A DNA stretch of 64,000 nt from NCBI GenBank assembly GCA_947450025.1, contig CANFTW010000010.1:1-64000 (forward strand), in the 5' to 3' direction. The notes under the pieces are model-generated. The model was not told the origin of the DNA, did not search any database, and saw nothing but the letters and a program-made list of their open reading frames with translations. Positions 1 to 64,000 of the stretch are shown one piece after another (the stretch's first letter is position 1; the number at the start of each line of letters is the position of its first letter). Position numbers and translations under genes: made by a program. This stretch comes from Bacteroidota bacterium (GTDB lineage: Bacteria > Bacteroidota > Bacteroidia > B-17B0 > Aurantibacillaceae).

Positions 1-9
1 AAAATTAAA

Positions 10-1089
10 TTATTTTTTATTCATTAATTCAGTTTGAATACGAATAGACTCTTCGTGCAACAACTGACAAATTTTTTCTGTATGTGCTCTCGGAATACCT
101 AATTTTTCTGCCCATTGTGAACGTGAGCGTAAAATTTCTTGCCAACGACTTAATTGAAAAATAGTTAAGTCATGCTCCTTTTTATACTCTCCAATTTGCT
201 CTATAATCGTCATCCGTTTTTTAAGAACATTGATTAATTCATCATCCACTTCGTCAATCATTTTTCTGAATTGTGTTAATCGATCAACACAATCAGGATT
301 TTGAGTTGAGGACTGGCGATACACTAAACTATCTAATAATTCTTTTAAAACAGAAGGTGTTATTTGTTGTTGGGCATCACTTAAAGCTGAAGAAGGATTA
401 ATGTGAGATTCAATCATCAAGCCATTCATTCCTAAATCTAATGCCTTTTGTGCTACATGAGGAATGAGTTCACGATTGCCTGAAATATGACTTGGATCGC
501 AAATCATAGGCAACTCCGGCAATAGGGTTTTTAATTCAATCGCTAACTCCCACAATGGCTTATTTCGATATTTTGTTTTTCCAGCGTAATGAAACCCACG
601 GTGAATAGCAGCTAATTTAGTGACCCCTGAATTAGAAAATCGTTCAATAGCTCCTAACCATAATTGCACATCAGCATGAATAGGATTTTTGATAAATACA
701 GGAATATCAACTCCCTTAACTACATCGGCAATTTCTTGAACACTAAACGGATTTCCTGTTGTTCTTGCTCCAATCCACAATACATCAACGCCATGCTTTA
801 AGGCTAATTCGGTATGTTGGGCGTTTGCCACCTCAACCGTTGTTTTTAAACCATATTGTTTTTGTACTTGAGTTAACCACTCTAGTCCTCTTTCTCCAAC
901 ACCCTCAAAAGCATTGGGCCTCGTACGAGGTTTCCAAATCCCTGCTCTAAATAATTTAATATGTTCAATTTGAGAAAGCTCTTTTGCTGTTTGCAAAACT
1001 TGCGATTCCGTTTCTGCTCCACAAGGGCCAGCAATAATCAATGGCTCGTTAGAATTAGTAATCCAAGTATGTAATGCTTTTATTTCCAC
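10..1089 (-). CDS. Bifunctional DAHP synthase / chorismate mutase
   Basis: 359 residues. The N-terminal two thirds (about 15-255) form a class I (KDSA-like) 3-deoxy-7-phosphoheptulonate synthase barrel, which condenses PEP with erythrose-4-phosphate. Visible motifs are AGPC at 20-23, RAGIWKPRT around 48-56, IGARTTGNP at 106-114, KNP at 134-136 and CDPSH at 197-201. The C-terminal part (about 270-355) is an AroQ-type all-helical chorismate mutase starting RKMIDEVD at 275. This fusion order is usual in Bacteroidota and ties shikimate-pathway entry to prephenate formation. ATG start. The stop lies a few bases from the left window edge, so downstream partners are not visible. A second shikimate gene (aroB) is 52 kb away in the window. 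Family call is secure; feedback behaviour is not inferable. Confidence 0.95.
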   Translation of the reverse strand: MEIKALHTWITNSNEPLIIAGPCGAETESQVLQTAKELSQIEHIKLFRAGIWKPRTRPNAFEGVGERGLEWLTQVQKQYGLKTTVEVANAQHTELALKHGVDVLWIGARTTGNPFSVQEIADVVKGVDIPVFIKNPIHADVQLWLGAIERFSNSGVTKLAAIHRGFHYAGKTKYRNKPLWELAIELKTLLPELPMICDPSHISGNRELIPHVAQKALDLGMNGLMIESHINPSSALSDAQQQITPSVLKELLDSLVYRQSSTQNPDCVDRLTQFRKMIDEVDDELINVLKKRMTIIEQIGEYKKEHDLTIFQLSRWQEILRSRSQWAEKLGIPRAHTEKICQLLHEESIRIQTELMNKK

Positions 1090-1160
1090 TATAAAGGATA
1101 CAAAGTAAGTAAAAAAATGTTCAATTATTCAGCGAAAAATAGATAAAGATATATAAATCG

Positions 1161-3005
1161 CTATCTGCAATAAGTCATAAACGGCTGTTGAGCTGCAGAG
1201 AATCCTAAATCCAATGCTTTTTTTAAATCTGAACAAGGATTTTTTTTCATATTTACTTTCACGACTCCTTTCCAATAATATGCTTCTGCAAAATTACCAT
1301 CAAGATGAATGCAGATGTCAAGGTCTGAAAGACAATTTTGAAACTGCTGCATTTTACCATAAAGGATAGCACGTCGCATCAAATACATTGGATTTTCTGG
1401 ACTTAAAGTAATCACTTTATTGTAATATAGTAAAGCTTTATCTAGTTGGTTTAAATCATCATAGCAATTTGCCATCACATAATTTGCTTTTGCATTATCA
1501 GGTTCCGCTTTTAAAACTGCATCGGCATCACTCATAGCTTTAGAAAAATCTTTCATGTTGTAATAAACATTTGCTCGAGCGACATAGGCTTTTGGATATT
1601 GTTGCAAAGCAATGGCTTTATCAAAATCACTAAGAGCCTTTTTCATTCGATCAGTTTGAGCATATAACAATCCTCTGTTATAATATCCTTTATAATATTC
1701 TGTATTTTCATTGATAGCGGCATTTAAATAATGAGAAGCCATATCATAGTTTTTATTAAGCATATATTCAGCGCCTAAACTATTTAAAGCGACATATGAA
1801 TGGGGGTATTTTTTGATGATGTCAGAATATAAAGCAATACTATTTTTCCAAACACTTGCTCTCATAAAGGTTAAACTTCCTAAAACAAGTATTAAGGTAA
1901 TCCCAATAATTTTTAATTGTTTTTCTTTAAATGGAATAATCGATAATACTGCGATGCAGATTCCCATAATAGGTAAATACATATATCTATCTGCGGTTAA
2001 CACTTCTCCGAAAGGAATGAACTGTAGCACTAGCAATAAATTGATGATGAAAAACAATAAACCAAAGAAAATAATTTTTGAAGATGATTTATATAGTTTG
2101 TATAAACCGAATACTAGCAAAGCCAACATCACATAACCTACGCCTATACTTAATGCTTTATTTTGAGGGTAAGGATATATCACAGATAAATCCATTGGAA
2201 TAAAAAACTTATAGACGTATTGCAATAGTGCATAACCAGCATAACCAATGCGTTCGTGAATGGCATAAGCATGATTTTGATTAATAAATTTATCTTCAGT
2301 CCTTGTGTAAATGGTTGCTATACCTATAACTAAAGCAACTGTGATAAATGGAATTTTATTAATCACAAGAGATTTAAAATCCAATTTTACTTTCAATACA
2401 TAATCTATTGCTACTAACACTAATGGGAAACAGATGGCCGAAGGTTTACTTAATACCGAAAGAATAAAAAAGAGAAGAGCATAGATGTAATTTTTTTTAA
2501 TACCACTTACTATAAATTTTGTGTAGTGTATCAACCCTAATAAAAAGAAAACACTGTAAACTAAGTTGTTTTTTGCCGATACCCAAGCCACCGTTTCAAC
2601 TTGCAACGGATGTAAACAAAAGATGAGAGCACATATAGATGCTCTTAATTTGTCTTTTAATATGAGAATACATAAATAATAAACTAAAACCCCATTAATA
2701 ATATGAAATAACAAACTCAACGCATGATGACCAGCTGCATTTCCCTTGAAAATTAACCAATCTATAGCAAAACCTATCATGGCAATCGGGGCATAGTTTC
2801 CTACATAGTAATTAGTAAAAAATGCTTTGATGTTAAAATCATGAACATCCTTATTGTTTACTAGTACCTCTCCATCATCCCAGCTAATAAAATTGGCAGA
2901 AAACAATTTAAAGTAAGCTAAAACCACTAAAGCAGCCAAAACCAATGCATATAGCATGGTTGTGATAAATGTTATGTTTTTATGGGTTGTTTTCAAGATA
3001 AACAA
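1161..3005 (-). CDS. Polytopic membrane protein with C-terminal TPR repeats (TMTC-like)
   Basis: About 600 residues. The first ~400 are strongly hydrophobic with roughly ten membrane segments. Near the N terminus is an acidic periplasmic loop motif, SWDDGEVL, as in GT-C fold/TMTC-like glycosyltransferase-related proteins. Residues ~400-614 are tandem TPRs (repeated AL..Y..AI/A..L.P patterns). Members are annotated only as tetratricopeptide repeat membrane proteins; O-mannosyl transfer is a possible but unproven activity. The start is uncertain: TTG at 3005 gives the longest frame, another TTG lies at 2996, and the first ATG is at 2957. A TAnnTTTG box overlaps the 3005 codon, which favours 2996 or 2957. 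It is divergent from a glycosyltransferase gene. Confidence 0.8.
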   Translation of the reverse strand: MFILKTTHKNITFITTMLYALVLAALVVLAYFKLFSANFISWDDGEVLVNNKDVHDFNIKAFFTNYYVGNYAPIAMIGFAIDWLIFKGNAAGHHALSLLFHIINGVLVYYLCILILKDKLRASICALIFCLHPLQVETVAWVSAKNNLVYSVFFLLGLIHYTKFIVSGIKKNYIYALLFFILSVLSKPSAICFPLVLVAIDYVLKVKLDFKSLVINKIPFITVALVIGIATIYTRTEDKFINQNHAYAIHERIGYAGYALLQYVYKFFIPMDLSVIYPYPQNKALSIGVGYVMLALLVFGLYKLYKSSSKIIFFGLLFFIINLLLVLQFIPFGEVLTADRYMYLPIMGICIAVLSIIPFKEKQLKIIGITLILVLGSLTFMRASVWKNSIALYSDIIKKYPHSYVALNSLGAEYMLNKNYDMASHYLNAAINENTEYYKGYYNRGLLYAQTDRMKKALSDFDKAIALQQYPKAYVARANVYYNMKDFSKAMSDADAVLKAEPDNAKANYVMANCYDDLNQLDKALLYYNKVITLSPENPMYLMRRAILYGKMQQFQNCLSDLDICIHLDGNFAEAYYWKGVVKVNMKKNPCSDLKKALDLGFSAAQQPFMTYCR

Positions 3006-3010
3006 ATTTA
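3003..3010 (-). promoter_or_regulatory. Candidate -7 box of TPR membrane gene
   Basis: The minus strand reads TAAATTTG, matching the Bacteroidota -7 consensus TAnnTTTG. It would put transcription start near 2997, so the TTG at 3005 would be untranscribed. No convincing -33 TTG was found. Confidence 0.35.
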
Positions 3011-3049
3011 AGATTTAGTTCGTTTCTTCCTATACAAATCTTAAATTTA
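3003..3049. repeat. Inverted repeat in divergent promoter region
   Basis: A 13-bp perfect inverted repeat, AAATTTAAGATTT (from 3004) and AAATCTTAAATTT (to about 3048), is separated by ~18 bp. It fills the 48-bp gap between the TPR protein and the glycosyltransferase. The left arm contains a minus-strand TAnnTTTG match. It could be an operator for divergent control or a member of the TTTAAGATTTAAG low-complexity family also seen at 31461-31495. Confidence 0.6.
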
Positions 3050-3053
3050 CATC

Positions 3054-3824
3054 GTGCCAAAGTTATCAGTTGTCATCATAACATTTAACGAAGAAAAAAA
3101 CATTGCTCGTTGCTTGGAATCTGTTAAAGAGATTGCCGATGAAATTGTAGTGCTTGATTCTTTCAGTAAAGATAGAACCAAAGAGATTTGTGCTTCGTTT
3201 GGCGTACAATTTTTTGAGCATGCTTTTGATGGGCATATTCAACAAAAAAATAGAGCCATTACCTATGCTTCAAATCCACATATTTTGTCTTTAGATGCGG
3301 ATGAAGCTTTAGACGATACATTAAAAAAAACAATTTTAGAAATAAAGAACAACTGGACACATGACGGTTATTATATGAATCGTTTAACCAACTATTGTGG
3401 TCATTGGGTAAGGCATTGCAATTGGTATCCAGATACTAAAATGCGTTTATGGGATAGTCGTAAAGGTTGGTGGACGGGGATTAACCCACACGACAAATAC
3501 GAATTAAAAGATGGTGACAAAAACACCAAACATATTAAAGGCGATATTTTACACTACAGCTATTATAATTTAGAAGACCATTACAAACAAGTAGAATATT
3601 TTACCAATATTGCTTCTAAAGCTTTTGTAGAAGCTGGCAAGAAAGCGCCTTTTTATAAATTAATAGCGAACCCTATCGCTAAATTTATTGATCATTATTT
3701 GTTGCATTTAGGATTTTTAGATGGCAAGGCGGGATATTTAATTTCTAAAATATCGGCTTATGCTACCTATTTAAAATACAAAAAAATCAGAGACATTTAC
3801 AAACAACAAGCGCTTGCAAAATAA
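3054..3824 (+). CDS. Family 2 glycosyltransferase (LPS core type, WaaE/KdtX-like)
   Basis: 256 residues, GT-A fold. The N terminus has the typical VVIITFNEE motif (6-14), followed by VLDSFSKDRT (33-42) and the metal-binding DADE at 81-84, where nucleotide-sugar would bind with a divalent cation. Cytoplasmic or membrane-associated; the sugar is not predictable. It resembles glucosyltransferases acting on LPS inner core. The start is GTG at 3054; there is no upstream ATG. The stop overlaps the next gene by 11 bp, indicating translational coupling in a three-gene plus-strand operon. Confidence 0.88.
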   Translation: MPKLSVVIITFNEEKNIARCLESVKEIADEIVVLDSFSKDRTKEICASFGVQFFEHAFDGHIQQKNRAITYASNPHILSLDADEALDDTLKKTILEIKNNWTHDGYYMNRLTNYCGHWVRHCNWYPDTKMRLWDSRKGWWTGINPHDKYELKDGDKNTKHIKGDILHYSYYNLEDHYKQVEYFTNIASKAFVEAGKKAPFYKLIANPIAKFIDHYLLHLGFLDGKAGYLISKISAYATYLKYKKIRDIYKQQALAK

Positions 3825-4815
3825 CCCTGTTATATTAATTAGCCGAACGGATAGTATTGGTGATGTGGTATTAACCTTGCCTATGGCAGGTATTATTAAA
3901 CAGTTTTTGCCACAAAGTAAACTAATTTTTTTAGGAAGAAACTATACTAAAGATGTGATTGGATTATCTGAACATGTGGATGAGTTTATAAGTTATGATG
4001 ATGTTTTGAAGTTAAATGCTTCTGAACAAATTGAGACATTCAAAAAATTAAACGCGACTCATATCATTCATGTATTTCCTGTTAAAGAAATTGCATATTT
4101 AGCGAAGAAAGCAGGAATTAAAAACAGAATTGGCACTACGAATCGTTTATGGCATTGGTTTACATGTAATATTAAAATTTCATTATCTCGTAAAAATTCA
4201 GATTTACATGAAGCACAATTAAACACTAAATTATTAGCCCCATTAGGCATTACAAAAGAATTTAGTTTAGAAGAATTAGTGTCTGCTTATGGTTTTACAA
4301 ATGTTCCTGTATTAGACAAAATACATTTAGCTTTAATTGATAATACTAAAACTACGATTATTCTTCACCCAAAATCTAAAGGCAGTGCTCGTGAATGGGG
4401 CTTAGATAATTTTTCAAATCTCATTACGAAATTAGATAAAACAAAATATCAAATTTTTATTAGTGGTACAGCCCAAGAAGGTGAATTGGTAAAAGATTTA
4501 ATTGCAAAACATCCTGAAGTCATCAACCTAACTGGGAAATTATCCTTACAACAATTCATTGCATTTATCAATCATTGTGATGTGTTAATAGCTGCTAGTA
4601 CTGGTCCCTTGCATATTGCAGCTGCCCTTGGTAAAAAAGCTATAGGATTATTTGCACCAATGCGTCCTATTCATCCTGGTAGATGGAAACCAATAGGTAA
4701 ACAAGCAAACTATTTAGTGTTAAATAAAGATTGTAGCGATTGTCGTAAAACAATGAACTGCCATTGCATTAGAGAAATTAAAATAATGGAAGTTATAAAA
4801 TTGATAGAAAAATAA
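3814..4815 (+). CDS. Family 9 glycosyltransferase (heptosyltransferase-like)
   Basis: 333 residues. It has the GT9 pattern: RTDSIGDVVLTLP near the N terminus (11-23), a central HPKSKGSAREW motif (~186-196), and AASTGPLHIAAALG (~262-275) in the nucleotide-sugar binding half. GT9 enzymes add heptose or similar sugars to lipopolysaccharide core on the cytoplasmic face. The start is TTG at 3814 inside the end of the preceding glycosyltransferase, and the stop shares one base with the next ATG (TAATG). A Cys-rich stretch near the C terminus (CSDCRKTMNCHC) is seen in many Bacteroidota homologues and may bind metal. The exact acceptor is unknown. Confidence 0.88.
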   Translation: MQNNPVILISRTDSIGDVVLTLPMAGIIKQFLPQSKLIFLGRNYTKDVIGLSEHVDEFISYDDVLKLNASEQIETFKKLNATHIIHVFPVKEIAYLAKKAGIKNRIGTTNRLWHWFTCNIKISLSRKNSDLHEAQLNTKLLAPLGITKEFSLEELVSAYGFTNVPVLDKIHLALIDNTKTTIILHPKSKGSAREWGLDNFSNLITKLDKTKYQIFISGTAQEGELVKDLIAKHPEVINLTGKLSLQQFIAFINHCDVLIAASTGPLHIAAALGKKAIGLFAPMRPIHPGRWKPIGKQANYLVLNKDCSDCRKTMNCHCIREIKIMEVIKLIEK

Positions 4816-5612
4816 TGAGCAGTTTACAAAATAAAGTCATTTGGATTACTGGTGCTTCTTCAGGAATAGGTGAAGCTCTAGTTTATGAATGTGCCAAACA
4901 ACATGCGAAAATTATTTTATCTGCTCGCAGAGAAAGTGAATTAGTGCGCGTTTCAAAAGGAGCTAATTTAACTGCTTCTAATTTTTTAATCTTACCGTTT
5001 GATTTATCAGATACAACACAAGTAAAAGAATTAGTACAACAGGTTGTATCTACATTTGGGCGTATTGACATTTTAATCAATAATGGCGGTCAAAGCCAAC
5101 GTTCGGAAGCAATTGATACACCTTCTGAAACAGAAAGAACATTATTTGAAATCAATTATTTTAGTGCGGTTAATTTATCAAAAGCGGTTTTACCGTTTAT
5201 GATAAAAAACAAAAGTGGTAAAATAGTTGTGATCAGTAGTATAGCCGGTAAGTTTGGTTTTTATTTGCGCTCATCCTATTCTGCTGCAAAACATGCTTTA
5301 CATGGTTACTTTGAAAGCTTACGATTAGAAGTAGAAAACAAAGGCCTGAGTGTCTTATTAGTATGTCCTGGAAAAATAAAAACAAACGTGTCCTTGAATG
5401 CTATTTCTTCATCAGGCAACGCTCATAATAAAATGGATGAGAGTCATGAAAACGCTATGAGTGCTCAAGAATGTGCCCAACAAATAATTGCTGGTATTTT
5501 AAATAATCAAGAAGAAATTTTAATTGGTGGTAAAGAATTATTAGCCGTAAAAATAAAACGTTTTTTTCCTAAGTTGTTTGGTAAAATTATCAGGAAACAG
5601 AGTCCTTATTAA
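4815..5612 (+). CDS. Short-chain dehydrogenase/reductase (SDR family)
   Basis: 265 residues, classical SDR. It has the NAD(P)-binding TGASSGIG at 12-19, NNGG at 89-92, Ser about 142, and the catalytic Tyr155-xxx-Lys159. The C-terminal extension contains KIKRFFPKLFG, a basic amphipathic tail common in dehydrogenase/reductase SDR7-like proteins. The substrate (lipid, sugar or polyketide intermediate) cannot be assigned. The ATG overlaps the previous stop by one base. Its 3' end overlaps the convergent deacetylase gene by 23 bp with no terminator between them. Confidence 0.88.
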   Translation: MSSLQNKVIWITGASSGIGEALVYECAKQHAKIILSARRESELVRVSKGANLTASNFLILPFDLSDTTQVKELVQQVVSTFGRIDILINNGGQSQRSEAIDTPSETERTLFEINYFSAVNLSKAVLPFMIKNKSGKIVVISSIAGKFGFYLRSSYSAAKHALHGYFESLRLEVENKGLSVLLVCPGKIKTNVSLNAISSSGNAHNKMDESHENAMSAQECAQQIIAGILNNQEEILIGGKELLAVKIKRFFPKLFGKIIRKQSPY

Positions 5613-6366
5613 TTAAATTTTCTGCAAATCCATAGCCCTTTTCTTTAATAGCAGGAATCAACCTTTCCAATAGTTCAGGCATAAAATCTAACCGATCGTG
5701 CAATAAAATAATGGCTCCTGGTTTTAATTGATGTATAACACGTTGATTTATTTTTTTCACATCTTTGATGGATGTATCATAGCTACGTACATTCCAACCA
5801 ATAGATTGCAAGTTAAGTTGTTTTAAAGCTTTAGCTATGTTTGGATTAGTAACGCCAAAAGGTGGTCGGAATAATTTTGATTGAGGTTGATATAGCTCAA
5901 TTAATTTTTGGCAAGTCGCAAAATCTTCAGTCACTTTTTTAGTAGACCAAACATCAATCCAATTGTGATGTGAAAAACTATGATTTCCAATTTGATGTCC
6001 TTCTGCTACCATTTGATTTAAGATAGCTTCATTCCCGTGAATATTTTTTCCAATTATAAAGAATATAGCTTTTACATCATGCTTTTTTAAAACCTCTAAA
6101 ACCTTTTCAGTATTAGCGTGTGGGCCATCATCAAAGGTTAACATTACTTTTTTTTCGGTAGTGTTTAAATTATTAATAGAAGTTAGATGAAAATTAAGTC
6201 CAATAAAATAAGCGCCACAAAATTGGATAATCGCAAATAACTTTATCCAAATTATCAAATACCAAAAACTTAAATGAAATGATGATTGAAAAGCAAAAAA
6301 CACAAACAGACCAATTAAAAAGGCAATTGTGACAGGCCAAAATTTTATGAATCGGTTTGATGACAT
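5590..6366 (-). CDS. Membrane-anchored polysaccharide deacetylase (NodB domain)
   Basis: 258 residues. Two hydrophobic segments (about 10-27 and 33-56) anchor it in the inner membrane. The NodB domain follows: motif 1 TFDDGP with catalytic Asp79 and metal Asp80, motif 2 His129-xxx-His133, motif 3 RPPFG at 167-171, and a late LLHD motif. This predicts metal-dependent removal of N-acetyl or O-acetyl groups from a glycan such as peptidoglycan. It lies 48 bp after the ketosynthase cluster on the same strand and is probably its last gene, though a glycan deacetylase has no obvious job in polyene synthesis. An AGGAGG sequence sits upstream of the ATG, unusual for a phylum that rarely uses Shine-Dalgarno sites. 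Confidence 0.88.
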   Translation of the reverse strand: MSSNRFIKFWPVTIAFLIGLFVFFAFQSSFHLSFWYLIIWIKLFAIIQFCGAYFIGLNFHLTSINNLNTTEKKVMLTFDDGPHANTEKVLEVLKKHDVKAIFFIIGKNIHGNEAILNQMVAEGHQIGNHSFSHHNWIDVWSTKKVTEDFATCQKLIELYQPQSKLFRPPFGVTNPNIAKALKQLNLQSIGWNVRSYDTSIKDVKKINQRVIHQLKPGAIILLHDRLDFMPELLERLIPAIKEKGYGFAENLINKDSVS

Positions 6367-6388
6367 TTTATTTAGTTGATCCTCCTAA

Positions 6389-6402
6389 CCTCTCCAGAGA
6401 GG
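6389..6402. repeat. Short perfect palindrome between KS gene and deacetylase
   Basis: CCTCTC-CA-GAGAGG is a GC-rich hairpin in an AT-rich gap. It lacks a following T-run on the minus strand, so it is not a convincing terminator. It resembles the intergenic CCTCC...GAGAGG elements scattered in many Bacteroidota genomes. Confidence 0.4.
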
Positions 6403-6414
6403 GATAAATAAAAA

Positions 6415-7473
6415 TTAGCACTGACTTAACAGTGTAAACGAGTAATTAATGCCTAAGTACTGATTAATAATTAAAACATGTTTTATTTTAGAAGGTGTTT
6501 TATCTGAAATAGCTAATACTCTAGGTAACTTTTGTTTTTCTATTAATTTAACAGCTGTCCACATAGCAAAAGCAGTTGCGGTATGATACTCTCCACAAAT
6601 ATGCTTATAACAAGCAGCAACAGATTCTTTTTCAATACTTGGTAAAACTTCTTTTAATTTTTCATCGAAATTAACATCATCACTAAAGCCCATTAATGTC
6701 ACATCGATATCTACTAAAGTTAAATTGTGTAATTTTAAAAAGGCATGTAATTTATTTAAAATATCAGCAGAGGTTTTTGGATTGTACACTGTTTGTATCC
6801 CGTCAACACTTGCTAAACTTTTTTCTGTTTTAGTTTTATTTAATACAAAAAAGGCAGTACCCTCACTCATTTGAATGCCTTCAGATGTTGATTTCCAAAT
6901 TGGAGTGGAAGATGCTTCCTGAAATTTTTTTGCTCTTCTATTAAGTAATACAAAGTTTGGGGTGTGCTCTTCAACACCTCCTACTAAAACAGTTTCTTTA
7001 CCTTCTTCAAACAGCATCATTGCATCTTGTAAGGTACTTTCAAATGAAAAACCTCTATGCACGTATGTAAAATTATAATCATGACACTTCATGATTAAGG
7101 CTATTTGAGAGCCAACTGTATTATGAGTAGATTGAATAAAAGAGGTTGGTGTTAAAAATTGTTCGTCGTTATTTAAAATAGCTAATAAAAAACGTTCACT
7201 ATCTTCAAAACAACCTAACCCAGTTCCTGTAATAATTGCATCTACTTTTTTAGCATCTGCTTGTTGTATAGCGATATTACCAGCCGCCACTCCCATTTTA
7301 ATGGCACGTCCCATTCGACGTAATAAATTAGGCGCTATAAACTCTTTATAAGAAGGCTCTATTGCATCAAAATAATCTCCCTTTGCAGGATTAATACTTT
7401 CAAAAAACCAATCGCTATCAATTGAGTTTTGCGGTGAGATGCAACCTGTTCCGTTTATGTATGCCTTGATCAA
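6415..7473 (-). CDS. Ketosynthase-like protein lacking the catalytic Cys (chain-length-factor type)
   Basis: 352 residues with the thiolase/ketosynthase fold. Compared with its neighbour KS, the nucleophile region reads VHRGFSFES (about 138-146), with Phe/Ser where TACSS should be. The first catalytic His motif (HGTGTP) is replaced by MGFSDD (261-266). Only the last His, in CGEYHTATA (His297), is kept. This is the pattern of a non-condensing partner such as a chain length factor in type II polyketide or aryl-polyene/flexirubin systems. It follows the active KS by 4 bp on the same strand, consistent with a KS/CLF heterodimer. The substrate is unknown. Confidence 0.75.
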   Translation of the reverse strand: MIKAYINGTGCISPQNSIDSDWFFESINPAKGDYFDAIEPSYKEFIAPNLLRRMGRAIKMGVAAGNIAIQQADAKKVDAIITGTGLGCFEDSERFLLAILNNDEQFLTPTSFIQSTHNTVGSQIALIMKCHDYNFTYVHRGFSFESTLQDAMMLFEEGKETVLVGGVEEHTPNFVLLNRRAKKFQEASSTPIWKSTSEGIQMSEGTAFFVLNKTKTEKSLASVDGIQTVYNPKTSADILNKLHAFLKLHNLTLVDIDVTLMGFSDDVNFDEKLKEVLPSIEKESVAACYKHICGEYHTATAFAMWTAVKLIEKQKLPRVLAISDKTPSKIKHVLIINQYLGINYSFTLLSQC

Positions 7474-7477
7474 AATT

Positions 7478-8671
7478 TTATGCTTTCTTGAAAATTAACG
7501 ATGAACAGTTTCCGCCAAATCCAAATGAATTGGAAAGAATTGTGTTGAGTGGTGTATGCACCAAGGACGTTTCAGGAACTAACCCAGTTTCTAAAATAGG
7601 TGTTGTAAAATTTAAATTCGGGAATATCATATTATGTTGTAATGATAAAACCGATATCACCGCTTCAATACTAGCCGCAGCAGCTAATGTATGACCGGTA
7701 AATGATTTAGTTGAACTAAATTTTGGGACTTGATTTCCAAAAACAGCTTTAGTTGCAAAACTTTCTGATAAATCATTGTTTGGTGTGCCAGTCCCATGCA
7801 TATTGATGTAATCTATCTGAGACGTGCTTAAGCCACTCATCTTAAGTGCTTGTTGAATAGCTAGTGTAGCTCCATATCCTTCAGGTGATGATGCCGTTTG
7901 GTGATAAGCATCATTTGCATTAGCGTATCCTACAACTTCTGCCAACGGCTTTCCTTTCCTTAAGTTTAAGGCATTTTCTCCTTCAATCACCACAAAGGCT
8001 GCGCCTTCACCTAAATTTAATCCTTTTCTATTTTCATCAAATGGTTTACACCATTCTCGATCTAAAATCATTAAAGTATTAAATCCATTAAATGTAAATT
8101 TGGATAAAGCATCTACTCCACCAACAACCACTCTATCTAACTGTCCATGCTTAATCATACGGCACCCTAACATGATAGCATTTGCTGCTGATGAACAAGC
8201 TGTTGAAATAGTTGTTACATAATCTACATTTCCAATATAATCTGCAATACGTTCTGTACTATCTCCACAATCATGAGTATCTAACACATTCAAATGATCG
8301 TCTTTTTCAAACATCTCTTTGTAGTACAATTCAGTTTTACTCATCCCTGCCACTGTTGTAGAAGAAATAACACCTGTGCGCAAACCATCATTTGTATCAA
8401 TTCCCGAATTGATGACTGCTTCTTTCGCTGCTAACATAGCGATGTATGAATTACGGTTTAAGGCTGAGTTGTTATCTTGAACTAAATCAACTAATGCCTC
8501 GTCAGACAATTTAATTTCTCCTGCTAAAAATTCATCTTTATAGCGAGTACTTAAGTAATTGATTTTCCCAATCCCAGTTTTTGATTGAGATAAAGATAAA
8601 AAAGACTCTGGCACATTGTTTCCAATAGCAGAGATCATTCCTAATCCTGTAATATATACTCGTTGAGACAA
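7478..8671 (-). CDS. Beta-ketoacyl-ACP synthase (FabF-like, active KS)
   Basis: 397 residues with a complete condensing-enzyme triad: Cys159 in STACSSA, His292 in MHGTGTPNND and His327 in KSFTGHTLAAA, with Lys322 nearby. It catalyses decarboxylative condensation of acyl groups with malonyl-ACP. Length is close to FabF. The neighbours (ACP one base upstream, KS-like partner 4 bp downstream) make it the core condensing enzyme of a dedicated type II system rather than housekeeping FabF, which normally sits with acpP/fabG. Confidence 0.9.
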   Translation of the reverse strand: MSQRVYITGLGMISAIGNNVPESFLSLSQSKTGIGKINYLSTRYKDEFLAGEIKLSDEALVDLVQDNNSALNRNSYIAMLAAKEAVINSGIDTNDGLRTGVISSTTVAGMSKTELYYKEMFEKDDHLNVLDTHDCGDSTERIADYIGNVDYVTTISTACSSAANAIMLGCRMIKHGQLDRVVVGGVDALSKFTFNGFNTLMILDREWCKPFDENRKGLNLGEGAAFVVIEGENALNLRKGKPLAEVVGYANANDAYHQTASSPEGYGATLAIQQALKMSGLSTSQIDYINMHGTGTPNNDLSESFATKAVFGNQVPKFSSTKSFTGHTLAAAASIEAVISVLSLQHNMIFPNLNFTTPILETGLVPETSLVHTPLNTILSNSFGFGGNCSSLIFKKA

Positions 8672-8672
8672 A

Positions 8673-8930
8673 TTATGATTTACCTTGAGATTTAATGTAT
8701 TCTGCCATTGTTCTTAAAGATTGGAAAATTGTTTTTCCATCTTTAGGATCTTGGATTTTAATTCCATAGTGTTTTTCTAATAATACGATTAATTCTAAAG
8801 CATCAATAGAGTCTAATCCCAACCCATCTCCAAATAATGGAGAATCCGGATTAATTTCTTCTGGTTTTACTTCGGCTAAATTTAATTGCTCAATAATTTG
8901 CCCTTTTAATTTTTCGATTAATGCGTCCAT
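8673..8930 (-). CDS. Acyl carrier protein
   Basis: 85 residues, acidic, four-helix ACP fold. The 4'-phosphopantetheine attachment site is Ser41 in GLDSIDALEL. It carries the growing chain for the adjacent ketosynthases. The ATG lies 13 bp inside the end of the upstream KS-like gene, and the stop is one base from the next KS start, so expression is translationally coupled. It is divergent enough from housekeeping AcpP (GLGLDSIDALELI rather than GADSLDTVELVM) to be a specialised carrier. Confidence 0.93.
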   Translation of the reverse strand: MDALIEKLKGQIIEQLNLAEVKPEEINPDSPLFGDGLGLDSIDALELIVLLEKHYGIKIQDPKDGKTIFQSLRTMAEYIKSQGKS

Positions 8931-9565
8931 ACCGTTTGATTATATAATGTTATAACACTTGTTTGATTAAGAGGTTTAAAAATAGCATTTTTATTTGTAT
9001 CTTTTTGTTTTTCAACCAAAAAAATGAATGCTTCTGCATTTAGTCCATCAACCTCTACCCAACCAATAATTGCTGATTCTGTGCCACTTTCCAACAAGGT
9101 CTTTGTATAATTTATCAATAAATCAGCATCTAATTGCTCCGATACAAAAAAGGCGTTTTCACCAGTTATTTTATATTTAATAGCCAACTCGCCAATCGTA
9201 ATATTAGGGAGTGTATACACAAACACAGCTGGTGAAGGAAAATAATTTGATTCATCATTTATTGAATGCTGATGAACTCTATCTGTTTCAATACTTGAGG
9301 CAGCATTAGATAATATAATTGCTGATTTTGATAAATCGTTTTCTAACAAAAAGTTAGTTTCTTTTAATGCAAATTCGGTACACAAAAAACCTAGTTTGCA
9401 TTGCGCATCCATTTTATGAAACTTAGGATAACTCACACCTAGAGCTTTATATGCTTCAGATAAAAACTCTGCCAAACTTAATGATGGATTTGATTGAAAT
9501 ATAATTTCACCATTCACCGAAACTTGGTTATGTTTTATATGTGCATATGAGGTGATGATATTCAT
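8918..9565 (-). CDS. Half-length ketosynthase-like protein without catalytic Cys
   Basis: 215 residues from the ATG at 9565; a longer frame opens at 9607 but runs into the preceding KS gene, whose stop is at 9567. It resembles the N-terminal half of a ketosynthase (beta-ketoacyl synthase N-terminal-like family in flexirubin/aryl-polyene clusters). It has YPKFHKMDAQCKLGF (~46-60) and the core segment PNITIGELAIKY...GENAFFVSE (~120-143), where GEN-FF replaces the Cys region. It cannot condense on its own and probably has a scaffold or chain-length role. Spacing is 1 bp after the upstream KS, with a 13-bp overlap with acp downstream. Function is inferred only from context and fold. Confidence 0.72.
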   Translation of the reverse strand: MNIITSYAHIKHNQVSVNGEIIFQSNPSLSLAEFLSEAYKALGVSYPKFHKMDAQCKLGFLCTEFALKETNFLLENDLSKSAIILSNAASSIETDRVHQHSINDESNYFPSPAVFVYTLPNITIGELAIKYKITGENAFFVSEQLDADLLINYTKTLLESGTESAIIGWVEVDGLNAEAFIFLVEKQKDTNKNAIFKPLNQTSVITLYNQTVWTH

Positions 9566-9566
9566 T

Positions 9567-10697
9567 CTATATTTTTTTAAATAAAGCTGCCGCATTGCAT
9601 CCTCCAAACCCAGATGCTGTTTTAATAAATGAAGAAAAGTTTTTGTCTTGATGTGATTCTATCATAGTAATATTTCCGCTCACGCCTTTTGATTCATACC
9701 CTTCCGATTTTATCAAGCGTTGATGCTTCATAGATTCTAATGACAACACTGTTTCTAAAACTCCTGCGGCACCTAGGGTATGCCCATAATATCCTTTTAA
9801 ACTATTAACTGGAATCGTGTTTAATCCGGCTCTTTCAAAGGCAATCGACTCCATTTCATCATTAAATGGTGTAGCTGTTCCGTGGGCAGATATAAAACCT
9901 ATATCGTTTGTGTTCTTATCTACTATTTGTGTAAGGCATTGAAATAAGCCATCTCCTGATCTTGATGGTCCAGAGATATGATTTGCGTCGTTTGCGGAAA
10001 CTCCGCTCACAATTTGCGTTTGGTAGGGCGTTGCTAATTCTTTTTGATTAGTTACTAAAATAGTTGACACCGCTTCGCCTAAATTAATTCCTACTCTGTT
10101 TGCATCAAACGGTTTACTTGGTTCGTTGCTTAGGGCATTAAACGATTTAAAACCGCTGATAGTAAACTCCGATAAAATGTCTCCACCACATACTAATATA
10201 TTATCATAAGTACCTTGCTCAATAAAACGTTTTGCAATAATGATTGCTAAAATTCCAGAAATACAAGCATTAGATAATACAACTGGCGTATGTGCTAATT
10301 GAAAATAAGATTGTAAATATTTGGCGAAAGAAGATAAATAAACTCTTTTAGAATCAATATTTTTGTAGGTGTTCTCGAGTATATCAATATTTCCTTTTGT
10401 AGTTGAATAAATTAAAAGTGTACGATTATCTTTTGGATTAATACCGCTTTGATTTAAAACATCTTGAATAGATAAAATGCTTAACTGTTCTAACTTTGTA
10501 TGATTGTTAGCGTTTTTAATTTGAGAAAGATGATCTTTAATTTTTTCATCACTAATTTTCGCCACACAAAACTCATCTTGCGAAAAAGGCAGCTTTATTT
10601 TTTTTACGCCAATAATAGAATTAGAAACCGCTTGATAATTTTCTTGAGTAGAAAATCCCAATGGACTAATAATATTATTATAAGATGTAAAAATCAT
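9567..10697 (-). CDS. Beta-ketoacyl-ACP synthase (second active KS)
   Basis: 376 residues. Catalytic triad is Cys145 (SNACISG), His272 (SAHGTATPFND) and His306 (KGYYGHTLGAAG), with Lys301. It is shorter than FabF at the N terminus. It may initiate chains or act on a different substrate from the KS at 7478-8671. The ATG overlaps the stop of the upstream CWC-type frame (ATGA), so it is translated in the same operon. Conserved spacing across five genes argues for one complex-forming pathway. Confidence 0.87.
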   Translation of the reverse strand: MIFTSYNNIISPLGFSTQENYQAVSNSIIGVKKIKLPFSQDEFCVAKISDEKIKDHLSQIKNANNHTKLEQLSILSIQDVLNQSGINPKDNRTLLIYSTTKGNIDILENTYKNIDSKRVYLSSFAKYLQSYFQLAHTPVVLSNACISGILAIIIAKRFIEQGTYDNILVCGGDILSEFTISGFKSFNALSNEPSKPFDANRVGINLGEAVSTILVTNQKELATPYQTQIVSGVSANDANHISGPSRSGDGLFQCLTQIVDKNTNDIGFISAHGTATPFNDEMESIAFERAGLNTIPVNSLKGYYGHTLGAAGVLETVLSLESMKHQRLIKSEGYESKGVSGNITMIESHQDKNFSSFIKTASGFGGCNAAALFKKI

Positions 10698-10896
10698 TTT
10701 TGTGTTAAAAATTCATCCTTTAAATGTAATAAACATGTATTACAAACACAATTAGAATAACGTTTTGCGATATAGGATATTTCTTCTGCGCTTAATTCAA
10801 TTTTTGAGCAAGCACAGGCAGCAATATTTGTGGGATTACAAATAAATGGCTGCTGGCAGCGTTCGCAAATGCTAGGATGTAAATTTTAAATTGCAT
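10694..10896 (-). CDS. Cysteine-rich CWC-type small protein, start region apparently frameshifted
   Basis: An intact frame from 10885 down to the TGA at 10694-10696 encodes about 63 residues containing ICERCQQPFIC, a central ACAC and CVCNTC. This is the spacing of the cysteine-rich CWC family (six to eight Cys, probable zinc binding, function unknown). No ATG, GTG or TTG exists in this frame before the first Cys; a TAA lies at 10888-10886. An ATG at 10894-10896 is one frame off, and adding a single A in the AAAA run at about 10884-10887 would give MQFKNLHPSICERC, a normal-looking start. The reading frame is therefore either broken, a sequencing indel, or begins at ATT (10870). The stop overlaps the downstream KS start (ATGA), so it appears to be the first gene of that operon. 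Confidence 0.6.
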
Positions 10897-10906
10897 AGGT
10901 TTAAAC

Positions 10907-10940
10907 AAAAAAACCTCCTCGATTTCACGAGGAGGTTTTT
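10907..10940 (-). terminator. Rho-independent terminator after rpmF
   Basis: Stem CCTCCTCG / CGAGGAGG with loop ATTTCA and a T-run on the minus strand (AAAAAAA on plus). It lies 24 bp after the rpmF stop and separates the ribosomal operon from the KS cluster. Confidence 0.9.
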
Positions 10941-10963
10941 GAATATATGTTATTCAAAAAAGA

Positions 10964-11155
10964 TTAAGCTTTAACTGCTTTTTCCATTACTACTTTTCCT
11001 TTGTAGTAAAGTTTTCCTTCAAACCAGTGAGCACGGTGGAATAAATGAGCTTCACCTGTTGTTGTATCTTTAGCAATCGTCATTGTTGGTGCTTTGTAAG
11101 TTGAACGACGAGAATCTCTACGTGATCTGGATAGTTTTCGTTTTGGATTAGGCAT
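10964..11155 (-). CDS. rpmF: 50S ribosomal protein L32
   Basis: 63 residues, very basic N terminus [17 protein letters not shown], standard bL32 length and start. The usual zinc-binding Cys pairs are absent, as in many Bacteroidota L32 proteins. It is located 11 bp after the DUF177 gene, the widely conserved yceD-rpmF pairing, and is followed by a strong terminator. Confidence 0.97.
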
Positions 11156-11166
11156 GGTATTTAATT

Positions 11167-11697
11167 TTAATTATTGTTAAACTTTATATTTTTTAATTTA
11201 TCCCATTCAGGATTTTCACTCGGTTCTTCATCTATTTTTAGTTCGTTGTATTTAGCAAGTGTTTCTTCATCACATTCTACTTCGATATCTAAGTCTTCAT
11301 CTTCGCAAGGCACTTTTCGGCTTGGAATCGAAAGCTCTATATATTCAAATAGATACTGTGCGAAGTTTGCTTCATCAACTCCTTCTTTAAGCACTAATAT
11401 TTCATCATTACTTTCTTCAGGGTTGCCGTGTTTAATGACTAATTTTTCTTGTCCACTAATAGGACAGTGATAATCAACTAAACAACGGTCGCAGCTTAAT
11501 TTTACAGTGCCATCAAAAGTAAACATAATATGCATCAGCGTATTTTGTTTTACTAATTTAGCTTTAACCTGTATATCAGCTTCGGTTATTTCACTTTCAC
11601 TAAATTGCTCAAAGAACTTGTTTTTAATCTCAAATTCAAATTGGTGTTCACCCATTGATAAACCGCCAAACTGTATTTTGTAATGACTTTTACCCAT
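11167..11697 (-). CDS. DUF177 family protein (YceD-like, 23S rRNA accumulation)
   Basis: 176 residues. The central CDRC (~residue 92) and the acidic C-terminal half are typical of DUF177/YceD. YceD homologues support 23S rRNA accumulation, and the family is almost always encoded directly upstream of rpmF, as here. A strong promoter (TTG-N19-TATATTTG) precedes it at 11720-11749. The ATG at 11697 leaves a leader of roughly 18 nt. Confidence 0.88.
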
Positions 11698-11719
11698 AGC
11701 TTATTTCCAAAATGGACGG

Positions 11720-11749
11720 CAAATATACACTTTTTTTCAATCTTATCAA
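11720..11749 (-). promoter_or_regulatory. Promoter of DUF177-rpmF operon
   Basis: The minus strand has TTG (11749-11747), a 19-bp spacer, then TATATTTG (11727-11720), an excellent match to the Bacteroidota TTG / TAnnTTTG promoter. Predicted start of transcription is near 11715. Confidence 0.75.
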
Positions 11750-11814
11750 CAAATTAATAAAAAACAAATTGGTTTTTATAAAAAGAGATAAATACCTGGT
11801 TTTTAAAGAGTTTG

Positions 11815-12423
11815 TTACTCATTGCTTTTTACTAAACACTTCGGTAGAAACCAGCTTTTTTTATAATTTTCAATCAAAATCACTTCATTTTGACAAGAAA
11901 GGTATAGATTTTGATCATTTTTCTTCAATTTCCAAGCATTTCCTAACGCTATTTCATTAAGCATAATTGTAATTAATTCTTCTTTGCTGACTTTTTTGAA
12001 TCTAGTTCCTATGAAAAACCCTAGTTCGTTATTTCTTAAATCCATTTCACACGCTAAGCTATCTGGCCTCTCTCCAAATTCCTCTTGTGTTTTATAAAAG
12101 TTTAATTTATTGCCTTTTTCATGCGCGACGCCTAATTTTCGTAATTTTTTTATGTTTACAAAACGAGATAAATAGGCCATAGTAAAAGAGTGCCTAAAAG
12201 CATCTAAAGTTCCTCCACTCTCACAAGAATCTAACTGTTTGCTAGCTTTTACAACCCAATATACATTCATGGCTTCCTTTAAATGTTTTTTAACCTTAAT
12301 AGCCGCAATAGGGTGAAAACACGCCCAATGTAATTCATATTTACTAATATTATGCTGAGAATAGGCTTGAAATATGCCCACCAGCATGAGATACAAAAAA
12401 ATGATAGGCGTTGATTTTAACAT
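11815..12423 (-). CDS. DUF6973-like exported protein of unknown function
   Basis: 202 residues with an N-terminal signal peptide (hydrophobic 5-20, ending YSQ). The conserved core has GGTLDAFRHSF (~74-84), GVAHEKGN (~102-109) and DLRNNELG (~132-139). This His/Asp/Asn-rich pattern is typical of the DUF6973 family, probably a metal-binding helical domain. It is divergent from the small gene at 12488. No enzymatic function is established. Confidence 0.65.
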   Translation of the reverse strand: MLKSTPIIFLYLMLVGIFQAYSQHNISKYELHWACFHPIAAIKVKKHLKEAMNVYWVVKASKQLDSCESGGTLDAFRHSFTMAYLSRFVNIKKLRKLGVAHEKGNKLNFYKTQEEFGERPDSLACEMDLRNNELGFFIGTRFKKVSKEELITIMLNEIALGNAWKLKKNDQNLYLSCQNEVILIENYKKSWFLPKCLVKSNE

Positions 12424-12476
12424 TAAAATGTTAGCAATAGTGATTTATAAAAAGCTAAATTAATCAATCCATTTTA

Positions 12477-12484
12477 TATATTTG
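12477..12484 (+). promoter_or_regulatory. -7 box immediately before start codon
   Basis: TATATTTG matches TAnnTTTG and ends only 4 bp before the ATG at 12488. Transcription should start at or next to the start codon, implying a leaderless or nearly leaderless mRNA. It also makes the TTG at 12482 untenable as a start. Confidence 0.5.
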
Positions 12485-12487
12485 AAG

Positions 12488-12763
12488 ATGATGGATTATA
12501 GAACTGATATAGTAAAACGTTTTTTTGCCAAACAGGATATTGGTGGGGCTGAGAGCATTAATGATTTGAGAGATAAGGAGTTTAGTGGCAAGTCTTTAAG
12601 TGCTGAAGAAAAATTTGCATTAGCTAATTTTGACAAGTATCGCTTAAATATATTGAATTCTCAAGAGAGTGAAGAACAATTTCATTTACATTATCGTCAA
12701 ATTCAAGTGATCTCTAATTTAGGAGACTGGCGAGAATTTTTAAAAGATGAGTATAGTAAATAA
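12488..12763 (+). CDS. Small conserved hypothetical protein
   Basis: 91 residues from ATG 12488 (or 89 from the ATG at 12491). A longer frame opens with TTG at 12482, but that codon is inside the promoter box. Soluble, charged and probably all-helical; no Cys, signal or membrane segment. I do not recognise a family with certainty. It stands alone with its own promoter and terminator. Confidence 0.65.
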   Translation: MMDYRTDIVKRFFAKQDIGGAESINDLRDKEFSGKSLSAEEKFALANFDKYRLNILNSQESEEQFHLHYRQIQVISNLGDWREFLKDEYSK

Positions 12764-12780
12764 CTAAGTTTATTAAATTT

Positions 12781-12818
12781 AAAAAAGTGCTTCAATTAAG
12801 GGGCACTTTTTTATTTTT
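12781..12818 (+). terminator. Terminator after small hypothetical gene
   Basis: AAAAAAGTGC pairs with GCACTTTTTT across a 12-nt loop and is followed by further Ts. It lies 18 bp after the stop. Confidence 0.75.
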
Positions 12819-12842
12819 GTGTTAATAATAAATTTACCTTTG
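12816..12842 (+). promoter_or_regulatory. Candidate fbp promoter
   Basis: TTTG (12816-12819), 15 bp, TACCTTTG (12835-12842). The spacer is shorter than usual, but the -7 box matches exactly. It would give a leader of about 50 nt before fbp. Confidence 0.45.
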
Positions 12843-12897
12843 CAACAAACAAAAAACAGCTAAATCCACTAAACGTTAATCTATAAAAAATCAGTCC

Positions 12898-13911
12898 ATG
12901 TACGCAAAAACTTTAGGTCAGTTTATCATTGAAAAACAAAACGATTTTCCATTTGCTAAAGGCGAATTATCTCGATTATTAAGAGATATTGGCATTGCTG
13001 CTAAAATTGTAAATCGTGAAGTAACTAAGGCTGGTTTGGTAGAAATACTTGGTGAAACAGGTGATACAAATGTGCAAGGCGAACGGGTAAAAAAGCTAGA
13101 TATATTTGCGAATGATCAATTTATTGCCGCTTTAAAAGCAGGAGGAGAATGTTGTGCCATTGCCAGTGAAGAAAATGAAGACATCATTACAATTGACACA
13201 GAAATTTCTAAAAACGCTCGCTATGTGGTAGCGATGGATCCATTAGATGGCTCGTCAAATATTGATGTAAATGTTTCGATTGGAACTATTTTTTCGATTT
13301 ACCGTCGTGTAAGTTTAAATGGCCCCGGTACTCATGAGGATTTTATGCAACGTGGCACTGAGCAGGTAGCTGCGGGATATATTATTTATGGTTCTTCTGC
13401 CATGTTAGTATATACGACTGGAAAAGGTGTTAATGGCTTTACATTAGACCCTAGTATTGGGGAATTTTGTCTTTCTCATCCAAATATGCAAATGCCAAAA
13501 GATGGAAAAACCTATTCAATCAATGAAGGTAATTATTTGCATTTTCCTGAAGGTGTAAAAAAATATATAAAATACTGTCAAGAAGAAGATAAAGCAACTA
13601 ATCGCCCGTATTCAAGTCGTTACATTGGTTCAGGAGTAGCTGATATTCATCGTAATTTAATTACAGGAGGTATATACATATACCCTACAACCACCAAATC
13701 GCCAAATGGCAAGCTGCGTTTGTTATATGAATGCAATCCGTTAGCATTTATTATTGAACAAGCTGGAGGAATAGCAACGGATGGCTACAGACGAATCATG
13801 GAATTAGATATTACCGAACTTCATCAGCGAACTCCTCTATTCTTAGGATCAACTGAAATGATGAAAACATCGATGGGGTTTATGGAAAAATATAAAGTAC
13901 CTACAGCTTAA
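12898..13911 (+). CDS. fbp: Class I fructose-1,6-bisphosphatase
   Basis: 337 residues, standard length. It contains the metal/phosphate site [10 protein letters not shown] (114-123), the upstream [14 protein letters not shown] segment, EEN acidic metal ligands near 91-93, and a C-terminal [15 protein letters not shown] substrate-binding region. It hydrolyses fructose-1,6-bisphosphate to fructose-6-phosphate in gluconeogenesis (cytoplasmic, Mg-dependent). Single gene with its own candidate promoter; the next gene starts 60 bp later on the same strand. Confidence 0.97.
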
Positions 13912-13971
13912 TTAAATTCCTTAAAACAACTCGATTATTTTTTGGTTATTATTTTGTACATTAGAACATTA

Positions 13972-15384
13972 ATGACAGATACAAGTATACCAGAAAGCAT
14001 TGTTAAACAAGAACTTTATAAGTCAACCGAAAAGGCTCATATTATTGCCTGTTGGGTTGGTATAGCTTTAAATATTGCATGGTTTACCAGCGATTATTTT
14101 GTTTTGCCATCATATTGGATTCCATTTCTTGTTTTTAGATTATCCGTCGCATTTATTAGCATAACCGTTTTCTTACTTCGTAAAAAATTAAACATCAATG
14201 TTTTTTCGTGTGTGTTTGTCTTAGCGTTAGGCATATCAATTCAAAATGCCTATATGTGGAGCGTTATGGATGTAGAACATTTACAAAAGCACACCTTTGC
14301 ATACATTGCCCTATTTATAGGTGTAGGAATGTTGGTGCTTTGGGATTTAAAACTCTCAATTACCCTTTTAATTGTAACTATTGCGAGTAATATTGCTTTT
14401 TACCTTAAAAATAGCACATTAAGTATTGAGCAATTTTTAATTAATGGCGGTATGCTCACCTTAACAGTGGTGATCTTCTCCGTCTTCCTTGTTAGGAATC
14501 GGTATCGATTAACTTATAAAGAAATTAAGAGTCGATTAGAACTAGAAAAATCTAAAGCCTTAATTCAATTTCAAAAAGAGGAAGTAGAAGATAAAAACAA
14601 AGAAATCACCAGTAGTTTAAGATATGCCAAACGCCTACAAGAAGCACTATTGCCTCCAAAAAATTTATTAGATAGCTTCTTTCGGGAAAATTATTTCATA
14701 ATATACACACCACGTGATATTGTTTCAGGTGATTTTTATTGGGTTCGAAAAATTAAAACAACCCCGCAAGAAGGGCTTCCAAAAGAATATTTATTAGTTG
14801 CTGTTGCTGATTGCACTGGGCACGGCGTGCCTGGAGCATTTATGAGTTTATTAGGATCTAACTTTTTACATCAAAGTGCGGTCGATAAAAATGTTAATAC
14901 TCCTGCTGAGGCTCTTGATTTTTTAAATCAAAAAATTATCACCACTTTAAATCGTGGATACGGGGAAGAAGAAATTAGAGACGGCATGGATATTTCCTTG
15001 ATAGCCATTGATTTAGAAAGTAAACAAATGGCTTTTTCCGGCGCTAATAATTCTATCTATATTATGCAAAACAATCATCTTCAAGTGATTAAAGCAGATA
15101 AACAAGCTATAGGAAATTTAACTAACAACGTTTTACCTTATACCAACAACATTGTTTCTTTACAAGAAAATGATTGTATTTACTTATTAACGGATGGCTA
15201 CGCAGACCAATTTGGAGGCCCAAAAGGAAAAAAAATGATGCGAAAATTATTTGAAGATGTATTAATTACTAATTCAGACAAAAATATGCTACAGCAAAAA
15301 ATAGCCTTAGAAAATAATTTTAAAACTTGGAAAGGTGATTTAGAACAGGTAGATGATATTTGTATTATTGGTATAAAACTATAA
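13972..15384 (+). CDS. Membrane-bound SpoIIE-type PP2C phosphatase
   Basis: 470 residues from the ATG at 13972 (a TTG at 13942 would add ten). Six hydrophobic segments fill the first ~190 residues, followed by a coiled coil (~195-225). The cytoplasmic SpoIIE/PP2C domain (~235-470) has DIVSGDFYW, ADCTGHGVPGAFMS, GMDISL and LTDGYADQFGG metal-binding Asp motifs. Such proteins dephosphorylate anti-anti-sigma (STAS) proteins in partner-switching systems. No RsbW or RsbV gene is adjacent, so the partner is unknown. It ends at a bidirectional terminator. Confidence 0.87.
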   Translation: MTDTSIPESIVKQELYKSTEKAHIIACWVGIALNIAWFTSDYFVLPSYWIPFLVFRLSVAFISITVFLLRKKLNINVFSCVFVLALGISIQNAYMWSVMDVEHLQKHTFAYIALFIGVGMLVLWDLKLSITLLIVTIASNIAFYLKNSTLSIEQFLINGGMLTLTVVIFSVFLVRNRYRLTYKEIKSRLELEKSKALIQFQKEEVEDKNKEITSSLRYAKRLQEALLPPKNLLDSFFRENYFIIYTPRDIVSGDFYWVRKIKTTPQEGLPKEYLLVAVADCTGHGVPGAFMSLLGSNFLHQSAVDKNVNTPAEALDFLNQKIITTLNRGYGEEEIRDGMDISLIAIDLESKQMAFSGANNSIYIMQNNHLQVIKADKQAIGNLTNNVLPYTNNIVSLQENDCIYLLTDGYADQFGGPKGKKMMRKLFEDVLITNSDKNMLQQKIALENNFKTWKGDLEQVDDICIIGIKL

Positions 15385-15401
15385 ATATATCATAGCTAAA
15401 T

Positions 15402-15435
15402 AAAAAAGGGCATCTTAATTAAGATGCCCTTTTTA
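15402..15435. terminator. Bidirectional terminator
   Basis: Near-perfect palindrome AAAAAAGGGCATCTT-AATT-AAGATGCCCTTTTTT, with A- and T-runs on both sides. It serves the SpoIIE gene (plus) and the MORN-repeat gene (minus). Confidence 0.92.
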
Positions 15436-15450
15436 AATTGCTGAATAATT

Positions 15451-15912
15451 TTATATAGATTGATAGTTTGTTGTTTTAATAACAGCTCCATTTTCATCCC
15501 ACTGAATCCATTCACCAACCTTTTCGCCATCTTTATACTCCATTTTGAAAAGCTTATTTCCATTATCTCCGTAAACCATCCAAGTGCCATCTTTTTTATC
15601 ATTTTTATATGAAGCTTCCGCTATAAGGACCCCATTTTTATTGAAACGTGTCCATAATCCAAATTTTACATTATTATCATATATCCCAACTTCTTTTTTT
15701 GAACCATTTTCGTAGTATTTTATAGATTCTCCATCTAACTTACCATCTTTTATCGTAATCGTTTCTTTTACAGCTCCACTTTCATAATACAATGTATGCT
15801 TACCAGAATAGGCAACTTTATTTTGAGAATATATATTACCATCAAATGAAATATCCTGCGAGAATGCTATACCAGCTACTAGTATAAAAATTACTAAAAT
15901 TAAATTTTTCAT
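15451..15912 (-). CDS. Exported MORN-repeat variant protein (YwqK-like)
   Basis: 153 residues. Signal peptide 1-18 (ends IAFSQ). It then has five or so MORN_2/YwqK-type repeats (Y.nG..k......dgk..G....y..nG). Databases often label these toxin-antitoxin YwqK antitoxins, but there is no toxin gene nearby, and a secreted repeat protein is the safer description. Role unknown; no Cys. Its terminator is shared with the convergent SpoIIE gene. Confidence 0.75.
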   Translation of the reverse strand: MKNLILVIFILVAGIAFSQDISFDGNIYSQNKVAYSGKHTLYYESGAVKETITIKDGKLDGESIKYYENGSKKEVGIYDNNVKFGLWTRFNKNGVLIAEASYKNDKKDGTWMVYGDNGNKLFKMEYKDGEKVGEWIQWDENGAVIKTTNYQSI

Positions 15913-16039
15913 GATTTAGATATTAATTGTTAGAACTAAGAAAATCATCTACTGATTTATAGTACAATTATACCCAATAAAGAAATAGAATGTTACAATA
16001 GTAACAAAAACTTAACATTAAGTTTACATTGAAAATCCC

Positions 16040-16387
16040 TTATTCTGATTTTAAATCAATATATAGATTGCCTGAATTAGCTTGAATATCCTTATAATAA
16101 AGGGTTTTGGTTGAATAACCGATTTGCGAAATCTCTAATGTTAAATTTTCAGTAGAACTTGTCTCCAAGTATATAAAAAAATTGCCTTCCAAATCGGAGT
16201 AGAATGATTTTTCGCAATTAGCACAAGTAATTTTTACGCCCGCTAATTTCTCATTACTATTTATATCAATAATTTTACCGCTAAGCATGAGTGATTGGGT
16301 GCGAGGCGTTTTAGGTTTCTCTGTTGAAAAGCCTAAAACACTAACTAACACTGTTAAAATAAAAATAAGTATAAACTTGTTTTTCAT
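16040..16387 (-). CDS. Small exported protein with carboxypeptidase-regulatory-like fold
   Basis: 115 residues. Signal peptide 1-22, followed by a single beta-sandwich domain of the CarboxypepD_reg/transthyretin type: SGKIIDINSNEKLAGVKITC...G.F.....L.....Y....LYYKDI. This domain normally fronts TonB-dependent receptors; here it stands alone. A Cys pair (CANC, ~56-59) could form a disulfide. Function unknown. It lies on the same strand as the MORN-repeat gene, 127 bp apart. Confidence 0.68.
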   Translation of the reverse strand: MKNKFILIFILTVLVSVLGFSTEKPKTPRTQSLMLSGKIIDINSNEKLAGVKITCANCEKSFYSDLEGNFFIYLETSSTENLTLEISQIGYSTKTLYYKDIQANSGNLYIDLKSE

Positions 16388-16470
16388 ACTACAAATTAAG
16401 GGGACTGGTTTTAATTTAAGTTAATCGTAATGTTACGCTAATGTTAAACTTTTAAAACAAGTATTTCTTA

Positions 16471-16478
16471 TAACTTTG
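16471..16478 (+). promoter_or_regulatory. -7 box adjoining start codon
   Basis: TAACTTTG matches TAnnTTTG and ends 4 bp before the ATG at 16483, predicting leaderless transcription of the following gene. No clear TTG at -33. Confidence 0.4.
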
Positions 16479-16482
16479 TCAT

Positions 16483-17130
16483 ATGAAAAAAACTGCCATT
16501 TTAATAGGTGCAACTGGCCTAACCGGAAATGAACTTTTAAATCAATTAGTCATTGATAACGATTTTGATCGCATCACTTTATTTTCAAGAAAAGCACTAC
16601 CACTTCATCATTCTAAATTGACTCAGCATACTATCGATTTCAATAATCTGAAAGAATATGAAACCCTTATCAAAGGGGATGTTGTGTTTTGCTGCTTAGG
16701 GACAACGATTAAATCTGCTGGGTCTAAAGAAGCATTTAAAAAAGTTGATTTTACTTATCCGTATGAATTTGCGAAAATGGCAAAACATAATGGGGTACCT
16801 ACTTTTTGTTTACAAAGTTCTACAGGTGCTGATGAAAATTCTTCAAATTTTTATTTAAAAACAAAAGGTGAAACAGAAAGAGCTATTGAGCTATTAAAGT
16901 TTCAGCAGTTTGGTGCTTTTAGACCATCTATGCTATTAGGCAAACGTGAAGAATTTAGATTAGGTGAAATGATTGGTAAAATCATCATGGAGTCATTAGC
17001 GTTTTTATTTATTGGCAAATTAAAACGATACAAAGCCATTCATGTAAAACAAGTTGCTAAAGCTATGATGAACTATACAAAATTGTCAACTTCAGGGAAT
17101 AGAATTATAGAAAATGAATCTATGTTATAA
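16483..17130 (+). CDS. NAD(P)-binding oxidoreductase, HTATIP2/TIP30-like
   Basis: 215 residues. The Rossmann motif GATGLTGNELL is at 9-19. The atypical-SDR features FCCLGTTIKSAGSKEAF (~67-83) and the LQSSTGAD active-site segment (~108-115) are typical of the NmrA/HTATIP2-like group. The physiological substrate is unknown. It is monocistronic, convergent with nuoN. Confidence 0.8.
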   Translation: MKKTAILIGATGLTGNELLNQLVIDNDFDRITLFSRKALPLHHSKLTQHTIDFNNLKEYETLIKGDVVFCCLGTTIKSAGSKEAFKKVDFTYPYEFAKMAKHNGVPTFCLQSSTGADENSSNFYLKTKGETERAIELLKFQQFGAFRPSMLLGKREEFRLGEMIGKIIMESLAFLFIGKLKRYKAIHVKQVAKAMMNYTKLSTSGNRIIENESML

Positions 17131-17189
17131 AATCTTGAAACAAATAAATAGCCTTTCATCAAAATTTATTCAGACTAACTATTTAAGAA

Positions 17190-18581
17190 TTAACTAAAAA
17201 TTTCAATCACATAATTTGGCACAATACCTAATGCAATTGTAAACAGAGTCGTTAAGACTAACAATAAAACATGAGATGTTTCCATGGTTACCTCTTCATG
17301 AATTTCTTCCTCTTTAAAGTACATCGCAATGATCACTTTAAAATAGTAGTACACCCCAACGGCAGAAGTTAAAATCGCTAAAATAATAAGCCATTTAAAT
17401 GAGGTTCCTATTAATACTGAAAACACAAAATATTTAGCAAAAAAACCAGCTGTGATAGGTATGCCTGCTAATGACAACATAGCAATAACCATACAAGCGG
17501 CCATAAATGGATGACGCTTTCCTAAGCCATTGAATGCTTCGAAATTAGAACTGTTTTTTGCTTTTGAAACGTTATATAAAACGGTAAAGGCAGCAATAGA
17601 TCCAATTGAATAAGCAAGTGAATAATATAATATTGCATTAATGCTTCCGAAATTTCTTGTGTTCGCTAATATCGCCATTAACATAAAAGCTGCATGACTA
17701 ATACTAGAATAGGCTAACATACGTTTTACACTTTGTTGCGAAACTGCTGTTATATTTGATACAACTAATGACAAAGCAATCACCACGGCTAACACCATGC
17801 TCCAGCTTTGACTAACTCCTCCAAAAATAATTATAAATAATTGCATAAACGCCGCAAATGCAGCAGTTTTAACGATTGTGCTCATTAAAGCTGTAATCAC
17901 TGTTGGAGAACCTTCATAAACATCTGGAGCCCAAAAATGAAATGGAGCAGCACTTACCTTAAATAGCATAGCAACTAACACCATTAATACGCCTGCATAA
18001 AAGAATGATGGCAAATCACCGTTAGCATGAGAAATAAATGAACGAATAGTCATTAAATCAAAACTACCAGTTGCTCCATAAATTAAAGCAATTCCAAATA
18101 ATAAAAACCCAGAGGCAAATGAACCCATGATTAAATATTTAAAACCCGCCTCGTTTGAAGCTAAATCTCTTTTGCGACTTGCTGCTAAGACATACATTGG
18201 TATTGAAAGGATTTCAATGCCTAAAAAAAGAGTAGTCATATTTCTAAAAGATGTTAACATAAGTGCCCCTACCAAAGCAAATAATACTAAGGCAAAGTGA
18301 TCGGTCACATGATCTTGTTCAAAATAATCATTAGCTAAGATAAACCAGAAAAAGGCTGTGATTAAAATAACACCACTAAATGCCAAAGACATGTCATTAA
18401 AATGAATCATGTTATTAAACATTGTAATAGACATGTTATTTTGTCCCCATTCCATGAAATTAGTAACATAAGCTGCTAAAATTCCAACTAAAACAATTGG
18501 GTACAATAATTTTTTGAATTTAAAAATTTCGGCCAACATGGCTAAAATTCCTAATGCACTGATTATAAAAAGACCTTTCAT
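17190..18581 (-). CDS. nuoN: NADH-quinone oxidoreductase subunit N
   Basis: 463 residues, about 14 transmembrane helices, antiporter-like proton-pumping subunit in the membrane arm of complex I. Conserved elements are LFLGIEILSIPMYVL (the essential Glu in helix 5), the AAPFHFWAPDVYEGSP loop with the central Lys helix, and KRMLAYSSISHAAF. Last gene of the nuo operon; no obvious terminator was seen in the 59 bp after it. Confidence 0.96.
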   Translation of the reverse strand: MKGLFIISALGILAMLAEIFKFKKLLYPIVLVGILAAYVTNFMEWGQNNMSITMFNNMIHFNDMSLAFSGVILITAFFWFILANDYFEQDHVTDHFALVLFALVGALMLTSFRNMTTLFLGIEILSIPMYVLAASRKRDLASNEAGFKYLIMGSFASGFLLFGIALIYGATGSFDLMTIRSFISHANGDLPSFFYAGVLMVLVAMLFKVSAAPFHFWAPDVYEGSPTVITALMSTIVKTAAFAAFMQLFIIIFGGVSQSWSMVLAVVIALSLVVSNITAVSQQSVKRMLAYSSISHAAFMLMAILANTRNFGSINAILYYSLAYSIGSIAAFTVLYNVSKAKNSSNFEAFNGLGKRHPFMAACMVIAMLSLAGIPITAGFFAKYFVFSVLIGTSFKWLIILAILTSAVGVYYYFKVIIAMYFKEEEIHEEVTMETSHVLLLVLTTLFTIALGIVPNYVIEIFS

Positions 18582-18589
18582 ATGATATA

Positions 18590-18635
18590 TAAGATTTATG
18601 AATTATGAAAATCGTAATTCGAAAATTAATTTTTT
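18590..18635. repeat. AT-rich imperfect repeat between nuoM and nuoN
   Basis: The gap contains GAATTA-N9-TAATTC and repeated AATTATGAA / AATTCGAA words. It resembles low-complexity intergenic inserts at 28712-28734 and 31461-31530 in the same operon. Confidence 0.35.
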
Positions 18636-20100
18636 AGTTATTAATATAGGTTAATATTGCCTTTGTTCCTTCTTCTGCTAAATCATTTAATGGTTTTGGA
18701 TACACACCAAAAGCAATAATAGCTGCACAAATAATGTATAATACCCATTTATCAGAACCTTCTAATGAGCCAAATGCTATCGCTGAATCTTTTTTCTCAC
18801 CTAACATAATAGCTTGGTAACTGCGTAACATATAAACCGCTCCTAAAATAACTGTTAAAGCAGCAAAGGCAGCAACCCAAGCTCCGTATTGGTAAACGCC
18901 ATTGATTAATAAAAACTCACCTACGAAACCGTTAGTTAATGGCAATGCCACGGAACCTAACATCACAATTAAAAATAATACTGCGAAGTTTCCATTCATA
19001 TTTCTAATGCCACCTAATTTTTCCATCTCGCGAGTTCCTGTATGACGCATTAAAATATCAGCAATTAAGAATAACCCTACCACATTAACACCATGAGCTA
19101 ACATTTGCATCACTGCTCCTTGAATACCTTGCTGATTAGCGGATAAAATACCAGCTGCAATTAATCCAACGTGAGCAATAGATGAATAGGCAATTAAACG
19201 TTTGTAATCTTTTTGAACGATGGCAATACATGATGCATAGAAAATACCAAACACTGATAAAGCAATAGCTAGCCATCCCCACTCTGCTAATGCTAAAGGA
19301 GTAACTGGCATTAACCATTTAATTAAACCAAATGTTCCCATCTTTAACATGATACCAGATAATAACATGGTGCCTTGTGTTGGAGCATTGACGTATGTGT
19401 CAGGTTGCCAAGTGTGTAATGGAAAGATTGGCATTTTAATACCAAATGCTAAAAAGATACTCCAAAATACAAAAGATTGTTGGTGTAAGTTTAAAGATTT
19501 ACCTGTTTGATATAAATCCGTTACTGCCCATGATTTAATACCTGTTGAAAAGCCTGTGTGATTATATAAATAAATTAATCCAACAAGCATAAATAACGAA
19601 CCAAATAATGTGTAAACGAAAAACTTGAAAGTGATGCGTCCGCGATTTTCTCCACCCCATAATAAACAGATAAAATAAATTGGAATTAATGCTAATTCCC
19701 AGAATACATAAAACAAGAAACCATCGTTAGCTGTGAATACACCTAATAATGCCATTTGCATTAATAAGATTAATCCGTAAAACGAATTTGGTTTTTCGTA
19801 AGAAGAATTAAACGATGATAAAATAATTAATGGTACTAAAAACGTCGTTAATAAAACCATTAACATCGATAACGCATCGATACTCACCGCAAAGTGAATC
19901 CCTAAAGATTCTACCCATGGGCAATTTAATGCCAAATCAGCACTTGCAGGATTGTGTTTGTATTGAAACAACACTACCAGTGATAACATAAATTCTACAA
20001 CAGATAAACCTAAAGCAACTGTTCTACTCGTGTTTCCTTTTGTGAAAAACACCAATAAACTTGCGATAAGAGGTACAATGATTAATAATCCAACTAACAT
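18634..20100 (-). CDS. nuoM: NADH-quinone oxidoreductase subunit M
   Basis: 488 residues, polytopic antiporter-like subunit. Marker motifs are FYVFWELALIPIYFI (proton-channel Glu), FPLHTWQPDTYVNAPT, SGIMLKMGTFGL (central Lys) and RLIAYSSIAHVGL. Membrane arm of complex I, proton translocation. 53 bp separate it from nuoN and 26 bp from nuoL. Confidence 0.97.
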   Translation of the reverse strand: MLVGLLIIVPLIASLLVFFTKGNTSRTVALGLSVVEFMLSLVVLFQYKHNPASADLALNCPWVESLGIHFAVSIDALSMLMVLLTTFLVPLIILSSFNSSYEKPNSFYGLILLMQMALLGVFTANDGFLFYVFWELALIPIYFICLLWGGENRGRITFKFFVYTLFGSLFMLVGLIYLYNHTGFSTGIKSWAVTDLYQTGKSLNLHQQSFVFWSIFLAFGIKMPIFPLHTWQPDTYVNAPTQGTMLLSGIMLKMGTFGLIKWLMPVTPLALAEWGWLAIALSVFGIFYASCIAIVQKDYKRLIAYSSIAHVGLIAAGILSANQQGIQGAVMQMLAHGVNVVGLFLIADILMRHTGTREMEKLGGIRNMNGNFAVLFLIVMLGSVALPLTNGFVGEFLLINGVYQYGAWVAAFAALTVILGAVYMLRSYQAIMLGEKKDSAIAFGSLEGSDKWVLYIICAAIIAFGVYPKPLNDLAEEGTKAILTYINN

Positions 20101-20126
20101 ATCTTTTTATTATTTACTTTTTAATA

Positions 20127-22013
20127 TTACTTAATGAAGGTGAAAAATAAAATGGCAATAATTCCTAAAACCATTCCAAAAATATAAAATCCAATGTGGC
20201 CAGTTTGTACTTTACGAACTAATGAACTCACTCCGGTTACAGCACTTCCAACACCGTTTACGATTCCATCCACGACTTGCAAATCCAAAAATTTATAGAA
20301 CCCTTCTGAAAGTAAATCTAACGGTTTACGAATAACTGCTTCATAAATTTCATCTACATAATATTTATTGTAAATTAATTTTTTAATGCCCGTTAATTTT
20401 TCATCTTTCGCTTCAGGTAAAATATTATTTTTAATATAAACCATGTAAGCAAAGAAAATAGTTGCTAATGCGGCTGCTGTTGCAATAAACATTAAAGTCC
20501 ACTCTTTAGTATGATTTAAAATGCTAGGGTTTTTATGTGCAATAATTGGATCTAAATGATGGTGGAACCAGTTAGTTGTTCCCCAAAATTCAGGTAAACC
20601 TAATACACCACCAAACATTGATAATATGGCTAAAACAATTAATGGAATAGTCATCGTACTTGGCGACTCATGCAAATGATGTTCTTGTTCATGTGTTCCT
20701 CTGAATTTACCGAAGAATGTTAAGAATAATAATCTAAACATATAAAAAGCAGTAAGAATAGATGCTACTTGACCAAAGAACCATAAGGTTGGACTGTGCT
20801 CATACGTATGTGCTAATATTTCATCTTTAGAAAAGAACCCAGATAGTAAAGGGAATCCACTAATTGCTAAAGTTCCTATTGCCATTACTTTGCCCGTGAT
20901 AGGTAAATGCTTCCATAAACCACCCATTTTGCGCATGTCTTGTTCGCCACCCATCGCATGAATTACAGAACCAGCACCTAAGAATAATAAAGCTTTAAAG
21001 AACGCGTGAGTTGTTACGTGAAATACAGATGAACTGTAAGCACCAACTCCTAAACCTAAAAACATTAATCCTAATTGCGATACTGTTGAATAAGCTAATA
21101 CTTTTTTAATGTCGTTTTGAAATAAACCAATAGTTGCTGCAAATAATGCGGTTGCCACACCTACAATGGCTACAACATGAGAAGCTTGTTCAGACATTGA
21201 ATAAAATACATTGGAACGAACAATCATGTAAATACCAGCCGTCACCATTGTTGCCGCATGAATTAATGCAGACACAGGAGTTGGACCTGCCATCGCATCG
21301 GGCAACCAAGTATATAAAGGTAGCTGAGCTGATTTACCCATCGCACCAATAAATAACAATAAAGCAATTGCAGTCACCGTTCCTTCGTTACCTGTTGAAG
21401 CAATTGTAAATACTTGATCGTAAGAGATACTTCCAAAAGTCACGAAGATTAAAATGATTCCCATTAAAAAGCCTAAGTCACCAATACGGTTCATAATGAA
21501 AGCTTTTTTAGCGGCATTGTTATAGGCTGTGTTTTTGAACCAGAAACCAATTAATAAGTAAGAGCATAAACCTACACCTTCCCAACCCACAAACATAATT
21601 AGGTAGTTGTTACCTAATACTAATAACAACATGAAGAATACGAATAGATTTAAATACGTAAAGAAACGCGCAAAGCCTTCGTCATCGTGCATATAACCCA
21701 TAGAATAAATATGGATTAAGAAACCAATACCAGTAATGATTAATAAAAACCAAGATGATAATGGATCTACTAAAAACTCGAAAGGAATTTTTAACGTATC
21801 AGAGTTTATCCAAGAGAATAAAGGAACAATGTGAGATTTAACTTCAGAATGTTCTAATTCCATAAATATTAGCAAGGATACTACAAACGATGCTAATACA
21901 GCTAAGCTAGCTATCCAACCAGATAAGCTTTTGCTGATTTTTTTACCAAAGAATCCGTTTATAATAAAACCTAATAAAGGGAATAATGGAATAAGGGCTA
22001 CTAATTTAATCAT
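20127..22013 (-). CDS. nuoL: NADH-quinone oxidoreductase subunit L
   Basis: 628 residues, the distal antiporter-like subunit with the long C-terminal lateral helix (from ~540 onward, preceded by the KKLIYNKYYVDEIYEAV segment). Motifs: MFVGWEGVGLCSYLLIGFW (Glu of the proton path), GAMGKSAQLPLYTWLPDAM and MAGPTPVSALIHAATMV. Located 4 bp after nuoK. Confidence 0.97.
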   Translation of the reverse strand: MIKLVALIPLFPLLGFIINGFFGKKISKSLSGWIASLAVLASFVVSLLIFMELEHSEVKSHIVPLFSWINSDTLKIPFEFLVDPLSSWFLLIITGIGFLIHIYSMGYMHDDEGFARFFTYLNLFVFFMLLLVLGNNYLIMFVGWEGVGLCSYLLIGFWFKNTAYNNAAKKAFIMNRIGDLGFLMGIILIFVTFGSISYDQVFTIASTGNEGTVTAIALLLFIGAMGKSAQLPLYTWLPDAMAGPTPVSALIHAATMVTAGIYMIVRSNVFYSMSEQASHVVAIVGVATALFAATIGLFQNDIKKVLAYSTVSQLGLMFLGLGVGAYSSSVFHVTTHAFFKALLFLGAGSVIHAMGGEQDMRKMGGLWKHLPITGKVMAIGTLAISGFPLLSGFFSKDEILAHTYEHSPTLWFFGQVASILTAFYMFRLLFLTFFGKFRGTHEQEHHLHESPSTMTIPLIVLAILSMFGGVLGLPEFWGTTNWFHHHLDPIIAHKNPSILNHTKEWTLMFIATAAALATIFFAYMVYIKNNILPEAKDEKLTGIKKLIYNKYYVDEIYEAVIRKPLDLLSEGFYKFLDLQVVDGIVNGVGSAVTGVSSLVRKVQTGHIGFYIFGMVLGIIAILFFTFIK

Positions 22014-22017
22014 ATAC

Positions 22018-22329
22018 TTAGTTCTTTAATCTGCTTAATAAATCAATATCAATTGTTTTGAAATTACGATACACCATCGATAAAATAGCTAATCCTACTG
22101 CAACCTCAGCCGCAGCAACTGCCATAATAAAGAATACAAATACTTGTCCGGATGCATCATTGTGTAAAGTTGAAAAAGCAACTAATAGTAAATTAACCGC
22201 ATTAAGCATTAACTCAATACACATAAAAATAATAATGGCATTTCTGCGAGCCATCACACCAACCGCACCAATGATAAAAAGCACAGCGCTTAACATGATG
22301 TAAAAATTAATAGGAATTCCGTTTAGCAT
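22018..22329 (-). CDS. nuoK: NADH-quinone oxidoreductase subunit K
   Basis: 103 residues, three transmembrane helices with the two membrane Glu residues in [11 protein letters not shown] and [10 protein letters not shown], part of the E-channel. Normal length. Located between nuoJ and nuoL with 14- and 4-bp gaps. Confidence 0.97.
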
Positions 22330-22343
22330 AATATGTGGTTATT

Positions 22344-22880
22344 TTAGTTTGTAGATTCTTTTGAGTTAATATTTGTATCACGCTTACCAATCATAATAGC
22401 ACCAACTAAGGCTGCTAATAATAATACAGATGCGATTTCGAATGGAAATAAGAATTCGCTAAATAATACTTTACCTAAATTCTTAACTAATCCAATTTGA
22501 GATGAACCGCCGTGCACTAACTGTAATTGCTCTGCACCTTTTAAGGCGCCAACCATCACAAATAATAACACGCCGCCAACTAAACCAGCAATAACTCTCG
22601 TTACAATATGTTTTCGAGGTTCTGTATCAGCATTTAAATTCATTAACATGATGATGAATAAGAATAATACCATGATAGCACCAGCATATACAACGATGTG
22701 CACGACTGCTAAAAATTGAGCATTTAATAATAAATAATGTCCTGCAATACAGAAGAACGTTAATACTAAATATAAAACCGAGTTAACTGGGTTGCGAGTA
22801 AAAACAACCATAAGCGCGAACATAATAGCAAGGAATGATAATATCCCGAAAAGCCATTGTGTAATTGTGTATCCTAACAT
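22344..22880 (-). CDS. nuoJ: NADH-quinone oxidoreductase subunit J
   Basis: 178 residues, five transmembrane helices. The conserved third helix region reads VVHIVVYAGAIMVLFLFIIML (pi-bulge helix important for conformational coupling). Complex I membrane arm. 9 bp after nuoI. Confidence 0.96.
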   Translation of the reverse strand: MLGYTITQWLFGILSFLAIMFALMVVFTRNPVNSVLYLVLTFFCIAGHYLLLNAQFLAVVHIVVYAGAIMVLFLFIIMLMNLNADTEPRKHIVTRVIAGLVGGVLLFVMVGALKGAEQLQLVHGGSSQIGLVKNLGKVLFSEFLFPFEIASVLLLAALVGAIMIGKRDTNINSKESTN

Positions 22881-22889
22881 ATGTATTTT

Positions 22890-23501
22890 TTAGTGTTTGT
22901 GACCTTTATTTAATTTTTTTGCATCATATAATTCGTTATGTTTTAATCCAGGAATTTTTTTGAATGCTAATACTTCAGGTGTTTGACGTTTAGTAACATC
23001 AATACGTTGATCTATTTTTTCTACTAATTTATCTTTTCCAAAAACAAATTCTTTTCGCTCGAAACCAGCATCAACGATTCTATCCGTTAAAAAGATAGCT
23101 TCTTTCGGGCAAGCTTCTTCGCATAGTCCACAGAAAATACAACGTAACATATCAATTTCATATGTTGCAGCGTATTTTTCTTCACGATACAAATGTTCTT
23201 CGCCTTTTTTACGCTCACCACTGGTCATAGTAATCGCTTCTGCAGGACAAGCTACAGCGCACATCCCACAAGAAGTGCAACGCTCTGCTCCGTTTTCATC
23301 ACGTTTTAATACATGTTGTCCACGATAAACATTTGCTATAGGACGTTTTTGTTCTGGGTAATTAATTGTCGGAGATTTTTTAAACAAATGACTTGCTGTA
23401 ATCATCATCCCTTTAAAAATTGCGGGTAGATAAATTCTTTCAGCAAAACTTTGCTCTTTATTTGATACGACTATTTTTCTGTTTGTTAATTGCATTTTCA
23501 A
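22890..23501 (-). CDS. nuoI: NADH-quinone oxidoreductase subunit I (two 4Fe-4S)
   Basis: 203 residues. Two ferredoxin-type motifs, CTSCGMCAVACP and CIFCGLCEEACP, bind clusters N6a and N6b that pass electrons toward N2 in NuoB. The C-terminal tail is longer and more basic than in E. coli (203 against about 180 residues). Spaced 5 bp from nuoH. Confidence 0.97.
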   Translation of the reverse strand: MKMQLTNRKIVVSNKEQSFAERIYLPAIFKGMMITASHLFKKSPTINYPEQKRPIANVYRGQHVLKRDENGAERCTSCGMCAVACPAEAITMTSGERKKGEEHLYREEKYAATYEIDMLRCIFCGLCEEACPKEAIFLTDRIVDAGFERKEFVFGKDKLVEKIDQRIDVTKRQTPEVLAFKKIPGLKHNELYDAKKLNKGHKH

Positions 23502-23506
23502 TATTT

Positions 23507-24562
23507 TTAAAAATGAATGTTTCCTCTAAAATATTCTACTACCACTGTTAACGCTAAATTCAATAACGATAATGGTAATAATGTTTTCCAACCTAAGTTC
23601 ATTAATTGATCATAACGGAAACGCGGTAATGTCCAACGAACCCACATGAATAAACAAATGAATAAAACGATTTTTGTGAAATAAGCTCCAAACCCGATTA
23701 ATGAAATTAACCAATCGCCTTCATGCAGTCCTAATGAAGCATACAGCTCACTTGCAAATGGGAAATTGTATCCGCCAAAATAAAATCCAGCCATAATTGC
23801 CGAAGAGATAAACATATTAATGTACTCAGCAAATAAGAATAAACCTAGTTTCATAGATGAATACTCTGTATGATAACCACCAACTAATTCAGTTTCACAC
23901 TCTGGCAAATCAAATGGTGCACGGTTAGTTTCTGCTAATGCACAAATAAAGAATATTAAAAATCCTAAAGGTTGCCAAACAATGTTTGCAAAGCCTTTGT
24001 CTTGTCCTTCAATGATATCCTTTAAACTTAATGAGCCGCCTGAAGAAATGATTAAAGCAATTAAAGCAATACCCATCGCAATTTCATAACTAATCATTTG
24101 TGATGAGGCACGCACAGCTCCTAATAAGGCAAACTTATTATTTGATGCCCAACCACCAATCATGATACCGTAAACACCAATGGATACAACACCTAATAAA
24201 TAAATAGTACCGATATTAATGTCTGTGATTTGTAAATCATACATGTGTCCGCCAATCATCATGGGTTTAGCCCAAGGAATCACCACACTTGTCATTACAG
24301 CAGTTACCATAAATAAACAAGGTCCTAAAATAAATAATGAACGATTAGACACATTAGGAATGATCTCTTCTTTCATAAACATTTTTACACCATCGGCAAT
24401 TGGCTGTAATAATCCAGCAGGGCCTGCTCTACTAGGGCCTTTACGATCTTGTAAAAAAGCTGCAAATTTTCTTTCCCATAACGTTGCGTAAGCTGCTACC
24501 CCTAAAGATAACAAGAAAACTGCCGCACACATTATTGCTTTATATATTATAAACGCTGTCAT
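23507..24562 (-). CDS. nuoH: NADH-quinone oxidoreductase subunit H
   Basis: 351 residues, eight or nine transmembrane helices, lining the quinone chamber. Conserved segments are ERKFAAFLQDRKGPSRAGP near the N terminus and RAPFDLPECETELVGGYHTEYS (the acidic loop near the quinone site). Spaced 5 bp from nuoG. Confidence 0.97.
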   Translation of the reverse strand: MTAFIIYKAIMCAAVFLLSLGVAAYATLWERKFAAFLQDRKGPSRAGPAGLLQPIADGVKMFMKEEIIPNVSNRSLFILGPCLFMVTAVMTSVVIPWAKPMMIGGHMYDLQITDINIGTIYLLGVVSIGVYGIMIGGWASNNKFALLGAVRASSQMISYEIAMGIALIALIISSGGSLSLKDIIEGQDKGFANIVWQPLGFLIFFICALAETNRAPFDLPECETELVGGYHTEYSSMKLGLFLFAEYINMFISSAIMAGFYFGGYNFPFASELYASLGLHEGDWLISLIGFGAYFTKIVLFICLFMWVRWTLPRFRYDQLMNLGWKTLLPLSLLNLALTVVVEYFRGNIHF

Positions 24563-24567
24563 ACTTA

Positions 24568-25551
24568 TTAAGGTCTTTTATTAATATCCATAAATCCAAG
24601 TGCTTTTTGTTGTTTGAGCACTTGCACTTTTAGTTCATTTAAATGATTATAATGATTTTGAGAAATAACAGAATGACGATCAACTTTTGTTGGACCTTCT
24701 ATCTTCCAATCAGAGGTTTTCTTTTTATCGAAACGACATTCGTTACAAATAAATTCTTCTGCTTCTCCCCACTGATCTTTACGAGCTGTCACGCGCAATA
24801 CATCGTCGCCTTTCATCCATAAACGTACTTTACCAGAACATTTTTTGCAATCACAACTTGCATCAACAGGCTTCGTAAACCAAACACGAGATTTGAAACG
24901 GAATGTTTTATCTGTTAATGCACCAACCGGACATACATCAATCACATTACCAGAAAAATCATTTTCTATTACGTTTTCAATGTAAGTGGAAATCTCCGCT
25001 GCATCTCCGCGGTGCATCACCCCATGAACTCGTTTATCCGTTAATTGATCAGCTACTTTCACACAACGGAAACACATGATACAACGGTTCATATGCAATT
25101 GCACATATTTACCAATATCAATGCGTTCAAATTCTCTTCGAGGGAACTCATAACGAGAAGTTGCAGCGCCATGCTCATATCCTAAATCTTGTAAAGAACA
25201 TTCTCCTGCTTGATCACATACAGGGCAATCTAAAGGGTGGTTTACTAATAAAAATTCAACTACACCTTTACGTGCTTCTAAAACATCTTTATTAATGGTG
25301 TTTTCAACAACCATACCATCCATCACCTCAGTGCGGCATGCTGCTACTGGCTTTGGCATTGGTGTAGGGTTAGCGGCGCTACCTTGTGTAACTTTTACAA
25401 TACAAGTGCGGCAATATCCACCACTGGTTTTTAATTTAGAATAATAGCACATGGTTGGTGGAGCTACCTCCGGACCTATCATTCGTGCTGCCTGAAGAAT
25501 TGTGGTACCTTTTGGTACGTCAATTTCTATTCCATCGATTGTTACTTTCAT
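24568..25551 (-). CDS. nuoG: NADH-quinone oxidoreductase subunit G, short form
   Basis: 327 residues, less than half the E. coli length. The N-terminal 2Fe-2S domain (YYSKLKTSGGYCRTC, then ACRTEV), the His-ligated HPLDCPVCDQAGECSLQDLGY cluster (N5) and the RCIMCFRCVK 4Fe-4S motif with CPVGAL are all present. A short domain with CDCKKC and FICNECR follows, which may hold one more cluster. The molybdopterin-like domain of larger NuoG is absent, as is common in Bacteroidota. The electron-transfer wire is still complete. A 65-bp gap separates it from the inserted TonB-like gene. Confidence 0.93.
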   Translation of the reverse strand: MKVTIDGIEIDVPKGTTILQAARMIGPEVAPPTMCYYSKLKTSGGYCRTCIVKVTQGSAANPTPMPKPVAACRTEVMDGMVVENTINKDVLEARKGVVEFLLVNHPLDCPVCDQAGECSLQDLGYEHGAATSRYEFPRREFERIDIGKYVQLHMNRCIMCFRCVKVADQLTDKRVHGVMHRGDAAEISTYIENVIENDFSGNVIDVCPVGALTDKTFRFKSRVWFTKPVDASCDCKKCSGKVRLWMKGDDVLRVTARKDQWGEAEEFICNECRFDKKKTSDWKIEGPTKVDRHSVISQNHYNHLNELKVQVLKQQKALGFMDINKRP

Positions 25552-25616
25552 TCTATGTATTAATTCTTTTTACTACTATTTAATTTTGTTCTCAATCCTT
25601 TTTAACTTTTGCTATT

Positions 25617-26345
25617 TTATTTTCTTAAAGTAAAATTAAAAGGGATATTAAAAAATACGGATACCTTTTTATTGTTTTGCATTCCGGGTGTCCAAGTTGG
25701 CATTAATTGAATGACCCTAATTGCTTCATTATCTAATATAGCATAACCTGAAGATTTAATAATTTGAGGCTCTACAACATTTCCTGATTCGTTTACTATA
25801 AATTTCACAAATGTTTTACCAGTCCATTTTTTTACTTCAGCTTCTCTTGGATATTTGATGGTAGTTTGAATAAACTTCATCATTTCTTGAACACCACCTG
25901 GAAACTCTGGCATAACCTCAACCACGGTGAACACATCCTCTAATTTACTTTTTCGCGAATACGTTTTTTCTCCATTTTCTGCAACTGTGAGAACCGAAGA
26001 ATCGGTTTGATTATCATAATAATAAATCCACGATCCTAGTTGCTGTCCATTTCGATAAGTACCACTTGACGATTTAGTTTGATTTTTATTATAATAGGTA
26101 CACTTTCCATTTTTAAGTAACGGAGAAAGTTGACTAGCCTCAGCTACCATTTGCAAATGTCCATCTAAATAATAGTCTGATATTAAAAAGCCCTTGTCTG
26201 TTTTTTGTGAGGTACGATAATAATTAGCATACTTTTTAGAAACTTCTTTCCAATCAGAATCAAACCAAGTGGTATCTAACACGCTTTGTTGAGCAAAAGA
26301 TGCTTTTGCAAGTAAAAAAAATACTATGTAAACAAACAACTTCAC
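25617..26345 (-). CDS. TonB-family protein (energy-transducer C-terminal domain) inserted in nuo operon
   Basis: 242 residues. Signal peptide 1-18 (ends SFAQ), then YwqK/MORN-like repeats (~55-110), then a TonB C-terminal domain (~145-242): PEFPGGVQEM, KYPREAEVKKWTGKTFVKFIV, SSGYAILDNEAIRVI, PTWTPGMQNNKKV. It lacks an N-terminal membrane anchor and Pro-rich spacer, so it is not a classical ExbBD-driven TonB; this architecture is common in Bacteroidota periplasmic proteins of unknown role. GTG start directly after the nuoF stop. It has no known part in complex I. Confidence 0.82.
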   Translation of the reverse strand: MKLFVYIVFFLLAKASFAQQSVLDTTWFDSDWKEVSKKYANYYRTSQKTDKGFLISDYYLDGHLQMVAEASQLSPLLKNGKCTYYNKNQTKSSSGTYRNGQQLGSWIYYYDNQTDSSVLTVAENGEKTYSRKSKLEDVFTVVEVMPEFPGGVQEMMKFIQTTIKYPREAEVKKWTGKTFVKFIVNESGNVVEPQIIKSSGYAILDNEAIRVIQLMPTWTPGMQNNKKVSVFFNIPFNFTLRK

Positions 26346-27683
26346 TTATGGTCTAATATTATTTAATCGATTATAATGTGAAATGTCTACAAATTTTTTC
26401 TTTTGAGCGATTTCAATAAATTCATGTTTAAAGTGACGAAGAGCTGCCGCTACAGGCCAAGCCGCGGCTTCACCTAAAGGACAAATTGTTTTTCCTTCAA
26501 TTTTACTTTGAATATCCCACAATAAATCGACATCACTTTCATTAGCAGTACCATCAATGAATTTTTTCAATATTTTTTCAATCCAACCTGTTCCTTCACG
26601 GCAAGGCGAACATTGTCCGCAAGACTCATGATGATAGAAACGAGAGAAGGTGAATAAATTCTTCACAATACTTGTGTCTTCGTCCATCGCAATAAAGCCA
26701 CCAGAACCTAACATCGTACCTGTTAAGAAACCACCGTCTGACAAGCTTTCATATGTCATTAAACGCGGTTCGCCTTTAGCAGTTTTTAAAATTAATTCCG
26801 TTGGTAAAATTGGCACCGAAGAACCTCCCGCTACTACTGCTTTTAATTTTTTTCCATTACGGATACCTCCGCAATATTCTTCGCTATAAATAAATTCTTC
26901 AACCGTAATTCCTAATTCAATTTCGTAAACACCTGGTTTATTAATATGTCCAGAAGCAGAAATTAATTTTGTACCAGTAGATTTTCCTACACCAATTTTA
27001 GCGTATTCTTCTCCACCCATGTTTACAATTGGAACCACAGCGGCAATAGTCTCAACGTTATTAACTACCGTTGGACAACCCCATAAACCAGCAACTGCTG
27101 GGAATGGTGGCTTGATACGTGGATTACCACGCTTACCTTCTAATGATTCTAATAAAGCTGTTTCTTCTCCACAGATATAAGCTCCACCTCCAACTTGCAC
27201 TGAGCAGTCATGAGAAAAATCAGTACCTAAAATATTTTTTCCTAACCAACCTGCAGCGTAAGCCTCAGCAATAGCCGCTTCTAAAATTCGTGCTACATAA
27301 AAGTATTCGCCACGAATATAGATGTAAGATTGTTTAGCGCCTAATGCAAATGAAGAAGTAATCATTCCTTCAATTAGTGCATGAGGAATTTTTTCCATTA
27401 AGTAACGGTCTTTGAATGTTCCTGGTTCAGATTCATCCGCATTACAAACTAAGTAACGAGGAACGCCTTCTGGTTTTGCTAAGAAACTCCATTTCATGCC
27501 TGTAGGGAAACCCGCGCCACCACGACCACGTAGGCCTGATTTTTTAACTTCATCAGTTACTTGATCTGGTTGCATTGTTTTTAATGCTTTCTCTACAGAA
27601 GCATAACCACCGTGTGCACGATAGACTTCTAACGTGTGAATGTTAGGTACTTTATCGTTGTGTATTAATAATTTTCTTCCCAT
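26346..27683 (-). CDS. nuoF: NADH-quinone oxidoreductase subunit F (NADH-binding, FMN)
   Basis: 445 residues. It has the FMN/NADH-binding [16 protein letters not shown] (~50-65), [31 protein letters not shown] (~178-194) and the 4Fe-4S (N3) motif [12 protein letters not shown] with a downstream Cys (TICPLGE). It oxidises NADH at the tip of the peripheral arm. Its stop abuts the GTG of the TonB-like gene. Confidence 0.97.
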
Positions 27684-27696
27684 TTATAAATATTAT

Positions 27697-28107
27697 TTAT
27701 AATTTTTTTCCTTTAAACGTTTCATTAACTCCAGCTCCAAGTCCACCATTCATACAATTATAAAACATGCTATCGTTCCTAAAATCAATTCTTCCATGAT
27801 AAATTGAAAATGAGTTCACAGATGAATCATAGTATATAATCGAACAATTATTCAATGATGTTGTAAGTGATGAGTCGGCAGAACCAGAGCCAATTATTAT
27901 TGTTGTATCTTTTGAATCAAAAGAGCCATAAGTTCCTCCACTATAAGATTGTGAAGTCCAAGTCCCTTTGTAATTGCCAACATATTGTGCGTTCCAATTA
28001 GGAGTAGTATTTGAAGTATTGATTACTGGTTCAGTAACAATAGTATCCTTCTTACAACTCATAAAAGTGACGAACAACATAAATATGATAATTACATTTT
28101 TTTTCAT
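27697..28107 (-). CDS. Small lipoprotein inserted in nuo operon
   Basis: 136 residues. Type II signal with lipobox FMSC (lipid on Cys18) followed by KKDT, a typical Bacteroidota surface or periplasmic lipoprotein start. The rest is a Ser/Thr/Asn-rich beta domain of about 115 residues with two further Cys. No recognised family. It sits 5 bp after nuoE and 13 bp before nuoF, so it must be co-transcribed with complex I. Confidence 0.75.
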   Translation of the reverse strand: MKKNVIIIFMLFVTFMSCKKDTIVTEPVINTSNTTPNWNAQYVGNYKGTWTSQSYSGGTYGSFDSKDTTIIIGSGSADSSLTTSLNNCSIIYYDSSVNSFSIYHGRIDFRNDSMFYNCMNGGLGAGVNETFKGKKL

Positions 28108-28112
28108 TTCGC

Positions 28113-28694
28113 TTAAAGCGTATTCTTATAATCTAAATCTGTATAACTTCTTAATCTGCCTTCGTTTTTGTAAGTTTCTAAAATAGCATCTACTTTTTCG
28201 TAAGTTAAATTTTCGTGGTAACTCGCTCCGCATTGTAACATTGGCGCTGTTCCGCAAGAACCTAAACACTCTGCTACTTTTAAGGTAAACATACCATCTT
28301 TAGTTGTTTCACCAACTTTGATATTTAATTTTTTCTCAATGTATTTTACGATGTCTTCAGCTCCGTTTAACCAACAAGAACTTGTTTGACAAACTTCTAA
28401 TACACATTTGCCCACTGGTTTTAAATTATACATTGTGTAAAATGATGCAACCTCAAAAACCTCAACTGGTTTAATTTTTAAAATAGAAGCCACATAATCC
28501 ATTGTTTCAGGGCTTAACCAACCTCCAAATTCAGCTTGAGCTAAATGTAAGATTGGCAATAAAGCTGATTTTTGTTTCCCTTCTGGATAATGAGAAATAA
28601 TAGTTTGTGCGGTCTTCATCGCTTCTTCACTGAAAACTGTTTCAGTGCGTTTAGCGTTGTCAAATTTTTGTGCTCCGTGTACTTGTGATCCCAT
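28113..28694 (-). CDS. nuoE: NADH-quinone oxidoreductase subunit E (2Fe-2S)
   Basis: 193 residues, thioredoxin-like fold carrying cluster N1a with ligands in CQTSSC and CLGSC. The N-terminal helical region (FSEEAMKTAQTII...KQKSALLPILHLAQ) is typical. Peripheral arm of complex I. It is preceded by the inverted-repeat-bounded four-helix-bundle gene. Confidence 0.96.
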   Translation of the reverse strand: MGSQVHGAQKFDNAKRTETVFSEEAMKTAQTIISHYPEGKQKSALLPILHLAQAEFGGWLSPETMDYVASILKIKPVEVFEVASFYTMYNLKPVGKCVLEVCQTSSCWLNGAEDIVKYIEKKLNIKVGETTKDGMFTLKVAECLGSCGTAPMLQCGASYHENLTYEKVDAILETYKNEGRLRSYTDLDYKNTL

Positions 28695-28711
28695 TTATTA
28701 TTAAATTAAAA

Positions 28712-28734
28712 AATTAAAAGTTAAAAGTTAAAAG
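28712..28734. repeat. Three tandem TTAAAAG heptamers (left flank of four-helix-bundle unit)
   Basis: TTAAAAG occurs three times in a row (28714, 28721, 28728), containing AAGTTAAAA twice. Those 9-mers are exact reverse complements of TTTTAACTT at 29126 and 29141 on the other side of the gene. Confidence 0.75.
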
Positions 28735-28735
28735 G

Positions 28736-29107
28736 CTAAACTTTCGAAGAAGTCTTTTCAACTTTTAAGTTTAAAATTATTTTTGCTATTACTTTTTCTA
28801 TTTGTTTCAATTCTTCCCAACATTTATTTAGTGCTTCTGATTTATAATCATAGCCTTTTGTTATGACTTCAAACCAAAAATCTGTTTCGTTTGCAGATTT
28901 TAATGCAATTGCATAATATTTCACTAACTCTTTTCTTGACACACTTGATTTACCTTCTCTAACGTTTGCTCCAACTGATGTTCCACTTCTTCTAACTTGA
29001 TCAACTATATCAAAATCTATTTTTTCTTTTTTTAATAAAGCAGAAAGTTTAACTATTGAAATGGCAAATTCTAAGGTCCATTCTTTTATGTCTTTCTGAT
29101 ATTTCAA
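28736..29107 (-). CDS. Four-helix bundle protein (23S rRNA intervening-sequence protein family)
   Basis: 123 residues, all-helical. The family signature is clear: an early aromatic/acidic helix, QVRRSGTSVGANVREG (~41-56), then SRKELVKYYAIALKSANET (~61-79) and a C-terminal helix of the type CWEELKQIEKVIAKII. These S23/IVP proteins were first found encoded in intervening sequences of 23S rRNA genes and also occur as free-standing genes. This copy sits between nuoD and nuoE, bounded by inverted AAGTTAAAA repeats, which suggests insertion as a discrete unit. The molecular role of the family is unresolved. Confidence 0.88.
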   Translation of the reverse strand: MKYQKDIKEWTLEFAISIVKLSALLKKEKIDFDIVDQVRRSGTSVGANVREGKSSVSRKELVKYYAIALKSANETDFWFEVITKGYDYKSEALNKCWEELKQIEKVIAKIILNLKVEKTSSKV

Positions 29108-29125
29108 ACTTATTTTCTTGTTAAA

Positions 29126-29149
29126 TTTTAACTTATATATTTTTAACTT
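29126..29149. repeat. Two TTTTAACTT 9-mers (right flank of four-helix-bundle unit)
   Basis: TTTTAACTT occurs at 29126-29134 and 29141-29149. Both are perfect inverted copies of the left-flank AAGTTAAAA elements at 28718 and 28725. Confidence 0.75.
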
Positions 29150-29152
29150 GAA

Positions 29153-30367
29153 TTAAGCGTCTAACTCTCCTGCAATAACATTCATACTACTCATGGTTAA
29201 AATCGCATCTGACAACATAATTCCTTTAATCATTTCTGGATATGCTTGGTAATAAATAAAGCATGGTCTGCGGAAATGTAAACGGAATGGTGTTCTACCA
29301 CCATCACTAATTAAATAAAAACCTAATTCTCCATTTCCACCTTCTACGCAATGATATACTTCTCCTTTAGGAATATCTGTTTCACCCATCACAATTTTAA
29401 AGTGATAGATTAACGCTTCCATACTATTGTATACTTGTTCTTTTGGGGGCAAGAAGAAATCTGGTAAATCAGCGTGCATTGCACCTACAGGCATTTTTTT
29501 AATCGCTTGCTCAATGATGCTTAAGGATTGCCACATTTCGTGTTGACGAACCATGAAACGATCATAAGTATCACCTTGTGTGCCAACTGGAACTGTGAAT
29601 GTAAAATCTTCATATGAAGAATATGGATTCATGACGCGTACGTCATAATCAACACCAGCTGCACGTAAGTTAGGTCCAACAAAACTGTATTCTAACGCTC
29701 TTTCTGCTGATATTGGTCCGCAATTAACTGTACGGTCCATGAAAATTTTATTACGCTCTAATAAATTAGAAAATTCCGTTAATCCTTTAGGGAATTCTTT
29801 TAAAAATGTATCAATTAAATCCCAAGCTTTTTTACTCCACTCTTTATCAAAACCACCAATACGACCAATGTTAGTAGTTAAACGAGCACCGCAAATTTCT
29901 TCGAAGATTTCGTAAATTTTTTCTCTCCATTGAAAGATGTACAAGAAACCTGTCATGGCTCCCGTATCAACACCAATAACTGAGTTACAAATAATATGAT
30001 CGGCGATACGAGATAATTCCATAATGATGACACGGTGATATTGTGCACGTTTTGGAATTTCTGCTTTTAATAATTTCTCTACAGTCATGTACCAACCCAT
30101 ATTATTGATTGGAGACGAGCAATAGTTTAAACGATCGGTAATCGGTGTGATTTGTGCGTATGGACGACGCTCTGCTAATTTTTCGAAAGCACGGTGAATA
30201 TATCCAATTGTAGGAACGGCATCGTGAATAATTTCACCATCCATTTTCAATACATTTTGAAAAATACCGTGTGTTGCAGGATGCGTAGGGCCAAGGTTAA
30301 GCGTAGAGTATTCTTTCTCTTCAATAACTTCCTTATTAACCGAATATGTTGTTTCTTTTTTACTCAT
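29153..30367 (-). CDS. nuoD: NADH-quinone oxidoreductase subunit D
   Basis: 404 residues, 49-kDa subunit forming the quinone-binding cavity with NuoB. It has LGPTHPATHG near the N terminus (His loop), RFDR-like helices, and the C-terminal SDAILTMSSMNVIAGELDA. It is encoded separately from nuoC, unlike the fused E. coli NuoCD. 18 bp after nuoC. Confidence 0.97.
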   Translation of the reverse strand: MSKKETTYSVNKEVIEEKEYSTLNLGPTHPATHGIFQNVLKMDGEIIHDAVPTIGYIHRAFEKLAERRPYAQITPITDRLNYCSSPINNMGWYMTVEKLLKAEIPKRAQYHRVIIMELSRIADHIICNSVIGVDTGAMTGFLYIFQWREKIYEIFEEICGARLTTNIGRIGGFDKEWSKKAWDLIDTFLKEFPKGLTEFSNLLERNKIFMDRTVNCGPISAERALEYSFVGPNLRAAGVDYDVRVMNPYSSYEDFTFTVPVGTQGDTYDRFMVRQHEMWQSLSIIEQAIKKMPVGAMHADLPDFFLPPKEQVYNSMEALIYHFKIVMGETDIPKGEVYHCVEGGNGELGFYLISDGGRTPFRLHFRRPCFIYYQAYPEMIKGIMLSDAILTMSSMNVIAGELDA

Positions 30368-30385
30368 GAGTTGAATATAATTTGA

Positions 30386-30880
30386 TTAACGACCAAACAT
30401 GCTGTCATTTTTGTCGGTTCTTCCTTGATCCTCTAAAGGATATTCTTTTCTTAAAGGAAAAATATCCATTTCATCGACATTTAAAATACGTTTTAAGTTT
30501 GGATGACCTTTAAATTTCACGCCGAAGAAATCATAAGTTTCTCTTTCCATCCAATTAGCAGAAGGCCACAAATCAGTAGCTGTTGCAACCTCTGGCTTAT
30601 TGATATCGAAAAAAGTTTTTAAACGAATACGATAATTTTTTGGCATATTGTGTAAATGATAAATCACACCCAACTGTTTTTCATCAGCAGTTTGCATACC
30701 ACATAAATCTGTTAAGAAATGAAAGTTTAAGGTTTCATCTTCTTTTAAAAATTTAAGGACATCGTGAATTTTATCTTTGTTTACAGTAAAAACAGGATAA
30801 TCGTAAAGTTGCTCTGCGGATTCAATATCACCAGCAAAGTGTTCTTTTAATTTAGTATTGACAATTTCTAAAAGCTCCAT
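30386..30880 (-). CDS. nuoC: NADH-quinone oxidoreductase subunit C
   Basis: 164 residues, 30-kDa subunit of the peripheral arm. Conserved region: PSANWMERETYDFFGVKFKGHPNLKRIL followed by PLRKEYPL. Stand-alone gene, normal length; 12 bp after nuoB. Confidence 0.97.
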   Translation of the reverse strand: MELLEIVNTKLKEHFAGDIESAEQLYDYPVFTVNKDKIHDVLKFLKEDETLNFHFLTDLCGMQTADEKQLGVIYHLHNMPKNYRIRLKTFFDINKPEVATATDLWPSANWMERETYDFFGVKFKGHPNLKRILNVDEMDIFPLRKEYPLEDQGRTDKNDSMFGR

Positions 30881-30892
30881 AGTCTATTTGAA

Positions 30893-31456
30893 TTATTCCA
30901 TTCCGTATGAGTTCAACATTTTCTTGTACTCGTCTGATTCTCTTCTTCTGAAAGATTCATTTTGAGCCATTTCTTGAATTTTTAAAACGCCTTCCAAAAT
31001 CTGTTCTGGACGAGGAGGACAACCTGGAACATAAACATCTACTGGAATAATTTTATCAATCCCTTGTAAAACTGAGTAAGTATCAAATATACCACCTGTA
31101 CTTGCACAAGCCCCTACAGATAATACCCATTTTGGTTCAGCCATTTGCTCATATACCTGGCGTAAGGTTGGTCCCATTTTTTTAGCAATGGTTCCCATTA
31201 CCATCAACATATCTGCCTGACGAGGAGAGAAGCTTAATCTCTCAGATCCAAAACGACCTAAGTCATAATGAGAAGCCATGGTAGCCATGAACTCAATTCC
31301 ACAACAAGACGTTGCAAATGGCAAAGGCCATAAAGAGTTTTTACGAGCTAAACCCACTGCATCTTCTAATTTTGTTGCAAAAAAACCAGGTCCTTCAAGT
31401 CCATCAGGGCTTTTAGCGATTTCTAGTTTGGTACGTTTTATAATTTCTTTTGCCAT
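30893..31456 (-). CDS. nuoB: NADH-quinone oxidoreductase subunit B (cluster N2)
   Basis: 187 residues. The 4Fe-4S N2 ligands are visible as the tandem Cys pair in ATSCCGIE (~50-51), the Cys in VGACASTGG and the Cys in VPGCPPRPE. It passes electrons to quinone. A 78-bp AT-rich repeat-bearing gap separates it from nuoA, unusually wide for this operon. Confidence 0.97.
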   Translation of the reverse strand: MAKEIIKRTKLEIAKSPDGLEGPGFFATKLEDAVGLARKNSLWPLPFATSCCGIEFMATMASHYDLGRFGSERLSFSPRQADMLMVMGTIAKKMGPTLRQVYEQMAEPKWVLSVGACASTGGIFDTYSVLQGIDKIIPVDVYVPGCPPRPEQILEGVLKIQEMAQNESFRRRESDEYKKMLNSYGME

Positions 31457-31460
31457 ATTT

Positions 31461-31530
31461 AATTTAAGATTTAAGACTTAAGATTTAAGATTTTATTATT
31501 CTTAACTCTGAAATCTGATTTCTAACTTCT
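31461..31530. repeat. AT-rich tandem low-complexity element between nuoA and nuoB
   Basis: AATTTAAGATTTAAGACTTAAG... repeats a 7-9 bp unit four times (31461-31495), followed by CTTAACT...TTCTAACTTCTTAA on the other arm. It is palindromic in character and related to the words in the 3003-3049 inverted repeat. Confidence 0.5.
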
Positions 31531-31534
31531 TAAT

Positions 31535-31909
31535 TTATTCTTCCCACTTTAATGCTTTTTTAGAAAGCATATAATAGAATCCAACTAATAACAAGATAAT
31601 AAATGTGAACACTTCGATCACACCTTTTCCTCCTAATTCTCTGAAATTAACTGCCCAAGGATACATGAAAATCACCTCTATATCGAAAAGTACAAATAAA
31701 ATAGCCACTAAGAAATACTTAATGGCAAAGGGTAATCGAGCATTTCCTAAGGATTCAACACCGCACTCAAATGAATCTAATTTGATTTTTGATTTACGTT
31801 TTGGTCCTAACCAATGCGATGCAATCATTGTCGTTACTACAAATCCAAGGGCAACAATAAACATTAATAGAATTGGTAAATAATCTAAAGGAGATGACTC
31901 TGTGTTCAT
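31535..31909 (-). CDS. nuoA: NADH-quinone oxidoreductase subunit A
   Basis: 124 residues from the ATG at 31909; a TTG at 31918 would add three. Three transmembrane helices with SFECGVESLGNARLPF in the first loop and the ILFVLFDIEVIFMYPWA helix carrying conserved acidic residues. First gene of the 14-subunit operon. No perfect TAnnTTTG box was found upstream. Confidence 0.95.
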   Translation of the reverse strand: MNTESSPLDYLPILLMFIVALGFVVTTMIASHWLGPKRKSKIKLDSFECGVESLGNARLPFAIKYFLVAILFVLFDIEVIFMYPWAVNFRELGGKGVIEVFTFIILLLVGFYYMLSKKALKWEE

Positions 31910-32013
31910 ATATAGCAATTTAAATATTGATTGTAAGATTAACTATTTTTAAGTAAATCATCAAATAATAAGTCTAATTTTTTAAAGGTTTATTTGTTTA
32001 AAATTTTACCACA

Positions 32014-32046
32014 AAAAAAGCCGTTAATTATCATTAACGGCTTTTT
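32014..32046 (-). terminator. Terminator after T9SS cargo gene
   Basis: AAAAAGCCGTTAA-TTATCA-TTAACGGCTTTTT, 19 bp beyond the stop of the minus-strand gene. The stem is symmetrical with T-runs on both strands. Confidence 0.9.
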
Positions 32047-32064
32047 ATTTTAATCTCGTTTCAA

Positions 32065-35000
32065 CTACTCTTTCATGAATTTATAGCTTGATGTTGATTG
32101 ATTGATATTAAATTTAATTTCATAAACCCCAGCTGCTAAATCTGATATAGAAATTGATTCTTTGTTATTAAGATTAACCGCTCCAGTTTTTACCAATTGC
32201 CCTGATAGCGCATAAATTGAATAATTAACCGCTTTAGGCTCTTTTAAAAGGCTATTAATAAAAATAACATCTTTAGCTGGATTTGGGCTTAAAGTAATCG
32301 AATTGATATAAGTAGCATCCGCAACACCTGTTAAAGTAACCGCTGTGACTGATGATGTTCTGGTACATCCGTACAAGCCTGATACTGAAACACTATAGTT
32401 TCCATCCTGTGTTACTGTATACGATTGTGCTGTAGCACCAGCTATAGCCGTTCCATTAAGATACCATTGATTATTGGTTGCAGAACTTGATAAAAGTACA
32501 TTACCATTTTGAGATACGGAAGGCGTGGCAGGATAACTACCAACCGATATCGTTGCTGTGGCAGATGCACTACAAGCGCCAACAAATCCGGTTACGGTAT
32601 ATACAGTGGTGGTTGCAGGAGATACAATTAATACGGCGGCAGTAGACCCTGTTGACCATGAATAGGTTGTTGCTCCAGAAGCTGGTAAAGCATGTGACTG
32701 AACCTGACAAACAGTGGCAGATGGAACCGTTACCACTGGTGGCGCAACCACATTGATGGTATTTGTAAACATCGCACTTGACCCATTAGCGTTTGTTGAA
32801 ATTAACGATACTGTATATGTGCCCGGTGAAGAATAGGTCACTGTTGGGTTTTTAACTGCCGATAAGGTTGACGATGAACCTGTTAATGTCCAACTCCATG
32901 CAGTAGGAACACCAGATGATTGGTCGGTAAATACAAAAGGTACATTGACACATGCTGATACGTAAGTTGTTGAAAAATTAGCAATTGGTGATGAAGAAGG
33001 GTTTGAAAATAAATCAGATTGCCATACCCCTCTGCCGTAGGTCCCTGCTCTAATTTTTCCCGTAGGATAAAAAATTTCGAAATCGTTGACTACAACATTT
33101 GGAAGTCCAGTCATAAACGGTGTCCATGAAGTCATGCTTCCATCTCTATAGTAAACTCCAACGTCTGTGCCTACATAAATGGCATCATTTGAATTATTTG
33201 AATAAATGATGCAGTTAACTGGTAAATTTGGTAAGCCTGTTGAGATATTTGTCCAAGTTGAGCCGCCATCAGTAGTTGCAAATACTTTATTGTTTGCCGA
33301 ATATCCTGAGAATGTCACAAATACATTATTAGCATCTGTATTATCAACCACCATTCTGGTGATTTGCGCAACTCCTGTTGGTAAGCTAGATGAAATAGTT
33401 GACCAACTAGTTCCTCCATTTACAGTTTTATATAAACCGCTAGCAGATGCTGCATAAAGAACGAGGGAGTTAGATGGTGCTGCTGCAAGATAAAGCAACG
33501 AACCACTCGAGCTCACATTTCCTAACTGAGTCCATGTTGTTCCTTTGTTGGTTGATTTATAGACTTGCTGATAGCCACAGTAATATGTATTAGCAACATG
33601 AGGCGATTGTATAATCGGCGCTACCCATGCCGCAGTTCCTGTTAATCCAGCCGAAATACTTGTCCAACTGCCTCCAGCATTATTTGAAATATTAAAATCA
33701 CCATTGACATAGCTTTCCACTAAAGTGTTGTTGTTATTCCAATCCACAAAACAATCCGCGCCATCTCCTCCATATACCTCTGTCCAAGTAGTTCCATTTA
33801 ATAAATTTGTACCATTATCTTGATGACCTGATAAAACGTAATTAGGGGTTGTAGTTGATTGTCCAATTCTATAAACTTGAGCAATATCCATTTGACCATT
33901 AATGGTTGTCCAACTTGTACCGCTATTTGTTGTTCTTGCAATGCCACCATCTGTTCCTAAATAACATGTTGTACCTGTTGAATATTCTACGGCATGTAAA
34001 TCAGCATGAACATAAGGTCTTCCGCCTCCACCATACCAATGTGAATTTAATGTCCAGGTTGCTCCTCCATTAATTGATTTCCATGAGTTTACGCCACCAC
34101 AAATAATTTCGTTTTTATTAGTCGGAGATACTCCGCAAGCAATATCGTACCATCCTTGCCCACCAGTATCTGTTCCATTAGGATCCCAACCAAAAATATT
34201 TGGAGTGCTAGACATTAACGTAAAACTTGTCGCAGAATTAATAGAACGATATACTCCACCAAAAGAATTATCTGAAGCGCTTCTTAAAATATATACATAA
34301 TTAGGATCTGCTGGTGTTACCGAAATAACCTGTCTTGCCCCAGCTGTTGGTAGACCAGAGGTGATTTGCACAAAAGATGCTGATGTATTACCACCAGTAG
34401 TTGTTTTATAAAATGATGTTGCCGTGGCTGCATACACCGTACTCGTATCATTTGGACGGTATTCCATGTCTTTAAAACCTCCGCTTTTGATCATCGACCA
34501 AGTTGTGCCGCCATTATTAGTTCTGTAAATACCTCCTGAAGTTGCAGCAAATAAAATATCTGGATTTAAAGGATTAATTAATAATCTTCCGATTCTCATT
34601 TGACTAGAAACATTCCAACTTAAGCCTGTGGTAGTCCATGATACACCTCCATCAGTTGATTTTAAAACCCCAACGGCATAAGTATCTCCAGCATCAATAT
34701 CTCCGGTCGCTAAATACATGATACTTGTATTTACAGGATTAATAGCTAAATCTGAACAGCCTAAAACCGCTAAAGAATTTGTATTGGTTGCCCAAGTTGT
34801 TCCTCCATCAGTTGATTCCCACATTCCTCCTGCTCCTGTGCCTACAAAAATGGTATTTAAATTTCCAGGCATAAATCTAATAAAGGTAATTCTACCGGCA
34901 TCTCCGCCTATTGGAGAACCATAAGGGCCCATAGATGTCCAGTTACCAGACGTTAAACTGGCATTAGCAGAACGAATTTTTTGAGCGGCTGATGGATTTT

Positions 35001-35283
35001 GAATTAAATATTTTTGAAACTCTTCAAATGCTTTAGCACGTGACGCTAATTTCATATCTCCTGTTGGGTAAACACGAGGCTCGGTAAACCATTCCCAGCG
35101 TCTAAATGCCTTATAGCCTTTACCTCTTTCATAAGGTTTGTTTTGCCAATATGAATTAAACTCTTGTTGAATTGAATAAAAATTCTCAGAGGTGTCTTGC
35201 ATTTTATTTACCCATGTTTGAGCATGGCTATTAAACTGCGATATAAAAAAGATGGAAAAAATTATTTTGTAAAATGATCTCAT
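32065..35283 (-). CDS. T9SS cargo protein with BNR/sortilin-like repeats, PKD domain and sorting domain
   Basis: 1072 residues. Signal peptide 1-22. Residues ~120-760 hold many beta-propeller blades with the BNR/Asp-box pattern (S.DGG.TW, T.NGGTTW, S.NGGATW). Then comes a PKD-like domain (~770-860), two Ig-like repeats (~862-990) and a C-terminal T9SS type A sorting domain beginning SPNPAKD (~1005) with GVYEIKF and the terminal KFMKE. Predicted to be secreted across the outer membrane and attached to the surface. The propeller could bind or cleave glycans, but no catalytic residues can be assigned. Confidence 0.9.
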   Translation of the reverse strand: MRSFYKIIFSIFFISQFNSHAQTWVNKMQDTSENFYSIQQEFNSYWQNKPYERGKGYKAFRRWEWFTEPRVYPTGDMKLASRAKAFEEFQKYLIQNPSAAQKIRSANASLTSGNWTSMGPYGSPIGGDAGRITFIRFMPGNLNTIFVGTGAGGMWESTDGGTTWATNTNSLAVLGCSDLAINPVNTSIMYLATGDIDAGDTYAVGVLKSTDGGVSWTTTGLSWNVSSQMRIGRLLINPLNPDILFAATSGGIYRTNNGGTTWSMIKSGGFKDMEYRPNDTSTVYAATATSFYKTTTGGNTSASFVQITSGLPTAGARQVISVTPADPNYVYILRSASDNSFGGVYRSINSATSFTLMSSTPNIFGWDPNGTDTGGQGWYDIACGVSPTNKNEIICGGVNSWKSINGGATWTLNSHWYGGGGRPYVHADLHAVEYSTGTTCYLGTDGGIARTTNSGTSWTTINGQMDIAQVYRIGQSTTTPNYVLSGHQDNGTNLLNGTTWTEVYGGDGADCFVDWNNNNTLVESYVNGDFNISNNAGGSWTSISAGLTGTAAWVAPIIQSPHVANTYYCGYQQVYKSTNKGTTWTQLGNVSSSGSLLYLAAAPSNSLVLYAASASGLYKTVNGGTSWSTISSSLPTGVAQITRMVVDNTDANNVFVTFSGYSANNKVFATTDGGSTWTNISTGLPNLPVNCIIYSNNSNDAIYVGTDVGVYYRDGSMTSWTPFMTGLPNVVVNDFEIFYPTGKIRAGTYGRGVWQSDLFSNPSSSPIANFSTTYVSACVNVPFVFTDQSSGVPTAWSWTLTGSSSTLSAVKNPTVTYSSPGTYTVSLISTNANGSSAMFTNTINVVAPPVVTVPSATVCQVQSHALPASGATTYSWSTGSTAAVLIVSPATTTVYTVTGFVGACSASATATISVGSYPATPSVSQNGNVLLSSSATNNQWYLNGTAIAGATAQSYTVTQDGNYSVSVSGLYGCTRTSSVTAVTLTGVADATYINSITLSPNPAKDVIFINSLLKEPKAVNYSIYALSGQLVKTGAVNLNNKESISISDLAAGVYEIKFNINQSTSSYKFMKE

Positions 35284-35431
35284 AAGTCTATTTTTTTCAA
35301 TTGGTACAACGCAACTAATCTAAATCAATAATTCATAATAACCAATGAAAAAGCGTTAAAAAGGCTCTAAATATTGCACTCTTAAACTAAGACACTTTGT
35401 AGAAAAATTGAATTTAATATTTTGTTTCATT

Positions 35432-35460
35432 AAAAAAGCCGCTTAGATAGCGGCTTTTTT
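35432..35460 (-). terminator. Terminator after yidC
   Basis: AAAAAAGCCGCT-TAGAT-AGCGGCTTTTTT directly beyond the yidC stop; strong stem with T-run. Confidence 0.92.
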
Positions 35461-35465
35461 AATTT

Positions 35466-37358
35466 TTATTTCTTTTTGTTTGGCAATTGCTGTTTTTGTT
35501 TGGCCATTTCTTCAAGTTTGGTTTGGAAGCTCGATTTCTTTTCAGGCTTCGTCATATTCGCTAAAAGCTGCTCTCTAATTTTGCCATCATCAATGAATTT
35601 TTTCATTAACCAAGTTTGTAAAAACGTAATGATATTTGCTAAGAAATAATACCAACTTAATCCCGCCGCATAACTATTCATTACCGCTAAGAAAATAACT
35701 GGCATTAAATACATCATATACTTCATGCCTGGCATTTGTGTTTGTTGCGGCTGTAACATCGCTTGATTCATCCATGTATAAATAATAGTTGATGCAAACA
35801 TTAAAATAGCGAATAAACTCACGTGATCGCCATAGCCCCAAACGTTAAATCCAAAATTATAAACAGAATCGTAAGTCGACATATCATCTGCCCATAAAAA
35901 TCCTTTTTGTCTTAATTCAAATGCTGCGGGGAAGAATCCAAATAAGGCAATTAAAATTGGAAACTGAAGTAACATTGGTAAACATCCAGAAAGTGGATTG
36001 GCTCCTGCTCTTCTGTATAAGGCCATTGTTTGTTGTTGTTTCTCTAATGGATTATCTACTTTCTCATACTTAGCATTAATCTCATCGATTTCAGGTTTTA
36101 ATACTCGCATTTTTGAACTGCTCATGTATGTTTTATAAGCAATTGGAAATAATAATGTTTTTAAAATTAAGGTTAAGATTAAAATAATAATCCCACTATT
36201 TAATCTTGATAATAAATCAAACAATGGTATAATCATCCATTTATTAATGTAACTAAATACGCTCCATCCTAATGGAATAATTTTTTCTAATCCTAAGTCA
36301 TATGATTTTAATGTTTGGTATTGAGTTGGACCAAAATAAAAAGACATACCAAAATTTTCGGAAGCTGAATGTTTATAAGGAATGGCTAATTCAGCTGTAA
36401 TTGTTTTTACAAACTCTGTAGAATTAGGGTTTTCAGATGTTTTTACAAAACTACCGTCTTTTAAAAATTCGGAATCGGCAATGATTGTTGAGTTAAAAAA
36501 GTGTTGCTTAAAACTTACCCACTTAATATTATCTTCATTTAATTGTACTTCTTCGCTTTTTCGTGCGTTGATATAATCCACTCCTTCTTTCACTTGGTTG
36601 TAATATACAGTTGCATGCTCTCTCTCTTTGGTAATATGTTTTTCTTGAGACGGTAAGGCTTGTGACCAATGTAATGTCACTTTATTACTTTTTTTAGAAA
36701 TAATGTTTTCCATGCCAACAAAATTCACATCAAAATCTAAAATATCGGTATTACCTTTTAGTGTATAAACGTATTCAATATAACTTTCGGGATTTGAAGT
36801 ATTTAATTTTAAGACAACCGACTTTGTTTGATCGCCAGTAGCCACTTCCATAACAGATGTTGTCGTAAAATAAAAACTATCTGTTGTTAAACGCATGTTA
36901 TTTGCGTAGGCGTCAAATTGTAAATATTGAGAAGTAGAATCCTTATCAAATAAAATTAATGGTTCATTTTTACCATATCGTTTGTGATTTTTTAAAACGA
37001 CTTTTTCAATATTTCCTCCTTTAGTAGAAATAAATGCTTTTAAATGTTCGTTTTCAAGGGTAACAATATTTGCTTTACCAATCGCCGACACGGCGAAATC
37101 TTTGTAAATACTTGTTTTTTGAATTTGTAAAACAGAATCAGAAACCACAGCTTTAACAGCTGTATCGGATACTGCTGCTAATTTTTTAATAGCCATTTGA
37201 GCTTCTTCAGCCACTTGAGCGGCTTTAGTAGCAAGTTCTACTGAATCTTTAATTTGTTTATTGCGAGCAATTTGTTCTTTGCTAGGTCCTGTTAATGCTA
37301 ACCATGTAATTAAGATGGCTGCAATTAATCCTAAACCAATAAGCGATTTTTTATCCAT
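35466..37358 (-). CDS. yidC: Membrane protein insertase YidC
   Basis: 630 residues. N-terminal transmembrane helix (6-23), a large periplasmic domain (~90-360), then the conserved five-helix insertase core (~370-600) with the hydrophilic-groove Arg in YRRAGANPLSGCLPMLLQFPI. The Lys/Gln-rich C-terminal tail may contact the ribosome. Inserts inner-membrane proteins with or without SecYEG. Preceded by a -7 box at 37381. Confidence 0.96.
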   Translation of the reverse strand: MDKKSLIGLGLIAAILITWLALTGPSKEQIARNKQIKDSVELATKAAQVAEEAQMAIKKLAAVSDTAVKAVVSDSVLQIQKTSIYKDFAVSAIGKANIVTLENEHLKAFISTKGGNIEKVVLKNHKRYGKNEPLILFDKDSTSQYLQFDAYANNMRLTTDSFYFTTTSVMEVATGDQTKSVVLKLNTSNPESYIEYVYTLKGNTDILDFDVNFVGMENIISKKSNKVTLHWSQALPSQEKHITKEREHATVYYNQVKEGVDYINARKSEEVQLNEDNIKWVSFKQHFFNSTIIADSEFLKDGSFVKTSENPNSTEFVKTITAELAIPYKHSASENFGMSFYFGPTQYQTLKSYDLGLEKIIPLGWSVFSYINKWMIIPLFDLLSRLNSGIIILILTLILKTLLFPIAYKTYMSSSKMRVLKPEIDEINAKYEKVDNPLEKQQQTMALYRRAGANPLSGCLPMLLQFPILIALFGFFPAAFELRQKGFLWADDMSTYDSVYNFGFNVWGYGDHVSLFAILMFASTIIYTWMNQAMLQPQQTQMPGMKYMMYLMPVIFLAVMNSYAAGLSWYYFLANIITFLQTWLMKKFIDDGKIREQLLANMTKPEKKSSFQTKLEEMAKQKQQLPNKKK

Positions 37359-37380
37359 GATGGGAAATAATTTTAGGGTG

Positions 37381-37388
37381 CAAATATA
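37381..37388 (-). promoter_or_regulatory. -7 box of yidC
   Basis: The minus strand reads TATATTTG, matching TAnnTTTG and placing the transcript start about 18 nt before the yidC ATG. The nearest upstream TTG is 25 bp away, slightly long. Confidence 0.5.
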
Positions 37389-37453
37389 AGTGTTTTTATG
37401 AACGAGAATTCGTCAAAAATTGATAAATACGGCGAATGTATTTTCCCAGGCGG

Positions 37454-37849
37454 TTAGATGTACTGTTTGATTTCTGAAGCAATCTGTTCAAACTCTTCTT
37501 TTGAAAGTTTTAGCTTTTCATTAGCCAAATTCATATCATTCATGGTATTGATTGGAATTAAATGAACATGAGCATGTGGCACTTCTAAACCAATTATGCT
37601 AACGCCAATGCGATTACAAGGTATTGATTGTTTAAGCGCTTTGGCAACCTGTTTTGCGAATTCCATTAATCCTAAATAGGTTGAATCATCTAAATCAAAT
37701 ACATAATCCACTTCTTTTTTGGGAATTACTAAGGTGTGCCCTTTTTTTAAAGGAAAAACATCTAAAAAAGCGATATAATCTTCATTTTCAGCGATTTTAT
37801 AACATGGGATTTCGCCTGCAATAATTCTTGAAAAAATACTAGGCATCAC
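37454..37849 (-). CDS. HIT family nucleotide-binding protein
   Basis: 131 residues. The histidine triad HAHVHLIPI (His92, 94, 96) identifies an HIT hydrolase of the Hint/PKCI type acting on nucleoside phosphoramidates or dinucleotides. The frame starts with GTG at 37849, directly after the greA stop, with an ATG one codon later at 37846. Probably translated together with greA. Confidence 0.93.
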   Translation of the reverse strand: MMPSIFSRIIAGEIPCYKIAENEDYIAFLDVFPLKKGHTLVIPKKEVDYVFDLDDSTYLGLMEFAKQVAKALKQSIPCNRIGVSIIGLEVPHAHVHLIPINTMNDMNLANEKLKLSKEEFEQIASEIKQYI

Positions 37850-38323
37850 TTAAATAGAGATTTCAATAATTTCAAATGTAATCACTCCTGCAGGCACGGT
37901 CACATCCACTTTGTCTCCTACTTTTTTTCCAACTAAACCTTTTCCTATTGGAGAATCAATCGATATTTTACCTGCCTTTAAATCCGCCTCATTTTCTGCA
38001 ACAATGGTGTATTTCATTTCCATGTTGTTTTTTAGATTTTTGATTTTAACGGTGGTTAAAATACTCACTTTGGTAATATCCAATTTAGAGCTATCCACCA
38101 CCCTTGCATTCGCTACAATTTCTTCTAATTTGGCAATTTTAATTTCCAATAAGCCTTGGGCATCCTTAGCAGCATCATACTCTGCATTCTCAGATAAATC
38201 TCCTTTATCTCTAGCCTCTGCAATTTGTCTAATTACATTTTTGCGTTCAACGGTTCTTAATTGTTGTAACTCATCCTTTAATTTCTGAAGTCCTTCTTCT
38301 GTGTAATAAGCAATTGTTGCCAT
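37850..38323 (-). CDS. greA: Transcription elongation factor GreA
   Basis: 157 residues. N-terminal coiled coil (1-75) with the acidic tip sequence DLSENAEYDAAKD that reaches the RNA polymerase active site and stimulates transcript cleavage. C-terminal FKBP-like domain includes SPIGKGLVGKKVGD. Standard length; precedes the HIT gene without spacing. Confidence 0.97.
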   Translation of the reverse strand: MATIAYYTEEGLQKLKDELQQLRTVERKNVIRQIAEARDKGDLSENAEYDAAKDAQGLLEIKIAKLEEIVANARVVDSSKLDITKVSILTTVKIKNLKNNMEMKYTIVAENEADLKAGKISIDSPIGKGLVGKKVGDKVDVTVPAGVITFEIIEISI

Positions 38324-38346
38324 TTTTATCTATGTTTTTAAAATAA

Positions 38347-38375
38347 AAGAATCCCGAATGATATTCGGGACTCTT
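38347..38375 (-). terminator. Terminator after PorV-family gene
   Basis: AAAGAATCCCGAAT-GAT-ATTCGGGACTCTTT (one G-T/mismatch step), with a T-run on the minus strand, ending the three-gene receptor operon before greA. Confidence 0.85.
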
Positions 38376-38403
38376 TAAAAATTACGTTAAACAAATATAG
38401 TAA

Positions 38404-39492
38404 TTATAAATTTATTCTTGCTCCAAAGGAGTGAACTCCTCCAAATGGATTTGTGAAACGGTAAGAATAATCAATACCAAATGTTGATTTTTTCTGTCCG
38501 AATGGAATTTCAAACGTTGCTCCACAAGATGGTCCTGTAAATGCTGTTGTACGATTTCCTTCTCCTTTAAAAATACCTTTTTCAGTCACCATACCCGCAC
38601 GCACCATTACCATATCTTTCCATCCATATTCTACCCCTACTAAGAAATTATCTTTAGTAAATGAGTTAGATGTAAAGTTACCTGCTAAGCTTACACGATG
38701 TGTTTTTGATCTTCCTGTTGAGTCTTTTAATAAATAAATATCATAAGCTGCAGAGATGTTTAATAAAGCAGGTAATTCAAACGCTGCAGATTTATTATTA
38801 ATCGTTAATTGATATTCATTACCATAAGCGTTAGTCACTGTTCTTTGAGTAGATAAACCATCACCTTTGTATTGCATTTTAGGGCCAACATTTTTTAAAG
38901 CTACTCCTAAATGGACTTGGTCGTATTTACCTGTGTGGTATTGAATACCTGCATCAATAGATACTCCTTGTGCTTTCACGTTATCAATCCCTTCAGAAAT
39001 AACTCTTAAGGTAATTCCACCTGAGATATTATCAGAAAAGCCTTTTGCATAAGATAACGCAATGTTTGTAAAACGAGGTGTAAATGTTCCTAATCCACCT
39101 TCTGGTTGATCTTCAGTTGTTCGTTCAATTTTACCAGCATTGATGGACATAATTCCTAAACCAATAGCACCTGTTTCTCCAACTTTTTGAGTTAAGCCAA
39201 ATGTATTGATGTTAATTCCTGTTCCAACTAACCAAGATGAACGAGCAAACATTAACTCTGTTTTTCTAGTTCCAGCAATCCCAGCAACGTTAGTATATTG
39301 AGATTCTAAGCCTTTAGAACGAGCACCGTTAGCTCCTGCCCATCCAGATGAACGTGCATATGGATTAATTAATAACTGTGATGCTCCTGCTTGACCAGCA
39401 CGCTCAGGATTTCCTGCTTGAGCTTGGAAACCAGCAGCAATAAAGCTACCTGTTAAAACAACACTTAATGATATATTTAAAAATGACTTCAT
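38404..39492 (-). CDS. PorV/PorQ-family outer-membrane protein
   Basis: 362 residues. Signal peptide 1-27. The mature protein is a FadL-like beta-barrel with the family start AGQAGASQLLINPYARSSGWAGA, alternating strands, and a terminal F-GARINL strand. PorV shuttles T9SS cargo from the translocon to the attachment complex; other family members are of unclear role. Third gene of an operon with a TonB-dependent receptor and a giant surface protein, which suggests it serves that surface protein. Whether it is PorV proper cannot be told. Confidence 0.83.
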   Translation of the reverse strand: MKSFLNISLSVVLTGSFIAAGFQAQAGNPERAGQAGASQLLINPYARSSGWAGANGARSKGLESQYTNVAGIAGTRKTELMFARSSWLVGTGININTFGLTQKVGETGAIGLGIMSINAGKIERTTEDQPEGGLGTFTPRFTNIALSYAKGFSDNISGGITLRVISEGIDNVKAQGVSIDAGIQYHTGKYDQVHLGVALKNVGPKMQYKGDGLSTQRTVTNAYGNEYQLTINNKSAAFELPALLNISAAYDIYLLKDSTGRSKTHRVSLAGNFTSNSFTKDNFLVGVEYGWKDMVMVRAGMVTEKGIFKGEGNRTTAFTGPSCGATFEIPFGQKKSTFGIDYSYRFTNPFGGVHSFGARINL

Positions 39493-39521
39493 AATCTTAT
39501 TTTTATAATACTATTTAACAA

Positions 39522-42500
39522 CTAGTAACTTTGTAAATCTAAAGGTCTCATAACACCAAACCATTTCAATATTTTTTCACCAACACCTGGTACATCTATA
39601 TGAATAATATATAAACCACTAGCTACTGAAATACCACTTTGGTTTTTCATATCCCAATCTTGGTAAGGTAAACGTTTTGCTTTTACAAAGTCAGCATTAT
39701 CAGTTACACTAATATCTTCCTGCCCGCTAACATCTCTGTCAAACGTTCTTACTAATGTTCCATTTAATGTAAAGATTTTGATTTTACACTTGTTTGGTAA
39801 GTTGGTAATACGAACTCTATTGTCAATACGTCCAGTTTCATAAGATGAATAAGCATAGTATGGATTAGGAACCACATTGATTAAATCTAAAGCTGACTTA
39901 CTCTTATCATTATTATTAATTTCAGTGTAAATATCAGAGGTACTGAAAGTATACAAACCAAAGTTATTATTTACTGGAGTTGGTAATAAATCTTGAGTTA
40001 AACGAGTGTAAGATGTTCCGTTAATATCTGGAACAATTGGAGTTGCCACGGTACCATTTACAAAGGCTGCTAAAGTATTAGAGTACACTCCACTCATACC
40101 GTATTTGTATGATTTGCTCACTCTTAATTTTACTCTTACATCACAAGGCATATCTGCTGGATTTTTGAATGCATATCTTGAATCTGCTAAGACTGGCATA
40201 TTTACCCACATTGCTTCAGACCAAATGTTATGTAACAAGTTAGTGGTTGCATTTTTGAATGCCATTTTATAGCAGTATGCAAATTCAGCAAATTTACTAT
40301 AAGTACCTACACCTAACGTCTTACCATTTAATGATGAATTAGCTCCTGAAACACCATTGTAAACAGTGTTACTTCTATTGTGACCAAACACATAAATATA
40401 ATGTCTGCCACCAAATGCATATCTAAATGCTGGATCTGGATTTTGATTACTTGTTGGATTCCACATCATATCATTACCATTATTTGGTGCTAATGGATTT
40501 GTCACATCTTGGTAAGAATCTTCACCAAAAGCAATGTTTAAACGCTCACCAGTTTCTAAATTAATAGCATAACCTGGGAACCAAGATAAACCGTATTGGA
40601 ATGGTGAACCTGGAATTGAATCAACAGAAGCTTCTCCAATATTGCAACCAGGTGCGCCTAATGGTATACCTTGTTTATCAACTGATTTACTTCTTCTTGG
40701 TTCTAATTTTTTAGCACCTGTAGGGTTATTTGAAGGTTCGTCAGATTGCTCTAAGACTAATGAACGTGTCCATTTACTCTTATCGGTGGTTAACACTAAG
40801 TCAATACTTGCTAAACCTCTCAAATCGTATGCTGTTGTCATCACTTGAGTAGCCGAAGTAAATGGCCCATAACCAGGAGCAGCAACTACTGTAGATGATT
40901 TAGCTGACGATACTAAAGCATATGGTGCCCAAGTACCACCAATCACATTTTCGAAATATTGATTTGGATCAGCAAAACCAGCAGATGCACTAGATTTAAT
41001 ATCATTTTGAATTCCATCATTAGCATCTTCAAAGTTTCCAGATCTAATCCAGTTATATGGACTAGCGCCATCAATATCAGCAATACCTGTTAACCAACTG
41101 ATATTGGAATTAGAATATACCACCCCAGAACCAGCTAAAACATCGCCGTTCAATACCACTCTATCGTTTACAGTAGATGGAGAACTAATTTGCGCTACAT
41201 CTCTTGCTTGACCAATCGAAACAGATAATCCTAAATCACTGAAATAGTATTCTTCGTTTACTTTAATTGATTTACAAGGGAAATATTTTTTATTTGTTCC
41301 TAAATCTTTTAAAATCCAAGTTGCTGAATCGGCCAAAACATTACCAAATACAGTGTTTTTTACTGTCAATGGATTAAACGGTCTATTTTGGTGATTTACA
41401 GAACCTGATTTACAAGGGTCAATTGTATTCACTGTATCTTGACTTGAACTCCAGTTTCTGTTTAAGAATGTTACAGAGAAATTAGAATTTGGAACATTTA
41501 AAGGGTCAACCACTTTAATGTTAATTGGTCCACGACCATTTTCATAAGTAATTGCATTGACACGGTCTCCATTTGCTAAGATGCTACTCACAGATTCTGA
41601 AGTTAACTCTAAAAGATTTCCTCCATTTCCTTGTCCTTCTAAACGAGTTACTTTTGGACCGTATCCATACGAAGAGTTGGAAATAGTTCCTTCTTTTTCA
41701 GGAGCTGGATTATGGGGAACCCCAAATGCTTTTTTAGATTTACGTCCTTCTAAGTAAGGGCGTTTTTGGCCTTCGCTACTAGCAACACCAATTGCTGTAA
41801 ATGGTTGGTCTTCTTTATACTCACCATATTGATTGTAACCATAAGCTACACAGTAAAAATAGTACTCTTTATTATTGATTACTTTTTTATCTTGAGCAGA
41901 TGAGAACTCATCTCTTGTGAAACGGAATGATGTTTTAATGCCTTTATCGCTATTATCATTTACATCTACTTTTACTGTAGGAACATCTCCACCAGTAGCC
42001 GCATCATACTCATAATTAATTAAGCGAGTAACCCCATTTTGAACATCGCAATTGAAAATTAATTTAGCTTTAGAAGGATCAACTAATTCTTCTTGAACTA
42101 CAGAGTTGTTTTTTAATTGATATACTTTAAATCCTTCAAATTTATAGTAATTATCTACTGGAGCAGGGAAGTGAGTTTGATCAACAATAATTGACACATC
42201 TAACTCTTTGTATTGGTTTAAGTAGTTGTTTGAAGCTGGTTTATTAGAGAAATAAATGATTAACTCATTTTCCATTTCTTGAATTGTCATATCAGGAGCT
42301 TCAGGACCACTTAATACACGGAAACAGTTATCAAACAAAGCTTGTGCTTTATCATCTGCAATTTTTAATAATGGAATCGACGCTTTAGGATCTGTAGAGG
42401 TTGTTCTAGCCCAAGGTAAACCAACCGTAATGTAGTTTACAGCACCTGGCTCCAATGTAAAAGGTCCAGATGATTGCATGAAACGTCTATCACCAGCTGT

Positions 42501-43847
42501 ACTTGATTCTGACCAAGTACCGCAAGGACCTGTAGGATCTGTATCAGCAGGGTAAACAAAACTTGTAGGAACACTTCCGCCGTAACCATTACCACCACAA
42601 GTAAACGGAGATCCATCTCTCCAAAAACCTGTCATGTATTGGTAATATTGAGAAGCATTTTGAGGGTCAGTTGTTTGTAAAGGAACACCCGGGAAAGAGT
42701 TATTGAAGTATAAGAACTTGGTCATACCCATTTGCTCACCTGGTTCGTCAGGCGTACCATCATTATCATCATCAATTTGATTTGTTGTATTAATTGGACC
42801 TTGGAAGAAATCACAACCTAAAGCTGGAACGTATGCTCCGTATCCAATAGTTGTACCAATGGTTGGATCAGGACCAACTGAGTTATAGATATATCCTAAA
42901 CCTCTTTTAACATCACAACCAATATAATCATCTAAATAATAACCCATATCGGCATCCGTCCATACAGTCATATACGTATTTAATAAGGCGAATGAAGAAC
43001 GGTTAACTAATTGATAGTTGTAAAAAGTCATATTGTTAATCTCATCCGTAGTTTTAAAAGCAAATGCTTGTGCACGGATTTCCATACCAATTGCTTTACC
43101 ACCTGTTGAAACGTGATTACTTCCATTATCATTATATACCCACCATAATGTTTCGTCACCAAATACACGCGCTTTACAAACACCTAAATTATCTTTTAAA
43201 CCTGTATTGTAAACATCATAGTATGGATAATCCCCTTCTTCAGGAGCGTAAACATCATCTCCATTAATATCTACAAATGGTGCTAATAATTGTGCGTGAT
43301 TTAAAGATAAATCACCATTTCCTGGCCATTCTTTAATATTTGTAGTGATAGGACCTCCTGATAATACGAACTCATCAACTTCAGAACGTGTTAATTTAAA
43401 GATTTTATCATATTTCTGACATTGATCAGCAGATGTTGTTGCGTCAATGGTGCTTAATGGACCAGTCCAGAAGTCAACCCCACTTTGACGGTAGGTTTGA
43501 GCAGCAATTTTTAACTGCCCACCAACATCTAATCCACCAAACCATACGTTACCTGCGAAGTTAGAAGAAGCACCTTTTGAACGGTCTTCAACCTTTGGTA
43601 CTAAATACCAAGGGTTACCACCACCAAATAAATCCCACCACATATCTGAACCAGAATAAATAATGGTTCTAACGTTGTTTACCGATAATTCAGCAGATGA
43701 TTGAGCAGGGCTACATCCAGCCAATACTCTATCAGGTGAAGCGTTTCTGAAAACGTTTCCGTATTTTTCTCTAGCATTACCAGACATCACACTTAGTGTT
43801 ACGGCTGCAATTAATAGATGTTTGTTTAACTTAGTCATAGTTTCCAT
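39522..43847 (-). CDS. Large exported surface protein with FlgD-like C-terminal domain
   Basis: 1441 residues. N-terminal signal peptide follows METMTKLNK (cleavage near Ala25; an alternative start is ATG at 43838). The body is beta-rich, with many Asp/Asn/Gly loops including a calcium-type DINGDDVYAPEEGD (~172-185) and DDDNDGTPDEPGE (~360-372). The last ~100 residues (VVPNPYYAYSSYE, then KIFTLNGTLVRTF and SGLYIIHID) form a FlgD/T9SS-CTD-like Ig fold. No enzyme family recognised. It is sandwiched between a TonB-dependent receptor and a PorV-like protein (20- and 29-bp gaps), so secretion by T9SS or a related route is inferred. Confidence 0.78.
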   Translation of the reverse strand: METMTKLNKHLLIAAVTLSVMSGNAREKYGNVFRNASPDRVLAGCSPAQSSAELSVNNVRTIIYSGSDMWWDLFGGGNPWYLVPKVEDRSKGASSNFAGNVWFGGLDVGGQLKIAAQTYRQSGVDFWTGPLSTIDATTSADQCQKYDKIFKLTRSEVDEFVLSGGPITTNIKEWPGNGDLSLNHAQLLAPFVDINGDDVYAPEEGDYPYYDVYNTGLKDNLGVCKARVFGDETLWWVYNDNGSNHVSTGGKAIGMEIRAQAFAFKTTDEINNMTFYNYQLVNRSSFALLNTYMTVWTDADMGYYLDDYIGCDVKRGLGYIYNSVGPDPTIGTTIGYGAYVPALGCDFFQGPINTTNQIDDDNDGTPDEPGEQMGMTKFLYFNNSFPGVPLQTTDPQNASQYYQYMTGFWRDGSPFTCGGNGYGGSVPTSFVYPADTDPTGPCGTWSESSTAGDRRFMQSSGPFTLEPGAVNYITVGLPWARTTSTDPKASIPLLKIADDKAQALFDNCFRVLSGPEAPDMTIQEMENELIIYFSNKPASNNYLNQYKELDVSIIVDQTHFPAPVDNYYKFEGFKVYQLKNNSVVQEELVDPSKAKLIFNCDVQNGVTRLINYEYDAATGGDVPTVKVDVNDNSDKGIKTSFRFTRDEFSSAQDKKVINNKEYYFYCVAYGYNQYGEYKEDQPFTAIGVASSEGQKRPYLEGRKSKKAFGVPHNPAPEKEGTISNSSYGYGPKVTRLEGQGNGGNLLELTSESVSSILANGDRVNAITYENGRGPINIKVVDPLNVPNSNFSVTFLNRNWSSSQDTVNTIDPCKSGSVNHQNRPFNPLTVKNTVFGNVLADSATWILKDLGTNKKYFPCKSIKVNEEYYFSDLGLSVSIGQARDVAQISSPSTVNDRVVLNGDVLAGSGVVYSNSNISWLTGIADIDGASPYNWIRSGNFEDANDGIQNDIKSSASAGFADPNQYFENVIGGTWAPYALVSSAKSSTVVAAPGYGPFTSATQVMTTAYDLRGLASIDLVLTTDKSKWTRSLVLEQSDEPSNNPTGAKKLEPRRSKSVDKQGIPLGAPGCNIGEASVDSIPGSPFQYGLSWFPGYAINLETGERLNIAFGEDSYQDVTNPLAPNNGNDMMWNPTSNQNPDPAFRYAFGGRHYIYVFGHNRSNTVYNGVSGANSSLNGKTLGVGTYSKFAEFAYCYKMAFKNATTNLLHNIWSEAMWVNMPVLADSRYAFKNPADMPCDVRVKLRVSKSYKYGMSGVYSNTLAAFVNGTVATPIVPDINGTSYTRLTQDLLPTPVNNNFGLYTFSTSDIYTEINNNDKSKSALDLINVVPNPYYAYSSYETGRIDNRVRITNLPNKCKIKIFTLNGTLVRTFDRDVSGQEDISVTDNADFVKAKRLPYQDWDMKNQSGISVASGLYIIHIDVPGVGEKILKWFGVMRPLDLQSY

Positions 43848-43867
43848 GATAAAAATTCGTTTTATAA

Positions 43868-46800
43868 TTAAAAGTCTAATAATACACCAATTCTGATAGT
43901 ACGAGGTCTACCGTAGTTTCCTGGATTATTAATATAAATTTTGTATTGATCAGTAAATGAAGCTGCTGTAGAAGGGTTATTGTTTACATACAATGTGCCT
44001 TGAGAAGAACTTAAATAACCATCATCATCTGGGTTACCTGTGTAGTTATATACACCTAGGATGTTACGAGTATTTAATAAGTTTAATACTTGTAAGTAGA
44101 TGTTTAAGTTAGCTGTTTTTTTGTTTTCGCTATCTTTTTTACCCCAAGTTAACTCAATGTTTTTATCAATTCTTAAATCAGTTCTAAATTGCCAAGGTTT
44201 GTATGAACCATTGATAGAACCATTAATTTGAGAACGACCACCAACTGGCGTAGCAGACACGTCACGTGTATACGGCGTACCAGAACCAATACGGAAGATT
44301 AAGTTAGCACCAACATTTTGCAATACTTGTACTGTTTGAACAGCATCTTTTTTCTTACGGTTAAATTGAGGCCCTTTGTAGTCTTTACCTTCACCAAAAC
44401 GGTAATCTAAGTTAATGGTAATGGTATGACGTTGATCATAATCTAAAGGTAAAGTAATACGTAAGTTTGGTTGATCTGAACCAGATAAATTAGCACCTGA
44501 GTTAGCGTTAGAACCAGAACCTTCAGCAAATTGTAATGTATAGTTCGCAGTTAATGACACACCACCCGAACGACGTAAATCAAATTCAGCACTTAAACCT
44601 TTCACTGTACCAAAATCTTTGTTAGCGTATGTTTGGTAAGTTTTAGGGTATGCATTCGTTAAAGACACTAATGTAACTTGGTTTCTTAACTCACGATAGA
44701 ATGCTGTAATTTTTAAAGCGGCATTTTTCTTTTGATTTAATACTTGGTTGTAACCAATTTCGTAATCAATTGTTTTTTCAGGTTTTAAGTTAGAGTTTGT
44801 TATGAAAGGGCTACTAGAAGTTGAACCAATGAAATAATAATCTTTTGGATCAAAACGCATTAACCCGTCAGAAGGACGTTGTGTTAATACATCGTAGTGA
44901 GCAAAGAAATTAGCCACATCAGAAATAGGGAATGAGAAAGCGATACGAGGCATCACATTGATTTGTGGTTTGTAATCTTTAAACGCATTGACGCTAAATG
45001 CATTTTTACTCGCAAAATCAGCATCTTTTAACCAAGGAGTTAATTTACCATCTACAGCTAATAATTTAGGATCTGTTACCTCTTTACCTTCATTATTATA
45101 CCAAGTTGTTCCATTTCTATATCCTACTACTGTTGGGTTACTAGAAGTTGCATTATCAACATAAACCACGTAATCATCTTTAATATTATCTGGTCTTCCA
45201 TCAGATTTTTCACCTGCAGTATAGGCTTCGTGGAATAAATATTGATCTTTTAATACTTTTTGGTTCGCATCAAAACGGTCAACACGCACACCTACGTTAA
45301 ATTTAATATCCTTAAAGTCAAACTTATCTTGAATATACCCTGCTACGTAAATTGGTTTGTAAGCGCCAACATGTAACGTTTGGTTACCATTAGCATCTTT
45401 GTCATTTAAGAATTTATCAAGATTTGTAGAGTTTTTATCTTTGTTACCTAAGTAATCGTAACCATAGTAATCAACTAATGAGTTTTGACCGCTTTGTAAT
45501 AAATCTTGTGCACTAAACATGCTTAATTTTAAATCATCTGGAGAGAACGCATCAGAGTTGATGATAGTTTGGTTATCAACAGATAAACCTAAAGCCTCTC
45601 TTAAAGATTTATCAATTTGATTTTGGTTTACAGAGTTATAAATATATCTGTAGTAAATTTTATCTAAATCACCATTTTGACCTGGAATTAAAATAGGATT
45701 AGCTGTATCAAATGATGTTAAATGCGTATTCGTTAAGTTTCTCATACGTGTCCATAATTCAATTGGCAACACTTGGTAACCACTTTGATTACGTTGATCG
45801 TATTCAACCCCTACCATGATGGCGTGGTTTTTAAAATCAGCTGAGAAACTTGATGCAAAACGTAATTGAGTATTATCTGTAATACCATATCCGTTGTATT
45901 GACGACCAGTAGAAGCAAATAAACTGTTAATACTTTGAGGTCTATCACCATTAACGAACGCGTAGTTTGATTGAGCTGCTTGAATAGTTGGAAGAGTTCC
46001 AAAGAAATCAAACACTTGAGATGAATAATTAGCTGTTGTTGGGTTTAACTCACTTCTTTCGTAAGAAACTGCACTTCTTTGAGGACCTTGGTAATCTAAA
46101 TAATATTTTAAGTTAGTCTCATCAAATCTTAAAGCGTAATTACTAGTTGTATCCACTGTCCAATTATATTTACCTTGGTAACCGTAGTTAAAGATTTTAT
46201 CTTTATGAGTATCATCTTGAGTTTTAGATTTAGATTTCTCATAACTTGCTAAGAACGTGAAGTAAGCATTAGAAATTAAAGCTTGAGATTTTTCTTTTTC
46301 AGAACCTGTTTGGTTTGTACCAAATTTTTGGTTGATACGTGCGTAGGTTCTCCAAGTTGTATTAATTGTTTGAGGATTGTTTTGAGGATTGAATAATGAG
46401 TAAGTATAAATGAAATCATGTGCGTTACCGTAATCAAATGCTCCACCTAAAGTTAAATTTGTATTAGGTGCTAATTTAAAATCTAATTTACCATTTAATT
46501 GAATTGAACGACTAGCTACATTTTGACGAACTTTAGTTTGACTCATGTCGCTTTTAGTTACGTAATCTAATTCACGATAAAATACATCATCTGCTCCAAC
46601 CGATACTAAACGTAAAGGTGTTTTTTCTAATTGAGTTAATTTATCATCGTTTAGTTTCCACATGCTCACATAAGAAGGTGCTGGATCTTTTTCGTAAGTC
46701 CCTTGACCTGACAAGAAAAAACCGATAATTGGTTTCTTTTGACCTGTAGAATCTCTTTTTTGTAAAATTGGTCCGCCAACAGAGAAACCTAATGAATTGT

Positions 46801-47548
46801 ATCCGTATTTATCAGTTAATTGAGAAGAGATTAACTCAACTCCACCAAAGAATTTACTTTGAGGACCACGAGTGGTTACTGAGATGATACCAGAAGTTGC
46901 ATCACCATACTGAGCAGGAACACCACCTGTAATCACGTTTAATTGTTCAACACCTTGCTGAGGAACTCCTAAACCACCAATCACTTTTACACCATCTACG
47001 AAATAAATTGTTGAGTTAGAACGACCACCACGAACGTTTAAGGCACTACCTTCATCAGCTTGATATACACCAGCTGTAGTAGCTGCAACTGAATTAATGT
47101 TTTTTGTTGCCATGTTTTGGTATTCTTCACGAGTTACCGTACCACCTGATTTCATATCCCCATCAATTAAAGGCTCTTGGAAATCAACTACCACCACCTC
47201 ATCTAATCGAACACCTTCACCATTTGATAACTCAATGGTAACATAAGCTGTTTTAGATTCACCCACAACAATTCCTTTAACTTCTTGAGCTTGGTAACCT
47301 ACATAAACCCCTTTCACGTCATACTTACCTGGCGCTAAAGGCTTAATCATGGCATAACCATCCATATCAGTGGTCGCTACTCCTACTTGCACGCCGCCTT
47401 GATAAGCTACGACATTGGCAAAGGGAATAGTTTCTCCATTTGTTTTATCTTTTAATAAAACTTTAATGGCACCACCGCCATTTTGTGCGATAACAGAGGC
47501 ACTAGCCAATAAAAGTGTTACGATTGAAAAGTAAATTTTTCTTAACAT
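43868..47548 (-). CDS. TonB-dependent outer-membrane receptor with carboxypeptidase-like N-terminal domain
   Basis: 1226 residues. Signal peptide 1-21, CarboxypepD_reg-like domain (~27-110: VLLKDKTNGETIPFANVVAY, GYAMIKPLAPGKYDVKGVYVGYQ), TonB-box/plug region (~130-235, LNVRGGRSNSTIYFVDG, GVPAQYGDATSGIISVTT), then a ~22-strand barrel ending in the outer-membrane C-terminal phenylalanine (VLLDF). No SusD partner follows. Instead it leads an operon with the 1441-residue surface protein and a PorV-like protein. The ligand is unknown. Confidence 0.92.
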   Translation of the reverse strand: MLRKIYFSIVTLLLASASVIAQNGGGAIKVLLKDKTNGETIPFANVVAYQGGVQVGVATTDMDGYAMIKPLAPGKYDVKGVYVGYQAQEVKGIVVGESKTAYVTIELSNGEGVRLDEVVVVDFQEPLIDGDMKSGGTVTREEYQNMATKNINSVAATTAGVYQADEGSALNVRGGRSNSTIYFVDGVKVIGGLGVPQQGVEQLNVITGGVPAQYGDATSGIISVTTRGPQSKFFGGVELISSQLTDKYGYNSLGFSVGGPILQKRDSTGQKKPIIGFFLSGQGTYEKDPAPSYVSMWKLNDDKLTQLEKTPLRLVSVGADDVFYRELDYVTKSDMSQTKVRQNVASRSIQLNGKLDFKLAPNTNLTLGGAFDYGNAHDFIYTYSLFNPQNNPQTINTTWRTYARINQKFGTNQTGSEKEKSQALISNAYFTFLASYEKSKSKTQDDTHKDKIFNYGYQGKYNWTVDTTSNYALRFDETNLKYYLDYQGPQRSAVSYERSELNPTTANYSSQVFDFFGTLPTIQAAQSNYAFVNGDRPQSINSLFASTGRQYNGYGITDNTQLRFASSFSADFKNHAIMVGVEYDQRNQSGYQVLPIELWTRMRNLTNTHLTSFDTANPILIPGQNGDLDKIYYRYIYNSVNQNQIDKSLREALGLSVDNQTIINSDAFSPDDLKLSMFSAQDLLQSGQNSLVDYYGYDYLGNKDKNSTNLDKFLNDKDANGNQTLHVGAYKPIYVAGYIQDKFDFKDIKFNVGVRVDRFDANQKVLKDQYLFHEAYTAGEKSDGRPDNIKDDYVVYVDNATSSNPTVVGYRNGTTWYNNEGKEVTDPKLLAVDGKLTPWLKDADFASKNAFSVNAFKDYKPQINVMPRIAFSFPISDVANFFAHYDVLTQRPSDGLMRFDPKDYYFIGSTSSSPFITNSNLKPEKTIDYEIGYNQVLNQKKNAALKITAFYRELRNQVTLVSLTNAYPKTYQTYANKDFGTVKGLSAEFDLRRSGGVSLTANYTLQFAEGSGSNANSGANLSGSDQPNLRITLPLDYDQRHTITINLDYRFGEGKDYKGPQFNRKKKDAVQTVQVLQNVGANLIFRIGSGTPYTRDVSATPVGGRSQINGSINGSYKPWQFRTDLRIDKNIELTWGKKDSENKKTANLNIYLQVLNLLNTRNILGVYNYTGNPDDDGYLSSSQGTLYVNNNPSTAASFTDQYKIYINNPGNYGRPRTIRIGVLLDF

Positions 47549-47723
47549 ATTGATAGTTTTTTAATTACGTTCGATTTGTACGAGCGGATAAATATATAAA
47601 TGATAGGTTACTAGTGCAAATTTTTCTAGCCGTTTTTTGTAATATTCTGATTATGTGGGTGTTATTTTCCAAATTTTTTATGTTAAAGGCTATTAAAACT
47701 TAACAAGAATTAACACAATATTA

Positions 47724-47731
47724 CAAATATA
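47724..47731 (-). promoter_or_regulatory. Candidate -7 box of receptor operon
   Basis: TATATTTG on the minus strand; the only full consensus match in this gap. Implied untranslated leader of about 170 nt. Confidence 0.35.
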
Positions 47732-47816
47732 AAAAATCACTAAAATCACTGCTCTGTTAAATGGGGCGGGTAAATTGATAAGTGGTCGGTTTTTGGCAAT
47801 AACTGGTTAAAAACAA

Positions 47817-47850
47817 AAAACCGACCATATTTTTTAAAATGGTCGGTTTT
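47817..47850 (-). terminator. Terminator of small basic-protein gene
   Basis: AAAACCGACCAT paired with ATGGTCGGTTTT, with a T-run on the minus strand. A third copy of the arm, GGTCGGTTTTT, lies at 47784-47794 and could pair alternatively with the middle arm. Confidence 0.85.
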
Positions 47851-47866
47851 ACAATGGTTCATTCTT

Positions 47867-48232
47867 CTATTGTTGGACGTTGGACGTTTTTTCTTTAGGC
47901 TGTTTAGAGGCTTTGCCTCTTTTCTTTTGAAATAAGCGTTGAAAAAATGGCTCACGTTGGTGTGTATTATTTCTAATCGCTTTTCCTTTACTTCGCTTCA
48001 TGCGTTTACGAACTTCTTTGGTTTGAATACGTTTATGATGATCACGAATTTTTTTCTCCTCTGCTCGTTTGTTTCTGCGCTCCTCTTTCCATTTTCGTTT
48101 GTCTTCTTTGTATTGCTTGCGTTTACTTTTTATGGATTGATCTTTTTTAGGAGGCCCTCCGCCTTCTTGCGCTATACATGCATTTTGAAAGAAATTAAAT
48201 GCGATGCATAAAAAAAATATTCTTAAAAACAT
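47867..48232 (-). CDS. Small exported Lys/Arg-rich protein
   Basis: 121 residues. N-terminal signal peptide (hydrophobic 3-20, ending CIAQ; the Cys19 could be a lipobox but lacks ideal context). Then about 95 residues of extreme positive charge (repeated KRK, KRKW, RRNKR, KKR) with little hydrophobic content, likely disordered or a nucleic-acid/LPS-binding tail. Similar short basic exported proteins are common in Bacteroidota and uncharacterised. Confidence 0.65.
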   Translation of the reverse strand: MFLRIFFLCIAFNFFQNACIAQEGGGPPKKDQSIKSKRKQYKEDKRKWKEERRNKRAEEKKIRDHHKRIQTKEVRKRMKRSKGKAIRNNTHQREPFFQRLFQKKRGKASKQPKEKTSNVQQ

Positions 48233-48271
48233 ATTGTATTATTTTATAAATTTAATATAACGTTCTACAAC

Positions 48272-48733
48272 TTACTCTTTGCCTTTATATCGAATCACTT
48301 CAACACCAAATTTTCTTAAAAAATCAACCCCTTCATCCGATGGAATTTTTTTGTATTCGGCATAACTATTTTTATAATATACTCGTTTAATGCCCATCGT
48401 ATAAATGACACGCGCACAAGCAATGCATGGCGATAAGGTGACATATAAGGTAGAACCATCAATCGTTGTATTGTTTTTAACGGCATACAAAATCGCATTT
48501 TGCTCAGCATGCAGCGCTAATGAACAACTTCCTTTACTGTCGCGTGCACAACCATCTTCTGGCCACTCCTGATCACAGTTATGAGTGCCTGCTGGCGGCC
48601 CATTGTATCCTAAAGATACAATACGGGTGTCTTTTGTTAAAACTGCTCCTACTTGAGCTTTCACACAATGTGAGCGTAAAGCCAGCTTTTCAGCTAACTC
48701 CATATATATTTCTTCGTAACTTGGTTTGCTCAT
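48272..48733 (-). CDS. dCMP deaminase (ComEB-like)
   Basis: 153 residues from the ATG at 48733; a longer frame to 48778 runs into the typA terminator and is rejected. Zinc site HAE (75-77) and PCIAC (102-106), plus family-specific YNGPPAG, CAR and CSLALHAEQNA segments. Converts dCMP to dUMP for thymidylate synthesis. Monocistronic or following the typA terminator. Confidence 0.93.
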   Translation of the reverse strand: MSKPSYEEIYMELAEKLALRSHCVKAQVGAVLTKDTRIVSLGYNGPPAGTHNCDQEWPEDGCARDSKGSCSLALHAEQNAILYAVKNNTTIDGSTLYVTLSPCIACARVIYTMGIKRVYYKNSYAEYKKIPSDEGVDFLRKFGVEVIRYKGKE

Positions 48734-48756
48734 AATGCGAAAGTAATTATATAATG

Positions 48757-48798
48757 CAAAAAGGCAAAGAAAACACAATGGTTTTACTTTGCCTTTTA
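48757..48798 (-). terminator. Terminator after typA
   Basis: AAAAAGGCAAAG and CTTTGCCTTTT form a stem with a 16-nt loop and T-run on the minus strand, 19 bp beyond the typA stop. Confidence 0.8.
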
Positions 48799-48816
48799 AC
48801 TATTTGTAAGATTATA

Positions 48817-50628
48817 CTATTTAGAAACTAATGTTTTACCCATACGTTTACGTTCGTTTTCATCTAAATAGATTTTACGTAAACGGATAAATGTAGGAGT
48901 AATCTCAACGTATTCATCACCTTGGATATATTCCATAGCTTCTTCTAAACTGAAGTTGATTTTTGGGACAATACGCATTTTTTCATCTGTACCAGATGCA
49001 CGCATGTTCGTTAATTGCTTCTCAGTACAGATGTTTACCACTAAATCATCAGGACGGATATGCTCACCAATTACCATACCTGGATAAATTTCATCACCTG
49101 CTTCAACGAAGAATTTACCACGATCTTGTAATTTATCAATTGAGTAAGCAACAGCAGTTCCTTTATCTTTAGAGATTAATACTCCTGCAATACGGCTTGG
49201 GATTGGGCCTTTCCAAGGTTCGTAATCTTTGAAACGGTGAGCCATAATTGCCTCACCAGCTGTAGCAGTTAATACGTTGTTACGTAAACCAATAATACCA
49301 CGAGAAGGGATTTCGAACTCAATATGAGTTAAATCTCCTTTTGCTTCCATGATTAATAAATTTCCTTTACGTTGTGTTACTAAATCAATTACTTTAGATG
49401 CTGATTCTTGAGGAACATCCACTGTTAATACCTCAATTGGCTCGCATTTTTGACCATCAATTTCTTTCACAATAACTTGTGGCTGACCTAATTGTAACTC
49501 ATACCCCTCACGACGCATCGTTTCAATTAAAACAGATAAGTGAAGAATACCACGACCAAACACTAAATAAGAATCAGGTGAAGATGTTTCCTCCACACGC
49601 ATTGCTAAGTTTTTCTCTAACTCTTTATATAAACGATCACGTAAGTGACGAGAAGTTACGAATTTACCATCCTTACCAAAGAAAGGAGAGTTGTTAATAG
49701 TAAACAACATACTCATTGTTGGCTCATCAATTTTCATCGTTGGCATTGCCTCTGGAGCTTCAAAATCAGCAACGGTATCACCAATTTCAAAACCTTCAAT
49801 TCCTGTAAAGGCACAAATATCACCTGTTTGAACTTCAGATACTTTTACTTTACCTAAACCTTCAAAAATGAATAATTCTTTAATACGAGATTTTTGAATA
49901 CTACCATCACGTTTTACAACCGATACTGGCATGTTTTCTTTAATGATTCCACGGAAAACACGACCTACTGCAATACGACCGATGAAAGAAGAATAATCTA
50001 AAGAAGTAATTTGAATTTGTAAGGTTCCTACGCGCTCAGGAGCTGTTGGAATATTTTCTAAAATCGTGTCTAATAAATAAGTAACATCAGTTGTAGCCGT
50101 TTTATAGTCTGGTCCCATCCAGCCATTTTTACTTGATCCAAATACTGTTGGGAAATTTAATTGATCTTCAGTAGCATCTAAGTTAAAGAATAAATCAAAT
50201 ACGTTATCATGAACTTCTTCAGGACGACAGTTTGGTTTATCTACTTTATTAACCACCACAATGGCTTTTTTACCAGCAGCAATTGCTTTTTGAGTCACAA
50301 AACGTGTTTGAGGCATAGGCCCTTCAAAAGCATCTACTAATAAAATTACACCATCCGCCATGTTTAATGTACGCTCAACTTCTCCACCAAAGTCAGCATG
50401 TCCTGGTGTGTCAATGATATTAATTTTTGTTCCTTTATATGTTACCGAAACGTTTTTAGCTAAGATTGTAATACCACGCTCACGCTCTAAGTCATTGTTA
50501 TCAAGGATTAACTCACCTGACGCTTGGTTTTCTCTAAATAAATTACATTGGTGTAAAATTTTATCTACTAATGTTGTTTTCCCGTGATCGACATGGGCAA
50601 TGATGGCAATGTTTCTAATTTCTGACAT
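48817..50628 (-). CDS. typA: Ribosome-associated GTPase TypA/BipA
   Basis: 603 residues from the ATG at 50628; an extended frame to 50679 overlaps the promoter and is rejected. Translational GTPase with G1 AHVDHGKTT (11-19), G3 DTPGHADFGGEVER, G4 NKVDK, the elongation-factor G-like domains and the BipA-specific C-terminal domain (from ~485). Assists 50S assembly and stress adaptation. Followed by its own terminator. Confidence 0.96.
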   Translation of the reverse strand: MSEIRNIAIIAHVDHGKTTLVDKILHQCNLFRENQASGELILDNNDLERERGITILAKNVSVTYKGTKINIIDTPGHADFGGEVERTLNMADGVILLVDAFEGPMPQTRFVTQKAIAAGKKAIVVVNKVDKPNCRPEEVHDNVFDLFFNLDATEDQLNFPTVFGSSKNGWMGPDYKTATTDVTYLLDTILENIPTAPERVGTLQIQITSLDYSSFIGRIAVGRVFRGIIKENMPVSVVKRDGSIQKSRIKELFIFEGLGKVKVSEVQTGDICAFTGIEGFEIGDTVADFEAPEAMPTMKIDEPTMSMLFTINNSPFFGKDGKFVTSRHLRDRLYKELEKNLAMRVEETSSPDSYLVFGRGILHLSVLIETMRREGYELQLGQPQVIVKEIDGQKCEPIEVLTVDVPQESASKVIDLVTQRKGNLLIMEAKGDLTHIEFEIPSRGIIGLRNNVLTATAGEAIMAHRFKDYEPWKGPIPSRIAGVLISKDKGTAVAYSIDKLQDRGKFFVEAGDEIYPGMVIGEHIRPDDLVVNICTEKQLTNMRASGTDEKMRIVPKINFSLEEAMEYIQGDEYVEITPTFIRLRKIYLDENERKRMGKTLVSK

Positions 50629-50648
50629 GTTATATTTTAATAAGGGCG

Positions 50649-50679
50649 CAAAAGTAGTTCTTTTTATATGAGAAACCAA
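50649..50679 (-). promoter_or_regulatory. Promoter of typA
   Basis: TTG (50679-50677), 20-bp spacer, TACTTTTG (50656-50649) on the minus strand; consensus match in sequence and spacing. Start of transcription about 16 nt before the ATG at 50628. Confidence 0.72.
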
Positions 50680-50785
50680 TTTATCTTATTGAAAATCTAG
50701 CATTTGGCATTAAATAATCGTTAATTTAACGGTTTTAGAATGAATTTTAGTCGCTCCTCACAAGCAACTTTTCAATTTGTTATAC

Positions 50786-50793
50786 TAAATTTG
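50786..50793 (+). promoter_or_regulatory. -7 box of heptaheme cytochrome gene
   Basis: TAAATTTG matches TAnnTTTG, 14 bp before the TTG start at 50808. No good -33 TTG. Confidence 0.4.
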
Positions 50794-50807
50794 AAACATT
50801 AATACTC

Positions 50808-52889
50808 TTGTCAAAATCGTTTAAATATCTCCTAGTTTGCCTAACAGTTTGTATTGGGGTGATTGTTTTTTCGTGCGAAACGCCTGAAACAAAATCATCA
50901 TCTTCAACTACTAAAACCGATACACTCTTATATTTAAATCATGCTGATTCAGCAACCTATGTAGGTATCAACACCTGTCGCCTCTGCCATCAAGATATTT
51001 ATAATACGTTTATTAAAACGGGTATGGGTAAATCGTTTGACCTTGCTTCAAAAGAAAAATCATCTGGTCTTTTTCAGCACGCGGTAATACAAGACAAGAT
51101 TGGCGATTATTATTATAAAGCCTTTTGGTTAAAAGATAGTTTACAAATACTAGAATGCCGATTAGAGGGAAAAGATACAATTTACAAAAGACAGGAAACC
51201 GTTAATTACATTATAGGTTCAGGCCAACATACCAATTCACATATCCAATCTGTGAACGGCTACTTAAACCAAATGCCGATGACTTTTTACACTCAAAAAA
51301 AGAAATGGGATTTACCACCAGGTTTTGAAGATGGGCACAACAGCCGATTTATGCGAAAGATTGGACTAGAGTGTATGAGTTGCCACAACAACTATCCAGA
51401 GTTTGTATTAGGTTCAGAAAATAAATTCACATCGGTTCCTGAGGGCATTAACTGCGAACGTTGTCACGGCCCTGGAAGCATTCATGTGGCGGAGCGACGC
51501 ACTGGAAAAAGAATTGACACCTCAAAATACATTGATTACAGTATTGTGAACCCAGCAAAATTAAGCATTAACGCTCAATTTGATATTTGTCAGCGTTGCC
51601 ACTTGCAAGGCAATACGATTTTAAAAGAAGGAAAATCATTTTATGATTTTAAACCTGGCATGAAATTAAGTGATTACATGACCGTGTTTTTACCTAAATA
51701 CAAACATGCCGATGATGAGTTTATTATGGCCTCGCATGCGGATCGATTAAAACAAAGTCAATGCTTTATAAAGTCATTGGAAAAGGTGGCTTCGAGAACC
51801 TCAGCTACCGATAACTTAAAACCATACAAAGACGCCATGACTTGTGTAACCTGCCATAACCCTCATGTGAGCGTGCGAGAAACAAACCCTAATGTATTTA
51901 ACGATGCATGTAATAATTGTCATTTTGAAGGGACAAAAAAGATAAAAGAGACAAAAGACAAATTATCCTTTGGGTCGGCGATAATTTGTAATAAAAAAGG
52001 AATCACAAAAGCATCCAATTGTGTGAGTTGCCATATGCCAAAATCTGGTTCTATTGATATTCCTCATGTAACGGTTCACGACCATTTCATTCGGAAACCC
52101 ATCAGTCAAAAAGATAAAAAAGCCCTAAAAGAATTTATTGGATTATATGCCATTAACGAAAAAAATCCAAGCTCGCAAACCAAAGCAAGAGCCTATTTAA
52201 ACCAATATGAAAAGTTTGAAAACAAGCCTGCTTATTTGGATAGTGCGGCATTTTATTTAAAACACCAAACGGTGGCTGACCTAAGGGCAAATATGGAATC
52301 GTTAGTACAGTTATATTTTATACAACACAACTTTTCTAAAATTTGTGACTTAGCAACTACCTTAACGGATGCTAAGATTTTAAACACGCTCTTAGTAAAA
52401 AAAACATATGCCAATGATCATGCGTGGACGAGTTATCGCTTTGGTGAAGCCTTTTACCATCAAGGAGATTTGCAACGTGCGATAAACTATTATAAAAAAG
52501 CAGTGGATTTAGCGCCATATGTGCTTGATTTTAAAAATAAATACGGTACCACTTTAGCCTCCAAAGGACTTCTAGCAGAAGCCGAAAAAACATTTAAGGA
52601 TATTTTGGTGGAGCATCCCAAACATGTTTCGGCTATCACCAACTTAGGATACGTAAAATTATCACAAGGAAAAGCCAATGAAGCCAAACAGCTTTATGCC
52701 AAAGCCCTTTCCCTTGACCCTGATTATGAAGCTGCCCTCCTGAATATGGCGGGTTTATATGCCTACCAAAAAAATTATAAAAAGGCGGAATCGTATCTCA
52801 ACAAACTCCTCAAGCGCAACCCAACGAACCAACAAGCAAAACAGGCCCTATCTCAAATTAAAGCACGATTGTACCATGGCAATAATTAA
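50808..52889 (+). CDS. Seven-heme cytochrome c lipoprotein with C-terminal TPRs
   Basis: 693 residues. TTG start; lipoprotein signal with lipobox VFSC (Cys23). Seven CxxCH heme sites lie at about 57, 189, 216, 261, 346, 368 and 405. TPR repeats occupy ~540-690 (AINYYKKAVDLAP, AKQLYAKALSLDP). It resembles periplasmic multiheme proteins of the cytochrome c-554/NrfA-like superfamily with fused TPRs; electron donor and acceptor are unknown. The end overlaps aroB by 14 bp, although the two functions are unrelated. Confidence 0.85.
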   Translation: MSKSFKYLLVCLTVCIGVIVFSCETPETKSSSSTTKTDTLLYLNHADSATYVGINTCRLCHQDIYNTFIKTGMGKSFDLASKEKSSGLFQHAVIQDKIGDYYYKAFWLKDSLQILECRLEGKDTIYKRQETVNYIIGSGQHTNSHIQSVNGYLNQMPMTFYTQKKKWDLPPGFEDGHNSRFMRKIGLECMSCHNNYPEFVLGSENKFTSVPEGINCERCHGPGSIHVAERRTGKRIDTSKYIDYSIVNPAKLSINAQFDICQRCHLQGNTILKEGKSFYDFKPGMKLSDYMTVFLPKYKHADDEFIMASHADRLKQSQCFIKSLEKVASRTSATDNLKPYKDAMTCVTCHNPHVSVRETNPNVFNDACNNCHFEGTKKIKETKDKLSFGSAIICNKKGITKASNCVSCHMPKSGSIDIPHVTVHDHFIRKPISQKDKKALKEFIGLYAINEKNPSSQTKARAYLNQYEKFENKPAYLDSAAFYLKHQTVADLRANMESLVQLYFIQHNFSKICDLATTLTDAKILNTLLVKKTYANDHAWTSYRFGEAFYHQGDLQRAINYYKKAVDLAPYVLDFKNKYGTTLASKGLLAEAEKTFKDILVEHPKHVSAITNLGYVKLSQGKANEAKQLYAKALSLDPDYEAALLNMAGLYAYQKNYKKAESYLNKLLKRNPTNQQAKQALSQIKARLYHGNN

Positions 52890-53928
52890 ATCTAATTCAT
52901 CCTCCATTTATATTGGCGAGAAAAGTTTTCAAGCACTTCAACGCTTTTTAACGAAGCACCAATACAGTCAATATTACATTATTTGTGATGAGCATACATT
53001 TGACCATTGTTTGCCAAGTTTACTTTTTCATGTTCCAGAATTAAATGAAGCCGAAATCATTGAATTAGAAAGCGGTGAGGATAAAAAAAATCTTGAAACT
53101 TGCCTACAAGTTTGGGGAGCTTTAACGGATACAGGAGCCGATAAAAAAAGTTTAATCATCAACCTTGGCGGCGGCGTAATCACTGATTTAGGGGGCTTTG
53201 TGGCCTCAACCTTTAAACGAGGGCTTGATTTTATTAACATTCCTACCACCCTATTAAGCATGGTAGACGCCAGTGTGGGAGGCAAAACGGGTGTTGATTT
53301 TGAAGGTATTAAAAATCATATTGGAACCACTTGCGAACCTAAAGCGGTGTTTATTAATCCTGAATTTTTAGAGAGTCTATCGGAACGCCAAATTAAAAAT
53401 GGTTATGCCGAAATTATAAAAATTGCGCTCATCGCAGACAGTGCCTTTTGGAAAACCATTAAGAAATTGCATACTCGCCAACAGATGAGTTCGGAGGAAC
53501 TCATCGTTCAAGCCATTCATTTAAAAAATGGCATAGTCAAAAAAGACCTCTACGAAAACAATCTTCGTAAATCCTTAAATTTTGGTCATAACATTGGGCA
53601 TGCTTTAGAAAGCGCATGCTTGCAAGTCAATAAAGACTTATTGCATGGAGAAGCTGTTGCTTTTGGAATGATGATGGAAACACGATTAGCCTATCAAAAA
53701 AAGCGATTAACTAAAAAAGAATGCGAAAGCATTTGCACTTACATTGCCTCCAAGTATCCTCCAGTTAAATTAACCAAGGAGATGAAAGCCCTATTGCTAA
53801 GCTTTTTGAAACACGATAAAAAAAATGAGGGGCATACCTTATGTTTTGCCTTACCAAAAGGGATTGGTACTTACGAGTTATGTTGCGACCTTAGCCTTGA
53901 TGAAGTGGCTAATTTTATTAATGCCTAA
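52876..53928 (+). CDS. aroB: 3-dehydroquinate synthase
   Basis: 350 residues from the ATG at 52876; the open frame extends upstream to 52759 but only as a shadow of the cytochrome gene. It has the NAD-binding SGEDKKNLE and NLGGGVITDLGGFVAST segments, NIPTTLLSMVDASVGGKTGVD, and zinc ligands in the NGYAEIIKIA and FGHNIGHALE regions. Converts DAHP to 3-dehydroquinate, the second shikimate step. It follows the cytochrome with a 14-bp overlap and has a probable terminator at 53950. Confidence 0.95.
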   Translation: MAIIKSNSSSIYIGEKSFQALQRFLTKHQYSQYYIICDEHTFDHCLPSLLFHVPELNEAEIIELESGEDKKNLETCLQVWGALTDTGADKKSLIINLGGGVITDLGGFVASTFKRGLDFINIPTTLLSMVDASVGGKTGVDFEGIKNHIGTTCEPKAVFINPEFLESLSERQIKNGYAEIIKIALIADSAFWKTIKKLHTRQQMSSEELIVQAIHLKNGIVKKDLYENNLRKSLNFGHNIGHALESACLQVNKDLLHGEAVAFGMMMETRLAYQKKRLTKKECESICTYIASKYPPVKLTKEMKALLLSFLKHDKKNEGHTLCFALPKGIGTYELCCDLSLDEVANFINA

Positions 53929-54265
53929 AGCATCAACGATTTAGATTTTAAGAGAACAGATTCCCTGTTTATTATCTCTTTTTTTGACAAATACGGAAAA
54001 AAAATCCTTATTTTGTGGTTCGTATTATTTATAAAATTGAGGTTTATGGGGGATTGACCATCAAAGTTTAGTTGCTCCAAAAACAAACATTAAATCATTA
54101 TTAACCCATTTAGTTGCACCTCCCACTATTAAAGGCTTGTGACTGAGGTGGCGAAGCTGCGAAAAATAAGGTGTACAGCAAAATAAAACAAAGAAAGTTT
54201 AAATCAGTAAAACAAAAATACAGATAGATACTGACCTTAATTTCCAACATCATAAAAGAATTTGT
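53929..54265. other. 337-bp gap before the polysaccharide locus
   Basis: No coding frame. It holds the candidate aroB terminator and a direct repeat TTTAGTTGC at 54067 and 54109 (42 bp apart). No TAnnTTTG box was found close to the next gene, so its promoter is not located. A boundary or control region for the surface-glycan locus is a reasonable guess. Confidence 0.5.
53950..53985 (+). terminator. Candidate terminator after aroB
   Basis: Outer stem AAGAGA/TCTCTT and inner stem AACAG/CTGTT separated by a small bulge, followed by seven Ts. Imperfect but well placed 22 bp beyond the stop. Confidence 0.45.
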
Positions 54266-54637
54266 ATGGCAAACATTATCGACTTAAAAACATTTACAGA
54301 CAAAAGAGGGAACCTCACTGTTATTGATAAAATTGTCCCTTTTACGATTAAACGTATTTTTTACATCTATGGTGTGGATGATTCGAAAAGAGGAGGACAC
54401 AGGCATCACCAAACGGTGCAATTAGCTACTTGTATTCAAGGCTCTTGTAAAATATTTTCAACCAACGGACAAACCGAAATGGTTTATGAATTAAATCATC
54501 CTAACCAAGCCTTATTAATAGAACCAAAAGATTGGCACACCATGTACGACTTTACACCAAATTGTATATTAATGGTTTTAGCCTCTGAAGAATTTAATGA
54601 AACGGATTACATCTTTGAACCTTATACAAAAGGATAG
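54266..54637 (+). CDS. FdtA/WxcM-like sugar 3,4-ketoisomerase (cupin)
   Basis: 123 residues, single cupin domain. Family signatures: DKRGNLTVID (~12-21), FYIYGVDDSKRGGHRHH with catalytic-type His45, His47 and His48, and WHTMYDF (~90-96). FdtA-type enzymes convert dTDP-4-keto-6-deoxyglucose to the 3-keto isomer for 3-aminosugars such as Fuc3NAc or Qui3NAc. The expected aminotransferase and acetyltransferase are not in the visible locus. First gene of the polysaccharide region. Confidence 0.85.
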   Translation: MANIIDLKTFTDKRGNLTVIDKIVPFTIKRIFYIYGVDDSKRGGHRHHQTVQLATCIQGSCKIFSTNGQTEMVYELNHPNQALLIEPKDWHTMYDFTPNCILMVLASEEFNETDYIFEPYTKG

Positions 54638-54767
54638 ATGAAACTATAAGACAAGCGTTTGAATATTAATGGGTATTTGAATGAAGATACTAAGAATTGA
54701 GAAATATTTTCAAATCAACAATTTATTAAGTCAGTATTGCCATATAACCTGACTCTAATTACTTGAA

Positions 54768-56069
54768 GTGAAAAAACTTAAAGAGAAAATAAAAAATCTT
54801 CATAAAAACGACTTTATTAAAGGCGCAAGTGTTCTTGCATCTGGTACAATAATTTCACAGATCATTCCTTTTTTAATTGCTCCTATAATATCAAGATTAT
54901 ATATTCCAACAGATTATGCGCTACTTGCCTCTTACTCTGCAATTACAACTATTATAACCATCATAGCAACTGGCATGTATGATAGTGCACTAATGCTAGA
55001 TAAAAAAGATGAAAATGCCATCAATACAGCAAGCGTAGCTTTACTTATTACTACTGGAGTTACCATCACAACGTTATTATCCATTTTAGTTTTAAAATCG
55101 TTAAACCTGTATCATGTTAATGTTATTGGTAATTGGATTTATATAATTCCAATTACTGTTTTTTTTCAGGGTGGATACCAAACTTTAAATTTTTGGAACA
55201 ACCGAAAAAGCCGATATAATCGATTGGCAAATAATAAAATTATTACTTCTACACTAACATCTATAATTACAATATCCTTGGGCTACTATCACTTTCATGA
55301 AAAAGGGTTGCTTGTGAGTTTAATAATTGGACAAATTATTAGTTTTTTAATTTTGTTTATACAAACATACAAACAAGACAAGCATCTTATATCTCATGTT
55401 TCGAAAATACAGTTGATTCATTCATTAAAAACGCACAAAGACTTTCCGGTTTATAATTTACCTCAAGGTTTTTTAGATTCTATTAAAGAGAGTAGTTTAG
55501 TATGGATTATTTCTTTTTATTTTGGTACAACTGCTTTAGGCTCGTTTTCATTTGCTAAAAGTATTTTAATGCGACCTTTACAGATCATAAGTGGAGCCGT
55601 TAGTCAAGTTTTCTATCAAAGAGCTAGCAAGCAATATTTCGAAACGGGTGATATTTTATCTATATCAAAAAAAACTTTTCTAACTTTATTTTTTATCGGC
55701 TTTCCATTTGCATTAATTATGTATTTGTTTGGTAAAAATATCTTCGTTATTATTTTCGGACATCAATGGGCATTGGCAGGCTATTTTTCTGAAATTCTTA
55801 TATTTTGGCTTTTCATCACTTTCATATCTTCACCTCTTGGATCAATACCAATAATTTTAAAAAAACAAAAAACATTTTTTAAGTGGTCTATATTTTACAA
55901 CATAATGCCATTAATAATTTTATATTTTATATCAAAACAATATTTAGAATTGAAATATTCAATAATTGGTTTTTCTATTGTTAACATTTTAATAATGACG
56001 ATGATTTTAATATGGATTAAAAATATTATTCTAAAAACTAAACATTTAAAAATATCCAATAATGATTAG
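54768..56069 (+). CDS. Polysaccharide flippase (Wzx / MVF-type)
   Basis: 433 residues with about 12 transmembrane segments. N-terminal region KGASVLASGTIISQIIPFLIAPIISRLY is typical of the Wzx/RfbX (PST) family. Predicted to flip lipid-linked repeat units across the inner membrane. GTG start at 54768; 130 bp after fdtA. The end overlaps the methyltransferase start by 8 bp. Confidence 0.9.
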   Translation: MKKLKEKIKNLHKNDFIKGASVLASGTIISQIIPFLIAPIISRLYIPTDYALLASYSAITTIITIIATGMYDSALMLDKKDENAINTASVALLITTGVTITTLLSILVLKSLNLYHVNVIGNWIYIIPITVFFQGGYQTLNFWNNRKSRYNRLANNKIITSTLTSIITISLGYYHFHEKGLLVSLIIGQIISFLILFIQTYKQDKHLISHVSKIQLIHSLKTHKDFPVYNLPQGFLDSIKESSLVWIISFYFGTTALGSFSFAKSILMRPLQIISGAVSQVFYQRASKQYFETGDILSISKKTFLTLFFIGFPFALIMYLFGKNIFVIIFGHQWALAGYFSEILIFWLFITFISSPLGSIPIILKKQKTFFKWSIFYNIMPLIILYFISKQYLELKYSIIGFSIVNILIMTMILIWIKNIILKTKHLKISNND

Positions 56070-56724
56070 AGCCTTAGTTCCAAGACAAATAAAGAAAATA
56101 ATAAAGAATATCTTCTTCAAAGAAAAATTTAAAAACTCAGCAAGTTATTGGCAAGAACGTTATAAAAAAGGCGGAAATTCAGGTACTGGCTCCTATAACT
56201 TACTAGCAGAATTTAAAGCTGAAATAATAAATACATTTATTAAAGAAAATTCTATTGAAACAGTTGTTGAATTTGGTTGTGGTGATGGGAATCAATTAAA
56301 ATATTATCAATTTAAAAACTATTTAGGATATGATGTTAGCACAGAATCAATTAATATATGTAAAACTATTTTCAAAGATGACCGCAATAAAGCATTTAAA
56401 TTAATAACTAATTACCAAAAAGAAAAATTTGATTTGGCAATGAGTATTGACGTAATTTATCACTTAGTAGAAAATGAAGTTTTTGAAAACTACATGAAAA
56501 AACTATTTGATATCAACAATAAATATATCATTATCTATTCTTCAAACACTAATCTTAATCCTGAAGATACTTGCCAGCATGTGCTTCAAAGAAAATTCAC
56601 AGATTGGATAGAAGAAAATAAAATTCCATTCACTTTAAGCCAATTTATTCCAAATAAATATCCCTACAATGGAGATGAAATAAATTCATCAATATCTGAT
56701 TTTTACATTTACAAAAGAAATTGA
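56062..56724 (+). CDS. Class I SAM-dependent methyltransferase
   Basis: 220 residues. SAM-binding motif I is VVEFGCGDGNQLKYY (~69-83), with motif II-like YDVS and the DLAMSIDVIYHLVENEVFE region (~127-145). Likely modifies a sugar in the surface polysaccharide. Overlaps wzx by 8 bp and the next gene by 4 bp. Confidence 0.82.
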   Translation: MIRALVPRQIKKIIKNIFFKEKFKNSASYWQERYKKGGNSGTGSYNLLAEFKAEIINTFIKENSIETVVEFGCGDGNQLKYYQFKNYLGYDVSTESINICKTIFKDDRNKAFKLITNYQKEKFDLAMSIDVIYHLVENEVFENYMKKLFDINNKYIIIYSSNTNLNPEDTCQHVLQRKFTDWIEENKIPFTLSQFIPNKYPYNGDEINSSISDFYIYKRN

Positions 56725-57956
56725 AAAATCTACTTTTAATACCTCTTTCCTATCCATATGAAATAGGCAAAGAAAGTACGTTTCTGGAAAACGAAATCTC
56801 GTATTATACAAGCGCCTTTTTAAGCTCTACCATATTGCCCAGTATTTGTTCAGGTAATAAAACAAATATTAATGAAACTATTACTATAGATTGCGCTTTA
56901 TCAGCATACAATAAACAAAAAATTAAACCCCATTTACTGTTAGCTAATTTTTTTTATAAACCATCCTTATTACTAAAAGAATTAATATGGTTAATAAAAA
57001 ACAAACCAAATATTAAAAATTTTATAAAAGCCATTAAAGAATATTTGCTAATCATTTCTTATATTAAATTTTTTGAGCAATATAATATCCCTAAAAATCC
57101 AATCATAATATACACCTATTGGTTTACTCCTATTACAACAGCTGCCTGTCTGTTTGCGAAAAATAAAAAAAATACTCAAGTTGTTTCTAGAGCGCACGGG
57201 ATTGATTTGTTTGAAGAACGTAATAAAAATTACATCCCATATAGACAAATGACTATTAATCTTTTGAAAAAAATAATAGTTGTTTCTGAGAATGGCAAAA
57301 ATTATTTAATAAATAACTATCATATAGAGCAATCCAAAATAAGTGTAAATCCAATAGGAATAAATGATTTAAATATTACTGCTAAGAAATCCAACACAGG
57401 AAATTTTAATATTGTATCATGCTCATCAATAGATGAAAACAAAAGGTTACATCTTATCATAGAGGCCTTAAATCAATTTGCCCAAAGTCATAAAAACATT
57501 AAAATAACTTGGAATCATTTTGGAGATGGTATTTTAAAAGATGAGATTCTTCGCTTATACCAAACAACATTAAAAGACAAGGTACAGGTCATTTTTCATG
57601 GTCAAGTATCAAATATTGAAATCATTAATTTTTACAAATTAAATCCTGTAGATGTTTTTATTACAACATCCGCTTCGGAAGGAGGGAGGCCAGTATCTAT
57701 TAATGAAGCCATATGTTGTTCAATCCCAATAATCGGAACCTCCATTGGAGGAATCCCGGAATTAGTAAATGAATCAAATGGTATTTTATTAAAAGAATAT
57801 CCTTCTGCCATCGAAATTTCAAATGCCTTATATCGTTTTTTACCTGACAATTCAGATTTAGAATCTCTAAAAGAGAATTCAAGAAAAACTTGGCAAGCAA
57901 AATGTGATGCGACTAAAACTTTTCCTGAATTTATTAATTTGCTTCAAACATTATGA
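56721..57956 (+). CDS. Family 4 glycosyltransferase
   Basis: 411 residues, GT-B fold. N-terminal domain is variable; the C-terminal nucleotide-sugar domain has VVSENGKNYL, GINDLNITAKK, SSIDENKRLHLIIEAL, GDG and the E-x7-E motif in SASEGGRPVSINEAICCSIPIIGT. TTG start at 56721 in a 4-bp overlap with the previous stop. Sugar specificity unknown. Confidence 0.88.
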   Translation: MKNLLLIPLSYPYEIGKESTFLENEISYYTSAFLSSTILPSICSGNKTNINETITIDCALSAYNKQKIKPHLLLANFFYKPSLLLKELIWLIKNKPNIKNFIKAIKEYLLIISYIKFFEQYNIPKNPIIIYTYWFTPITTAACLFAKNKKNTQVVSRAHGIDLFEERNKNYIPYRQMTINLLKKIIVVSENGKNYLINNYHIEQSKISVNPIGINDLNITAKKSNTGNFNIVSCSSIDENKRLHLIIEALNQFAQSHKNIKITWNHFGDGILKDEILRLYQTTLKDKVQVIFHGQVSNIEIINFYKLNPVDVFITTSASEGGRPVSINEAICCSIPIIGTSIGGIPELVNESNGILLKEYPSAIEISNALYRFLPDNSDLESLKENSRKTWQAKCDATKTFPEFINLLQTL

Positions 57957-59086
57957 TCCTAGATACTACTAAACATTATCAAATATGTAACACTTGTGTG
58001 ATGGATACAAGTGACCCTGATATTACTTTTAATGAACAAGGTAATTGTAATAATTGTACAAATGCAATCGTTAGAATAAATAAGGAAATATTTATTAGTG
58101 ATAGTGTAAAAAAAGTAAAACTATCTAAAATTATCAAAGATATTAAAGAAGAAGGTAAGTCAAAAGAATATGATTGTATTATTGGATTAAGCGGCGGGGT
58201 TGATAGTTCTTATTTAGCCTATATTGTTGTTAAACAATTTGGATTAAAAGTATTAGCTGTTCATTTAGATAATGGCTGGAATAGTGAACTCGCGGTATCC
58301 AATATTAAAAATATAGTTAGCCATTTAAACATTGATTTACACACTGAAGTTTTAAACTGGGAAGAATTTAAATCTTTACAAATTGCATTTTTAAAAGCTT
58401 CGGTTATTGATTTAGAGATGTTAACTGATCACGCTATTGGCGTTGCACTATACAAAATAAGTAAAAAATATAATATTAAATATTTTCTATCTGGTTACAA
58501 CTATCAATCTGAATCAATTATGCCTAGTGCATGGTTGTACCCTAATAAAATGGATAGCTTAAATATCAAACATATATTTAAAAAGCACGGTAATGGCATT
58601 AATATAAAAAGTTTTGAATACATAAATTTCATTGATTACTTATCATACGGCAAAAATAAAATGAAATTAATTCCAATTTTAAATTACTTAGACTATCACA
58701 AAAAAGATGCTTTAGTTGCTTTAGAAAAAGAACTAGGGTGGAGAAATTATGGAAATAAACATGATGAGTCTATTTTCACAAAATTTTATCAAGACGTCAT
58801 TCTTCCTAAAAAATTCGGAATTGATAAAAGGAAAGCACATTTATCGAGTTTGATTTGCTCAAACCAAATCACAAGAGAAGAGGCCTTAAGAGAACTTGAG
58901 AAACCATTGTATACAGAAGAAGAATATCATCAAAACTTAAATTATTTTCTTAAAAAACTTCAGTTAACAGTTTATGATTATAATGCCATCATGCAGAATA
59001 AACCTGTTGATCATTGGAAATTTAAATCATACGCTAAACGAAAACATTTAATTGGTAAAGCTTATCGTTTTATTTTCAAAAAATGA
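57953..59086 (+). CDS. N-acetyl sugar amidotransferase (WbpG-like)
   Basis: 377 residues. N-terminal zinc-type Cys pairs CNTC (12-15) and CNNC (32-35) and the PP-loop ATPase motif SGGVDSS (80-86) followed by AVHLDNGW. WbpG-family enzymes convert an acetamido into an acetamidino group on a nucleotide sugar, using ammonia from HisH/HisF-like partners. No such partners are visible up to the window edge. ATG in a 4-bp overlap (ATGA) with the glycosyltransferase. Confidence 0.88.
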   Translation: MILDTTKHYQICNTCVMDTSDPDITFNEQGNCNNCTNAIVRINKEIFISDSVKKVKLSKIIKDIKEEGKSKEYDCIIGLSGGVDSSYLAYIVVKQFGLKVLAVHLDNGWNSELAVSNIKNIVSHLNIDLHTEVLNWEEFKSLQIAFLKASVIDLEMLTDHAIGVALYKISKKYNIKYFLSGYNYQSESIMPSAWLYPNKMDSLNIKHIFKKHGNGINIKSFEYINFIDYLSYGKNKMKLIPILNYLDYHKKDALVALEKELGWRNYGNKHDESIFTKFYQDVILPKKFGIDKRKAHLSSLICSNQITREEALRELEKPLYTEEEYHQNLNYFLKKLQLTVYDYNAIMQNKPVDHWKFKSYAKRKHLIGKAYRFIFKK

Positions 59087-60258
59087 AAATTCTATTTTTA
59101 CAACATGGGTTTGGATATGGTGGGGCTACAAAAAGTCTTCAAGTCATGCAAAAAGGGCTTTTTGAAAAAGTTGAAATCCACACTATAACTAAAAAAAATA
59201 AACGATTAAATAAAATTTTACAAAAAGAATTTATTCATTCAAACGGGATTATTGAAATTGATATTGATGGCGTATACAGCTACTCGGAAGACATATCCTC
59301 TGAGGCTGATTTTGAAAAAGCCAAAAGATATAATCCTGAAACCATAATAAATTACATCAATAAACATAATGTTGACATATTACACATTAACTCTAGTGTT
59401 TTTTCAAATATCCTAAAAGCAATTAAAGAAAAAACAAACTGCAAAATTGTGGTTCATTTTAGAGAAGTACTAAAACATCAAGGCAATCATCCTATTGATA
59501 AATTTATTATTGAACAGACCAAATTATATGCAGATACCATCATAGGCATCTCAAACAATGAAGTAAGTTGTTTTAATAGTTTAGAGAAAATACACATTTT
59601 ACCAAATCCCCATGATTTTTCAGAAACTGATCAGTATATCAATCAATCGGCAATTAAGACAAATGAGATTAAGATTGGAATGTGCGCTAACTTTAATCCA
59701 ATTAAAGGGCATTTAGTTTTTTTAGAAGCTATCCAATTAATTAATGATTATAACAAAAAACATAATTTGAACATAAGCTTTAAAATTATCGGTTATCCAA
59801 TTTACAAAAACAGATTACTTAAATTTTTGAAATCAGTTATTGGTAATAGATATTTGAAATCATTTGAAACAAAACTCCATCAATTACAAATTAAAAATTT
59901 AACGCTAGTCCCATTTACCTTAGATGTGTATAGTGTCCTTTCGGATATAGATATATACGTTAGACCAGATTTATCTGGGAATCCTTGGGGACGAGATATA
60001 ATTGAGGCTATGGCAATGCAAATACCTATTGTTGCAACAGGTACATCTGAAGTTTATATAATAAATGGGAAAACTGGATATTTAGTTGAAGCAAGTAACC
60101 CCTTAAAACTTGCTAAAAAAACAATTGAATTATTAGAAAATGTATCCCTAAGAAATACATTAAAGAAACAAGCCTACGTGCACGTAAAACAATTATGTGA
60201 CCTTAATGCCTTCTCAAATAATCTACTATCTATTTATAATAAATTAGTTTCTATTTAA
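59083..60258 (+). CDS. Family 4 glycosyltransferase
   Basis: 391 residues, GT-B fold. N terminus FLQHGFGYGGATKSLQVM (donor/acceptor loop); C-terminal half has GMCANFNPIKGHLVFLEAI and the catalytic-region motif RPDLSGNPWGRDIIEAMAMQIPIVATGTSE. Four-base overlaps on both sides. Acceptor unknown. Confidence 0.88.
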   Translation: MKILFLQHGFGYGGATKSLQVMQKGLFEKVEIHTITKKNKRLNKILQKEFIHSNGIIEIDIDGVYSYSEDISSEADFEKAKRYNPETIINYINKHNVDILHINSSVFSNILKAIKEKTNCKIVVHFREVLKHQGNHPIDKFIIEQTKLYADTIIGISNNEVSCFNSLEKIHILPNPHDFSETDQYINQSAIKTNEIKIGMCANFNPIKGHLVFLEAIQLINDYNKKHNLNISFKIIGYPIYKNRLLKFLKSVIGNRYLKSFETKLHQLQIKNLTLVPFTLDVYSVLSDIDIYVRPDLSGNPWGRDIIEAMAMQIPIVATGTSEVYIINGKTGYLVEASNPLKLAKKTIELLENVSLRNTLKKQAYVHVKQLCDLNAFSNNLLSIYNKLVSI

Positions 60259-61505
60259 TGCCAATTATTTTATTTAAAAAATATGATCCAAAATTTTTGC
60301 TAACGGTCTTATCGATTTTTTTAAGCAATGTAACGTTTGCAACCTACAGTATTTTTAATGTGATTTTTGCTGTCGTAGCCGCTTACTATTACCTTGCACA
60401 AAAAGGAAAATTTGATGGCTTATTTTACGTTATCGTGATCTTAATGTTAATGATTGGCTTAGGACAGGCGTTTGCATTTGATGCCTTTAATTACTATAAT
60501 TTTGGAGGCATTTTTCTTATTTTTTTGATTCCCTATTTTGCATACAGAGCTATAGGTTTAGTGTACTTTAAGTACTTTGTTAAAATAATATATCATCTCT
60601 GTGTTATATCATTAGTATTTTGGGGCTTAATCAATATTGCTCCTGAAATAGGTATATTTCTTAAATCAATATCTAAGGCGCTTCACTTAGACCCTGCTAG
60701 TAATGAAAGTTTAATTATATATAATGTCGAACTGAACAGATCAAGTTTTGGGTTCATTAAAAACTCAGGCTTTACTGCTGAAGGTGGATTATTTTGCACA
60801 TTCATAATTCCTGCCCTATTTTTTAATAGTATGAATGGTTATTTTTTCTCGAAACAAAATATTGTTTTCATAATTACTATATTAAGCACAGCCTCTACTT
60901 CTGGTTATTCTGCACTAATCATTTTCTTATTATTTGTTATTATCAGCATCAAAAATAAAGTCTTAACAATCCTACTTTTACCAATCATCGTATTCATGAG
61001 CTACTACACAGTAACAGAACTGCCATTTATGTACGAAAAAGTAAATAAATCTTTTAATGATGAAATGAATGTATATAATACCACCAAAAATCCTGCACGA
61101 CGCGGTAGGTTTTTAAGTGCTCGTGTTGACTTAGATATTATAAAGGAAAATCCTTTCACTGGAAGAGGTATATACAGTGAAGTAAGGTATTTAAATGATG
61201 AAGAAAGGGAAATTGGCTATAGTAATAGTTATTTGGGTATTGTAGGATTAGCATCTAGGTATGGTTTAGTATTATGGTCACTTTATATGTATTTACTAGT
61301 CATGTTTATCGTTAAAACAAATAAACTTTATACTCAACAAAAAAAAACTAACAGATTATTTTCGATATTTTTTATACTCTCCATATTAGCAATTGCTATG
61401 GGGCAAAATCCATTTTATTTGGTTATTTATTTATGCATGGTATATGCAGGATATGATTTACTAGTAAAAAGAGTTTCGCTAACAAAAATAAAACCTATCA
61501 AATAG
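60258..61505 (+). CDS. O-antigen polymerase-like membrane protein (Wzy)
   Basis: 415 residues, roughly eleven transmembrane helices with a large external loop (~265-320) holding FTGRGIYSEVRYL and GYSNSYLGIVGLASRYGLVLW, characteristic of Wzy/WaaL-family proteins. Predicted to polymerise repeat units in the periplasm. Sequence conservation is low in this family, so the call rests on topology and its place beside wzx and glycosyltransferases. Confidence 0.75.
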   Translation: MPIILFKKYDPKFLLTVLSIFLSNVTFATYSIFNVIFAVVAAYYYLAQKGKFDGLFYVIVILMLMIGLGQAFAFDAFNYYNFGGIFLIFLIPYFAYRAIGLVYFKYFVKIIYHLCVISLVFWGLINIAPEIGIFLKSISKALHLDPASNESLIIYNVELNRSSFGFIKNSGFTAEGGLFCTFIIPALFFNSMNGYFFSKQNIVFIITILSTASTSGYSALIIFLLFVIISIKNKVLTILLLPIIVFMSYYTVTELPFMYEKVNKSFNDEMNVYNTTKNPARRGRFLSARVDLDIIKENPFTGRGIYSEVRYLNDEEREIGYSNSYLGIVGLASRYGLVLWSLYMYLLVMFIVKTNKLYTQQKKTNRLFSIFFILSILAIAMGQNPFYLVIYLCMVYAGYDLLVKRVSLTKIKPIK

Positions 61506-61510
61506 AAGGC

Positions 61511-62368
61511 ATGAAAATTTCAATAGTAACTCCAAATTACAATTATGCTGATTTTATTGGAAAAACCATTGAAAGTATCATTAAACAAAATTACCCTAAC
61601 TACGAATATATAATTGTAGATGATGGTTCAACAGATGATTCAGTTGAAGTCATTAAAAAGTACACTAAACAATTTCCTGAAAATATATTTTTAATACAAC
61701 AAGAAAATAAAGGTCAAACTTCAGCGATAAATGTTGGAATGAAAAATGTAACTGGAGATATTATTTGTTGGATAAATTCAGACGATACTTTTTGCCAAAA
61801 TACCTTTAATTTAGTTGCTAAATGTTTTAATGAAAATCTGGATATTGATATTATATATGGTGATATGAATGTCATGGATATGAATGAAAATTTCATTTAC
61901 CGTCGTCGACATATAAATTACCATTATATATCTGGAGCATTGTTAGGATTTACGACCATTCTTAGTTCTAATGCTATATTTTGGAAGGCCTCTCAAATGA
62001 GACAAAATGGTTTGTTTAATGAAATTTTAAAATGTAATATGGATGGAGATTTTTTTGCCAGATTATGTAAAAATGCTAAAGTAAAACAAATAAATATGGC
62101 TTTAGCTAATTTTAGAAAACAACCTTATACTAAGGCATCTGAAAACAATCCAAAATGGAATGAACTGGTTAAAGAAGAAATTAATATGGAAAGAATAATG
62201 ACCTATAATACTTTATATATCTCAAAATATATTCCATTTAAATACTCCTATTTTATAAAATTACCATTTCAAATTATGAGAGTTTTGAAAAGAAGTTTGT
62301 TGTTTCACTTTTATAAAAAAAGAAAAGAAATTTCATTTTATAAAAAAACATTTAATTCTAACTTTTGA
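61511..62368 (+). CDS. Family 2 glycosyltransferase
   Basis: 285 residues, GT-A fold. VTPNYNYADFIGKTIESI near the N terminus, DDGSTDDS (~38-45), the QQENKGQTSAINVGMKN segment and metal-binding NSDDTF (~89-94). C-terminal basic region may sit at the membrane. 5 bp after wzy. Confidence 0.88.
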   Translation: MKISIVTPNYNYADFIGKTIESIIKQNYPNYEYIIVDDGSTDDSVEVIKKYTKQFPENIFLIQQENKGQTSAINVGMKNVTGDIICWINSDDTFCQNTFNLVAKCFNENLDIDIIYGDMNVMDMNENFIYRRRHINYHYISGALLGFTTILSSNAIFWKASQMRQNGLFNEILKCNMDGDFFARLCKNAKVKQINMALANFRKQPYTKASENNPKWNELVKEEINMERIMTYNTLYISKYIPFKYSYFIKLPFQIMRVLKRSLLFHFYKKRKEISFYKKTFNSNF

Positions 62369-63429
62369 AAACAGTAATAATAACAAGCATTCCGTCTCCT
62401 TATAGGGTAACTGTATTTGATGAACTTAATACAATATTAGGTAAAGATTTTTTAGTAATCTATTTGTCTGAAACTCATGTCGCCTTCAAATGGAAGAAAT
62501 GTTTATTGAAACATAACCATGTATTTTTAAATGAACAAACAAAATCTAATATAAACAGTAAGGAAGGTATCTATTACAAACTTAAAAAGTTAAACCCTGA
62601 TGTTGTGATTACTTGTGGATTTAATCCAACCATGCTAAAAGCTATGGTATTTAGCATTATAAATAAAAAAAAGCTAATTGCAAATACAGATGCCTGGGAA
62701 CTAAATGAACGTTCCTACTCAATATTTCATATTCTGATAAGAAAAATATTATATAAAAAGATGCAGGCATTTATTCCTGTAAGCCATAAAGGATATTTAA
62801 ACTTTTTAAGATATAATCTTAAAAAAGAACAAATATTTATTTCACATTACGCTATAGATAATGAATATAGCGCACAATTTATTAATACAGAAAAAAATTA
62901 TGATATATTGTTTTCGGGTCAATTTATTGATAGAAAAATGCCATTTTTCTTTTGTGATGTTGTTGAAGAATTGAGTAAAATTAATAAAAGTTTAAAGGTT
63001 TTACTCTTAGGTGATGGAGAATTAAGACCTCAAGTAATTGAAAGACTAAAACTTAAGAATATTAATTACACCTATTTAGGATTTGTTCAAAAAGAAGACC
63101 TGCCCAGACATTATGCCTCAGCTCGACTATTTTTATTTCCAACAAAATTAGATTCATGGGGAGTCGTAGCGAATGATGCATGTTCTGTGGGAACACCTGT
63201 TGTAACTTGTGAAAATGCTGGATCAGCAAATGATTTAATTATCCATAATTACAATGGATACGTTTTACCATTAGATATTAAAATATGGGTAAACCATATT
63301 AATACACTCTTAAACAATAATAATTTGTACACTACTTTTTCCGAAAACTGTTTGAGTCAAATACAAAAATTCAATCCTAAAGAAGCTTCAGAAGGAATTA
63401 TAAACGCAATAAATTTCGCAATTAAATGA
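62365..63429 (+). CDS. Family 4 glycosyltransferase
   Basis: 354 residues, GT-B fold. Start TTG at 62365 overlapping the previous stop by 4 bp. C-terminal domain: FSGQFIDRKMPFFFCDVVEEL, GDGELRP and LFLFPTKLDSWGVVANDACSVGTPVV with the conserved acidic motif. Fourth retaining-type transferase of the locus. Confidence 0.87.
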   Translation: MKTVIITSIPSPYRVTVFDELNTILGKDFLVIYLSETHVAFKWKKCLLKHNHVFLNEQTKSNINSKEGIYYKLKKLNPDVVITCGFNPTMLKAMVFSIINKKKLIANTDAWELNERSYSIFHILIRKILYKKMQAFIPVSHKGYLNFLRYNLKKEQIFISHYAIDNEYSAQFINTEKNYDILFSGQFIDRKMPFFFCDVVEELSKINKSLKVLLLGDGELRPQVIERLKLKNINYTYLGFVQKEDLPRHYASARLFLFPTKLDSWGVVANDACSVGTPVVTCENAGSANDLIIHNYNGYVLPLDIKIWVNHINTLLNNNNLYTTFSENCLSQIQKFNPKEASEGIINAINFAIK

Positions 63430-64000
63430 GCACTATATCAATATATTATTCTATAAATCATATTTTAAAAAACAACCATGTTAACAGAATAATTGCTTTA
63501 TTTAAGTATGTTAAGTGGCAATTAATAAAAGCATTTAATCTATTTCCATTAAAAATAAAAATCTCTAACTCTATAATTGAAATACAAGATAAATTAATAG
63601 CACTAGAAGGTGGGACTAAAATGTATACACAAGGTATGTACGATTATAATAATATGAATTTAATAAAACATATCCTTAAGATTAAGCCAGGAATATTCTT
63701 TGACATTGGCACTAACATCGGAGTATACAGTTTAATTGCATCAGAATCAAATGAATCTAAAATAATTTCTTTTGAACCACATCCTTATACATTTCAAATT
63801 TTAAATAATCAAATTAAATTAAATCAACGAATTAATATAACTACTATTAATAAAGCAGTTAGCAATAAAAATGGAAAAGTTATGTTTACTAACCAAGGTG
63901 GGAGTTCAGTAAACAAAGTTGCTTCAAACGAAGAGGCGAATACTATTGAGGTAGATTGCATCACAATGAATAGTTTTTGCAATTACAATAATCTCTTGCC
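63426..64000 (+). CDS. FkbM-family methyltransferase (truncated by window edge)
   Basis: About 191 residues visible, open at the right edge. ATG at 63426 overlaps the previous stop (ATGA). SAM-binding motif FDIGTNIGVYSLIAS (~96-110) and SFEPHPYTFQIL are the FkbM signatures; members methylate sugar hydroxyls. Probably the second methyltransferase modifying the surface polysaccharide. Confidence 0.85.
   Translation, partial: MSTISIYYSINHILKNNHVNRIIALFKYVKWQLIKAFNLFPLKIKISNSIIEIQDKLIALEGGTKMYTQGMYDYNNMNLIKHILKIKPGIFFDIGTNIGVYSLIASESNESKIISFEPHPYTFQILNNQIKLNQRINITTINKAVSNKNGKVMFTNQGGSSVNKVASNEEANTIEVDCITMNSFCNYNNLL

Follow-up and report, generated by a model that had tools for sequence, protein, structure and literature searches.

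We found that the short gene between nuoD and nuoE in the window (the whole 64,000-nt stretch analysed here) belongs to a bounded unit at positions 28695-29152, for which the safest statement is that it represents the operon-borne counterpart of an S23-bearing 23S rRNA intervening sequence and is recognisable by heptad arrays in mostly inverted orientation. The unit and its neighbours are arranged as follows.

28113 to 28694, minus strand: nuoE, the host gene downstream (open reading frame and profile match)
28695 to 28735, minus strand: right flank (3', downstream), with the right heptad arm of CTTTTAA units and the inverted repeat at 28703-28731
28736 to 29107, minus strand: S23/IVP four-helix-bundle gene, 123 amino acids, TTG start, matching the PF05635 and TIGR02436 profiles
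29108 to 29152, minus strand: left flank (5', upstream along the nuo mRNA), including the left arm at 29121-29149
29153 to 30367, minus strand: nuoD, the host gene upstream (open reading frame and profile match)

Two other genes were observed to interrupt the nuo operon, namely, between nuoE and nuoF, a 136-aa open reading frame (27697-28107) that matched nothing in Pfam or NCBIfam, and a gene for a TonB_C-domain protein between the putative nuoF and nuoG (25617-26345).

The earlier note on this DNA had described a 9-mer present twice on each side of the S23 gene in inverted orientation, and we confirmed both the repeats and their positions: AAGTTAAAA occurs at 28718-28726 and 28725-28733 on the plus strand, and its inverted form, TTTTAACTT, at 29126-29134 and 29141-29149. 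These 9-mers are the clearest units within a larger inverted repeat (28703-28731 and 29121-29149) of 29 nt and 83% complementarity, which is built of approximately 7-nt units and has its arms separated by 389 nt. The right flank (locus L003) carried a 42-nt heptad array at p<=0.01, while the left flank was absent from the list at that threshold. In this AT-rich window the bare 9-mer was unremarkable, with seven occurrences found against 4.5 expected and 13 of 100 shuffles reaching seven; the 16-mer that it forms in tandem, AAGTTAAAAGTTAAAA, was found four times when up to two mismatches were allowed, against 0.84 expected, and one of 100 shuffles reached four. All four matches fell inside the unit, including one at the 3' end of the S23 gene. 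The caution in the earlier note that the 9-mer might be just as frequent elsewhere therefore held for the bare word, which is as common as chance, but not for the tandem arrays, which exceed both chance and controls. When arm pairing was scored by local alignment of the 80-nt flanks, and ranked by swapping in the right arms of other sites, the unit had a score of 20.0 and its own right arm ranked first of 69.

The same genome carries three S23 genes, each flanked by co-directional genes. The flanking word of the window copy does not recur at the other two, and every copy has its own arm word. The own-arm rank was 2/71 for the copy at L002 and weak, 13/72, for that at L001, compared with 1/69 for the window copy. 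Own arms were also scored for 53 control genes that, like the S23 genes, lie between co-directional neighbours in 464 kb of the genome; among these 56 genes, the S23 genes gave the three highest scores (20.0, 15.2 and 14.6), the best control reaching 14.2; among the 53 controls none ranked first against exchanged partners and one was in the top 5%. Ordinary spacers of the genome had no 7-nt period (lag-7 identity 0.324, 103 spacers), and heptad arrays by themselves were slightly above chance in control spacers (8/85 at p<=0.05; 13/158). Spacers combining an inverted repeat with a heptad array numbered one of 158, and this one was terminator-like; a large family of gene-free hairpins in this genome was rejected on that count.

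S23 genes were present in all 20 genomes of the genus, from one to ten per genome, with 81 PF05635 matches in total. After omission of nine partial or split matches, 72 loci were used, among them L016 and L062, whose frames contain an internal stop, and L065, which lacks a downstream neighbour; grouped by neighbouring genes, which were taken from a simple longest-ORF caller, they represent 31 sites. At all 71 loci where both neighbours were visible, the S23 gene was co-directional with both. Host genes read from protein sequences include nuoJ/nuoK, sufC/sufD, sdhA and miaB, and profiles identified nuoD/nuoE as well as the 4-hydroxyphenylpyruvate dioxygenase gene beside L002. The arm word varied among loci, with the two arms of one locus matching each other, inverted, better than they matched the arms of other loci: the mean own-arm score was 14.6, versus 9.06 (sd 2.3) over 4842 cross-site pairs, and the own partner ranked first for 27 of the 72 loci, or for 14 of 31 with one locus per site (p 2e-13). 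Lag-7 identity was 0.45 in the left and 0.44 in the right flanks, with a second peak at 14.

Similar arrangements were found well beyond the genus. Among sampled genomes, S23 genes were present in 35/41 from the taxonomic family and 45/61 from the phylum, taken to be Bacteroidota, and these gave 49 loci, one of which was lost to short flanks; the own partner came first for 18 of the remaining 48. In a set of 86 loci, six of them from plasmids and 80 being the best of 584 places in a collection of named genomes, the own partner took first place at 38 and was within the top 5% at 55, and in a further set, which overlaps earlier loci in part, it ranked first for 22 of 39. Titles among the best 80 of the 584 places include Bacteroidota, Chloroflexi, Planctomycetota, Clostridia, candidate phyla, Proteobacteria and Methanophagales archaea. 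Co-direction with both neighbours was looser outside the genus (38/49, 53/86 and 41/60), where the ORF calls were crude.

Pooling yielded 265 loci, of which 20 with identical S23 DNA were dropped and one of the 245 distinct loci had short flanks, leaving 244. Judged by single-base shuffles, which also underlie the heptad-array, junction and spacer statistics and are lenient for inverted repeats, 180 of the 244 loci had a significant heptad array in one or both flanks, 114 of them in both, and 64 had none. Median array lengths were 39 and 37 nt, and of the 194 flanks with strong periodicity, 129 had a best period of 7, 54 one of 8 and 11 one of some other length. The excess of G over C was higher in the left flank than in the right at 215 of 244 loci, the reverse being found at 26, and a weak AG/GT phase lock was seen inside the heptads. 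GC-rich words occur too (L124 and L408). Several individual loci deserve description. L408, from a Calditrichaceae metagenome-assembled genome (G114), has GC-rich arms of about 69 columns and, at 50.4, the highest own-arm score of its set; L241, on a contig titled Methanophagales archaeon, has an S23 gene with heptad-like arms and an own-arm rank of 2/86; two cyanobacterial plasmids have an S23 gene within CRISPR operons (L162, 1501-1860; L167, 1492-1848), between cas6 and cas4 and between cas10/cmr2 and a cmr3-family gene; and at L138 approximately 60 nt are directly repeated on either side of the S23 gene (GTAGTCAGTAGTCGAGGAGTGGGGA...), which may represent a tandem remnant or a long target duplication.

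The earlier note had suggested a kinship with the stem-flanked intervening sequences of 23S rRNA, and two S23 genes lying inside 23S rRNA genes between heptad arms support it. Specifically, at L166 of Azospirillum lipoferum 4B an Rfam LSU match (283-3330) places the S23 frame within a 23S rRNA gene. Heptad arrays flank the frame and match each other in inverted orientation with a score of 25.0; the rank of L166, 75/86, is low because the wider profile shifted the called start. The second, L423, was obtained by searching the class to which a Bosea genome belongs (115 genomes, eight with the S23 family), and has heptad arms and an LSU match (184-3324) spanning the gene. No 23S sequence match was found in the other 85 loci of the 86-locus set, nor in the other 38 of the 39 in the set containing L423. 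The window unit itself is between nuoD and nuoE and not in an rRNA gene, and covariance models at the gathering threshold found no Rfam match in the unit-bearing stretch (L033), neither a group I or II intron nor another mobile RNA. As far as the consulted part of PMC4990558 goes, the 23S intervening sequence of Coxiella burnetii carries the heptamer GACAGAT three times in tandem ahead of the S23 start, as well as a 28-bp terminal inverted repeat, with RNase III cutting where the first repeat begins. It thus resembles the window unit in having an S23-family reading frame, complementary ends and tandem heptamers by the start codon, and the stretches are of similar size (428 nt in Coxiella versus 458 nt here), but the window unit lies between protein-coding genes of an operon, and the published RNase III cleavage is that of the Coxiella sequence. 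Since L166, L423 and the Coxiella sequence all have heptads, rRNA-borne and operon-borne units have one design in common.

The window protein scored 69 bits with PF05635 (cut-off 33.8) and 80.8 bits with TIGR02436 (cut-off 24), and its AlphaFold2 monomer was predicted as four helices with a pLDDT of 94. The best fold match was 2RLD (TM 0.81-0.84 by query length), with 2GSC being less close; both belong to the same S23/IVP sequence family and fold, and each contains five chains. To our knowledge, no function has been established for PF05635-type genes annotated as four helix bundle protein. There is some likeness to Avd of diversity-generating retroelements, in that another member of the S23 family matched the PHROG Avd profile (5.9e-10) and chains of the DGR ribonucleoprotein entry 8UB7, which we take to be Avd, aligned with the window fold at TM 0.69-0.76; however, the latter match is weak (E 0.3) and some unrelated four-helix proteins score alike, a PHROG search with the window protein gave no match, and reading of the open reading frames in the window from 24 to 36 kb, which holds nuo and accessory genes, revealed no reverse transcriptase. 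By our own Nei-Gojobori script, dN/dS was 0.13 at the nuo site (four orthologues), with a median of 0.11 over ten S23 sites, so that the protein is under purifying selection. For Coxiella, in contrast, the authors hypothesise in the consulted part of the same paper (PMC4990558) that the RNA is more important than the protein. With the S23 protein of one relative as query (E 1e-5), no match was found in 50,697 phage records, and two S23 proteins had no match among defence profiles.

The sites show gain, loss and decay. At the 19 readable nuoD-nuoE junctions of the genus, the S23 gene was present in four (G000, G002, G003 and G016), all of which keep GTTAAAA-type arms; five had a spacer of 31-41 nt; four had a spacer of 85-97 nt, two of these being identical, without a significant inverted repeat; three had gene-free inverted heptad hairpins of 89-118 nt (G005, G013 and G015); and three, G006, G009 and G018 (L034, L037 and L042), had a different insert of 630-651 nt with a putative lipoprotein-like reading frame, indicating that this junction accepts different inserts. 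The case that all relatives would have the gene here with unconserved repeats, raised as a test of the earlier interpretation, is thus not what was found, as most lack the gene while its four carriers retain the arms. S23 occupancy was 4/18 readable junctions at nuoJ-nuoK, 13/17 downstream of miaB and 5/19 at sufC-sufD. Clean empty sufC-sufD sites have the two genes one or two bases apart, and in the filled ones (L298, L302, L303, L309 and L311) the left arm seems to overlap the 3' end of sufC, replacing its last codons, and to supply the sufC stop codon. As for decay, at sufC-sufD in G011 the right arm survives together with the terminal part of a decayed S23 gene, and the miaB sites of G002 and G012 resemble remnants. 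The proposal that the unit inserted without disrupting the operon is therefore supported, by the filled junctions and short spacers at nuoD-nuoE and by clean empty and decayed sites elsewhere. A recent jump was not caught: among 24571 pairs of S23 copies at different sites, two were at least 80% identical, both involving L209 at a contig end, and these were too few for recent transposition carrying the arms along to be upheld. No target-site duplication was identified.

We hold, with moderate confidence, that positions 28695-29152 are a compact insertion of the intervening-sequence kind, in which the S23 gene lies between two 7-nt arrays of about five units each that share a word and mostly face each other, and which would be transcribed with the operon, have cleavable arms and encode an array-binding S23 protein. 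This reading builds on the co-directional placement between operon genes in the genus, on presence at some sites in some species with absence or decay in others, on arms that remain matched although their word varies between species, on the conservation of the protein, and on the recurrence of the design around S23 genes in 23S rRNA. In such a unit, transcribed together with nuoD and nuoE, the arms would pair in the transcript and offer a cut site for RNase III or a similar enzyme, as in rRNA, and cutting at the paired arms would make the insertion cost the host little. The S23 protein, as an Avd-like pentamer, may bind the arrays, each protomer taking one of five 7-nt units (about 35 nt in all), and may be needed for the spread or upkeep of the unit; the array lengths of approximately 37-39 nt are roughly what such binding would require. 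A broader form of this explanation, which we put forward only tentatively, is that S23 pentamers read five-heptad arrays, and that the two together constitute a class of elements lodging in transcribed DNA of many bacterial phyla and some archaea, the 23S intervening sequences being the few that landed in rRNA, with a fast-changing word kept equal in both arms by an undescribed copying or recognition step.

An unlikely alternative, though the best of those we weighed, is a mobile element acting at the level of DNA, in which the heptad arrays would be terminal inverted repeats of several binding sites, S23 would bind the ends, the unit would be moved by host or other enzymes and RNA folding would be incidental. 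In 90 loci, arm mismatches comprised 101 G:U and 96 A:C (expected share 0.50), and this lack of a G:U excess, as a DNA element would have it, speaks against pairing being kept by selection on the transcript; selection for a sense-RNA stem, sought through wobble bias, was accordingly unsupported. That the unit folds out of the nuo mRNA, as the earlier note suggested, may be so: the minimum-energy fold does close through the arms, but its energy is ordinary (z -1.0, with 19 of 100 shuffles equally stable) and the wobble excess is lacking. With a threshold at the 97.5th percentile of exchanged pairs, inverted flank matches were found at 83 of 165 loci (16/31, 23/48 and 44/86) and same-direction matches at 31 of 165 (6/31, 8/48 and 17/86), whereas the inverted score exceeded the direct score at 26/31, 36/48 and 67/86 loci; both the larger inverted part and the existence of some same-direction arrays, like the clean empty sites, speak for DNA ends. 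At L093, L174 and L178 the gene seems to be within one arm, the right, of a complete hairpin. A DNA element is less easily reconciled with the unit's one gene having no nuclease or transposase profile match, with the lack of an identified target duplication or a recent copy, and with two regularities that symmetric DNA ends would not require, namely the G/C polarity of the left flank in 215/244 loci and the orientation of 71/71 genus copies with transcription. With the absent wobble bias and ordinary fold on one side and co-direction and G/C polarity on the other, we therefore make no choice between the RNA and the DNA level.

It is improbable, in our estimate, that the arrays are by-products of mutation, with slippage making tandem heptads, template switching copying them between arms and S23 being an ordinary, selfish or domesticated gene. 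An observation that also counts in its favour is that words vary between species while the arms remain matched. For example, the 13 S23 proteins of the miaB site form one clade with one outsider at weak support (0.50), with a nested nine-member clade at 0.84, and several kinds of arm words are present at this site; in the nine-member clade the own arms matched better than exchanged arms in 20 of 21 pairs (14.1 versus 10.8). Over all same-site pairs with S23 proteins less than 65% identical, own arms exceeded exchanged arms in 64 of 68 (14.1 versus 9.6), 57 of the 68 being miaB-site pairs (own over exchanged in 53 of these), although these pairs are interdependent and were separated by identity only once the unsplit test had proved non-significant (30/55, p 0.15). 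The unsplit test was not significant because close relatives share a word, and pairs at least 65% identical gave own over cross in 33 of 62 (p 0.08). The S23 genes at sites 1 and 6 are scattered over the sequence tree, and we read them as probable independent arrivals. Two sources of the word were considered and set aside: S23 sequence as its determinant had no support within genomes (rho 0.045, p 0.25; 333 pairs, 19 genomes), and copying from the host target was hinted at by TTTGAAA at both empty and filled sufC sites, with the miaB site showing several kinds of words. That S23 sequence does not predict the word, and that wobble bias is absent, both speak for a mutational origin, but such an origin leaves unexplained why arrays occur at S23 genes across phyla and not at the 53 control genes or in ordinary spacers, as well as the preferred unit of 7-8 nt and the G/C polarity. 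Finally, that the repeats are accidents of an AT-rich spacer around a host gene is hardly credible: the 9-mer is indeed as frequent as chance allows, but the tandem form, own-partner ranking, period and control sets all speak against it, as do the GC-rich arms of L124 and L408.

Comparison with described systems suggests that the arrangement has received little attention. The library entries for the S23/IVP family (PF05635/TIGR02436; 2RLD, 2GSC) name the protein only, and flanking arrays are not in the description shown. In REP/RAYT systems, a gene lies between inverted repeats and gene-free hairpins occur elsewhere. The S23 unit is like these in having its gene flanked by inverted repeats, but it lacks a Y1 transposase, its words are locus-specific and gene-free copies are rare here (1/158 spacers). 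Arrays of the heptamer TAACTGA in Beggiatoaceae, cyanobacteria and some Bacteroidetes are, according to the consulted part of PMC4679880, mostly intergenic and tandem, often right before a start codon; they differ from the S23 units in consisting of one fixed word in direct repeats, except for one set, and S23 or four-helix proteins are mentioned nowhere in the main text of that paper. In the open-access literature PF05635 was named in a single paper, on DGRs, and TIGR02436 was not found, and no heptad arrays around S23 genes outside rRNA were found in open-access titles and abstracts, a search that left subscription journals mostly uncovered, so that an earlier description is possible.

The design found around the S23 gene in the nuo operon recurs across phyla, much more widely than the window, and points to a widespread, little-described kind of inserted genetic unit. 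With many copies, empty sites and defined heptad arrays available, binding, cleavage and movement can all be tested. If arrays and S23 genes do constitute one element that includes the 23S intervening sequences, the origin and spread of these sequences and the role of the S23 protein would become directly testable.
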